Assembly: GCA_028718605.1 (NCBI GenBank)
Contig: JAQULM010000001.1
Location: 477,719 to 519,005, forward strand
DNA length: 41,287 bases
Origin: Patescibacteria group bacterium
Lineage (GTDB): Bacteria; Patescibacteriota; Patescibacteriia; UBA10025; JAHIVO01
Direction: 5' to 3'
Program-made: the position numbers and the translations under genes
Notes under the pieces: generated by a model
What the model was told of the DNA's origin: nothing
Databases searched by the model: none
The model's input: the letters and a program-made list of their open reading frames with translations, nothing else
Shown here: one piece after another, positions 1-41,287 of the stretch
How positions within the stretch are numbered: the first letter of the stretch is position 1
Layout of the letters: each line of letters starts with the position of its first letter

Positions 1-1
1 G

Positions 2-214
2 CGCCGGCGCGAGATTCACGGTAATGACGCCGGGTGGAAAATTAAACCCGCTGTTCCTGATTCCGGAACGCACGCGTTCGCGCGCCTCCTGCACTGCCAT
101 ATCAGGAAGTCCGACAACGTGCGTCTTTGGCAAGCCAAACGACAAGTCCGCCTCGACATCCACGAGGCTCGCGTCGAGCCCGACAACTGCAGCTGAAAGT
201 ACTTTTGCCGACAT
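2..214 (-). CDS. Mg chelatase-like / ComM (YifB) family AAA ATPase, N-terminal part, truncated by window edge
   Basis: Minus-strand translation [71 protein letters not shown] matches the YifB/ComM N-terminus. Confidence 0.9.
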
Positions 215-222
215 AAGAACAC

Positions 223-258
223 AAAAACCTTTCCAATAAAACGGGAAAGGTTTTGCGT
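223..258 (-). terminator. Rho-independent terminator after the pseudouridine synthase gene
   Basis: Minus strand AAAACCTTTCC-cgttttatt-GGAAAGGTTTTTGTGTT. Confidence 0.75.
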
Positions 259-325
259 TTTCTTCTCTTTTCGCAGCGTACCATGGCGCCAGCGGCGAGT
301 CAAGAGCGCAAACGCACCACACACA

Positions 326-1006
326 TTATTCCACGTCCGTCCGGTTGATGCTTCGGTATCTGCCGGGCGGAAGTGTACCGAGCAAAAGTCTGCCCTCGCG
401 AATCCGAACCAGGCGGTCGGTAGCCCGACCCACGACCTCAAACATGCGGCGGATCTGCCGCTTCCATCCCTGGTGGAGCGTTAAACGGTACGCGGTGCCC
501 TGAATGAAATTGATCCGATCAACACTCGCCTCTCCTTCTTTAAGGCAGACGCCTGTTTTTAACCGTTGCAATAAACCGGGACTGAGTGTTGTATTGAGCG
601 TAACTTCATATTCCTTCTCGTGTTTGAATTTTGGATGGGTCAGGCGGTACACGAAATTCCCGTCGTCGGAAAGGATAATAAGCCCCTCGGATTCCTTGTC
701 CAGCCGGCCTGCAATCTTCAAGGATCGGTACTGCGGCGGAAGCAAATCAAAGATCGACTTTTCGCCAGCATAGTGCGCATGAGTACACACGTAGCCGGCC
801 GGTTTGTTCAAAGCCAGGTACGTATGCAATTCTCGGGGGATGCACCGCGTGCCGTCAACGACAACCTCGTCTGTCTGGGGATCGACAGAAATGCCGAGCT
901 CGTGCACAACAGCGCCGTTAACCATAACGAGGCCGCGGGTAATCAGGGCATCTGCTTTCCGGCGGGACGCAACACCGCATGAACTGATAAACTTATTCAG
1001 ACGCAT
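326..1006 (-). CDS. Pseudouridine synthase, RsuA/RluB family (S4 domain + catalytic domain)
   Basis: S4-like MRLNKFISSCGVASRRKADALITRGLVMVNG; catalytic motif AGRLDKESEGLIILSDDG; QGWKRQIRRMF. Confidence 0.93.
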   Translation of the reverse strand: MRLNKFISSCGVASRRKADALITRGLVMVNGAVVHELGISVDPQTDEVVVDGTRCIPRELHTYLALNKPAGYVCTHAHYAGEKSIFDLLPPQYRSLKIAGRLDKESEGLIILSDDGNFVYRLTHPKFKHEKEYEVTLNTTLSPGLLQRLKTGVCLKEGEASVDRINFIQGTAYRLTLHQGWKRQIRRMFEVVGRATDRLVRIREGRLLLGTLPPGRYRSINRTDVE

Positions 1007-1043
1007 AATACCTCTAGTATACGTCGTCTATCATTAAAATGAA

Positions 1044-1078
1044 AAGTGGGCCTCGAAAGAACGAGAACCCACTTATTT
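1044..1078 (-). terminator. Terminator overlapping the 3' end of the secreted hypothetical gene
   Basis: AAGTGGG-tt-CTCG-ttcttt-CGAG-g-CCCACTTTTCATTTT on minus strand. Confidence 0.65.
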
Positions 1079-1852
1079 CTTTTTCTTGGAAAGATTTTCA
1101 ACCTCCTTGCTCCAGTTCGTTTTTACTGGACCCTCTTTGTCAATCATCTTCTTCCAACAGACGATTTCCCTCTCATAGAACGGCCGCTGCGCGTAAGAAA
1201 ACGCACTGTTCAGATAACACTGTGCATTCTCAAGATACCAGAGCTTGTCGATGTCCTTCTGCTTCTTCACGCACCAATAGTAATACTTCGCCCAGAGCAA
1301 TTCAGTGAAGAACGAAGCGCCACGGTCAATCCCGTCCATGTTTACATCGAGCCAGCAAAGGTCGAGATACGCGGTATCAAGCAGGTAGGGCGCGTGTGGC
1401 GCCATCTCGATCGCAACATTGATTCGCAAGAACCGAATGATTTCATTGGACGAATCAACCGCGAGAATCGACGATATGCTGTCGAATGCAAGGCATGCGT
1501 TCGTTACCGGCTTGCCGACCATCTTGGCAAACCATCCCCAATCACGGATCTCCATAACCCGCAGCGCCCAATGGTACGCCTGCGTAACTGAAGTCGTATC
1601 GCTTCTCCAAAACAGAGAATCAAGCCGCGCGGCCTCTTTGCGATATTCTTGGTATCCGTTGTACTCCTTCAGGAACGCCAGATTCGTCAGCAGTTTGATC
1701 CTGACCAGCGTATCAGCAGGGTTGGTAGAATCGAGCTGAACCCGAGCGTCGTCGGTGAAGAGAAAGTGAATGGCAATCGAGTCTCCATCAGAACTATAGC
1801 CAGCGGTAACCATTGAAAGGAAGATTACCGCAAAAAAGCATACGTACCTCAC
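1073..1852 (-). CDS. Hypothetical secreted alpha-helical (TPR-like) protein
   Basis: 259 aa; N-terminal hydrophobic signal MRYVCFFAVIFLSMVTAGYSS; helical body. Confidence 0.7.
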   Translation of the reverse strand: MRYVCFFAVIFLSMVTAGYSSDGDSIAIHFLFTDDARVQLDSTNPADTLVRIKLLTNLAFLKEYNGYQEYRKEAARLDSLFWRSDTTSVTQAYHWALRVMEIRDWGWFAKMVGKPVTNACLAFDSISSILAVDSSNEIIRFLRINVAIEMAPHAPYLLDTAYLDLCWLDVNMDGIDRGASFFTELLWAKYYYWCVKKQKDIDKLWYLENAQCYLNSAFSYAQRPFYEREIVCWKKMIDKEGPVKTNWSKEVENLSKKKK

Positions 1853-1972
1853 GGCAATCCTCCAATCGTTTAAACATTAAAGAATTTGAACATCAAAGAA
1901 CGAGTAATTAAAGAATTCTAGCACGGATCGCGTTCTATTTCAAGCCCCCGCAGTTCCTATATAAAATAAACT

Positions 1973-2003
1973 ACCCGCCGCGGCTGAATCGCACACGGCG
2001 GGT
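1973..2003 (-). terminator. Terminator after the CDP-alcohol phosphatidyltransferase gene
   Basis: CCCGCCG-...-CGGCGGG stem followed by TAGTTTATTTTAT on minus strand. Confidence 0.6.
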
Positions 2004-2019
2004 TTTGGGTTTAAAATCC

Positions 2020-2715
2020 TCACGAGGTACGGTGCGCACGCCATACGGCACGCGCTCCACCAAATACACGGTACACAAGCGGTAGGGTCGTTGAAGAGCA
2101 GATAAGCCACAAGCCATGCTTCAACGAAAACGGCGTTGGTGCGATATGCTCATCAATCGCGAGCACAACACACACGACGATGAGGGCTGCAAAAAACACT
2201 GTTCTCGTTAGGGGTTTGCCATTAATAACCTGGTAATGGTGGGACCCCATGAACGTACGGAGCCAGGACGAGAGGAGATACGACACCATCGTCCAGAACA
2301 CAAGCGAACTCCACTGGAATCCGAGGTGCGCTCCCACATATGAGAACAAGCCCCCAAGAAATGCGATATCGCATACTCGATCCGCGATCGGATCGATAAT
2401 CGCACCAATGTGCTGGTTGAAAGGCTGGCGCGTCTTATGGTGCCGCTTGATGGCGCGGGCGAGCGGTCCGTCGAGCATGTCGAATATTCCCGCAATGAGA
2501 ATACATGCAAGCGAGAGAAGCCACCTGCCGCATGCCAAGCCAAATACTGCAGCGAGGATAGCGACACCGATTCCGGCAAGTGTCAGCACGTTCGGATCAA
2601 TGTATAATCCCACGAGACGGTCCGCGACCCAATCCGCAATCTTCAAATACCACCGCTGAATACCGAGTAAATGGTAATGTTCATACCCCGCTATTCCTGT
2701 GGGGTCTTCACTCAC
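2020..2715 (-). CDS. CDP-alcohol phosphatidyltransferase family protein
   Basis: DMLDGPLAR...GAIIDPIADR CDP-OH-P motif, multiple TM segments. Confidence 0.88.
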   Translation of the reverse strand: MSEDPTGIAGYEHYHLLGIQRWYLKIADWVADRLVGLYIDPNVLTLAGIGVAILAAVFGLACGRWLLSLACILIAGIFDMLDGPLARAIKRHHKTRQPFNQHIGAIIDPIADRVCDIAFLGGLFSYVGAHLGFQWSSLVFWTMVSYLLSSWLRTFMGSHHYQVINGKPLTRTVFFAALIVVCVVLAIDEHIAPTPFSLKHGLWLICSSTTLPLVYRVFGGARAVWRAHRTS

Positions 2716-2812
2716 TGATTACCTCCTTCTGCGTGAAAACAAAAAGGTCAATTGCTACACTGTAATACCATGTGCAACTATCGTCAAGCGGCTCGCCCAG
2801 CATACCGAATCG

Positions 2813-3304
2813 CTATTCAGACCGTAGCGATCGATGCGGATGAAAAACGATCCGGTAGAGGACGATGCAAACGCCAACGAGCACCATGAGGTCGGCGATA
2901 TTGAAAACGGGCCAGGACGTCAGTACAAACGTATCGATAACCCCATCATACCGAATTCGGTCGAGGAGGTTTGAAAACGCACCAACGCCCAAGAGCACCA
3001 GCGCTCCGCCAACTGAATAATTCTTCTTTTGATACGCACGAATGCAAAAAAAACCGATTGCGATTACTGCACACACGGTGACGGCGATCGTGATTTCCTG
3101 CGGCAGCCGGATTCCATACGCGATCCCCTCGTTATGCTCCAGCACAAAGCCTGTCGTACCGGGAATCACAAACCACCCTTCTGCGGGGAGGGTATTCAGT
3201 GCAAACCATTTTGCTGCCCGGTCAAAAATAAATAACAGAATCGAGAGCGCCGGAACGGCACAGTGCCGGGCGACCGACGTACCTATTACCTTTTCGTATG
3301 ACAT
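2813..3304 (-). CDS. lspA: Lipoprotein signal peptidase (signal peptidase II); start MSYEKV more likely than the first M of the 166-aa ORF
   Basis: HNEGIAYGI, GAFSNLLDRIRYDGVIDTF, WPVFNIADLMVLVG catalytic Asp motifs; 4 TM. Confidence 0.9.
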   Translation of the reverse strand: MSYEKVIGTSVARHCAVPALSILLFIFDRAAKWFALNTLPAEGWFVIPGTTGFVLEHNEGIAYGIRLPQEITIAVTVCAVIAIGFFCIRAYQKKNYSVGGALVLLGVGAFSNLLDRIRYDGVIDTFVLTSWPVFNIADLMVLVGVCIVLYRIVFHPHRSLRSE

Positions 3305-3645
3305 GCCATGCAATGTTGGGCTTCGGGATAAGCGGCCAAGCGGCCATCATCGATTGGTTTTCCGCAGCTTTCACATACGCCGTACGTACCGAGTTCTATC
3401 TTTTTGAGAGCACGCTCAATCTTCTCGAGAGTAACCTCAAGGTTCCGTTCAAGCGCAATGCTGTCCTGGAAATCAGCTACCTCGACTGCATTATCCTCTT
3501 CTTTATCGCCGATATCGCGCCATTTTGTCTGCGTTTTGTCCTTATCGAATGTCTGTTCCTCCGTCATCTCCTTTAATTGCGCAGCGATACGCGTTTTTTC
3601 TGCGACTAATTTTGCTTTCACTTCCTCGATTCGACTGCTATCCAT
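3286..3645 (-). CDS. TraR/DksA C4-type zinc finger protein
   Basis: ALKKIELGTYGVCESCGKPIDDGRLAAYPEAQHCMACHTKR. Confidence 0.92.
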   Translation of the reverse strand: MDSSRIEEVKAKLVAEKTRIAAQLKEMTEEQTFDKDKTQTKWRDIGDKEEDNAVEVADFQDSIALERNLEVTLEKIERALKKIELGTYGVCESCGKPIDDGRLAAYPEAQHCMACHTKR

Positions 3646-3743
3646 ACGTTGGGTTCTCCAATACTTAGGGTTAGATATTTTTTTTCAGTATATACTAGTA
3701 CGCCTTTCGCTGCCAGGGGCTGTGGGGGGGTAGAGAGACGTAA

Positions 3744-3777
3744 CTCCCCTCCGCGCCCTTAACGAGCGCGGAGGGGA
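3744..3777. terminator. GC-rich hairpin, likely terminator of the large secreted protein gene
   Basis: CTCCCCTCCGCGC-ccttaacga-GCGCGGAGGGG. Confidence 0.6.
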
Positions 3778-3805
3778 AATTATCGTAGCAAATGATATCG
3801 CCAAA

Positions 3806-6800
3806 CTAGAAGACTGGAACTGTCGAAATATTCAGTCCGCCGCGGAATCCCTGGTGGTGGGTGAAGAATTGGGCAACCACTTCGCCTGCGCCGTCAAAGG
3901 CACGTACATGCGGCCCCATGCCGGATCCTGGCGCGGTGACGATGTCACTCGTTCCGTCGCTATCAACATCGGCGACTACCGAACTAAAGCTACCCCTGAG
4001 ATTCTGGGCATATGCGAAGAACTGAGACACAACCGCACCAGCAGTATTAAAGACCCGGATATGTGGGCCCGCATTGCTCTCAGGAGAAGCGACGATCTCG
4101 TTTGCCCCATCGCCGTTCACGTCCCCAACAGATGCATGCATACCACCGCGGAACGTCGTTGCATACGCGAAGAATCGGCCGATGAGCTCTCCCGAACCGG
4201 TAAACATCGCGACCTGCGGCCCAAGGCCTGGGCCTGGAGTTACGATGACATCAGCAACGCCGTCAGCATTCACATCACCAGTCGACAGATGGTAGCTGCC
4301 CCGAATCGTCGATGCATACGCGAAGAATTGGGAAACCACGGTCCCGTCATAGTCAAACACCCGCACATGCGGTGCTGACGCCTGTTGAGGTATGGTGATG
4401 ATTTCCTCGATCCCGTCGCCGTCAACATCACCCGTCGCGAGTTGTACACCGCCACGGAATGAAGTGGCATACGCAAAGAATTGGGACACAACCTCACCCG
4501 CGGCATTAAAGACACGGACCTGCGGGCCTGCACCAGCCATCGTAGTCGTAATAATTTCGTCGACGCCGTCGCCATTTACGTCAGCAACCGCGAGTATGAC
4601 ACCTGTTCTGATGTTCGTTGCGAATGCGAAGAATTGGGACTCAAGCTGACCCCGGAGGTTGAATATGCGGATTTGCGGGCCTGCGCCTGCTCCCGGTGCG
4701 ACGATGATTTCGTTCTCGCCATCACCGTCAACATCACCCGCGAGCGCTTGGACTCCGATACGGAGTGTTGAGGCGTACGCAAAGAAATTGAGCATCATGT
4801 TTCCCTCGCCATCCCACGCCGTTACTTGGGGACCACCATTTGACGCCGGGGTTGCAACCACATATGCTGGTCCGCTGCCGGCTGCTGCGCCAAACTGTCC
4901 CCCTGTCGTGATCGCAAAATTGGTGAAGTGAGTGACCGAGAAACAAACCATATGGTTGTCAAAGTCCTGCGTCACCCCGTCAGGAAGTTGCCACGCGCCA
5001 GCTGTCGCACTGTAGTATTTCGCGATGATGTCATTCTCGTCAACCCCCATCTCCTCAAGGTATGCGATGTCGTACGGTATGCAGATGCTTACCGAGGAAT
5101 TGAACGTTTGGATGAGCGAGTTATTGCTGTCCAATGCCTCAAAATTCCATGCGAAATTGATCGGCTTCGTATCAGAGGTAAACATGAGATTCGTATCTGG
5201 TTCTGCCATGAGCGTCACATTGCCCTCCGTCGCGAGCGCGCCTGCGGGCACCGTCAGAATGGTGCCATCGGGGAACGTGAAAGTCTTCTGCGCTGTAGCA
5301 TCAAACGTTTCAGTGTATCCTTCCGGAATCACAAACTGTGCTTCCTCGAGCTGAAATGTCTTGTCAACGCTGTCACCAGTCGCTACGACGACTGTTGTTT
5401 CTGGCGATCGGAAGAATCCCTCGGCTTTCGTGTCAGTATCGCAGCCGATATACCAGGTGCCGGCTGTTAACGGGATCCTTGCTTCCCCGTCGAGCAACTC
5501 TTCGCCAGAAAATCCCTGATTCTCCGACCACGCATGGCAGAATCCCCATTGTGGTTTCGTGCCATCCGGCATGAGCGCAATCGCATTCACGTATGCATCT
5601 GCTTCACGGAATCTCATCGTGATTCCCTTTGCTGGAGATCCCGCTGTCACCGATACGGACTGGCTCTCCGGTGGCATGAAGTTATCGCCAAGCCCGGGCG
5701 GCATGCCCGCATACACCTCATAATCGCCTGAGACGACATTGATTCTAAACTTCCCGTCAGCGCCTGATTCCGTACCGCTGTTAATCACTTTTGATCCCTC
5801 GGTATCGGCCTTCAATTTATTCTCAAGTGACCGGCGGTTATCCGCGCCTACCCATGCATAGGGTACGGGATTGCCGTCCGGGTCAACAACGGTGCCTTCG
5901 ATGTAGGTATCCGCTTTCATGAGCGTGATGACTTTTGTTAACGTCTGGTCTTCACCGATATAGAAACTGTCTCCCGGCTCTGGGTTGCTCTCAATATATT
6001 GGCTTGAGCCTCCCTCTTTAAACACATGAGCGCCAACCATATACTTCTTCCCTCCAAGTACCGTAATCAAGAAGCTTCCATCGCCATTCAGCTGTGTGCC
6101 GCGCCACTGCCAATTTTCATCGAGGACAAACACCTCGGCATCTACGCCCTGAACAAGCTTGCCGTTCTGATCTTTAACGTAGCCTCGGATCGTCGCATCG
6201 TTCGGCACGAGTGTCACCTTTACGCTCTTGGTCTGCCCAACATCTACCGTTACTTGCACCTCTTTTTCGACAGAATACGCGAAGTTCGCATCAGGCGGTG
6301 TATTAACGCCAACCGTATACGTTTCTCCGCCGAGGAGCGCAATGCTCGCGGTACCGCGGTCAATAGAACCTCCAAATTCATTCCCCCCCGCACCTTTCCC
6401 TTCCCCTATCCGCGCATACGCATACCCGTACATATTCGAGATTGCGTTACCGTTCGCATCAACGATGAATACATTGACCGTCGCATCTGCTGCCTTCACC
6501 TCGAGTGTTACGCCGGAAACTGTTTCATCATCTTCGATAGAGACTGCTACCGGGCGATTCGTGAGCGGGATATATCGTGGGCCTTCTTCGCTGCTGCTCC
6601 GACCCTGGTCAATATTTATTTGCCATTCGCCTGCGGAAACATACAGGGTAAATTTACCGCTCGCATCCGATTCAGTATTACTCCAGCCGGATCCGCTTGA
6701 CTGCCACGTGCTCACCCAAACACCAGAGACGCCCTGCCCGCCTTCATCAATTACGGTACCCTTGATAACCGAAGTTTTCTCCTTCATTACTATCGTGCCG

Positions 6801-8146
6801 AGATTTTTTGTCTGCTCGTCCGCAACTGTCACGGAAATTTCGTCTGAGTAGTATTTCGCAAGCGCTGGATTCTGACTGTCCGGCCATATCCTGATTATAT
6901 ACGTCCCGGCCTTCACGCTCGCGCTGAAGGATCCGCTCTGCGAAATGCCCGAACCAGCGCCGCTCCCGCTGCCGCCACTCTGGATTTCGACATACCCGTT
7001 CTGAAGGGGATCGCCATTCGGAAGGTTTACGACGCCCTTGATCTTGGCTGTCGCTTTTGCGACAACAAACGCTACTTCTTTCGTTTCGATTGAACTGTCG
7101 TCCTTGAAATCAACGGACATCGGCGGCTGATTGTACGCCCAATCACAATCGCCTGGCGCGTTTAACTCCGGATCCCACGGACAACTGATATTCACGTCAT
7201 ACGATCCGCCAGCTATTGAAAGGCTCGCGGTACCGTCCTCGCCCACGTCCTTACCGTTGCCGCCACCGCCGCTGCGCTTGTTCGCCCATACATTTGCGAG
7301 CGTAACCGGCGCACCATCATCATAGGTTACAGTAACATTCAGGGTTTTTTTCGCCGCCACGAGAACGATATTCTTTGTTACCATGGAACCGCTGTAGACG
7401 AATGGCACCGGGTCCGGCGAGACAACGCCTTCGGCGTTCCCAACCCATGCTTCAAGAAGGTACTGCTGGCCTTCCGCGATGAGACCATTCTGGGTTTGGA
7501 CAGGAATTATATAATACCCGTTCTGGTCAACACCTGTCCCGTAATTGAAAGAGTAGTTCTCGGTCCGGATATTCACGCCCACTCCATCATCTTGAGAAAC
7601 TGGCGTATAATCGGGCATCTTCACCCGACCCATCACGGCAACGTCGCCGACAACTGTTGCACTGGACGCCGTTATCTGCTGCCCGGGGCCTTCAGTGTCG
7701 GGAAAACGTACCTCAACGCCAAGGTAGTACATGCCCGTGTATGATACATTCCGTACGCCGGTAATAGTTACTGTTTTTACACCAGTAGAAATGCCTGGCT
7801 CGCCGACGAAGAAATTAACGCGTTCAGGGCTCACGAAATCTCCGTCATTCGCATTGTTCGATACGCCTGAAGCGCCCGAGATTGCCACTTCTGCATTTGA
7901 TAAATCAAATCCCTGGCCCATCGGGCAATTCCCCTGAAAGCCAAATGTAAGATTGCTGTCCGCGGGAATCGCTGTATTAACCGTCATGGTCGCAGTCCAC
8001 GTAACGTTCGTGGCGCCTGCGTGTGTCGAGGTTGCCTCAATATCTGACAGCGAAACCGGAGTCGTCGCTTGTGCCGGCAGCGCTGCGATAAAAACGAGCG
8101 CAATGCTCGCAACGCACCCCGCACACCATAGTATTGCTTTTTTCAT
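3806..8146 (-). CDS. Giant secreted protein: signal peptide, multiple carboxypeptidase-regulatory-like (Ig/CNA-B-like) domains, C-terminal FG-GAP/VCBS-type beta-propeller
   Basis: Signal MKKAILWCAGCVASIALVFIAALPAQA; repeated 'KGVVxLPNGDPLxNxxVxxxxxG' units; seven ~51-aa C-terminal units GPQVRVF...FFAYA..RGG...DVDGDGxxEII. Start taken at MKK, preceded by GAAAGGGTTACGAAG. Confidence 0.88.
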   Translation of the reverse strand: MKKAILWCAGCVASIALVFIAALPAQATTPVSLSDIEATSTHAGATNVTWTATMTVNTAIPADSNLTFGFQGNCPMGQGFDLSNAEVAISGASGVSNNANDGDFVSPERVNFFVGEPGISTGVKTVTITGVRNVSYTGMYYLGVEVRFPDTEGPGQQITASSATVVGDVAVMGRVKMPDYTPVSQDDGVGVNIRTENYSFNYGTGVDQNGYYIIPVQTQNGLIAEGQQYLLEAWVGNAEGVVSPDPVPFVYSGSMVTKNIVLVAAKKTLNVTVTYDDGAPVTLANVWANKRSGGGGNGKDVGEDGTASLSIAGGSYDVNISCPWDPELNAPGDCDWAYNQPPMSVDFKDDSSIETKEVAFVVAKATAKIKGVVNLPNGDPLQNGYVEIQSGGSGSGAGSGISQSGSFSASVKAGTYIIRIWPDSQNPALAKYYSDEISVTVADEQTKNLGTIVMKEKTSVIKGTVIDEGGQGVSGVWVSTWQSSGSGWSNTESDASGKFTLYVSAGEWQINIDQGRSSSEEGPRYIPLTNRPVAVSIEDDETVSGVTLEVKAADATVNVFIVDANGNAISNMYGYAYARIGEGKGAGGNEFGGSIDRGTASIALLGGETYTVGVNTPPDANFAYSVEKEVQVTVDVGQTKSVKVTLVPNDATIRGYVKDQNGKLVQGVDAEVFVLDENWQWRGTQLNGDGSFLITVLGGKKYMVGAHVFKEGGSSQYIESNPEPGDSFYIGEDQTLTKVITLMKADTYIEGTVVDPDGNPVPYAWVGADNRRSLENKLKADTEGSKVINSGTESGADGKFRINVVSGDYEVYAGMPPGLGDNFMPPESQSVSVTAGSPAKGITMRFREADAYVNAIALMPDGTKPQWGFCHAWSENQGFSGEELLDGEARIPLTAGTWYIGCDTDTKAEGFFRSPETTVVVATGDSVDKTFQLEEAQFVIPEGYTETFDATAQKTFTFPDGTILTVPAGALATEGNVTLMAEPDTNLMFTSDTKPINFAWNFEALDSNNSLIQTFNSSVSICIPYDIAYLEEMGVDENDIIAKYYSATAGAWQLPDGVTQDFDNHMVCFSVTHFTNFAITTGGQFGAAAGSGPAYVVATPASNGGPQVTAWDGEGNMMLNFFAYASTLRIGVQALAGDVDGDGENEIIVAPGAGAGPQIRIFNLRGQLESQFFAFATNIRTGVILAVADVNGDGVDEIITTTMAGAGPQVRVFNAAGEVVSQFFAYATSFRGGVQLATGDVDGDGIEEIITIPQQASAPHVRVFDYDGTVVSQFFAYASTIRGSYHLSTGDVNADGVADVIVTPGPGLGPQVAMFTGSGELIGRFFAYATTFRGGMHASVGDVNGDGANEIVASPESNAGPHIRVFNTAGAVVSQFFAYAQNLRGSFSSVVADVDSDGTSDIVTAPGSGMGPHVRAFDGAGEVVAQFFTHHQGFRGGLNISTVPVF

Positions 8147-8339
8147 CTTCGTAACCCTTTCGTACATCCGCATAGTGAAGCGGATGGAATTAATGAATTA
8201 CTTTTCTATTATATTTGCTATATAAAAAATACCGCAAAACTGCGGATTGATTCCCATATCCATTCCCGTTTTTTCCTCCGTAAAAAAATCACTCATAAAT
8301 AAGCTATCAGACAAGCAAATAATAGCTTAGTTCCCATTT

Positions 8340-8368
8340 ATTATACCTGAGAAATTGCCTCCTGTCAA
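8340..8368 (-). promoter_or_regulatory. Perfect consensus sigma70-type promoter for the giant secreted protein gene
   Basis: Minus strand TTGACA-17 nt-TATAAT (-35 at 8363-8368, -10 at 8340-8345). Confidence 0.8.
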
Positions 8369-8398
8369 TAATATTCTCTGCCGTGCTTTATTGCGCGT

Positions 8399-9661
8399 CT
8401 AAAGACCCATCTTTTCCGCAATCCGCTGAGTCGAAATGATAAAGGCGGCGGTCCGCATATCAACTTTTTTCTCGCGGGACTTCAACCATACCATCGCGAA
8501 CTCACGGGTAATGATCTCATCAAGCTTCCGTAGAACTTCTTCCTCGGTCCAGTGTTCATTCTTTAGATTTTGATCCCACTCAAAATAACTCACGACGACA
8601 CCACCTGCGTTCGCGAGAATATCAGGGACAACCGGAATGCCTTTGCTAAAAAGCACCGCATCCGCTTCGGGCGTTATGGGACCGTTTGCAATCTCAACGA
8701 CCGCCTTGGTTTTGATCCGGTCAACATTATCTGCGCGTATCTGGTTTTCGAGTGCAGCAGGAATAAGGACGTCGGTATCAACTTCGAGCAATCCCGCATT
8801 GGTGACCGCGGAATTCTCATCAACAGTGCACGACGCTGTTGCGCACGTATACCCCTGGAGGCTGCCATGAGCTTCCTTGTATTGAAAAACATCTTCGGGA
8901 TCAAGCTTGCCGCTCGCTACAACGATACCTCCCTTTGAATCAGACACACCGATGACACGGTACCCTGCCGCATTCGCAATCCGTGCAATATTATACCCTG
9001 CATTGCCGAAACCTTGTACGATAATCCGTGTGTCTCGAGGCCTCATGCCAATTTTTTGCCCAAGCTCTCGGAGTGCATAGAAGCCGCCTTGTGCTGTCGA
9101 AAATGAACGCCCCTCGGATCCTCCATTCTCGAGGGGTTTGCCCGTAAAGGTGGCTGGTGATGGCTTGCCAGCGAGCTTCGAATATTCATCGACCATCCAG
9201 AGCATGATCTGAGGATTCGTATAGACGTCAGGCGCGGGGATGTCTTTGTGCGGCCCGATGTCGGCAAAAAAAGCGCGCACCCATGCTCGAGATAATCGTT
9301 CAAGCTCTGCCCGGGAAAGCTCTTTTGGATTGACCTGTATCCCTCCCTTTCCCCCTCCCAGGGGGATATTCACAACCGCACACTTAAGCGCCATGAGGAG
9401 GGCGAGTGTCTTAACCTCATTGATATCTGCGTTTGGATGGAACCGAATACCGCCCTTGTACGGGCCGCGCGCATTGTTGAACTGCACCCGGTACCCATGA
9501 AATGATTTCTCCTCGCCACTATCCAGCGTAATGGTAATCGGCCGCTCCAAAACAGCATCGGGCGTACTCAGCTTGGTAATATTCTCCTCGGTATACCCCA
9601 AAAGTTTTCCGGCTTCGCGAAGTTTTTTCACCGCATTGCCAAATGAATCGATTGGCTGCAT
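8399..9661 (-). CDS. gdhA: Glu/Leu/Phe/Val dehydrogenase (glutamate dehydrogenase)
   Basis: RGPYKGGIRFHP, PLGGGKGGI, PAPDVYTNPQIMLWMVDEYSK, VQGFGNAGYNIA. Confidence 0.95.
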   Translation of the reverse strand: MQPIDSFGNAVKKLREAGKLLGYTEENITKLSTPDAVLERPITITLDSGEEKSFHGYRVQFNNARGPYKGGIRFHPNADINEVKTLALLMALKCAVVNIPLGGGKGGIQVNPKELSRAELERLSRAWVRAFFADIGPHKDIPAPDVYTNPQIMLWMVDEYSKLAGKPSPATFTGKPLENGGSEGRSFSTAQGGFYALRELGQKIGMRPRDTRIIVQGFGNAGYNIARIANAAGYRVIGVSDSKGGIVVASGKLDPEDVFQYKEAHGSLQGYTCATASCTVDENSAVTNAGLLEVDTDVLIPAALENQIRADNVDRIKTKAVVEIANGPITPEADAVLFSKGIPVVPDILANAGGVVVSYFEWDQNLKNEHWTEEEVLRKLDEIITREFAMVWLKSREKKVDMRTAAFIISTQRIAEKMGL

Positions 9662-9673
9662 ACGTTCGTATTA

Positions 9674-9976
9674 TTAGATAGTTAACGTATATGGATACTC
9701 AGCAAGCGCCAACTTCAGAATGTTCATTGCCCGCCGTAAATCCGCATCCCCAAGAACATATGCGATCCTGACCTCCTGCTTGCCGAGACCGGGGGTAACG
9801 TAGAACCCGTCGCCGGGAGCAAGCATAACTGTTTCACCGCGATAAGAATACTCCTGGAGCAGCCAGCGGTAGAAATGCTCAGCATCGGGAACGGGGAGGT
9901 TCGCTAAAATGTAAAATGCACCATCGGGATGTGCCCAGCTCGTACCAGGAATAGATTCCGCTGTTCGAGCGATGGG
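9674..9976 (-). pseudogene. C-terminal remnant of a PLP-dependent class I/II aminotransferase
   Basis: IPGTSWAHPDGAFYILANL...EYSYRGETVMLAPGDGFYVTPGLGKQEVRIAYVLGDADLRRAMNILKLAL matches only the small C-terminal domain. The region with the PLP-lysine and cofactor-binding motifs is absent; trxB begins immediately upstream. Confidence 0.65.
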
Positions 9977-10141
9977 GCCGACAAACGGCCTTGGGCGCAC
10001 CGCTATACTACTTCCATGATACTCCGGTTTTTGCTCGCAATGCAACCCACGCGCGCACCGCAAAGGTTGAAACGTGAGTACGTTTCATCAGATTGCGTGA
10101 ATATGTATTTTTTTCATTTTTTCGAATGCCCGAAGCGGTGG

Positions 10142-11071
10142 TTATTCGATTGTCTCTTTGAGAAAATGCTCCGCGTCAATCGCGGCCATACACCCCAAGC
10201 CCGCGGCGCTCACTGCCTGCTGGTAACGGCTGTCCTGCACGTCACCGGCGGTAAAAATACCCCGCACCGACGTCTTGGTATTATCAGTCGCCTTGACGTA
10301 CCCATTGACGAGCTCCACACTGTCGCCGAGGAAGGAAGTGGCTGGCGTGCGGCCTATGGCGACAAAAACACCTTGGACATCCAGTGTCTGCTCGGAGGCG
10401 CTTATACGATCGCGAATTCGTACTCCCTGTACGGACTGTTCTCCGAGAATATCAACAATTTCAATATTAAAAAGAAATCGAATCTTCGCGTTCTGTTTTG
10501 CGCGCTGTGCCATCGCCGCACTGGCCTTCATCGAACTCTCGTCGCCACGGACGAGAATCGTCACCGAAGCTGCGATCTTTGCCAAAAACGTCGCTTCTTC
10601 CATTGCAGAATCGCCGCCGCCGACAACGGCGACGTGTTTGCCTTTGAAAAAAAATCCATCACACGTTGCGCACGCAGAAACGCCCTTGCCGCGGAGCCGC
10701 TTTTCACTCGGAAGACCAAGCCATTTCGCGATCGCACCAGTTGCGATAATCACGCAATCAAACTCGATTGACTGTGCACCAGTACTTACGGTAAAAGGCT
10801 TTTTTGAAAAATCAACCGACGTAACGCTTTCGGCGATAAAACGGGCGCCAAAACGCTCTGCCTGTGCGCGCATACGGCTCATCAACTCAGCAGCGGGAAT
10901 ATCTTCGGGGAAGCCCGGGAAATTGCTTATTTCAGTTGTTTCCATGAGCTGCCCGCCTGGCTGCGGTCCCTCAAAAACAACCGGAGGATATTCGGCACGA
11001 CCGAGGTAGATGGCAGCGGTAAGTCCCGCTGGACCTGCCCCAATGATTGCGACTCGATTGCGTGTAGCCAT
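10142..11071 (-). CDS. trxB: Thioredoxin-disulfide reductase
   Basis: GAGPAGLTAAIYLGRAE, CATCDGFFFKGKHVAVVGGGDSAMEEA, GIFTAGDVQD. Confidence 0.95.
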   Translation of the reverse strand: MATRNRVAIIGAGPAGLTAAIYLGRAEYPPVVFEGPQPGGQLMETTEISNFPGFPEDIPAAELMSRMRAQAERFGARFIAESVTSVDFSKKPFTVSTGAQSIEFDCVIIATGAIAKWLGLPSEKRLRGKGVSACATCDGFFFKGKHVAVVGGGDSAMEEATFLAKIAASVTILVRGDESSMKASAAMAQRAKQNAKIRFLFNIEIVDILGEQSVQGVRIRDRISASEQTLDVQGVFVAIGRTPATSFLGDSVELVNGYVKATDNTKTSVRGIFTAGDVQDSRYQQAVSAAGLGCMAAIDAEHFLKETIE

Positions 11072-11101
11072 ATGAAATCTGATTATATTTCTCGTTTACT
11101 T

Positions 11102-11422
11102 TCAAGAAAAATTCTCGAGCTGTTCCTTGATCTGTTTTTTCTGGTGCAGTCCTGATTCCTGCCACACGATTTCGCCGCCTTTAAAAATAGCGAGCGTAGG
11201 AATGCTCATGACATTGTACGCTTGTGCAGTGAGCGGGTTTTGGTCAACTTCGAGCTTCCCAACTTTTACTTTTTCTTCGAAATCTTTGGCAATTTCCTCG
11301 ATAATCGGTCCTTGCATGCGGCATGGCCCGCACCATTCCGCCCAAAAATCTACTAGGACGGGAACCTGTGATTTGAGTACCTCTTGCTGGAAATTTTGGT
11401 CTGTAAATTGTACTTCTGGCAT
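11102..11422 (-). CDS. trxA: Thioredoxin
   Basis: VLVDFWAEWCGPCRMQGPIIEEIA. Confidence 0.96.
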   Translation of the reverse strand: MPEVQFTDQNFQQEVLKSQVPVLVDFWAEWCGPCRMQGPIIEEIAKDFEEKVKVGKLEVDQNPLTAQAYNVMSIPTLAIFKGGEIVWQESGLHQKKQIKEQLENFS

Positions 11423-11446
11423 TTTTTTACTTTTAGTAATTATATA

Positions 11447-11758
11447 TTATACCGATTTAAATGCTGCTTCGATAATTTTGCGTAATTTTTCAATATCAGT
11501 TTTTGATCCTCTGCCAGGGAAACATCCATGTGCCTCTTTTTCAAGGAGGAGAACGGCTACCTTGTCGAGTGCCTTTCGTGCTGCGACGAGCTGCTGCAAA
11601 ACAGAAAAACAATCGTTCTTATGGCCAAGCATACGGCCAATCGCATCAACCTGCCCGCGTACGCGATTGAGCCTGGTTTGAATACTTGATACATCACAAG
11701 CTACTTCCGCCCCCGCTCTCACTTTAACTGATTCGGCTTGTACTCTACTATTTTTCAT
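11447..11758 (-). CDS. CsoR/RcnR/FrmR-family (DUF156) metal- or thiol-responsive transcriptional repressor
   Basis: IQTRLNRVRGQVDAIGRMLGHKNDCFSVLQQLVAARKALDKVAVLLLEKEAHGCF. Confidence 0.88.
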   Translation of the reverse strand: MKNSRVQAESVKVRAGAEVACDVSSIQTRLNRVRGQVDAIGRMLGHKNDCFSVLQQLVAARKALDKVAVLLLEKEAHGCFPGRGSKTDIEKLRKIIEAAFKSV

Positions 11759-11795
11759 TGGGTATTGGGAATTGGTGATTGGACGATTACCTACA

Positions 11796-11834
11796 TACTC
11801 CCCCCCAGTATATCACGTAAAAATACTCTGTCAA
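11796..11834 (-). promoter_or_regulatory. Promoter plus RcnR-type operator for the csoR-like/trxA/trxB operon
   Basis: Minus strand TTGACA (11829-11834)-16 nt-TATACT (11807-11812) overlapping TACTGGGGGGGAGTA (11796-11810). Confidence 0.8.
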
Positions 11835-11908
11835 ATAAATTATTCTAGCCTATAGTGAGTTATTGGATTTCTTAATAATTAATAATAAAAAATATGGGAG
11901 AACGCCAC

Positions 11909-12349
11909 ATGTCAGAAGAAGAGATCAGGGCAGCAACTGGCACCGTTGTTGAGAATGAAACAACTGCCCAGGAAACAGCAGGTGACCTTGCGGCTATCGA
12001 AGCCATTAATGCTGAGCTTGAAGCGGGTGTTGATGGAAATAATCCCGAGGCTATTGTTAGGGCGTTAGAAAAGTTGCAGCATACACCCGATACTGTAGTA
12101 ACTGCTCGTCAACGCGATGATACGATGATGGGACAAATAAAATCTGCGCTTCATAATTTGCGAACCGAATTATTAAACCCAGACAATTACATTGGCCAGG
12201 ATGGCCGTAAAATGTTCGCAGAATTTGGCGGCGACGTTGCGACAGCAGCCCGTACTTTGTGGAATAAAAGCGATAACTCATTTCGCGAAGATCTCGTTGC
12301 AGTTAGCGAAAAATTTTACCATAAAATAAATGGGGACTCGGTGCGTTAA
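11909..12349 (+). CDS. Hypothetical protein
   Basis: ORF 11894-12349; internal ATG at 11909 (MSEEEIRAATG); isolated between an AT-rich leader and a terminator. Confidence 0.6.
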   Translation: MSEEEIRAATGTVVENETTAQETAGDLAAIEAINAELEAGVDGNNPEAIVRALEKLQHTPDTVVTARQRDDTMMGQIKSALHNLRTELLNPDNYIGQDGRKMFAEFGGDVATAARTLWNKSDNSFREDLVAVSEKFYHKINGDSVR

Positions 12350-12403
12350 TTAATGGATTACGAGGAAAACCACGTTCGCAGGAATAATAGAAGATTTGAT
12401 TTC

Positions 12404-12436
12404 AAAAAACAGCTTTTTTTTGTAAAGCTGTTTTTT
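12404..12436. terminator. Bidirectional terminator hairpin
   Basis: AAAAAACAGCTTTttttttgtAAAGCTGTTTTTT. Confidence 0.75.
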
Positions 12437-12512
12437 GGTGGACCAAAGGGGAGTTGAACCCCTGACCTCCTCCATGCCATGGAGGCGCTCTAGCCAACTG
12501 AGCTATTGGCCC
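12436..12512 (-). tRNA. tRNA-Ala(GGC), CCA encoded
   Basis: GGGCCAATAGCTCAGTTGGCTAGAGCGCCTCCATGGCATGGAGGAGGTCAGGGGTTCAACTCCCCTTTGGTCCACCA; anticodon loop ATGGCAT; G3:U70. Confidence 0.93.
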
Positions 12513-12541
12513 GCATGTTTAATTATTTTAATTTCCTTTGA

Positions 12542-12558
12542 TGGACCAGGGGGAGTTG
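12542..12558 (-). pseudogene. Truncated 3' end of a tRNA-Ala-like gene
   Basis: Minus strand CAACTCCCCCTGGTCCA resembles CAACTCCCCTTTGGTCCA of the intact neighbour. Confidence 0.5.
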
Positions 12559-12624
12559 CCGGGTTTGCACTGCGGAGCGAGGTCAGGGAACCTCCGACTC
12601 CCGCAACCCGCCTGCCATCGCCAC

Positions 12625-12695
12625 TGGACCTAGGGAGAATCGAACTCCCGTCTCCACAATGCGAATGTGGTGTCATACCACTAGACCATAGGCCC
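12625..12695 (-). tRNA. tRNA-Ala(CGC)
   Basis: GGGCCTATGGTCTAGTGGTATGACACCACATTCGCATTGTGGAGACGGGAGTTCGATTCTCCCTAGGTCCA; anticodon loop TTCGCAT; G3:U70; no encoded CCA. Confidence 0.85.
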
Positions 12696-12903
12696 AAAGG
12701 ACATAGCGGGTAGGCGCGAATGAAGTGCTCTACTTCACCCCATCCTCTATGGACGGGTAAGCTGTGCTACTGATCCCTAAAATCGTTTACCTGATATATA
12801 ATATTAACAGTATTTTTAAATATGCCAATAATCTACCAATCTTTAAAACAATTCATTAAAAATGCCTATTTATCTGATTCCCCATATATTAATACTCTCA
12901 TGA

Positions 12904-12985
12904 GGCCTGCCTGTCTGTAGACAGGAATTGAACCCCTATCCATTGTTAGCGCCCATTGTTATGAAGACCGTTCACCTTAACTGCT
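12904..12985 (-). pseudogene. Degenerate tRNA-like sequence (possibly Met-like)
   Basis: Minus strand ...AACGGTCTTCATAACAATGG...GGATAGGGGTTCAATTCCTGT ending in the palindrome CTGTCTACAGACAG; no good acceptor stem. Confidence 0.35.
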
Positions 12986-12989
12986 CTCG

Positions 12990-13034
12990 AGAGGAATTCA
13001 AACTCTATCCACGGCTAAGGAATCCTTTGTTCTA
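12990..13034 (-). pseudogene. 3' fragment of an interrupted tRNA-Arg-like gene
   Basis: Minus strand TAGAACAAAGGATTCCTTAGCCGTGGATAGAGTTTGAATTCCTCT aligns with TAGAACAAGGGACTCCTAAGCCCTAGATCCAGGTCCAATTCCTGG of the intact tRNA. Confidence 0.6.
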
Positions 13035-13143
13035 CCCGCCTGCCATTGCCCTTGCCCCCACCAGGAATTGGACCTGGATCTAGGGCTTAGGAGTCCCTTG
13101 TTCTATCCGTTGAACTATAGGGGCATCGGCAAGGGTGGGCGGG
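13035..13143. repeat. Inverted-repeat-bounded segment carrying tRNA-Arg(CCU)
   Basis: Ends CCCGCCtgccattgCCCTTGCC (13035-13056) and GGCAAGGGtgGGCGGG (13128-13143). Confidence 0.65.
13053..13124 (-). tRNA. tRNA-Arg(CCU)
   Basis: GCCCCTATAGTTCAACGGATAGAACAAGGGACTCCTAAGCCCTAGATCCAGGTCCAATTCCTGGTGGGGGCA; acceptor GCCCCTA/TGGGGGC; anticodon loop CTCCTAA. Confidence 0.88.
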
Positions 13144-13157
13144 TCCGTTGAACTACG
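13144..13157 (-). pseudogene. 5' fragment (D-arm) of the interrupted tRNA-Arg-like gene
   Basis: Minus strand CGTAGTTCAACGGA; joins in register with TAGAACA at 13034. Confidence 0.55.
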
Positions 13158-13213
13158 AAAAAATGTGCATTAATAGGATCACCCGTAATATCTTATATTC
13201 CCACTTTTAAAAA

Positions 13214-13229
13214 TGTTCCACGTGGAACA
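13214..13229. promoter_or_regulatory. parS: parS-like centromere site (ParB binding)
   Basis: Perfect 16-bp palindrome TGTTCCACGTGGAACA, matching the chromosomal parS type. Confidence 0.8.
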
Positions 13230-13344
13230 ATTACTTTTTTTGCTAATATTCGCTAAAATGTTAAAAAACAAATAATTACGTATAGTAATTAATAAAACAA
13301 GTGATAATAATTGCTTATATTAAATAAAATAATGAGTCGCAAAA

Positions 13345-13617
13345 CTATTTAATAAAAAACGAACTTATATAATGTGAAAAATCTGCGAATTTATCACTCC
13401 TTTTATCAAATACCATCAGACCAACGAGAGTTAACACGATTATTGTCATTGAAACAATAATCATCACAAGTTCTTTGCGAATTACTTGATGCTCACTTGC
13501 ATCAGTGTCACTGATGATTTCGGGATCTTGGCTCTGGCTTACATCCTGCGTTTCGAGCGACTGCTTTAAGTGTTCCATGCCTTGCAGCAATTTTTGATTC
13601 TTTTTTCGCTTTGACAT
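13345..13617 (-). CDS. Hypothetical small single-TM membrane protein
   Basis: 90 aa: charged N-terminal half, then ELVMIIVSMTIIVLTLVGLMVF transmembrane segment. Confidence 0.55.
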   Translation of the reverse strand: MSKRKKNQKLLQGMEHLKQSLETQDVSQSQDPEIISDTDASEHQVIRKELVMIIVSMTIIVLTLVGLMVFDKRSDKFADFSHYISSFFIK

Positions 13618-13743
13618 AGTAAATATGCAATAATAATCGGTATTTTTGAGTGTATACTATTGTTTTAAAAATGGCAATCGTGCTTGACGAAACCGCTAAA
13701 AAAATAGTACAATACGCTATACCAATTTAGTAACTATATTACT

Positions 13744-14142
13744 ATGGCACTATTTTCAAACCAGACCGAAGGATCGAGTGAAACAGAAACAATCATTGGC
13801 CCATCAGTAAAAGTTGAGGGCAATTTTAAAAGTGAGGGGAATATTTCTGTAAATGGCTTCGTACAGGGAAGCATCACAACAAGTGCGGATTTACGAGTCG
13901 GCCAAAATGCAAAAATCAAGGCCGAGGTTGCGGCAAAAAATTTGTTTCTCCAGGGTGAAATTCGTGGTAATGTCATAGTCAGCGACAAGGCACAACTATC
14001 AAGTACCGCGAAAGTGTTGGGAAACATTACGACCAAAATTTTATCAGTTGAGGAGGGTGCCGTCATTAATGGTAAATGCACGATGCTCCATGAGCAGCAG
14101 GAATCAGAAAATAAATCCGAAGTGAAACGCAATGGCAAGTAG
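13744..14142 (+). CDS. Bactofilin family polymer-forming cytoskeletal protein
   Basis: IIGPSVKVEGNFKSEGNISVNGFVQGSITTSADLRVGQNAKIKAEVAAKNLFLQGEIRGNV. Confidence 0.93.
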   Translation: MALFSNQTEGSSETETIIGPSVKVEGNFKSEGNISVNGFVQGSITTSADLRVGQNAKIKAEVAAKNLFLQGEIRGNVIVSDKAQLSSTAKVLGNITTKILSVEEGAVINGKCTMLHEQQESENKSEVKRNGK

Positions 14143-14145
14143 CGT

Positions 14146-14922
14146 ATGTATTGTTACGTTTACGATTCTTTTTTAACAGAAAAAAAATACGCACTCGGCT
14201 TGTTCAAGATTGAAGCACGCCTTACTGATTTGGGAATACACGGACGAACAGAACGACTGACAATTCTCAAAAGCATCCGGGAAGCTGTCCACGACGCCGT
14301 TCAAAAAGGTGCGGATACCATTATCGCAGTCGGAAATGATGATACAGTAGGAAAAATAATCAGCATTCTCCCGGATCATGGAATAACTTTTGGAATAATA
14401 CCGATCGGCCCCAATAATTCCATCGCAGCAATGCTCGGCATTCCCGAAGGGGAAGCCGCCTGTGATACATTGTCTGCGCGCATCATCGAAAAGATTGACC
14501 TCGGCAGGGCAAATAATTCCTACTTCATTTCCTCGCTCAGCATACCGTCACAGCACGAAGTCGTCATTGATTGCGGAGCATACAATATCAGCCCTCTCGA
14601 CCGGAATAATTCGATTACGATCCAAAATTTCGGGATTATGCGCCATGGGCAGTCCGCTTATCCGCAGAACGTGTCCAATCCCAAGGATGGAATACTCGAA
14701 GCTGTTATTGAATCAGCGCCTGCGTCACGGGGTTTCTTTAAAAAAATCCAGCGCACCTATTCCGGAACAAGCGTTTTTCCCATCCGAAAGTTAAAAATTA
14801 AATGCACCAATGAGTCCCTCTCCGTCATTGCTGATGGGCGCACAACGGTTAAGACACCGGTGACAGTCGAGGTTATCCCAAAGCGACTCAAGGTCATTGT
14901 CGGTAAAGGCCGTATGTTCTGA
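14146..14922 (+). CDS. Diacylglycerol kinase catalytic-domain-like protein (divergent)
   Basis: DTIIAVGNDDTVGKIIS and GIIPIGPNNSIAAMLGIPEG align with the GGDGT and PlGTgNdfA motifs of DAGK. Confidence 0.72.
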   Translation: MYCYVYDSFLTEKKYALGLFKIEARLTDLGIHGRTERLTILKSIREAVHDAVQKGADTIIAVGNDDTVGKIISILPDHGITFGIIPIGPNNSIAAMLGIPEGEAACDTLSARIIEKIDLGRANNSYFISSLSIPSQHEVVIDCGAYNISPLDRNNSITIQNFGIMRHGQSAYPQNVSNPKDGILEAVIESAPASRGFFKKIQRTYSGTSVFPIRKLKIKCTNESLSVIADGRTTVKTPVTVEVIPKRLKVIVGKGRMF

Positions 14923-15038
14923 GACACCCGCACGTATGTACCTGCACGATGGTTTGCGGAACAGACGATCTTCGGTACGGCCAGGATCGTTTTTCAGTCC
15001 CTGCCACACTTAACACGAGACCAATAGCCACGAATAGC

Positions 15039-17030
15039 ATGAATGTAACAGAACTTGCACGACGATTGCGGCTCCCAACCCGCGAGGTACGAGACCTCGT
15101 CCCGCTCCTCGGATTTGACGTGGGTAAAAAAGCCATCAAGGTTGATGACCGAGTCGCCCTGAAAATTATCGAGATGCTCCGGGCAAATCCCTCACTTGTA
15201 CAGCAAGTACGGCAGCAGACCGAAAGCGCTGTTGAGGAAGAGGCCCCGGCGTCTTCGACGCAAGGAGCCCGGGAAATTAAATTACCGCCATCGATTACCG
15301 TTCGTGACCTCGGCACGCTTCTGGATAAACCGGTCACGGTCATCATCAAGGAACTGATGAAGAATGGCATTCTGGCCAATTTGAATGAGCATATTGATTA
15401 CGAAACTGCCAGCATAATCGCGCAGGACCTCGGGTTTGTAACTGCCCATGCAGAAGAAAATGTGGAACAAAACACTTCCCCCGATGCCCTCAACATCGAA
15501 GCTTTGCTCCAAGACGACCCCGCAAAATTGACCCCCCGCCCGCCGGTAGTTGTCGTCATGGGCCATGTTGACCATGGAAAAACGCAACTCCTGGATACGA
15601 TAAAAAAAACAAACGTCGTTGCCGGGGAAGCTGGCGGCATCACCCAGCATATCGGCGCTTACCAGGCTACTAAAAACGACCGACTGATTACCTTTATTGA
15701 TACTCCTGGCCATGAAGCGTTCACGGCGATTCGATCACGCGGAGCCCGCATCGCAGATATCGCCATTCTCCTTATCGCGGCCGACGACGGCATTAAACCA
15801 CAAACAGAAGAAGCGCTGCAAATCATCCAGAGCGCTAAAATTCCGTTTCTCGTCGCGATCAATAAAATGGACAAGCCAGAAGCGAACGTGGAACGGGTCA
15901 AACAACAGCTCGCCCAGAAAAACGTGTTGCCGGAAGATTGGGGCGGAACAATAATGTGCGTACCAATATCAGCGAAAACTGGCGACGGAGTTGATGCGCT
16001 CCTCGAACGTCTCATACTCCTTGCTGACATGGAAAAAGATTCTATCCAGGCGAATCCTGACAGGCCGGCGATTTGCACCGTGATCGAGTCTCACGTTGAC
16101 CGGGGCGAAGGCCCGGTAACGACAGCGATTGTCCAGACCGGTACCCTGCGCCGGGGCGACGCGATCATTGTCGGCGACCTCGTCGGCAAAGTGCGCGCTA
16201 TGAAAGATTCCACTGCCCAGCTTCTGGAGCGGGCACTCCCCTCGACGCCGGTCAAAATTATCGGGCTGAAATACGCGACCGAAGTTGGAGATATCATTCG
16301 CGTCGTCCAAGACCAGAAAGAGCTGAAAAAATTACAGCGGGAAAGCCAATCCCAACACCGCGCATACCGGGCAAGCGCCCAGGCTTCAATCATCAAGTCA
16401 AAATCAAAAGATAAAAAAGAAGAGCAGGAATCGGTTGATATTATTCTCAAAACTGATACGATCGGTTCCGAAGAGGCGATTGTCCAATCGCTTGAATCAC
16501 TCACGACCAGCAAGGTAGCCGTAAAAATCGCCAAAAAAGGGCTCGGCAGCATTACTGACACCGATGTCCTACAAGCTGCGTCTACCAGTACGCTGCTCTA
16601 CGGATTCAACGCACCCGTTGATGCGCATGCCGCTGATCTTGCCCGTGACAAGGGGGTTGAAATTAAAACGTACTCCGTGATTTACGACCTCATTGATAAC
16701 GTCGAGTCCGAGGTAAAAAAGCGCCAGCCGGTCACGACTGAAATCGTCGAACTCGGGAGGGTAAAAATTATCGCAATTTTCCGGACGGAACGTAAACGCA
16801 TGATCCTCGGCGGTATGGTAACCAAGGGCAAACTCGAAGTAAATTCAAAGGTAACCATTTACAGAAACGATAAAGTCGCGGGCAAAGGTGTCATAAAAAA
16901 ACTCCAGCAGGCGAAACAGGAAATGGCGGCTGTGCCAGCCGGGACAGAGTGCGGTATACAATTCGAGGGCCCTACGATTATTCAGGAGGGCGATTTTCTG
17001 GAAGCATTCAAGGAAGAAATAAAATCCTAA
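15039..17030 (+). CDS. infB: Translation initiation factor IF-2
   Basis: VMGHVDHGKTQLLDTI, DTPGHEAFTAIRSRGA, NKMDKPEAN; start MNVTELARRLRL. Confidence 0.96.
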   Translation: MNVTELARRLRLPTREVRDLVPLLGFDVGKKAIKVDDRVALKIIEMLRANPSLVQQVRQQTESAVEEEAPASSTQGAREIKLPPSITVRDLGTLLDKPVTVIIKELMKNGILANLNEHIDYETASIIAQDLGFVTAHAEENVEQNTSPDALNIEALLQDDPAKLTPRPPVVVVMGHVDHGKTQLLDTIKKTNVVAGEAGGITQHIGAYQATKNDRLITFIDTPGHEAFTAIRSRGARIADIAILLIAADDGIKPQTEEALQIIQSAKIPFLVAINKMDKPEANVERVKQQLAQKNVLPEDWGGTIMCVPISAKTGDGVDALLERLILLADMEKDSIQANPDRPAICTVIESHVDRGEGPVTTAIVQTGTLRRGDAIIVGDLVGKVRAMKDSTAQLLERALPSTPVKIIGLKYATEVGDIIRVVQDQKELKKLQRESQSQHRAYRASAQASIIKSKSKDKKEEQESVDIILKTDTIGSEEAIVQSLESLTTSKVAVKIAKKGLGSITDTDVLQAASTSTLLYGFNAPVDAHAADLARDKGVEIKTYSVIYDLIDNVESEVKKRQPVTTEIVELGRVKIIAIFRTERKRMILGGMVTKGKLEVNSKVTIYRNDKVAGKGVIKKLQQAKQEMAAVPAGTECGIQFEGPTIIQEGDFLEAFKEEIKS

Positions 17031-17044
17031 CCCCTTCGATTGCC

Positions 17045-17389
17045 GTGTCAGCGCATCGCATGCAACAGGTCAATGAAGTAATCCGGCACAAACTTGCGGA
17101 ACTGCTTCTCGAAGAACTCAATTTTCCGCCCGGATGCTTTGTCACTATTATAAACGTGCAAACGAGCAAAGACCTCTCCGTTGCACGGATCACCGTCAGC
17201 ATCCTGCCAAAAAATCGTCAAGGGAGCCTTTTCGCCGCGCTTCAGCAGCAAGCGAGCCGGCTTCAGTTTCTCCTGAGCAAACACGTCGTGCTGAGAAAAA
17301 TCCCCCGGCTGAATTTCCAGCTCGACCATGCACAGGAATACGTAGACCATATCAATGAGCTTATTGACAAAATTCACACCTCCCGCTAG
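17045..17389 (+). CDS. rbfA: Ribosome-binding factor A (GTG start)
   Basis: VSAHRMQQVNEVIRHKLAELLLEEL...LSVARITVSILP...LRKIPRLNFQLD. Confidence 0.88.
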   Translation: MSAHRMQQVNEVIRHKLAELLLEELNFPPGCFVTIINVQTSKDLSVARITVSILPKNRQGSLFAALQQQASRLQFLLSKHVVLRKIPRLNFQLDHAQEYVDHINELIDKIHTSR

Positions 17390-17410
17390 GATTGGTGGTT
17401 ACGCTTCTTT

Positions 17411-18415
17411 ATGGCTCTTGACGAGCACAATCCTATGGTCGAATTCCACCAGGCATTCCAAAAAATCCGCGATGAAATAAAACGCGCTCAGTCAGTCCTT
17501 GTCGTCACCCATAAAAATCCTGACGGCGACGCTCTCGGCTCCCTCTTGGCCATGGGCTATTTTTTAGGCCTTGAAAATGTGGCATACCAGCTATTCTGCG
17601 TATCGCCCGCTCCGGCACACCTCCGGTTCCTTCCGAATCTTGACGCAATCTCAAATGATGAGCGCATCATGACTGATAAAGAGCATGACCTTATTATCAT
17701 TCTTGATTCGGGCGACCTGGAATATGCTGGCGTTGCGGAACATTTCCGAAAACTGAAAGGGCTCCCGGTCGTCATCAATATCGACCACCACCCGACCAAC
17801 GCGCTCTATGGGCACCTGAATCTGGTAAACCCGAATGCCTCCTCGACTTCGGAGATTATTTACCATCTGATAGACTTTTTCCGGTACCCTATCGCCAAAC
17901 ACATCGCGACCAGCCTCCTGACCGGCATTTTAACGGATACGGGCAGTTTTTCGAACCTCGGCACAACATCCTCGTCGCTCGACGTGTCATCGCGGCTCCT
18001 CGCGTCCGGCGCGAGGGTACGGGAAATCATCTCGTTTACCTTCAGAAATAAGCCGATACCCCAGCTCCAACTCTGGGGCAGAGCCCTTTCGCGACTGAAA
18101 GAAAATGATGAAACGGGAATCGTTACGACCGTCCTTACCCAGGATGACTTCCGCGAACTCGGTATCGATGAGGATAGCAGCGAAGGAATATCAAATTTCC
18201 TCAACAACGTCGACCATGCCAAGGCGATCATTGTATTCCGGGAAAAATCTGACGGTACCGTCCGGGCAAGCTTACGCACGACCCAGCCGAATGTTGACGT
18301 TTCAAAAATTGCCAAACATTTTGGCGGCGGTGGGCACAAAAAAGCCGCCGGTTTCACGATCAAGGGCAGGCTGGAAGAAACAGGCACGGGGTGGAAAGTC
18401 GTCCCGATCAAATAA
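17411..18415 (+). CDS. DHH/DHHA1 family phosphoesterase (NrnA-like bifunctional oligoribonuclease/PAP phosphatase)
   Basis: VTHKNPDGDALGS, IILDSGD, NIDHHPTN, GILTDTGSFSN, FGGGGHKKAAGF. Confidence 0.93.
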   Translation: MALDEHNPMVEFHQAFQKIRDEIKRAQSVLVVTHKNPDGDALGSLLAMGYFLGLENVAYQLFCVSPAPAHLRFLPNLDAISNDERIMTDKEHDLIIILDSGDLEYAGVAEHFRKLKGLPVVINIDHHPTNALYGHLNLVNPNASSTSEIIYHLIDFFRYPIAKHIATSLLTGILTDTGSFSNLGTTSSSLDVSSRLLASGARVREIISFTFRNKPIPQLQLWGRALSRLKENDETGIVTTVLTQDDFRELGIDEDSSEGISNFLNNVDHAKAIIVFREKSDGTVRASLRTTQPNVDVSKIAKHFGGGGHKKAAGFTIKGRLEETGTGWKVVPIK

Positions 18416-18452
18416 CCGCCTGCAACTAGCAGCCCGGTACACATGCGGGGGC

Positions 18453-18512
18453 GATTTGACATATGGCAACGCACCTCCGAGGATGAATACGAGCGTTTCC
18501 TGTTTTGAATTG
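18453..18512. repeat. 60-bp perfect direct repeat, copy 1
   Basis: GATTTGACATATGGCAACGCACCTCCGAGGATGAATACGAGCGTTTCCTGTTTTGAATTG, identical to 20595-20654. Confidence 0.95.
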
Positions 18513-18616
18513 GGTTACTTTACCAGTTTAGATGTTCGATTGTCAATATTGCTAAAAGATCCTTTGCCACTCGTTAGGCTCGTGATCCAGGATATTTTCC
18601 CCAATGGGGAAAATAA

Positions 18617-18650
18617 GACAGCTCCTTTCCCAGGGGAGCTGTCGTTTTTT
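18617..18650. terminator. Bidirectional terminator at the 3' end of purH
   Basis: GACAGCTCC-tttccCagG-GGAGCTGTC-GTTTTTT on plus; TTATTTT tail on minus. Confidence 0.75.
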
Positions 18651-18671
18651 GTATCATGGAAAATGTACGAA

Positions 18672-20380
18672 TCAATGACCGAAGAACAGGCGGCCTTCCC
18701 CGACCGGCAGCCAGATCAGGGTCGTGTTAGTTTCCTTCATGAGGGAAAGCAACGCGTCGTCTCCGCCGCCTTTGGCAACGGAGCCAGAAACGGTCAGGAT
18801 CACTTTAATGCCATCATCGATCAGGGCGGCTGCTCCGTCCGGGAAGGGGAAGAAGCTGTCATTAACGCAGACCGCGCCAGTCGTGCCATGACCCTGCTCA
18901 TGGGCAGTATCCACTGCTAGTTCATTGGCGTCGACGCGGTCCGGCCGCGTGGTGCCGTTGCCGATGAGCATGCGGTTCTTGACGATCGTCGCGGTGTTAC
19001 TGTTGCTGGTCTGGCAGATAGCCACGGCCAGTAGGAGGTTGTCCTTCTGGGCGCGCGTCAATTTGCCAATGCGCTGGACCGAGGGACGGTTGAACCGGAA
19101 GATGTAGGTGCCGTAGCTCGGCTGCCTGAGAAGTCCGCCGCGTACTGGTCGGAACACCGGAGCCATATTCAGGGTCGGGTCAGTCAGGGCTGGGTTGACC
19201 AGCATCTTGCAGGCGCCTTTCGGGCGTTTGAGGTAGTTGATCGCTTCCGGGGTGATGTCCGGCGCGAAGACACCGTCGAGGATGCGTTTCCTTCCGCCGG
19301 CCATACTGGTCCGCAGTACCTTGGCGCCCTGTTCGTCGATGGTGAAGTTGGTTATCACCATGCCGCCCATGATGGCGCGGGGATTGCCGCGGATCATGTT
19401 CCGCAGTACGATCAGCCGGTTATTGCCGAATGAAGCACCGCAGGCGTTCCCATGTTTCACCCCGACGGCGAAGTACTTGAACTTTCTGCCGTTCTGGGCG
19501 AAGGTGGCCACGATGTGGCTAATAGTGATGAGCAAACGGTCCAGATCAGTGAAGTTGACATAACCCATGGGCGCCCCTTCCACCTGATGGAAGCGGTGCA
19601 GGGCAAGCGGGTCGTCGGTGACGTGCGAAAAGAGTCCAGCCGGTACCTGCCAGGGGTTTTCCCCATATCGGAGACCCTGGACCAACTGGCCGATCATGCC
19701 GTCGTACTTGCCGCCACTCCGGTATCGTGCGGAAGCGAGGCAGTAGAGAGCGACGATGTATTCGGCTTTGGCTGCCAGGTCATTCCTATCTTCCGGGCTG
19801 ATGTGGCCGAATTCGCGCAGCTTGTCAATGACACATTGACGATCCGCCGGGTCGCCAATGACGATCCGGCCACCTTTGGCCGCCGAACGGAGCAATGTCG
19901 GTCCGCCGATATCGGTCAGTTCAATGACCGACTCGCGTGTTGAGCCATCGCGCGCGATCTCCTTTTCCATGGGGTAGAGGTCGACACATACCAGGTCAAA
20001 GATGACACCACAGAGCTTTCCAGGTCAGCTATGTCAGTCTCCTGCTTTTCCCGGCAAAGCATGCCGCCGTGTATGTGCTGGTCGAGTGTCACTACCCGGT
20101 GGCCGAAATAACTGCCACCGAATTCCGACTTTATCTGACCGAGCACCATCGATGGCAGCGTGTGATCGTGGCCGGCAGCAATTCTTTTAACCTGTTCAGC
20201 CACCGAACTGCCGATGAATTCAGCGGTGTCGATGACTGTAATTCCGTGCTCACGCAGGAAATTGGCCGTGCCGCCGGATGAATAGATCGTCCAGCCTAGA
20301 TCTACCAGTGCTTGGACAAATATGTCAATTCCATCCTTGTGATAGACGGAAATGACCGCGTTTTGTTTACTGACAGGCAT
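18672..20380 (-). pseudogene. purH: Bifunctional AICAR transformylase/IMP cyclohydrolase, split by a frameshift near 20010
   Basis: ORF 19916-20380 encodes the MGS-like N-terminus (ISVYHKDGIDIFVQALVDLGWTIYSSGGTANFL...IHGGML). ORF 18672-19970 continues in another frame (MEKEIARDGSTRESVIELTDIGGPTLLRSAAKGGRIVI...KHGNACG). Confidence 0.88.
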
Positions 20381-20429
20381 GAAAGCCTCCTTACATGTTT
20401 AGGTGCGTTTATTGGTTTCTGTTTATTTA

Positions 20430-20480
20430 TTGGGTTACCTTAGTAAAAAGTACTGCGGTTGTCAACACGTTATAATGGTT
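20430..20480 (-). promoter_or_regulatory. purH promoter
   Basis: Minus strand TTGACA-accgcagtactttttac-TAAGGT, then AAGGAGG upstream of ATG. Confidence 0.65.
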
Positions 20481-20594
20481 CAATACCTTGTGACCACCCT
20501 GGAGGAGTACAATGGTATGTATATGGCATACACAATCAATCCTCATTTACCAAAAGTACGCATGCAGGCAGTTCGTTTGGTACGCCTGCGGGGT

Positions 20595-20654
20595 GATTTG
20601 ACATATGGCAACGCACCTCCGAGGATGAATACGAGCGTTTCCTGTTTTGAATTG
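20595..20654. repeat. 60-bp perfect direct repeat, copy 2
   Basis: Identical to 18453-18512. Confidence 0.95.
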
Positions 20655-20714
20655 AGTGGAGACGCGTTGAGTGGAGATGCACGGAACCTTAACCCAGAAA
20701 GGAGGGACCCCAAA

Positions 20715-20759
20715 ATGTCCCGACTCATCGTTCGCCGCAACGAACTGACGAAGAAGTAA
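20715..20759 (+). CDS. Possible 14-aa micropeptide MSRLIVRRNELTKK
   Basis: Very strong SD AGAAAGGAGGG just upstream of ATG; short ORF to TAA at 20757-20759. Confidence 0.3.
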   Translation: MSRLIVRRNELTKK

Positions 20760-20774
20760 CTCCCGACGGTTTCA

Positions 20775-21190
20775 AGAACGCGGAGGGTCTTCCGCTCATC
20801 GAGCGGCGGCGCCCTCTCTCCTGTATGCGGCATTGAGCGCTCCGTGCCTTTTATATGAGAGCAACAACGCAGGCTGAAATGCGGCCAAATTTAAAGCCTG
20901 CGGCTCCTCGAAAGGCGATGTGCTTCTCGAAGCTCGCATACGAAATTCAACGCCCGCGCACAAAAGACCCTTCTGATATGCGCGGGCGATATTTATTATT
21001 CAATACGTAGCACGTCCCCCATTGACAAATCAAATCGATCAGGCAGGGTGAATGCATCCCCCATGGACAGATCGCATTAGCCATGGATGTGAGCGGTTCT
21101 CGAGGCCGCTCTGACAACTAAATCAAAATAAAGAACAAGCTGATCGCGAAAGCGGACAGTACCTTAGGGAGTATCCCTAAACCGCCAATC
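20775..21190. ncRNA. Candidate structured noncoding region of unknown family
   Basis: Cluster of hairpins: CCGCTC-atc-GAGCGG; CGCAGGCT..AGCCTGCG; CGCCCGCGCA..TGCGCGGGCG; GAGCGG..CCGCTC; TTAGGGAgtaTCCCTAA. No convincing long ORF. Confidence 0.4.
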
Positions 21191-21264
21191 TGCCGCCATA
21201 ACATCCCTCGGAACCATCCGGCCTTTTTAATTTACACCAGATGAATGCCTCTTTTTGCTCACAG

Positions 21265-21294
21265 TTGACAAGGAATGCCGAAAACGCCTATACT
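21265..21294 (+). promoter_or_regulatory. clpP promoter
   Basis: TTGACA-18 nt-TATACT. Confidence 0.75.
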
Positions 21295-21338
21295 ATAAAC
21301 TACCTTACTTCTTAAAATTTAAACCTAACAACTAATCA

Positions 21339-21917
21339 ATGTACCTCGTACCAACAGTGGTAGAGAAATCTAACTTCGGCGAACGAGCGTACGATATTTA
21401 CTCTCGGCTACTTAAGGATAGGATTATCTTCCTGGGCAGCCCGATCGATGATAGTGTCGCGAACACAGTAATCGCGCAGCTTCTGTTCTTGGATTCGGAA
21501 GACAAGACGAAAGATATCAAGCTCTACGTCAATACACCCGGCGGTTCCGTAACGGCGGGCCTCGCAATCTACGACACGATGCAGTACGTGAAGTCAGACG
21601 TAGCAACGATCTGTGTCGGGCTTGCGGGCTCGATGGGCGCTGTGTTGCTCGCGGCAGGCGCGCGCGGCAAGCGGTTTGCGCTCCCCAATGCGGAAATTTT
21701 GCTCCACCAGGTCATGGGCGGAGCAGAAGGGCAAGCAGTTGATATCAAAATCCGCGCTGAACACATCATCAAGATCAGGGACAAAATCAATGAGGTGCTC
21801 GCACACCATACCGGCCAATCGATCGCCCAGATCAGTAAAGACACGGACCGGGACTTCTTTATGTCCACGGAGCAAGCGAAAAAATACGGTGTCATCGACA
21901 AGATAATCAAAACGTAG
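21339..21917 (+). CDS. clpP: ATP-dependent Clp protease proteolytic subunit
   Basis: [44 protein letters not shown]. Confidence 0.96.
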
Positions 21918-22056
21918 CGGGCCCGATTAACTGCACGTATCCTATCATCCCAACATGTAGTCGAGGGTAGCCACGAGAGTGGCGAACCCCCTCTTTGCAA
22001 TGCTTTCATAATTAATTTCACCCAATTACCCAACAATAATTAACAATTTTACACGT

Positions 22057-23589
22057 ATGGAAATCAAAAACTGGATATGGGTTGCGCTGACAATCGTTTC
22101 ACTGCCCGGAGGGCTCATTCTCGGCTATATTGCCCGGAAAGTTTGGGCGGCAAAACAGATCAATACAGCTGAAGCGCGGCTCCAAAACCTGATACAGGAT
22201 GCGAAAAACAAGCAACGGGAGCTGCTGATCTCAGCGAAAGATAAGGCAATCCAAGTCGTCGATGATGCAAAACGCGAAGCAGAAGACCGGCGGCGGGAAC
22301 TGAGGCACATGCAGGAACGCCTCGAGCAGCGCGAGAGCCGGTTTGACCAGAAACTGATGTCACTGGAAGAGAAAAGCCAGCGGCTGCAGGAAAAAGCGAC
22401 AAAACTCGAAGCAGCGCGGACCGAACTCTACAAGATCAAAGAGCAACAGATGGAAAAACTGGAAAAAATTGCGGGCCTGTCCAAAGAAGAGGCAAAAAAA
22501 GTGCTCCTGGACAATACAGAACGTGAAATGAAGGACGAGCTGGTTCACCGCATCACGAAACTGCAACACGAATCCAACGAAACACTTGAAAAAGAGGGGA
22601 AGGACATCTTGTCCCGCGTCATCCAGCGGACTGCTGCAGCGCACACCGCGGAAACGACCACCACGATCGTCAACCTGCCGTCAGACGACATGAAGGGCAG
22701 AATCATCGGCCGAGAAGGACGCAATATCAAAGCGCTCGAGCAGCTGACTGGCGTTGAAATCATCGTTGATGATACGCCGGAAGCAATCGTCATCTCTGGA
22801 TTCTCGCCGATACGCCGGCATCTCGCGAAACGCACGCTGGAAAAACTGATCGAGGATGGAAGAATCCATCCCGGACGAATCGAGGAAACGATCGAAAAAG
22901 CGAAGAAGGAACTCGCGCTCGATATAAAAAAAGCTGGTGAGGAAGCAGCCTACGAAGTCGGCATTGCTGGGCTTGATCCAAAGCTCCTCCAGATCATCGG
23001 CCGCCTGAAATACCGTACAAGTTACGGCCAAAACAATCTGCGCCATTCGATTGAAGTGGCGCACCTCTCAGCACTCCTTGCCGAAGAGCTCGGTGCGGAC
23101 GTGGCAATCGCGAAGAAAGGCGGCTTCCTGCACGACATCGGCAAAGCGGTCGACCATGAAATTCAGGGCACACACCCGGAAATCGGCAAAGATATCGGGA
23201 AAAAGTTTAATCTCCCCAAAGAAATCATTGACTGCATCGCATACCACCATGAGGATGAGCCGCCATCACTCGAAGCGGTTATTGTGAAAGTCGCCGATGC
23301 GATTTCGGGAGCGCGCCCTGGTGCACGGAAAGATACGTACGAACATTACCTGCAGCGCCTCGATGAGCTCGAATCACTGGCGAAGTCATTCGAGGGCGTT
23401 GAGAAGTCATATGCGATCCAGGCTGGACGCGAAGTCCGTGTGTTCGTCATGCCTGAGAAAATTGACGACCTCCAGGCATTGAAGCTAGCGAAAGAAATTG
23501 CTACAAAAATTGAACATGAGCTGAAATACCCCGGCGAAATTAAAGTCAATGTAATTCGGGAAACGCGCATCATCGAATATGCCCACTAA
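22057..23589 (+). CDS. rny: Ribonuclease Y
   Basis: N-terminal TM + coiled coil, KH (GRIIGREGRNIKALEQLTGVEIIVDD), HD (GFLHDIGKAVDHE). Confidence 0.96.
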   Translation: MEIKNWIWVALTIVSLPGGLILGYIARKVWAAKQINTAEARLQNLIQDAKNKQRELLISAKDKAIQVVDDAKREAEDRRRELRHMQERLEQRESRFDQKLMSLEEKSQRLQEKATKLEAARTELYKIKEQQMEKLEKIAGLSKEEAKKVLLDNTEREMKDELVHRITKLQHESNETLEKEGKDILSRVIQRTAAAHTAETTTTIVNLPSDDMKGRIIGREGRNIKALEQLTGVEIIVDDTPEAIVISGFSPIRRHLAKRTLEKLIEDGRIHPGRIEETIEKAKKELALDIKKAGEEAAYEVGIAGLDPKLLQIIGRLKYRTSYGQNNLRHSIEVAHLSALLAEELGADVAIAKKGGFLHDIGKAVDHEIQGTHPEIGKDIGKKFNLPKEIIDCIAYHHEDEPPSLEAVIVKVADAISGARPGARKDTYEHYLQRLDELESLAKSFEGVEKSYAIQAGREVRVFVMPEKIDDLQALKLAKEIATKIEHELKYPGEIKVNVIRETRIIEYAH

Positions 23590-24388
23590 GGAATTCAAAG
23601 TTCTCTTTTTCGGCGATATCGTCGGCAAACCAGGCCGGAAGGCGCTCGCTGCAGTGCTGCCAGAGCTCAAGAAAACCTACCAGCCGACGGTCGTTATCGC
23701 AAATGCGGAAAACCTCGGCCATGGCGTCGGCGTCACGCGGAAAACCCTTGAGGAATGCCAGCACGCCGGCGTCGATCTGTTCACGTCCGGCAACCATATT
23801 TGGAAAAAGCCGGAAGTATACGAAATTTTTGAAAAAGGGGACGTTCCCCTGATCCGCCCAGCGAACTTCCCGGGCGACCAACCCGGAAGCGGACATACCG
23901 TCATTTCTCTTGGCTCATACGCGCTCCTTGTGATAAACTTAAACGGACAGGTGTTCATCGACGAGCAGTTTGAGAATCCCTTCCACGCTTTTGACCACAT
24001 CATCGGGATGTATTCTCCGGGTGACCTCAACGGCATAATCGTAGATTTGCACGCAGAAGCGACATCGGAAAAAGTCGCCTTCGGTTGGCACGCGGACGGC
24101 CGTGCGTCTGCGGTTCTCGGCACTCACACGCATATCCCGACCGCAGATACGGCGCTCCTGCCAAACGGCACGGCGTACCAGACCGACGTTGGGATGGTCG
24201 GCTTGAAAGAATCAGTCATCGGCGTCGATAAGGACATTGTCCTGAATAATTTCACCAAGGAAACACAGCGTTCGCACGATATTCCCGACCACGGTGCATG
24301 TATAGTCAACGGAACATTGGTCACTATTAATCCCGCAACGCGGTACGCTGAAGCGATCGAACGCGTGTATCGGGAAGCAACCGTATAA
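23579..24388 (+). CDS. YmdB/TIGR00282 family metallophosphoesterase
   Basis: VLFFGDIVGKPGRKAL, NAENLGHGVGVT, TSGNHIWKK, GTHTHIPTAD; overlaps the end of rny. Confidence 0.95.
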   Translation: MPTKEFKVLFFGDIVGKPGRKALAAVLPELKKTYQPTVVIANAENLGHGVGVTRKTLEECQHAGVDLFTSGNHIWKKPEVYEIFEKGDVPLIRPANFPGDQPGSGHTVISLGSYALLVINLNGQVFIDEQFENPFHAFDHIIGMYSPGDLNGIIVDLHAEATSEKVAFGWHADGRASAVLGTHTHIPTADTALLPNGTAYQTDVGMVGLKESVIGVDKDIVLNNFTKETQRSHDIPDHGACIVNGTLVTINPATRYAEAIERVYREATV

Positions 24389-24426
24389 CACTTTAACGAC
24401 GAACCAATAGAAAGGAGGTGTCATCC

Positions 24427-24708
24427 ATGAAAAAAGGCGAATTGATCAACAAAATTGCGGAAAAAGTCGGAGTTTCAAAAAAGCAGGCAGAAGACATGCT
24501 CGAAGCGATGACTGGCACCATTACCGAGGCCTTGAAAGCGGGAGACGAAGTTACTATCACGGGCTTTGGCACATTCATGCCGAAGACGCGCACTGCCCGC
24601 GGAGGCGTAAACCCACAGAAACCGTCAGAGCGGATCCAAATCCCCGCGGTTACCATACCGAAATTCAAATCCGGTAAAGCGCTGAAAGACGCACTCAAAG
24701 GCAAATAA
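24427..24708 (+). CDS. HU family DNA-binding protein
   Basis: MKKGELINKIAEKVGVSKKQAEDMLEAM...GDEVTITGFGTFMPKTRTARGGVNPQ; SD GAAAGGAGG. Confidence 0.95.
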   Translation: MKKGELINKIAEKVGVSKKQAEDMLEAMTGTITEALKAGDEVTITGFGTFMPKTRTARGGVNPQKPSERIQIPAVTIPKFKSGKALKDALKGK

Positions 24709-24728
24709 CTGTATTTACTAATACTGGA

Positions 24729-24758
24729 CAAAACCCCCAAAAAACAGGGGGTTTTGTA
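24729..24758 (+). terminator. Terminator of the HU gene
   Basis: AAAACCCCC-aaaaaaca-GGGGGTTTT. Confidence 0.85.
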
Positions 24759-24835
24759 TTATCATTGACTTGATTGTACTGGTGGCAGTACACTATGTTG
24801 AAATACAACGCAAAACCGTTCAAAGCGGAGGACAC

Positions 24836-25192
24836 ATGTCAGTCAGAAACATTCAGGTTGTTTGCTCAGTGCTCCAATATATTAAGGAGCGCAATGGTTT
24901 GGTTCTGATAGTTCGGTCAGAAGAGCATGACCTGTTCCCAGGAGGATATCCTGTCTTCATCGTCGTTCCCTATAAACAGGGGACGGGGTATACGTATCGG
25001 GGCGAGACGTTACGCTGGATTCCGTTCGCCGACGCACTCGTGGGATTAGGCTTGGAGGCGACATTCACGGTGCGCATCACCGGGAAAACCGAGCTCGTCG
25101 AATCGGCAGAACTGTACCCTGGCCAACCGAGGAAGAATTGGCCGAGCAACCGAACGTGGGTAATCATCGCGGACAGCATCACGGTCGAGTAA
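24836..25192 (+). CDS. Hypothetical protein, monocistronic
   Basis: SD GCGGAGG before ATG at 24836; upstream TTGACT-18-TACACT; terminator follows. Confidence 0.6.
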   Translation: MSVRNIQVVCSVLQYIKERNGLVLIVRSEEHDLFPGGYPVFIVVPYKQGTGYTYRGETLRWIPFADALVGLGLEATFTVRITGKTELVESAELYPGQPRKNWPSNRTWVIIADSITVE

Positions 25193-25227
25193 ATCCTGAC
25201 GACCCCAGATCTAAAACCATCGCCAAA

Positions 25228-25262
25228 TCACCCGACGTCTCAGTGCGTCGGGTGACTTTTAA
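25228..25262 (+). terminator. Terminator
   Basis: TCACCCGACG-tctcagtg-CGTCGGGTGA-CTTTTAAT. Confidence 0.85.
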
Positions 25263-25287
25263 TATAAGTAAACCTATCGAATACAAA

Positions 25288-25312
25288 TGGGCATGGATGG
25301 ACTCGGACCATC
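25288..25312 (-). pseudogene. 3' half (T-arm + acceptor) of an interrupted tRNA
   Basis: Minus strand GATGG-TCCGAGT-CCATC-CATGCCC-A; acceptor complementary to GGGCATG at 25556-25562. Confidence 0.75.
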
Positions 25313-25369
25313 CGCCTACGCTATCGCTCCGGCGGACAGGTCGACCCGTACGGTCTTTATTCCCAGAGG

Positions 25370-25443
25370 TGGGCGCAGATGGACTCGAACCATCGACCCC
25401 CACTTTATAAGAGTGGTGCTCTAACCAACTGAGCTATGCGCCC
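25370..25443 (-). tRNA. tRNA-Ile(UAU)
   Basis: GGGCGCATAGCTCAGTTGGTTAGAGCACCACTCTTATAAAGTGGGGGTCGATGGTTCGAGTCCATCTGCGCCCA; anticodon loop CTTATAA (UAU); no encoded CCA. Confidence 0.88.
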
Positions 25444-25525
25444 ACCTCTGAAAACTTTTTTTAAAAAGGAACTCCCACGGCACTTGTCCCCCGCAGTCCC
25501 GAACGAAGTGAGGGGACAAAGGGGG

Positions 25526-25562
25526 ATAAGAGTGGTGCTCTAACCAACTGAGCTACATGCCC
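25526..25562 (-). pseudogene. 5' half (acceptor, D-arm, 5' anticodon arm) of an interrupted tRNA
   Basis: Minus strand GGGCATGTAGCTCAGTTGGTTAGAGCACCACTCTTAT, identical to tRNA-Ile(UAU) beyond the acceptor stem; stops in the anticodon loop. Confidence 0.8.
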
Positions 25563-25649
25563 ATGCGTAGATTACTTCTGTGCTAAAAAACTGTAACATC
25601 AAAAAACCGGCTCGTCAACGCTTGATGAGATGGGGTATAACACGGATGA

Positions 25650-26681
25650 TTACACCTGAACGCTCTGCTTTTTAGTAAACAGCAAATGCATCCAGCGTAG
25701 GAATTTACTTTCGGGTTTCTGCTCTGTGAGCTTCAGAAACAAGAACCCCCATGCAATATACTGGAACGTCACGTACGCTGATCCGATGAAGGCAATCAGG
25801 ACGAACCAGACCAATACCCCGAGAATAAGCGCGACGGTAAAACCAGTACTTGAATTCATAATCAGGGAAGCAAGCGCAATAAGGATGAAAGGGATCGCCG
25901 TAATCCCCATAGCACATGCTATCAACAAACCAACAGCAAGCCCGGTGATTAAAACAATGATCGCCATTTCAATGCTCACGAGCCAATTGCGCCTGAAGAG
26001 GTCCCAACCGAGCTTGACTGAATCCCGCACTGGTTTGCCGATAATGACGATGTAGGCAATCGCATACTTTACGACGAATGACAGAATAACTGAAATGGGA
26101 ATAAACACAATAAATACGAGGACAATGAAAATGATGCCTCCCAATAAATTATTCTTTATCAGGAACCATGCGATCAGCGGAGTTCCCAATATGACTAATA
26201 CGCCGTATACCACGACTTTTACGACGATATTGATCAGCAATATCGAACCAAAATACTTATTGCCTACGCGGTACCCGTCCCCATACCGGATAGGTTCTCC
26301 GCCCTGGCTTTTTTTAGCAACATCAAACAGCGCCGCCTGTGAAACAACCGCGAGCCACAGCATTACCACTGCAATCACGCAGACCATCAGCAGAAACAGA
26401 ACTGCTTGGAGGGGATAAGCGGAAAAAAAGGCCTTCATATTTTCAAACACCTTCCACAGCAGCCCCTCCTGGTATATCGACTGGAAGCTCAGGATTTCGC
26501 GGGACCGTTCACCGATGTTTGTATAGTTTTTGAATAACGGCTCAAGTTCGCCGGTTGCACCAAGAAACGCGGCGAAAAAACCAAAAAACCATAAAAATTT
26601 ATTCTTCATGGTCACAGCATACGCTCGCCTGAGAACGTCTTGGTACACTGATGGTTGTGATGATGCTTTTTCACGCGGCAT
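25650..26681 (-). CDS. Multi-pass membrane protein of unknown function
   Basis: 343 aa with several hydrophobic segments; gene ends upstream of tRNA cluster. Confidence 0.8.
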   Translation of the reverse strand: MPREKASSQPSVYQDVLRRAYAVTMKNKFLWFFGFFAAFLGATGELEPLFKNYTNIGERSREILSFQSIYQEGLLWKVFENMKAFFSAYPLQAVLFLLMVCVIAVVMLWLAVVSQAALFDVAKKSQGGEPIRYGDGYRVGNKYFGSILLINIVVKVVVYGVLVILGTPLIAWFLIKNNLLGGIIFIVLVFIVFIPISVILSFVVKYAIAYIVIIGKPVRDSVKLGWDLFRRNWLVSIEMAIIVLITGLAVGLLIACAMGITAIPFILIALASLIMNSSTGFTVALILGVLVWFVLIAFIGSAYVTFQYIAWGFLFLKLTEQKPESKFLRWMHLLFTKKQSVQV

Positions 26682-26732
26682 ACTGCCCTCCGAAATTAGC
26701 TTACTTAGGTATCTCTATAATACCCTAAAAAG

Positions 26733-28577
26733 CTACGCGTGGCTACTCGTGGCGCCTTGTTTCTTAAAAATTGACTCAAATTCCGTCCGCTCGAGCGTTT
26801 CTTTCTTCATCAAGCGGTTGGCAATTTCGTCCAAATACGCCCGGTTTTTTTCAATAATACGCCGTGCAGTTTTGTGGGCATCGTCGATTAAGCGGTACAC
26901 CTCCTGGTCAATGACCTGCGCTGTTTTTTCGCTGTAATCACGCCGCTCATGTATCTCCTTACCGAGAAAAATAAGTTCTTCGCGATCACCGTACGTCCGA
27001 GAGCCGAGCTTCTCGCTCATGCCAAACTGCGTAACAATCTGCGCTGCGAGCTGTGTCGCCTGCTTCAAATCGCTCGATGGGCCAGTCGATGTATCGTGAA
27101 ATACGAGCTGCTCTGACACTTGGCCTGCCAAAAGGACGGCAAGTTCTTCTAAAAACTGAGTTTTTGTATGTATCCGACGATCCTCGGAGGGTACTTTTAA
27201 TGTATAGCCGCCAGCTCGGCCGCGTGAAATAATTGATATTTTATGAACGGGGTCCGTGTTCGGAAGCATATGCGCGACAAGCGCATGGCCTGCTTCGTGG
27301 TATGCGATTGTTTTCTTTTCCCGCTCTGACATGATCCGGCTTTTGCGTTCAGGCCCCAGCATAACCTTTTCGATGCTCTCCAGGCAATCCGCTTGAGTCA
27401 CCTGCTTGCGGTTCCTCCGTGCGGCGAGCAAAGCAGACTCGTTCAGCACATTCGCCAGATCAGCTCCAGAAAACCCCGGCGTCCGCTCCGCAACTTCACG
27501 AAGATTCACGTCCTGGGCAAATGGTTTCTTACGCGCATGGACTTTCAGGATATCCTCGCGGTCTTGGATGTCGGGATCATCGAGAATGACACGGCGGTCA
27601 AATCGGCCGGGGCGAAGCAGCGCAGGATCAAGAACGTCCGGCCTGTTCGTTGCGGCCATGACGATGACATTCGTTTCAGTTTCAAAACCATCCATCTCAA
27701 CGAGGATCTGGTTCAAGGTCTGTTCGCGCTCATCATGCGAACCGCCCAAGCCTGCACCCCGCTGGCGCCCGACGGCGTCAATTTCATCAACGAACACGAT
27801 GCATGGCGCCGCCCGTTTTGCGCGGCGAAATAAATCACGCACGCGCGACGCACCGACGCCGACAAACATCTCGACAAACTCAGACCCGGATATATGAAAA
27901 AAGGGGACATTCGCCTCACCAGCGACTGCCTTTGCCAGAAGTGTCTTGCCGGTGCCCGGTGAACCGATCAAAAGGACGCCTTTCGGTATACGCGCGCCGA
28001 GTGCAAGAAACTTCCCGGGAGTTTTCAAAAAATCAATAATTTCTTTCAATTCCTCTTTCGCTTCCTTGACGCCCGCAACATCATTAAATGTTACCCGGTC
28101 TCCCCGCCGCTGCGCGTGCTGCTCGCGGACATTGCTCTGCCCGAACGACATTGCCTTCGTGTTCGCGCCTTGCACCTGCCGCATCATAAACCAAAAGAAA
28201 AACCCAATGACGATGAGCGGAAGCAAGAATGGGAGGAGCGCACTCATCCAGAATGCGAATCCGGAATCCTCTTTCACGGTCACTTCAACTTTTTTAAGTT
28301 TTTCCGGGCTCACGCCATAATCCTTGACGAGCGAACTCATCGAATCGGCTGCCTCCTTCACAGAACGCAGTTTGGTGCCATCGTTCAATGTCACGGTCAG
28401 TTCGTTGCCGGAGATTTCAACTGTTTTCGCCTGCCCCTGGTCGATCTTGTCAACCACCACGCTAATGCCGACCGTTTCCGGTTCACCGGATGAGGTGTTG
28501 AACAAACTAAAAATCGCCATCACGGCAGCGCTTAACAGGAATATGATCAGGAAATTTTTAAATAGGTTTTTTCCCAT
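26733..28577 (-). CDS. ftsH: ATP-dependent zinc metalloprotease FtsH
   Basis: Walker [19 protein letters not shown], Walker [16 protein letters not shown], zinc site HEAGH; start MGKNLFKN likely. Confidence 0.96.
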
Positions 28578-28692
28578 ACAGATGTTGGTCAGAACCATGG
28601 GGGCCCATATGAAGAGCCGCGTAGGTGCGGAGCCTTACTATTATACTGAAAAAAGCGTCCGGCGGCAAAACGTCCAAAACACACAGACCACC

Positions 28693-29901
28693 TTATGCTT
28701 GGGGCGCTTCCTCGACAGAGGTTTGCGACTCGCTGGTTTGCTCCGGCGTCTGGTCAGGTTCTGGCGCCCCTTCGTCTGGCTTTTTTGCCGCTTTCGCCGA
28801 TGCATTGACCGCTTTCATTGACAGGCCGAGGCGGTGGTTTTCCGGTTCAATCGAGAGAATTTTAAACTTATACGGCTCACCCATCTTCACAATCTCTGAC
28901 GGATCACTGATCCGGCGATCTGAGAGTTCGGAGATGTGGGCCAATCCATGGATATCTTCGTCGAGCTCAACGAAAACTCCGAAGTGGTTCATTTTTATCA
29001 CCCGGCCACGGATGACCTGTCCAACGTGATACCGCTCAAGGGCATTTTTCCAGGGATCTTCTTTCAGCGCCTTGATAGACAGGGAAATCTTCGACCCATC
29101 GATGCTGATTATCCGCGCTTTGACCATGTCTCCCACTTTGATATAATCGCGCGGGTCGTCGATCCGTTGCCACGCAAGCTCAGAAATATGCACGAGGCCT
29201 TCGAGATTCTTTCCGAACTCAATGAATGCCCCGAAATCAACAACACCCGTAACCCGTCCCTCGATGATATCGCCGACCGTATACTCTGAAATTTTCTCTT
29301 GCTGCTTCTCTTCCCACGCGGCTTTTTCCGAGACGATAAGCTTGCTATCAGCCTCGTCAACATCGATAATCTTGACTTTCAGCTCTTGGCCGATAAATTG
29401 AGTGAGTTTCTCTAAAATTTTACTCTTTTCGCCGCCCTCAACCCGCGGATAGTGCTCGACAGTAAGCTGCGAAACGGGGAGGAATCCGTCGATACGGCCA
29501 ACCTGGACCATGAGCCCCCCTTTGTTTGCCTCGGTGACCGTCACGCCGACAACATTGCCTTCCTTCATGAGCTTATCGAGGCTGTCCCATGCCTTTTGGT
29601 GCCCCGCTTGCCGGAACGAGAGCTCCATTTCTCCATTTTCATTCTCCATCTCAAGCACGGTCGCCTCGACGATATCGCCAACCTTTAGGTTGCTGTACGT
29701 GCCTGATTCGTCCGTGAGTTCCCTGCCGCGGACAACGCCTGTCGTCAAACCGTCAATGTCGAGGTGCGCCTCATTGCTAGAGACACTGATAACATTTGCT
29801 TTCACGACGTCATTCACCTTGGGAAGCATCGGCTGGTCGCTGCTCGAGAGAAGTTCTTCCATTTTTGAAGCCTTCGGGGCTTCGGTTTTTGTATCTGCCA
29901 T
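28693..29901 (-). CDS. rpsA: 30S ribosomal protein S1-like (S1 RNA-binding repeats)
   Basis: Tandem S1 domains, e.g. GDIIEGRVTGVVDFGAFIEFGKNLEGLVHISELAW and GQVIRGRVIKMNHFGVFVELDEDIHGLAHISELS. Confidence 0.93.
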   Translation of the reverse strand: MADTKTEAPKASKMEELLSSSDQPMLPKVNDVVKANVISVSSNEAHLDIDGLTTGVVRGRELTDESGTYSNLKVGDIVEATVLEMENENGEMELSFRQAGHQKAWDSLDKLMKEGNVVGVTVTEANKGGLMVQVGRIDGFLPVSQLTVEHYPRVEGGEKSKILEKLTQFIGQELKVKIIDVDEADSKLIVSEKAAWEEKQQEKISEYTVGDIIEGRVTGVVDFGAFIEFGKNLEGLVHISELAWQRIDDPRDYIKVGDMVKARIISIDGSKISLSIKALKEDPWKNALERYHVGQVIRGRVIKMNHFGVFVELDEDIHGLAHISELSDRRISDPSEIVKMGEPYKFKILSIEPENHRLGLSMKAVNASAKAAKKPDEGAPEPDQTPEQTSESQTSVEEAPQA

Positions 29902-30144
29902 ATGTTTGCTGCCAACAAAAAAAGTGGCTTAACCCGGGCACCGGTAAAAAACCGATACGCGAGCCCCGCGCCACCAGCCAGTAAACGCCGGTCAGGCACG
30001 AGATTAATTAGATATTCGCTTATTAATAGTTAGCCTGTTTATCCTACCCTACCGCCGTTTTTTTGGCAAGGGCTGCAGTGCTCAGCCCTACAGCGAGCGA
30101 GCTAATTGCTGTATACTAGAAGGAGAGCGTTACGGAATACCCCT

Positions 30145-31278
30145 ATGGCCCAGCGATACCTGCCAAAGATTAAGGTTGATACGGCGAAAACAATAGCAAA
30201 AGATCTCGTCGCGAACCGGTCGGGCGGGAAAATTAGCAATGAAAAATTTAAGCAGATCCTGAGGAAAGACCAGGACCTGCGTTCGTATTACTATAAACCA
30301 AAAAATACCAGCCTGACAAAATTCCAGACAAAAAAATTCATCGATAAGGTTGTCTCAACTGCGAAAACTACCCCAGGGCTGAAAGTAAGCCGGCTTGCCC
30401 AGAAACTCGGCTTCAAACCAGGCGCAACGCATGCGGCATCAGACACTATCCTCAATAAAGTATACCAGAAAGCAACCCAGACACAGCTCGACGCACAAAA
30501 GCCGACAGGGCCGTCGCCCGAAGACATCTCGCGCCAAAAACGCCGTGACCAGATGCTCAAAACGCTGCACAAACACGAACGGGCTGACGAAATCATGCAT
30601 GATAATAAACAACAGCAAGCACAGCAGCAACAATCGTCTTCCAAGGCCGGCGGAACAGCACCCGGCGTCCAAATACAGCATGGCGGAAGCAGCATTACGG
30701 GCACTTCTCAAGCAAATTCATCAATTTCGAACACTGGTGCGGCTCCTGCACGCCGTGCCGCTTCCAGCCGCCGTGCCGTCGCAACGGACGAACTCAAGAC
30801 GTTACTCATCCCTGTCTGCAACGCGACCCCCAATGCCCAAGGCCTGGAAAGTACGGTAGAAAAAATCAATAAACTCCTCCAGCAAATCCTCACAGTCGGG
30901 CACGGCCTCTCAGTACTCCCCCCAAGGGCTATCCACGATGCGCTTTATTCGCTCAGGCTCGATACGCCACCGCCACCCGATGATATGGGGACGATAGCAG
31001 CGCTCACTCATGCTGTTCAGGCAGACTGCGCAGTTATTGGTTCGGTCCAGCGTATCGGCCATATGACCAATGTATCGATCCGCCTCGTTAACGCGGAAAC
31101 GAAGAAATCCATTACACTCGCATCAATCCATGACACGACAGATGATACGTTTGAGCTGGAGCGAAAAATCCGTTGGCAGGTTGACCATGCACTATCGGAT
31201 ACCTCCTCCGCTGACAGCACGTCCGGATCAGGATCCTCCCTGCCGAGCGTCGACGATGCAATTGACCTGCCAATTTAA
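30145..31278 (+). CDS. Hypothetical protein with a C-terminal TolB-N/FlgO-like domain
   Basis: VQADCAVIGSVQRIGHMTNVSIRLVNAETKKSITLASIHDTTDDTFELERKIRWQVDHAL resembles FlgO/TolB-N-like domains; Q/S-rich linker; start MAQRYLPKIKV. Confidence 0.6.
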   Translation: MAQRYLPKIKVDTAKTIAKDLVANRSGGKISNEKFKQILRKDQDLRSYYYKPKNTSLTKFQTKKFIDKVVSTAKTTPGLKVSRLAQKLGFKPGATHAASDTILNKVYQKATQTQLDAQKPTGPSPEDISRQKRRDQMLKTLHKHERADEIMHDNKQQQAQQQQSSSKAGGTAPGVQIQHGGSSITGTSQANSSISNTGAAPARRAASSRRAVATDELKTLLIPVCNATPNAQGLESTVEKINKLLQQILTVGHGLSVLPPRAIHDALYSLRLDTPPPPDDMGTIAALTHAVQADCAVIGSVQRIGHMTNVSIRLVNAETKKSITLASIHDTTDDTFELERKIRWQVDHALSDTSSADSTSGSGSSLPSVDDAIDLPI

Positions 31279-31388
31279 AAAACAACGGAATCATAGCCCG
31301 GCACGCATACAGTATGGGCTCCATCAGCCTTTACGGCAGCTCTTTTCTGTGGTACGATAACCTCACTTTTTAGTTACAATGAACTCGT

Positions 31389-32024
31389 ATGTATATTACC
31401 TGGCTCGGGCAATCATGCTTTAAAATGCAGGGGAAAGACGCTGCAGTGGTCACGGATCCCTACTACCCTTCAACAGGCCTCCGCCTTCCGCGCTTGACCG
31501 CTGATATCCTCACCGTCAGCCATGCCCACGACGACCACAACAACATCCATGCCGTCAGCGGCAACCCCTTTACGATACAGTCTGCTGGCGAGTATGAAAT
31601 TAAAAAAATCGTTATCCGCGGCATTCCGACCTGGCACGATCCGAAAGAAGGGGCTGAACTTGGCCCGAATATTGTCTTCGCTTTTGAATTCGAGGATATC
31701 CGCATTGTCCATCTCGGTGACCTCGGGACCACGCTCGACGACAGCCAGCTCGAACAGCTCGGTGACGTCGACGTGCTGATGGTGCCGGTCGGTGGTACCT
31801 ATACGATGAATGGCAAACAAGCAGCCGAGCTCGTCAGCAATATTGAGCCGCGAATCGTTATCCCGATGCATTATAAAATTCCCCAATTGAAGATCAAACT
31901 CGATACAGCTGACGCATTCTGCAAGGAAATGGGCGTGAAACAAAATGGTACGGAGGAAAAACTCCGTATCACCAAAAAGGACCTCCCCGTGGATGAAACG
32001 AAAGTCGTCCTCCTGAGCGCATAA
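31389..32024 (+). CDS. MBL-fold metallo-hydrolase
   Basis: MYITWLGQSCFKMQGKDAAVVTDPY, SHAHDDHNN, HLGDLG, VIPMHYK. Confidence 0.93.
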   Translation: MYITWLGQSCFKMQGKDAAVVTDPYYPSTGLRLPRLTADILTVSHAHDDHNNIHAVSGNPFTIQSAGEYEIKKIVIRGIPTWHDPKEGAELGPNIVFAFEFEDIRIVHLGDLGTTLDDSQLEQLGDVDVLMVPVGGTYTMNGKQAAELVSNIEPRIVIPMHYKIPQLKIKLDTADAFCKEMGVKQNGTEEKLRITKKDLPVDETKVVLLSA

Positions 32025-32031
32025 ACACCCT

Positions 32032-32565
32032 ATGGCAACGATTGACGCAATCCGCCCGCCGCGCAAAGCCCCAAGAAAAAAACTTGGGACGATACGGCAA
32101 CTGCAAAGCAAACGGCCAGTAATAGCCGCTCCTGCACCTCGTGCCACTCAGCCCTTGCCGCCGGCCGTACAAGGTGATGGTAAAAAATACCGGGAACTAC
32201 ACCTGTGGCTCATTGTCGGCAGCATCATGGCAGTGATCATCGCGGGATGGCTTCTGCTTGCGGTGAACGGAAAACTTTTCAAGGATGGCGGCAGCTTCGG
32301 CCTCGAATCAATAGGCGGCAAGCTCACCAATCTCTGGGACACGATCCAGCAAGATATCCTGAAAATTAAAGAGAAAACATCAGTGCCATCCGGGACGACC
32401 ACCCTCACTCCCGAGCAGCAACGGATCAAAAATTTAGAAGACGCGATCTTCCCGCAGTTCTCAAACACGAATTCAAAAAACACCAATTCAGTAAATACAA
32501 ACTCAGCGAACACGAACTCAGTAAATTCGAACACTGCCCCAGTTTCCAATACAAACCAGCAGTAG
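32032..32565 (+). CDS. Hypothetical single-TM protein with Asn/Thr/Ser-rich C-terminal repeat
   Basis: LIVGSIMAVIIAGWLLLAV TM; tail NTNSKNTNSVNTNSANTNSVNSNTAPVSNTNQQ. Confidence 0.75.
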   Translation: MATIDAIRPPRKAPRKKLGTIRQLQSKRPVIAAPAPRATQPLPPAVQGDGKKYRELHLWLIVGSIMAVIIAGWLLLAVNGKLFKDGGSFGLESIGGKLTNLWDTIQQDILKIKEKTSVPSGTTTLTPEQQRIKNLEDAIFPQFSNTNSKNTNSVNTNSANTNSVNSNTAPVSNTNQQ

Positions 32566-32568
32566 CAT

Positions 32569-35070
32569 ATGCCGAAAACGAAAAACGACGGAAAGAAGCA
32601 ACCGGCTCCCGCCCAAACGAAAAACCAACCGATAATTGGCGTCATTGCGCAGCAGCCGATTATTAGCGAAATGCAGGACTCGTACCTCGACTACGCCATG
32701 TCGGTCATCATATCGCGGGCGCTGCCTGACGCCCGAGACGGCATGAAGCCCGTGCACCGGAGAATTCTGTACGCGATGTGGAGCATCGGACTTCGTTCTG
32801 GAGCGAAATTCAGAAAATCCGCGACCGTCGTCGGCGAAGTGCTTGGAAAATACCATCCGCACGGCGATTCTGCGGTGTATGATGCCATGGTCCGCATGGC
32901 ACAGGATTTTTCAATGCGGTACATGCTCGTTTCCGGCCAGGGAAATTTCGGTTCTGTAGATGGCGATGAAGCTGCGGCAATGCGCTATACCGAAGCAAAA
33001 CTTTCCCGGATCGCCGAGGAGCTTCTCGTTGATATTGAAAAAAATACTATTAACTTCATACCGAATTACGACGGTTCGCAGAAAGAGCCACAGACGCTTC
33101 CCGCCAAACTCCCGAACCTGCTCCTCAATGGCACGATGGGCATTGCGGTCGGCATGGCGACATCAATACCGCCCCACAACCTGTCGGAAATCATCGATGG
33201 CACCATGCTTCTCATTGACAATCCTGAAGCAACCGTCGCTGATTTGATGCAGCACGTGAAGGGCCCCGATTTCCCGACAGGCGGCATCATTTATAACAAG
33301 AAAGATATTGAACAGGCCTACGGCACTGGTAAGGGTTCGATCGTCATGCGGGGCAGGGCTGAAATCGTCGAGGAAAAAACCGGATACTTCCGGATCATCG
33401 TCACTGAAATTCCGTACCAGGTGAATAAATCGACGCTCATCGCCCATATTGCTTCCCTCGTGCAAGATAAGCGGATTGACGGGATCAAAGACCTCCGCGA
33501 CGAATCGGATAAAGACGGCGTCCGTATCGTTATTGAACTGAAAAAAGACGCATACCCGAAAAAAGTACTGAACCGGCTGTACAGCCTCACTGACCTCCAG
33601 ACGTCATTCCACGTGAACATGCTCGCACTCGTGGACGGAATACAACCTCGCGTCCTGAACCTCAAGATGGTCCTCGAAGAGTATATCAAACACCGCCTGG
33701 ACGTTGTCCGCCGCAGAACCCAGTACGACCTTGACCGGGCAAAAGAACGCGCGCATATCCTCGAGGGACTGAAAAAAGCAGTCGATAAAATCGATGCCGT
33801 CATCCGGGTCATCAAGGGATCGAAAGACAAAGAACAGGCGAAAGTGAACCTCATGAAGCGGTTCGGGTTCACCGAACGGCAAGCGATCGCGATCCTCGAA
33901 ATGAAGCTGTCGCAGCTTGCCAACCTCGAACGGCTGAAGATCCAGGCGGAACTGAAAGAAAAGCTCGCGCTCATCAAGGAACTTGAGGCAATACTCGGAT
34001 CGAAAAAGCGTATTTTCAGCGTCATCAAGAAAGAGCTCCAGGACCTGAAACAGCAGTTCGGCGATGAACGAAAAACCGAAGTGAACCCCGGTGCAATCGG
34101 TGAATTCACGCAAGAAGACCTGATCCCGAATGAGGCTACCGTAATTATGATTACCCACGATGGGTATATCAAGCGCGTTGCACCCGAAACGTTCAGAACC
34201 CAGAAACGGGGCGGCCGCGGCGTTATCGGCCTAACGACAAAAGAACAGGATGCCGTCGACCAGCTAATTACAACGACAACGCATGCCGACTTGTTGTTCT
34301 TCACGAGCAAGGGCCGTGTATTCCAGCTGAAAGCGTACGACGTGCCATCCGCATCGCGCACCGCGAAAGGGCAGGCAATCGTTAATTTCCTCCAGCTCGC
34401 ACCCAATGAAGGAATTTCATCGGTTATGTCGTTCGAAGAACTTGGCGATTTCAAATATCTTGTGATGGTCACTCAGAACGGGGTCATTAAGAAAGTAGAT
34501 ATCAAGGATTTTGAAACCGTACGGCGCTCCGGCTTGATCGCTGTTAAGCTCAGGAAAGACGACATGCTCGAATGGGTCAAACCCTCGACTGGCAAAGACG
34601 ACATCATCCTCGTCACGGTAAAAGGACAGTCAATCCGATTCAAGGAAAAACAGGTTCGCGCCATGGGCAGAAATGCCGCCGGCGTTCGGGCAATCCGCCT
34701 GAAAAGCGGAGACAAAGTCGCCGGCATGGACATGATCAACGATGGTAAAGTTGAACAGAATGAGCAGCTCCTCGTTGCCATGGAGAATGGATACGGCAAA
34801 CGAACGCCGCTCCGGAACTACCGCATTCAGAGCCGCGGCGGTACCGGCGTCAAGACCGCAAAAATAACGCCGAAGACCGGCCAGGTCGTGGCGTCGTTCA
34901 TCGTAAATGCGAAGCTTGAGCAAGAAGACCTCGTCATCATTTCAAACAAGGGGCAAGTTATCCGCCTGCCGCTGAAATCCGTGTCGGTCCTCGGCCGCGC
35001 CACGCAGGGCGTCCGCCTCATGCGGTTCTCAGAAACGAACGACAAGGTCGCGAGCGTGACGTTTGTCTAG
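32569..35070 (+). CDS. gyrA: DNA gyrase subunit A
   Basis: [33 protein letters not shown], catalytic RYTEAKL, GyrA box QKRGGRG. Confidence 0.95.
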
Positions 35071-35093
35071 CGGCGAATTTATTAAATGGTTCC

Positions 35094-35133
35094 GAGCGCA
35101 CCCGTCCCTGGGTGCGCTTGTTTTCTTGTTTTT
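35094..35133 (+). terminator. gyrA terminator
   Basis: AGCGCACCC-gtccc-TGGGTGCGCT-TGTTTTCTTGTTTTT. Confidence 0.85.
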
Positions 35134-35136
35134 CAT

Positions 35137-35165
35137 TGACAACAGATAATAACAATTATACTATT
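35137..35165 (+). promoter_or_regulatory. purM promoter
   Basis: TTGACA-17 nt-TACTAT upstream of GAGGAG..ATG. Confidence 0.7.
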
Positions 35166-35212
35166 ACCTACCCAACAAAAAACGACAACCAAACAAACAT
35201 AGAGGAGTATTT

Positions 35213-36253
35213 ATGACAACCTACCAAGAAGCTGGTGTAAACATCAGCGAAGCAGACCGTACGGTACGGTTATTCACTGACCGAGTGGTTGCAACCTACG
35301 AAGGCGTCCCCGGCGCATCGGTACGGAAATTCGGGCAGTTCGCTGCTCTCGTGCACCTCGATGACATGCCGGAGCAGGACCTCGGTTTCAGCATGGACGG
35401 CATCGGGACCAAGCTTCTGATCGCCCTCAAACTGAACCGCTTCGACACCGTCGGTGAATGCCTGGTGTCCCACTGCATCAATGACCTGCTGACCGCGGGC
35501 GTACGTGCGCGTGTGCTGCTCGACTACGTCGCAACTGCCGGCCTTAAAGCGGAGATCGCGGCCGCGATCGTCTCGAGCATTGCCGACGCGTGCAAACGCC
35601 ACCACATCCTGCTCGTGGGTGGCGAGCTTGCTGAGATGCCACAGGTGTACATGGCGGGCACATACGATATGGTCGCGTGCGTCCAGGGCACGGTCAAACC
35701 CGATAGCGTCATCGACGGATCGCGCGTCGTGCCGGGGGACATGATTTACGCGCTTCCCTCGGACGGTCTCGGGTGCAATGGGTACTCGCTGATCCGAAAA
35801 GTGTTCGCGGACTTCAATCTGGACGACGACCACCCGCCGCTCGGCTGTACGTTCGGTACAGAATTTCTGAAGCCATCAAAGTGCTTCGCAGATGTCGTCT
35901 TCAACGCGCTTGCAGCTGGATGCGAAATCCACGGCATGGCGAACATAACCGGCGGTGGCGTACCGGGTAACCTCGTCCGTGTCCTTCCGCCGAATTGTCG
36001 CGCCGTTCTGCAGCAAGCTGAAATCGAGGGCAGAGTGCCAGAGATTATGCGCATGACGCAGCAGATAGGTGATGTGCCGTGGGATGACATGCTCCGGACA
36101 TTCAATATGGGTGTCGGATTCGCCGTCATCGTACCAGAAGTTTCCGTGGGAACGCTCGTTGAAGCAAGCGGCTACACCGCCTTCAAAATCGGGCAAATCG
36201 ATTCCGGGGATGATCCGAGGATAGTCTTCCAGGGAACCTGGGGATCATTCTGA
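35213..36253 (+). CDS. purM: Phosphoribosylformylglycinamidine cyclo-ligase
   Basis: YQEAGVNI, SMDGIGTKLLIA, CINDLLTAGVRARVLLDYVA, LVGGELAEMP, ITGGGVPGNLVRVLP. Confidence 0.96.
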   Translation: MTTYQEAGVNISEADRTVRLFTDRVVATYEGVPGASVRKFGQFAALVHLDDMPEQDLGFSMDGIGTKLLIALKLNRFDTVGECLVSHCINDLLTAGVRARVLLDYVATAGLKAEIAAAIVSSIADACKRHHILLVGGELAEMPQVYMAGTYDMVACVQGTVKPDSVIDGSRVVPGDMIYALPSDGLGCNGYSLIRKVFADFNLDDDHPPLGCTFGTEFLKPSKCFADVVFNALAAGCEIHGMANITGGGVPGNLVRVLPPNCRAVLQQAEIEGRVPEIMRMTQQIGDVPWDDMLRTFNMGVGFAVIVPEVSVGTLVEASGYTAFKIGQIDSGDDPRIVFQGTWGSF

Positions 36254-36277
36254 AAAAACATTATGCAATGGCCAGCA

Positions 36278-36308
36278 AAGGCAGGATGCCCCATCCTGCC
36301 TTCTTATT
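36278..36308 (+). terminator. purM terminator
   Basis: AAGGCAGGATG-ccc-CATCCTGCCTT-CTTATT. Confidence 0.8.
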
Positions 36309-36362
36309 ATATAAAAACAGGCTGCCGTCCAAACAAACGAACGAGACGGCAGCCCATACCCC

Positions 36363-36611
36363 TTACACCAATTGCGGAAATTCATACGGCAGGGCCGCAA
36401 GGCTCGTGCCGCAGTCAACGCAATTGTAGAGATCAAAGCTCTTAGCTTTAAATCCCTCAGGTACCTTCCAATGGGCTACAAAAACCAACCTCCTATGTCG
36501 GTGCTCTGACAACGCTCGCTGCGTGGCGAGGAATTCCTCGGCTTCCCGGAGCAAGAACTCTCGCATGCCGGGAACGTGGGCGAACGTTGCATAGGTTGGT
36601 CCAGATGCCAC
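36363..36611 (-). CDS. Small hypothetical protein (GTG start preferred)
   Basis: SD GGAGGG precedes GTG at 36611; upstream TTGACA-17-TAGGAT promoter; contains CVDC. Confidence 0.55.
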   Translation of the reverse strand: MASGPTYATFAHVPGMREFLLREAEEFLATQRALSEHRHRRLVFVAHWKVPEGFKAKSFDLYNCVDCGTSLAALPYEFPQLV

Positions 36612-36654
36612 GGTAGTACCCTCCATGTGGTGTTAAAGATTGGGGTAGCGTCTC

Positions 36655-36705
36655 ATCCTACCCCGGAAAGGGCGACTTGTCAAGTACGCACCCATACGCT
36701 ATACT
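36655..36705. promoter_or_regulatory. Divergent promoters with overlapping -35 elements
   Basis: Plus: TTGTCA (36677-36682)-17-TATACT (36700-36705). Minus: TTGACA (36678-36683)-17-TAGGAT (36655-36660). Confidence 0.7.
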
Positions 36706-36716
36706 GAAAACCATCT

Positions 36717-36953
36717 ATGAGTGTCCCATCAAAACGACGAACAAAACAACAGAAGCGCGAGCGTGCGTCCCACTTCGCACTGCGGAAGCAGACGTTTGCC
36801 GCTTGCCCGAAGTGCAAGAAGCCGTTTTTGTCGCACCGCGTTTGTGCTTTCTGCGGATACTACAAAGGGCAGGATATTCTTCTCATTGATACAAAAGCGG
36901 AGCGCAAGAAGAAGAAGCAGAAAAAGAAGGAAGACAGGGCGAAAAGCAAATAA
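36717..36953 (+). CDS. rpmF: 50S ribosomal protein L32
   Basis: [19 protein letters not shown]...[26 protein letters not shown]. Confidence 0.92.
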
Positions 36954-37024
36954 AAGAACGGATGGCGCGCCCTCACCGAATACCAAGCGTGCCAACGGTA
37001 AAAAACGCGTTTTACAAAAAAAGC

Positions 37025-37519
37025 ATGTCGAACCGCCACCTCTCACGGACTATTGCTATGCAGTCCCTGTACGAATGGGACTTCAACAAGCTTGATGCAA
37101 CAGCGCTTCCAGCGATTATTCAGCGGAATTTAAAAGAACTCGCCCCCGGCCTTGAAGACCCCAGCTTTACGATGCGAATCGTGAAAGGTGTCTTGAAGCA
37201 TTTGGATGAGCTCAATACGCTGATCACCACCTACGCTCCCGAGTGGCCATTGGAGCAGATCACGGTCGTTGACCGGAACGTCCTGCGCATCGGAATATTC
37301 GAGCTGAAGTTTTCCGGCGGTGAAATTCCCCCGAAAGTCGCAATCAATGAAGCGATTGAGCTCGCAAAAACATTCGGCGGAGAATCGTCCGGTAAATTTA
37401 TCAATGGCGTCCTCGGCACGATATACAAGGAAATGCTGAACGCAGGCGAAACACCGATCACCGACGGCGCGGTCATTGAGCCGAAGCAACAAACCAAATC
37501 TAACCAAACGCCAGCTTAA
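37025..37519 (+). CDS. nusB: Transcription antitermination protein NusB
   Basis: [14 protein letters not shown]...[21 protein letters not shown]...[32 protein letters not shown]. Confidence 0.94.
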
Positions 37520-37585
37520 ACGCGCGCTCAACACCCCTCCGACGGGGTGGAACACGCCTTCAAGCGGGTGCGACATCTGACCCCC

Positions 37586-38278
37586 ATGGACAATCTCAAC
37601 GAACTGGAACGTAGGATCAACGTCCAGTTTACGAATCAAGATCTACTGAAGCAATCAATGGTGCACCGTTCATATTTGAACGAACACCCTGATTTTCCGT
37701 TGGGGCACAACGAGCGGCTCGAGTTCCTCGGGGATGCGGTACTCGAACTCATCGTCACTGAATACCTATACCGAAAGTACGATAATCCTGAAGGCGACCT
37801 GACGAACTGGCGCGCGAGCCTGGTAAATTCCAAGATGCTCTCGGAAATCGCCCAGCAGCTGGACATCAACGGCCACCTGTACCTGTCACGAGGCGAAGAA
37901 AAGGACGCGAACAGCAAAGCCCGGCAGTACATCCTCGCGAATGCGTTTGAAGCGCTGATCGGCGCGATTTATCTGGACCAGGGCTGGGACACTGCCAAAC
38001 AATTTATCACGGACAACCTCCTCACGCGCCTTGAAGCAATCCTCGAGCACAAACAGTACGTGGACCCGAAGAGCAAGTTCCAGGAAGCAAGCCAGGAGCG
38101 GCATGGGATAACGCCATCCTACAAAGTGCTGGAAGAATCCGGCCCCGACCACGCGAAGCGGTTTGCGGTCGGACTCTACATCGGGAGCGAACATGTCGCG
38201 ACGGGCGAGGGCATGTCCAAGCAGGAAGCGCAGGTTGATGCTGCCCAGAAAGCGCTCGAGGCAAAAGGGTGGAACTAA
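37586..38278 (+). CDS. rnc: Ribonuclease III
   Basis: HNERLEFLGDAVLELIVTEYLY, NAFEALIGAIYLDQGW, C-terminal dsRBD. Confidence 0.96.
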   Translation: MDNLNELERRINVQFTNQDLLKQSMVHRSYLNEHPDFPLGHNERLEFLGDAVLELIVTEYLYRKYDNPEGDLTNWRASLVNSKMLSEIAQQLDINGHLYLSRGEEKDANSKARQYILANAFEALIGAIYLDQGWDTAKQFITDNLLTRLEAILEHKQYVDPKSKFQEASQERHGITPSYKVLEESGPDHAKRFAVGLYIGSEHVATGEGMSKQEAQVDAAQKALEAKGWN

Positions 38279-38422
38279 TACGAATACTTGATCTGAAGCT
38301 TGCTACGGCGGGCGTTTTTTATTGACAACTCATCAGACGCGAATTAAGATATAATAATTTAAAAATCTAAATAGCAATACACACAGAGTACATTTCGTGC
38401 TCACAAACCACGGAGGTTAGTG

Positions 38423-38809
38423 ATGAAGTCTCGGATGAAGGTTGACGGCCCATTCATGGGCAAGGTAACGCACTGTTACAGCCAGATTGGCTGCTGCGCA
38501 GTGCGAATCCAGGCCGGACTCCTGGCAGTCGGGTCACGAATCGTCTTCGCAAAAGAGGGAATGCGGCACCAGGAATGTGATGGTTTCGAGTACTTCTGCG
38601 AAGCGGGCTCAATCCGCGTTCGGCGGGGTAATGTCGAACATAAGGTCATGCAGGCGCGGGCAATTCTTAACCCCGACGGCCAGGGTAAAGCGCTCGAACT
38701 CATATTCGAAGATTCGGATACGCCCGTGATCACGACTGATCGCGAAGTCGCCGTCATGGTACGCCGCATGCCGCCGAACAACGCAGACGTTTTTCTGCGG
38801 ACATCCTGA
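38423..38809 (+). CDS. Hypothetical small protein, possible stand-alone translation-factor domain-2-like beta-barrel
   Basis: MGKVTHCYSQIGCCAVRIQAGLLAVGSRIVF; promoter TTGACA-17-TAAGAT; SD GGAGG. Confidence 0.55.
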   Translation: MKSRMKVDGPFMGKVTHCYSQIGCCAVRIQAGLLAVGSRIVFAKEGMRHQECDGFEYFCEAGSIRVRRGNVEHKVMQARAILNPDGQGKALELIFEDSDTPVITTDREVAVMVRRMPPNNADVFLRTS

Positions 38810-38898
38810 TTCCACTCAAAGGCTGCGTATGTATTAGTACGAATGCAGTAAGAATGCGCGTGCAGGCTCCATGCCCGCACGCTTTTATTTTGAATGAT

Positions 38899-38927
38899 AT
38901 TGACAGTTTATCAATTTTCATCTATTA
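38899..38927 (+). promoter_or_regulatory. Promoter of the second small barrel-like gene
   Basis: TTGACA-gtttatcaattttcatc-TATTAT (17-nt spacer). Confidence 0.7.
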
Positions 38928-39001
38928 TCCATCGATATCAGCAAACTGGAGCAAAAATAAACAGAGCTCCACAAACCGCAACTATTTACATGGAGGTGAG
39001 T

Positions 39002-39409
39002 ATGGCCGGGGAATTGATTCTCGTTGGCCAAGTGTTCGGATGTCGTGATTCGTCCTTCATCAACGTGCATTACCTCGGGATTCGAGTGCAAAGGCCGTTT
39101 CCGGCTGGGTGCATCCTATATGTATCCGACGGAAGCACGACCGAACTGAATTCGGACCAGGCAGCGATGCAGCTCAACGTCACCAGCATCGAGCTGAGGA
39201 AAGAGCGGAAAAACGTCGCCAAGAAAGGCCAGGAAGTCGGTATTGCTGTCCACTCAATTATCGGGGTGCCGGCAAACGGCACAAATGTATTCGCCCTCCC
39301 CGCGGCTGTCCAAAGCGCGGAACATGATAAACAGCGAACGATTCCCCGTTCGAGCATCAAGAAAACGAGTGAGCAAACCGGTTCCCGCTACTTCGTCCGG
39401 ACGAGGTAA
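39002..39409 (+). CDS. Hypothetical small protein, possible stand-alone translation-factor domain-2-like beta-barrel
   Basis: LVGQVFGCRDSSFINVHYLGIRVQRPFPAGCILYVSDG...VTSIELRKERKNVAKKGQEVGIAV; SD GGAGGTG; the 171-aa ORF start lies upstream of the promoter. Confidence 0.6.
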   Translation: MAGELILVGQVFGCRDSSFINVHYLGIRVQRPFPAGCILYVSDGSTTELNSDQAAMQLNVTSIELRKERKNVAKKGQEVGIAVHSIIGVPANGTNVFALPAAVQSAEHDKQRTIPRSSIKKTSEQTGSRYFVRTR

Positions 39410-39431
39410 TCCAACGACACCTAAAGTGTTT

Positions 39432-39473
39432 CAGGCGCGCCGCAGACCTCTGCAGCGCGCCTCAATATTTTTG
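39432..39473 (+). terminator. Terminator
   Basis: AGGCGCGC-...-GCGCGCCT-CAATATTTTTGTG. Confidence 0.8.
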
Positions 39474-39489
39474 TGTACCCGAGCATCAC

Positions 39490-39616
39490 TTTACACAATA
39501 TCGAATCCTTGCTATCCTACTCTACGAAGACTATGCTATACACAATCACCTGCCACGACACAGCTCTCGCCACTCAACGGGCATGAATTGTCCCCCCACG
39601 CGGGGGATTTTTTTTA
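39490..39616 (+). promoter_or_regulatory. pyrB leader: promoter, short ORF and intrinsic terminator
   Basis: TTTACA-17-TATCCT; ORF MLYTITCHDTALATQRA (39533-39586); CCCCC-acgc-GGGGG-ATTTTTTTT ahead of pyrB ATG. Confidence 0.6.
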
Positions 39617-39640
39617 AATAACTAGATATCGAAACCACCT

Positions 39641-40558
39641 ATGGTGAATTTTAAAAACCGGGATATCATCTCCATCCATGATTTCTCGAAAGAAGACATC
39701 ATGCACATCCTGAAAACAGCGAAACGCTTCAAGGCTGCCCCAGCACCCGGGCTCCTGAAGAACAAAATCCTTGCGAGTCTTTTCTTCGAACCATCGACAC
39801 GAACCAGGTTCTCGTTTGAATCAGCAATGCAGCGCCTCGGCGGATCGGTCATCACGCTTGCTGACGCAAAAACAAGCTCCTCTGCCAAAGGCGAGTCGGT
39901 CGCCGACTCAATACGGATCGTGGAAAAATACTGCGACGTGATTGTCATGCGCCACTCGATCGAAGGTTCCGCGCGCCTCGCCGCTGAAGTGTCCAATAAC
40001 CCCATCATTAACGGCGGTGACGGCGCCAACCAGCACCCAACCCAGACGTTCCTGGACCTGTTCTCAATCCTCGAGACGCAGGGGAAACTGAAAGGCCTGA
40101 ACGTCGCGATCGTCGGTGACCTGAAGTACGGCCGGACAACTCACTCGCTGGCGTACGCGCTCGGGATGTTCGGGTCGCGCCTGCACTTCGTCTCGCCGGT
40201 ATCGCTCCAAATGCCCAACCACGTGATGCACGAACTGAAAAAGATGAAAGCGAAATTTACCATCCACCAGCACCCGGAAAAAATCATGCCCAAACTGGAC
40301 ATTTTCTACGCCACCCGAATCCAGAAAGAACGGTTCCCTGATCCGGTCGAGTACGAGAAGGTGAAAGACGTATACATCATCACGAACAAGCTCCTCACGA
40401 AAGTAAAAAAGAACTTCCGGATACTGCATCCGTTGCCACGCGTCAATGAAATCAACTACGAGGTCGACACGACGCCGTATGCGTACTACTTCCAACAGGC
40501 AAACAACGGCCTGTACGTCCGCGAGGCGCTCTTAGCATTAACCTTGGGGAAAATATAA
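39641..40558 (+). CDS. pyrB: Aspartate carbamoyltransferase catalytic subunit
   Basis: FFEPSTRTRFSFESAMQRLGG, GDGANQHPTQTFLDLFSI, GDLKYGRTTHSL, HPLPRVNEI. Confidence 0.96.
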   Translation: MVNFKNRDIISIHDFSKEDIMHILKTAKRFKAAPAPGLLKNKILASLFFEPSTRTRFSFESAMQRLGGSVITLADAKTSSSAKGESVADSIRIVEKYCDVIVMRHSIEGSARLAAEVSNNPIINGGDGANQHPTQTFLDLFSILETQGKLKGLNVAIVGDLKYGRTTHSLAYALGMFGSRLHFVSPVSLQMPNHVMHELKKMKAKFTIHQHPEKIMPKLDIFYATRIQKERFPDPVEYEKVKDVYIITNKLLTKVKKNFRILHPLPRVNEINYEVDTTPYAYYFQQANNGLYVREALLALTLGKI

Positions 40559-40559
40559 T

Positions 40560-41018
40560 ATGAAACCACTGCGAACGTTTAAAGTGTACGCGATCAAGAA
40601 TGGCACGGTCATCGACCACATTCCCGAGGGAAAGGGTGTAGAAATCATCGACCTTCTAAGGCTGAGGCAGTGGAGAAAAATAGTCACCGTCGGTATCGGG
40701 TTTTCAAGCAAGAAGTACGGCAAAAAAGATATTGTCAAAATTGAAAATAAAGAGCTCACCGCAGAAGAAGCCAATAAAATCGCGATAATCGCACCGACCG
40801 CGACACTTAATATTATCAGGAATTTCGAACGGGTCAGCAAGCAGAATGTAAAGCTGCCTGAAGTGATCGAGGGCATCCTCAAATGCCCCAATCCCGCATG
40901 CATCACCAACCACGAACCCGTAACAACAAAATTTTTCCATGACGAAACGGGGGAATTGCACATGAGGTGCTGGTACTGCGAGCGGTATTTCAAGGCTACA
41001 GACGTCGAAGTCATGTAA
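40560..41018 (+). CDS. pyrI: Aspartate carbamoyltransferase regulatory subunit
   Basis: KNGTVIDHIPEGKGVEIIDLL, CPNPACITNHEPV...RCWYCER zinc site. Confidence 0.96.
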   Translation: MKPLRTFKVYAIKNGTVIDHIPEGKGVEIIDLLRLRQWRKIVTVGIGFSSKKYGKKDIVKIENKELTAEEANKIAIIAPTATLNIIRNFERVSKQNVKLPEVIEGILKCPNPACITNHEPVTTKFFHDETGELHMRCWYCERYFKATDVEVM

Positions 41019-41025
41019 TAACACT

Positions 41026-41287
41026 ATGTCACTCCGCGTACAATTCGCCGGGCTCACGCTGAAAAATCCGACGCTCCTCGCGTCCGGCGTCCTCGGCGTA
41101 TCCCGCTCGTCGATTAAAAACGTCTTGCAGCATGGCGCAGCTGGATGTGTCATCAAATCCATCAGCCTCGAGGAACGCAAAGGCCACGCCGCACCGAACA
41201 TGCTGACATTCGAGGGCGGCATGCTGAACGCTGTCGGGTATTCCAACCCCGGCGTTGATGAGGCGAAAAAGGAATTCGAGAAGCTCC
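41026..41287 (+). CDS. pyrD: Dihydroorotate dehydrogenase, N-terminus (truncated by window edge)
   Basis: MSLRVQFAGLTLKNPTLLASGVLGVSRSSIKNVLQHGAAGCVIKSISLEERKGHAAPNM. Confidence 0.92.
   Translation, partial: MSLRVQFAGLTLKNPTLLASGVLGVSRSSIKNVLQHGAAGCVIKSISLEERKGHAAPNMLTFEGGMLNAVGYSNPGVDEAKKEFEKL

Follow-up and report, generated by a model that had tools for sequence, protein, structure and literature searches.

Integrative elements and islands that target tRNA genes restore the function that they break, so that breaking and restoring a tRNA gene as a strategy has precedents; these islands carry an integrase, span kilobases and usually restore only the 3' part of the gene. The anticodon loop and the T-loop are known crossover places of such elements. 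MITEs and the REP/REPIN sequences associated with RAYT proteins (e.g. PMC3733652) are small, non-autonomous, bounded by inverted arms and present in many copies. Some GIY-YIG homing endonucleases are found beside tRNA genes; one example, SegB of phages, co-localises with tRNAs, makes its cuts inside their genes and thereby amplifies tRNA segments (PMC13096335). Finally, the transposing tRNA introns of Thermoproteales (cited in PMC10714607) are insertions that spread among tRNA genes.

The locus analysed here lies in a stretch of 41,287 nt (hereafter the window, meaning the whole stretch) from a tiny Patescibacteria group bacterium of parasitic type whose genome comprises 1.19 Mb in three contigs. 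Among named organisms, Patescibacteria such as Magasanikbacteria and Uhrbacteria come nearest to it on the strength of one 833-aa protein. The locus contains a tRNA gene, bracketed by short inverted arms, inside a second tRNA gene of the same isotype. As opposed to an island, such a unit measures ∼105 nt, consists of a whole tRNA gene only and lands in the middle of its target; no integrase is encoded, the 109 nt of the unit studied leaving room for the tRNA alone, and function is restored by a whole second tRNA, the expression of which is inferred. It differs from MITEs and REPINs in that its cargo is, by the same inference, a working essential gene, its arms are not REP hairpins, no target duplication is seen and no cognate transposase was found. 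While SegB is a phage enzyme acting by segmental amplification, the bracketed units contain no endonuclease gene, GIY-YIG genes occurring instead in a separate arrangement of tRNA 5' half, GIY-YIG gene and tRNA. The Thermoproteales introns are archaeal and are spliced out; the present inserts are tRNA genes in their own right, and the gene that they interrupt decays. Because the unit fails at least one criterion of each of these groups, and because a partial literature search (covering few subscription papers or preprints) yielded no report of nested or mobile tRNA units, we regard the kind as new.

On the minus strand, the order at the tRNA-Arg locus is outer 5' piece, left arm, intact tRNA-Arg(CCU), right arm and outer 3' piece, the last comprising the remaining D-arm, the anticodon arm, the T-arm and the 3' strand of the acceptor stem (Table 1). 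The inner gene was called by ARAGORN and Rfam alike (Rfam 60.6 bits), and the arms CCCGCCcacCCTTGCC and GGGCAATGGCAGGCGGG are predicted to pair with each other around the cloverleaf. Excising the unit fuses GTTCAACGGA with TAGAACA without a gap and without target duplication. The rejoined flanks aligned to the inner tRNA with a score of 70 (maximum of 1000 shuffles, 30.5), and to the un-nested tRNA-Arg of G003, a genome of the same family, with a score of 94 (maximum of 1000 shuffles, 28.0). An earlier note, made from the sequence alone, had claimed that an intact tRNA-Arg(CCU) with inverted-repeat ends sits within the D-loop of a broken tRNA-Arg, that removal of the 109 nt restores the outer gene and that the outer copy has decayed. 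The first claim held by ARAGORN, Rfam and the predicted fold, the second by the seam and by flank scores exceeding all 1000 shuffles, which also disposes of the objection that the outer fragments resemble tRNA-Arg by chance. The third held as well, although its wording that no matching acceptor stem remains was too strong: the outer stem (TTTTTCG / CGAGAGC, against GCCTTCG / CGAGGGC in G003) retains four Watson-Crick and two G-U pairs of seven, and is thus decayed rather than absent.

Table 1. Positions of the nested tRNA genes and their parts in the window.
Feature	Start	End	Strand	Basis or remarks
Outer tRNA-Arg, 5' piece	13144	13162	-	Acceptor 5' strand and D-arm up to ..AACGGA
Arg inserted unit, 109 nt (left arm, tRNA, right arm)	13035	13143	-	Exact seam; predicted fold with paired arms
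Left arm CCCGCCCACCCTTGCC of Arg unit	13128	13143	-	Sequence and predicted fold
Inner intact tRNA-Arg(CCU)	13052	13125	-	ARAGORN and Rfam; sole intact copy found in the genome
Right arm GGGCAATGGCAGGCGGG of Arg unit	13035	13051	-	Sequence, genome pattern search, predicted fold
Outer tRNA-Arg, 3' piece, decayed	12982	13034	-	Seam and flank alignment
Outer tRNA-Ala(CGC), 5' piece, split in anticodon loop (..CATTCGC/)	12716	12738	-	Shuffle test
Ala inserted unit, 109 nt (decayed left arm GCCTACCCGCTATGTCC, tRNA-Ala(CGC), right arm GGCGATGGCAGGCGGG)	12607	12715	-	
Inner intact tRNA-Ala(CGC)	12624	12696	-	ARAGORN, Rfam
Outer tRNA-Ala(CGC), 3' piece, with further insertions	12542	12606	-	Alignment
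Outer tRNA-Ile(UAU), 5' piece, split in anticodon loop	25527	25562	-	Score 72; shuffle maximum 34.5
Inner intact tRNA-Ile(UAU), flanks without CCTGCCCGCC-type arms	25368	25443	-	ARAGORN, Rfam
Outer tRNA-Ile, 3' piece (T-arm and acceptor 3' strand)	25288	25312	-	Alignment

Three of the four tRNAs in the window are nested (Arg, Ala and Ile). For the outer Ala gene, none of 1000 shuffles reached its score against the un-nested tRNA-Ala(CGC) of another genome, and two of 1000 did so against its own inner copy; the Ala unit matches three loci of other genomes (L116, L172 and L175) in design and insertion site. Elsewhere in the source genome, surveyed by stretches around tRNAs and by pattern searches rather than by tiling, a tRNA-Asn is nested in an anticodon loop between the arms CCTGCCCGCC and GGCAGGCGGG, and 5' or 3' parts of tRNAs flank Pro(CGG), Arg(GCG), Phe, Asp, Tyr, Leu(CAA) and others, many of these parts being 100% identical to the intact copy. 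The motif GGCAGGCGGG occurs seven times in the 1.19 Mb, three times directly 3' of a tRNA. Intact copies cover the usual anticodon range in this genome and an inner copy is sometimes the sole intact one, for which reason we presume inner copies to be the working genes where no other intact copy was found, as for Arg(CCU), their expression being inferred.

G003 provides an empty site: an uninterrupted tRNA-Arg(CCU) lies at the orthologous locus, as judged by agreement of the neighbouring coding stretch and of the Ala tRNAs that follow. Among the tRNAs compared, the window's outer Arg copy is closest to this un-nested gene (81% identity), and its inner copy is closest to the bracketed inner copy of G005, a genome of another family (94%), so that the inner copy is nearer to the tRNAs of other genomes than to the outer copy surrounding it. 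The simplest reading is therefore that the outer gene is the resident and the inner one the newcomer. As tRNAs are short, inferring transfer from the identity of single tRNA pairs is weak.

Similar units are widespread. In the class, the arm pattern GCCCGCC N80-110 GGCRGGCGGG matched 60 of 292 genomes (the reversed pattern, used as control, gave one match), and a stricter version matched 17 of 294 genomes sampled across the phylum, other classes included (control, 0). Viral contigs did not match the tight arm pattern, and the phage matches to one unit were restricted to its tRNA part. Our set of bracketed tRNAs comprises 66 genes from many genera and covers the isotypes Thr, Arg, Ala, Leu, Pro, Val, Gly, Gln and Ile; since loci were chosen because they appeared to contain a tRNA, it cannot measure how often units carry one. 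In 59 of the 66, the fit of the joined flanks to the inner tRNA surpassed that of all 60 shuffles, and the isotype fitting best was that of the inner tRNA in 54 of these 59 (mean of 10,000 permutations 10.4, maximum 23). Insertion sites that could be placed fell in the D-loop (23), the anticodon loop (24) and the T-loop (4). When the joined outers of the 66 were run through ARAGORN, 26 yielded a tRNA call spanning the seam, and in 24 of these the anticodon was that of the inner gene, compared to 20 calls among 330 control joins with flanks from different isotypes. Nine seam shifts were allowed per outer and one per control join, which somewhat flatters the contrast in raw counts, but not the anticodon match. 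Nests can be multiple, as in L104 (Thr in Thr in Thr) and in L110 and L180 (repeated nests). No target duplication was seen at the seams, the outer tRNAs being continuous and without repeated bases. An artefact of assembly or binning, conceivable inasmuch as genomes of this phylum are mostly metagenome-assembled, is all but excluded by the recurrence of the same design in independent genomes, some with few large contigs (G043, G197 and G144).

Evidence for movement comes from two tRNA-Thr(GGU) units in different families (L151 in f44, L158 in f55). Their inner tRNAs are 99% and their whole units 95% identical while their flanks share 44%, and they occupy different sites, the D-loop in one case and the anticodon loop in the other; L107 and L193 (Arg), as well as L109 and L160 (Ala), behave in the same way. 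Near-identical units at different loop positions in different families support mobility and render in-place duplication alone insufficient. An in-place origin would involve no movement between loci: the same tRNA would serve as template for mending a broken loop, or a tandem duplication would afterwards be split. It is suggested by the (near) identity of inner and outer copies at Pro(CGG), L110 and L180, and by the amplification of tRNA segments upon SegB-type cutting of tRNA genes (PMC13096335). We consider it unlikely because tRNAs of many isotypes have these same arms in more than one class, because near-identical units sit at different loop positions and because the window's inner copy is nearer to tRNAs of other genomes than to its outer copy. 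The earlier note had offered mobility as an inference, to be refuted if neither an empty site nor similar units turned up in other genomes; both were found, which favours its reading, and neither of the alternatives it listed, tandem duplication and gene conversion, explains on its own units of 95% identity at different loop positions. Its description of the unit as MITE-like is met for the terminal inverted repeats and not for a target-site duplication.

Taken together, the nesting, the shared isotype, the loop sites, the empty site and the relocation of near-identical units between lineages are shown by sequence, and our interpretation, that the 109-nt segment represents a mobile, non-autonomous unit which carries a tRNA and which breaks and replaces a gene of the same isotype, is likely (probability of roughly 0.72). 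In the mechanism that we propose, a unit in which short inverted arms enclose a complete tRNA gene (consensus CCTGCCCGCCATNGCC [tRNA] GGCNATGGCAGGCGGG, ∼105 nt) would enter another tRNA gene at its D-loop, anticodon loop or T-loop without target duplication, and a single insertion would both destroy an essential gene and replace it. Selection would then act as a filter: as tRNA genes are mostly single copy here, insertion of another isotype would presumably be lethal, and an insertion would survive only where the identity of the carried tRNA is that of the broken one, whereas insertion outside tRNA genes would yield a redundant tRNA copy that subsequently decays. The inner copy would take over as the working gene, the outer copy would decay and gather more hairpin insertions, and repeated rounds would produce tRNAs nested two or three deep.

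Could the outer tRNA instead be spliced and functional, with the second tRNA gene residing in its intron? In favour of this view, 26 of the 66 outers are still recognisable as tRNAs, the arms form a helix at the loop, and a third tRNA-His copy is well formed apart from a hairpin in its anticodon loop. However, none of the Rfam intron families, whether group I, group II or other, matches the inserts, decay, truncation or renewed interruption is common among the outers, and in the source genome the anticodons concerned are served by intact copies, so that splicing is not needed; we judge this explanation very unlikely. Known structured RNAs were likewise rejected as an identity for the inserts, as the Rfam scans gave only tRNAs and unrelated matches. 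The tRNA-His-like gene in question (L039, G000 C1:122089-122191) scores 48.4 bits in Rfam and its hairpin spans ∼30 nt.

As for the driver, no transposase or recombinase, which the earlier note had suggested might act in trans, could be linked to the unit, and no enzyme has been shown to move or cut it. We prefer small GIY-YIG endonucleases, which would make breaks in tRNA loops into which units would be copied in trans, for three reasons: (i) their genes adjoin broken tRNAs, with 15 of the 32 small GIY-YIG genes inspected lying between a tRNA 5' part interrupted by a loop hairpin and an intact copy of the same tRNA; (ii) GIY-YIG matches are more numerous in genomes with nests (median of 7 per genome against 4 in the others, p = 2e-9); and (iii) SegB cuts tRNA genes. 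Nearly every genome of the class has GIY-YIG matches (285 of 292, with UvrC included in the count), and the correlation is uncorrected for phylogeny or genome size. In the absence of cleavage data this role remains an inference, and even as our first choice we think it rather more likely to be wrong than right.

A second candidate is a Y1 tyrosine transposase (RAYT/IS200-like) that moves the units as REP-type hairpins, the tRNA riding in the spacer between the arms. Y1_Tnp matches occur in 166 of the 292 class genomes and are modestly enriched in those with nests (33 of 46 against 133 of 246 others, p = 0.034), a weaker association than that of GIY-YIG genes; the lack of target duplication and the ∼98-nt units that the same arms bracket without a tRNA would also fit. 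Yet a Y1_Tnp match is absent from 13 of the 46 nested genomes, both Y1_Tnp genes in the source genome adjoin a different hairpin (ACCGCACCC..) where no tRNA fragments are found, the arms pair with one another instead of each forming a hairpin of its own, and the flanking bases vary with no fixed GTAG tag. A role for Y1 is thus unlikely, and assignment to RAYT/REPIN was rejected since the arms are not separate REP hairpins and lack a GTAG-type tag. TIGR-Tas was also dropped, the literature sections bearing on it giving no tie to tRNA genes.

Returning to the mobile unit, a bolder reading is that tRNA genes of a mobile class exist in Patescibacteria, in the form of minimal cassettes with a tRNA as their only cargo that enter breaks in tRNA loops, survive only by replacement, pass horizontally between families and classes and renew the tRNA set by nesting. 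We would not wager on either side of this proposal. tRNA genes are usually seen as a static, vertically inherited core; here they are apparently the cargo of minimal mobile elements, and self-compensating insertion could allow parasitic DNA to live inside essential single-copy genes. If true, tRNA gene phylogeny and annotation would read differently across a large share of bacterial diversity, and these genome-reduced bacteria would offer a testable case of essential genes being renewed by selfish DNA.

Several further arrangements were observed around tRNA genes. In G000, small GIY-YIG genes immediately precede a tRNA and are themselves preceded by a hairpin-broken 5' part of that tRNA (C3:4178-4390, C2:302313-302519, C1:405255-405464, C3:68032-68235 and C2:83084-83278), and the same arrangement is seen in relatives (L126, L128, L131, L133, L135, L136, L140, L142, L143 and L146). 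Units with the same arms, ∼97-103 nt long, lacking a tRNA and differing in their interiors from genome to genome, occur in G185, G025, G121, G142, G197, G153, G103 and G399, in many copies in some genomes, and outside tRNA genes where flanks were inspected. tRNA loops are thus not the sole target of same-armed units, and it is possible that the tRNA-less ∼98-nt units reflect a general element with variable cargo. Downstream of Lys, Gly, Leu, His and Glu tRNAs lies an element that opens with the reverse complement of the 3' half of the tRNA's T-arm, continues with a structured-looking stretch (e.g. GGGCAGC..GCTGCCCAGGAC) and ends in a perfect copy of the tRNA 3' end (G000 C1:292375-292616, C1:537547-537973, C1:571742-571990, C1:581186-581818 and C2:385692-385949); these T-arm elements have no Rfam match, and assignment of the T-loop elements to the HEARO/omega RNA family was dropped for the same lack. 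Second copies of Thr, Asn and Phe tRNAs carry a D-loop insertion of the family GGGCCGAGA..CGAGGCGGGC..CCGGAAGAGC that contains no tRNA and is possibly a structured RNA (G000 C3:67662-67822, C2:133640-133750 and C1:532320-532440). In G017 (C32, L057/L197), a bare CCCGCC..GGCGGG hairpin without a tRNA splits the D-loop at the position that is also interrupted in the window (AACGGA/../TAGAACAAAGGATT), and an intact tRNA-Arg(CCU) lies a short distance downstream. Lastly, a parS-like palindrome, TGTTCCACGTGGAACA, is found upstream of the tRNA-Arg at positions 13211-13232 of the window, and a similar palindrome lies near tRNA-Arg(CCU) in L055, L059, L064 and L074.

Follow-up and report, generated by a model that had tools for sequence, protein, structure and literature searches.

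How does an intact tRNA-Ile(UAU) gene come to lie between the 5' and 3' halves of another, nearly identical tRNA gene, and what are these halves? The arrangement is located on the minus strand of the window, i.e., the whole stretch of 41,287 nucleotides that was analyzed from a Patescibacteria genome (G000). As the first-pass annotation had reported, the 5' half (25562-25526) and the 3' half (25312-25288) are separated by 213 nt. Its description of the parts was likewise accurate: the outer acceptor strands GGGCATG/CATGCCC are fully complementary to each other and unlike those of the inner tRNA (GGGCGCA/TGCGCCC), and the intervening 213 nt contain a complete tRNA-Ile(UAU) and two different GC-rich hairpins, one on either side. 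The locus comprises the following features:

25368..25443, minus strand: inner intact tRNA-Ile(UAU), acceptor GGGCGCA/TGCGCCC, sole copy in the genome (ARAGORN and Rfam, 75 bits)
25526..25562, minus strand: outer 5' half of the native tRNA-Ile(UAU), 37 nt, broken after UAU in the anticodon loop
25288..25312, minus strand: outer 3' half, 25 nt, T arm and acceptor 3' strand CATGCCC; the acceptor is that of the un-nested G005 orthologue
25484..25525, minus strand: hairpin P1 (CCCCC..TTGTCCCCTCACTTCGTTCGGGACTGCGGGGGACAA), an insertion within the anticodon loop of the outer tRNA, with a core CTCACTTCGTTCG that is part of a dispersed palindrome family
25311..25340, minus strand: hairpin P2 (CCTG-TCCGCC..GGCGGA), located where the outer 3' half begins, read from the sequence and folded
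25444..25450, minus strand: left arm (CAGAGGT) of an inverted repeat that extends the inner acceptor stem
25364..25369, minus strand: right arm (CCTCTG) of the same inverted repeat
25471..25485, minus strand: AAGTGCCGTGGGAGT, a weak candidate for what is left, beyond P1, of the 3' strand of the outer anticodon stem, suggested by other loci
25341..25347, minus strand: GGGTCGA, a weak candidate for where the outer 3' part begins ahead of P2, suggested by the sequence
25650..26681, minus strand: conserved 343-aa gene adjoining the tRNA locus, used as synteny anchor

Exactly one intact tRNA was detected between the outer halves by ARAGORN and Rfam. It is framed by the additional inverted repeat CAGAGGT..ACCTCTG, which lengthens the acceptor stem by 6-7 bp and, with the acceptor included, gives perfect arms of 14 nt. 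Outer and inner sequences are 92% identical over 38 nt in their 5' parts and 84% over 25 nt in their 3' parts. The self-similarity score of the upstream flank was 30, mismatched pairs of tRNA and flank reaching 16 at the 99th percentile, and the outer 3' half alone scored 15; the similarity at this locus is beyond chance. The locus carries no GIY-YIG gene. Searches of the window and 15 related loci against Rfam at the gathering threshold returned tRNAs (plus 16S rRNA) only, with no match to an intron model, and a plasmid search gave a single short match across the tRNA region and nothing more.

Related genomes identify the origin of the halves. A tRNA-Ile(UAU) is located at the 3' end of the 343-aa gene in all four members of the window's family (G000, G001, G002, and G003), and the same synteny was found in the sister family (G004 and G005), with the orientation of the tRNA beside the gene reversed in G002 and G004. 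The first-pass annotation had proposed a synteny comparison with sister genomes, and the syntenic tRNA-Ile(UAU) of G005 proved to be un-nested and to carry the acceptor GGGCATG/CATGCCC of the window's outer halves. In addition, the outer 5' half is identical at 37/37 positions to the intact tRNA-Ile(UAU) of the more distant G011. On account of these two matches, the outer halves most plausibly represent the native gene, and the inner tRNA its replacement. Nesting or fragmentation affects the locus in every member of the window's family (4/4) and in neither of the sister family (0/2). Within the family, the outer 5' part holds three hairpins in G002 and two in G003, and G001 (L109, upstream of 13414-13489, minus strand) has two identical tandem broken tRNA-Ile 5' parts with hairpins as well as an older one, followed by the intact gene; the outer halves of the relatives are visibly decayed, truncated, or tandemly repeated. 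The tandem copies look like repeated invasion or segmental amplification, the latter resembling that attributed to SegB (see below). It is well supported that the outer halves are the original tRNA-Ile(UAU), disrupted in a loop by small hairpin insertions, and that the inner tRNA is a complete working replacement on which survival of the cell depends. The first-pass annotation had favored a decayed gene for the outer pair over a split tRNA assembled in trans; the former stands, as the halves match the intact tRNA-Ile(UAU) of relatives, and the latter is not supported (see below). A misassembly, which it had also considered, is unlikely because independent genomes show nesting with different sequences and different tRNAs.

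The gene that was broken is probably essential. G000 encodes one tRNA-Ile(UAU) gene, and 40/44 of its anticodons are single-copy. Lysidine synthetase (TilS) was not found in this genome at an E-value of 0.001, a cut-off passed by 10/14 control genomes, although at 95.5% completeness a missing match is no proof of absence. Since no TilS was found, tRNA-Ile(UAU) is probably the sole reader of AUA in G000. Such a gene can be disrupted only when a functional copy is available. As a side observation, G000 has three CAU tRNAs yet no TilS match.

The arrangement recurs across tRNAs and genomes. Each tRNA was compared with its own flanks, with other tRNAs masked and mismatched pairs as control (99th percentile 16). 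Own partial copies were found for 17/49 (G000), 12/44 (G001), 17/45 (G004), and 10/48 (G011) tRNAs, i.e., 10-17 of 44-49 per genome; the list starts at a score of 15, so that its weakest entries are uncertain. The first-pass annotation had suggested a genome-wide search for paired tRNA halves around intact tRNAs. Two-sided nested cases include tRNA-Pro(CGG) and Arg(GCG) in G000, Ile(GAU) in G025 and G005, Phe in G045, Ile(UAU) in G042, and Gln(UUG) in G011. The outer acceptor in G042 (GCTCGCA/TGCGAGC) is likewise self-complementary and differs from the inner one. A second nested tRNA in the window, a tRNA-Arg, had been noted before; it is indeed present, and the arrangement recurs within the clade.

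Several further observations were made at tRNA loci. At 12982-13163 of the window (minus strand), tRNA-Arg(CCU) (13052-13125) is located inside another tRNA-Arg that is broken in the D loop; TTTTCGTAGTTCAACGGA (~13163-13144) precedes it, TAGAACAAAGGATTCC..CTCTCGAGAGCA (13034-12982) follows it, and GC-rich inverted arms lie between. At ~12540-12780 (minus strand), tRNA-Ala(CGC) (12624-12696) apparently lies within a decayed tRNA-Ala with more hairpins in the outer parts. In G000, copies of tRNA-Thr and tRNA-Phe carry insertions of another type, ~100 nt in length (GGGCCGAGA..GCCCCGGAAGAGC), in their D loop (L008 954-1500, minus strand, and L092 after 2165). A second family consists of GC-rich structured elements of ~90-150 nt located after tRNAs (e.g., ATCGAAGGGCAG..CTGCCCAGGACCCGAT), which end in a tRNA copy reaching from the T loop to the 3' end, 130-200 nt downstream. 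It was seen at L016, L017, L018, and L025 and in tRNA flanks of G001, G004, and G011, with 17 candidate cases in four genomes and no Rfam match among those searched.

In complete cases, the order of parts is as follows: outer 5' fragment, hairpin(s) P at the break, a few more nucleotides of the outer tRNA, spacer or open reading frame (ORF), short inverted repeat, intact tRNA, repeat arm, and outer 3' fragment, often with another hairpin. In the longer, nuclease-bearing versions, the second outer fragment follows the intact tRNA in some cases only. Most breaks are occupied by hairpin insertions. Breaks concentrate in loops: 50/64 upstream 5' fragments end in one (25 in the anticodon loop, 18 in the D loop region, and 7 in the T loop; p ~8e-11 with 29/76 tRNA positions counted as loop). 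Inverted repeats with a score of at least 8 flank 33% of tRNAs with an upstream fragment versus 9% of those without (Fisher p 0.001) and occur in 2.6% of mismatched flanks. Their sequence varies from locus to locus; in two cases (Ala in G039 and Lys in G004), the left arm is the natural leader, being found also before the outer fragment. In predicted folds, the inner tRNA needs the right arm in two loci (L032 and L066), with little or no effect at the others; L063, L092, and L073 were left out of this comparison as their readings were distorted by register or coordinates.

The hairpins fall into several types. In the lineage associated with tRNA-Ser (the Ser lineage), the break is mostly GGTTCG^AATCC and holds a 44-nt twin hairpin of the form CG-N4-R-TCATNCGA-Y-N4-CG followed by its inverted counterpart. 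The 19 twin-hairpin sequences are 100% paired, with two-sided changes in 11/18 pairs and a covariation of 0.415 versus 0.125 for shuffled sequences; they were chosen by core motif and minimum stem, so that the full pairing is partly selected, the compensated stem variety less so. A second type (TCCCGA..TCGAGGATC) was found 22 times, with 0 matches for the reversed control and 14/22 located no more than 400 nt from a tRNA. The P1 core was detected at 53 sites in 148 genomes, compared to ~3 for the reversed pattern. A tRNA specificity of this core was considered and discarded, with 20/30 sampled sites away from tRNAs and 10/30 near them.

Where the arrangement is longer, an ORF of ~80-95 aa, encoding GIY-YIG as its single domain (PF01541), takes the place of the spacer directly beside the intact tRNA; such genes were identified at 5 other tRNA loci of G000. 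Among 111 distinct GIY-YIG genes from ~60 genomes of the class, 54 adjoin an intact tRNA (45 directly upstream and 9 directly downstream), all on the same strand, a fraction that is biased since genes were picked by score and from loci already around tRNAs. No GIY-YIG gene in this sample adjoins a tRNA on the opposite strand, and about half lie away from any tRNA. Whole-genome scans of four genomes, excluding long UvrC-type ORFs, placed 19/31 GIY-YIG genes at a tRNA. The upstream genes are typically within 20 nt of the tRNA or overlap it, involve ~15 tRNA identities, and are preceded by a 5' tRNA fragment in 30/45 cases versus 2.4% in the control. A mirror order, i.e., intact tRNA followed by the GIY-YIG gene, was observed at L191, L216, L225, L246, L244, L261, L282, and L302, several of which have a hairpin and a tRNA 3' part thereafter.

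The catalytic GIY-YIG residues are conserved: across 17 tRNA-linked proteins, Y6, Y17, G19, H31, and E63 are invariant and R27 is near-invariant. This alignment was too divergent for scanning the collection, and a 3-protein alignment of the Ser lineage was used as query instead. With one genome per species, the scan yielded 56 loci; 49 of the 52 with sequence room lie beside a same-strand tRNA, and 26 of these 49 neighbors are tRNA-Ser, downstream. Hosts include many Patescibacteria as well as Kiritimatiellae, Victivallales/Lentisphaerae, Cloacimonadota, and Omnitrophota. On the nuclease tree, proteins linked to the same tRNA identity group together across host families (35 versus 40.5 changes for shuffled labels, 0/200); nuclease lineages also switch tRNA identity on the tree, though inner and outer identity agree. 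The idea of the inner tRNA as strictly carried cargo is weakened by this switching.

We consider the best explanation, held with reasonable though far from full confidence, to be elements of GIY-YIG genes and hairpins that target tRNA loops and leave, or arrive with, a rescue copy of the tRNA. The predicted nuclease would break the tRNA gene at a loop, and recombinational repair would duplicate the tRNA, in the way shown for SegB, a phage T6 enzyme of the GIY-YIG type. One copy would then retain the element or its hairpin in its loop, and only lineages retaining an intact copy would survive. The element could thus spread through essential, mostly single-copy genes without killing its host. The inverted repeat may perhaps favor folding of the inner tRNA on itself over folding with the outer halves; the folds give a mixed picture of such a predicted benefit. 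The window locus would be an ORF-less member of this family, an assignment suggested by shared architecture and not by shared sequence, and it would represent a non-autonomous or decayed example. Difficulties for the explanation are that an intact inner loop should itself be a target of the proposed nuclease, and that about half of the sampled GIY-YIG genes lie away from tRNAs. A fuller version of this reading is more tentative, and we put it at slightly under even: a 'cut and rescue' selfish element whose minimal GIY-YIG nuclease breaks the loops of tRNA genes that are essential and single-copy, leaves hairpins as a mark in the broken copy, and is tolerated through an adjacent duplicated or carried full copy. 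Such an element would have spread through the majority of tRNA identities in Patescibacteria and in some further phyla, and could strike one gene repeatedly.

Neutral decay is the alternative that weighs most: tRNAs would be duplicated in the ordinary way, the redundant copy would then be hit by REP-type palindromes, and the GIY-YIG genes would be passengers. The hairpins could indeed be ordinary dispersed palindromes landing in a redundant copy, in agreement with the distribution of the P1 core (20/30 sites away from tRNAs), the decay of the outer copies, and the differences in hairpins among loci. Moreover, candidate Y1 transposases, of the superfamily that mobilizes REP sequences, occur in the genome, with two matches just above the cut-off in G000, six in G004, and none in G001. 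Several features nevertheless speak against passive decay: breaks fall mainly in loops, copies share identity and strand, the ORF of the nuclease closely adjoins the tRNA and is always on its strand, complete cases have the intact copy within the broken one, and tRNA sets are mostly single-copy. We regard this account as unlikely, while assigning it an appreciable probability.

The other readings are far less probable. A cassette kept for regulation or processing, in which outer halves and extended stem control folding or maturation of the tRNA, would agree with the enrichment of inverted repeats beside nested tRNAs and the need for the right arm in two loci; the outer parts, however, degrade rapidly and are not alike in sisters, some orthologues are un-nested, and the fold effect is absent or small elsewhere, which makes a cassette quite improbable. 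Ends of tRNA genes are classic attachment sites, and many tRNAs here have a 3'-end copy ~130-200 nt downstream, so that the fragments might be att-type scars of integrase-borne integrative elements using tRNA genes as sites. The inserts are just ~100-400 nt in length and devoid of an integrase, breaks occur in D, anticodon, and T loops, and both 5' and 3' fragments are found; an att origin is very improbable. Least of all do we expect the outer halves to join into a second functional tRNA, be it by splicing out of the 213 nt or by assembly in trans, a possibility that we rate as highly improbable. Its appeal lies in the perfect outer acceptor, whose strands are predicted to pair across the entire insert (as in G042 with GCTCGCA/TGCGAGC), and this complementarity is accounted for by the halves being a former native gene. 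No Rfam intron family matched the window or the 15 related loci, extra hairpins lie inside the halves, and the outer halves of relatives are visibly decayed, truncated, or tandemly repeated. As for assembly in trans, the arms contain hairpins, the anticodon stem's 3' strand does not run on into the 3' half, the halves are in cis on the same strand, and the inner gene already provides the tRNA.

The tRNA genes of these ultra-small bacteria appear heavily invaded, with roughly 20-40% of tRNA genes in the four examined genomes adjoining a broken piece of themselves. The findings suggest a selfish-element route into essential RNA genes without splicing, offer small GIY-YIG enzymes with apparent tRNA-loop targets, warn annotators of tRNA fragments, and render testable the question raised by GIY-YIG insertions in CPR rRNA genes that match no intron. 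No description of nested tRNAs of this sort was found in the open-access papers searched, and the arrangement appears to be hitherto undescribed.

Several known systems share individual traits with it. REP/BIME sequences are paired inverted hairpins with variable, compensated stems; unlike these, the hairpins here are located in tRNA loops, and one lineage is joined to a GIY-YIG gene instead of a Y1 transposase. In fungal mitochondria, homing-endonuclease elements insert with a duplicated piece of the host gene and leave a displaced relic. They differ in residing in organellar protein genes, without loop hairpins or a whole nested copy. Truncated extra gene copies have been described in an endonuclease-rich mitogenome (PMC4162613). 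Archaeal split and intron-containing tRNA genes have 5' and 3' halves apart in the genome (PMC3218864, PMC4390854); there, the halves make the working tRNA, whereas here the intact inner gene does so and the halves are relics. In the same bacterial group as the window, CPR rRNA genes harbor GIY-YIG insertions without a match to group I or group II introns, and short uncharacterized ORF-less inserts at stem-loops (PMC11270868). These are located in rRNA, where an insert may be removed or tolerated, and the paper describes no rescue copy and never mentions tRNA in its main text (PMC11270868). SegB of phages T4/T6 is a free-standing GIY-YIG homing endonuclease beside tRNA genes, and in phage T6 it has been linked to segmental amplification of a tRNA gene via recombination and implicated in cutting tRNA-containing sequence (PMC13096335). 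The likeness consists in a GIY-YIG nuclease beside tRNA genes and the duplication of a tRNA segment, with activity and duplication mechanism being our inference here. SegB is phage-borne and lacks a broken, loop-hairpin tRNA copy around an intact one, whereas the elements described here reside in cellular genomes, mostly of Patescibacteria, involve many tRNA identities, and encode much smaller proteins. GIY-YIG mobile elements as such are known; what is unusual here is the rescue arrangement.
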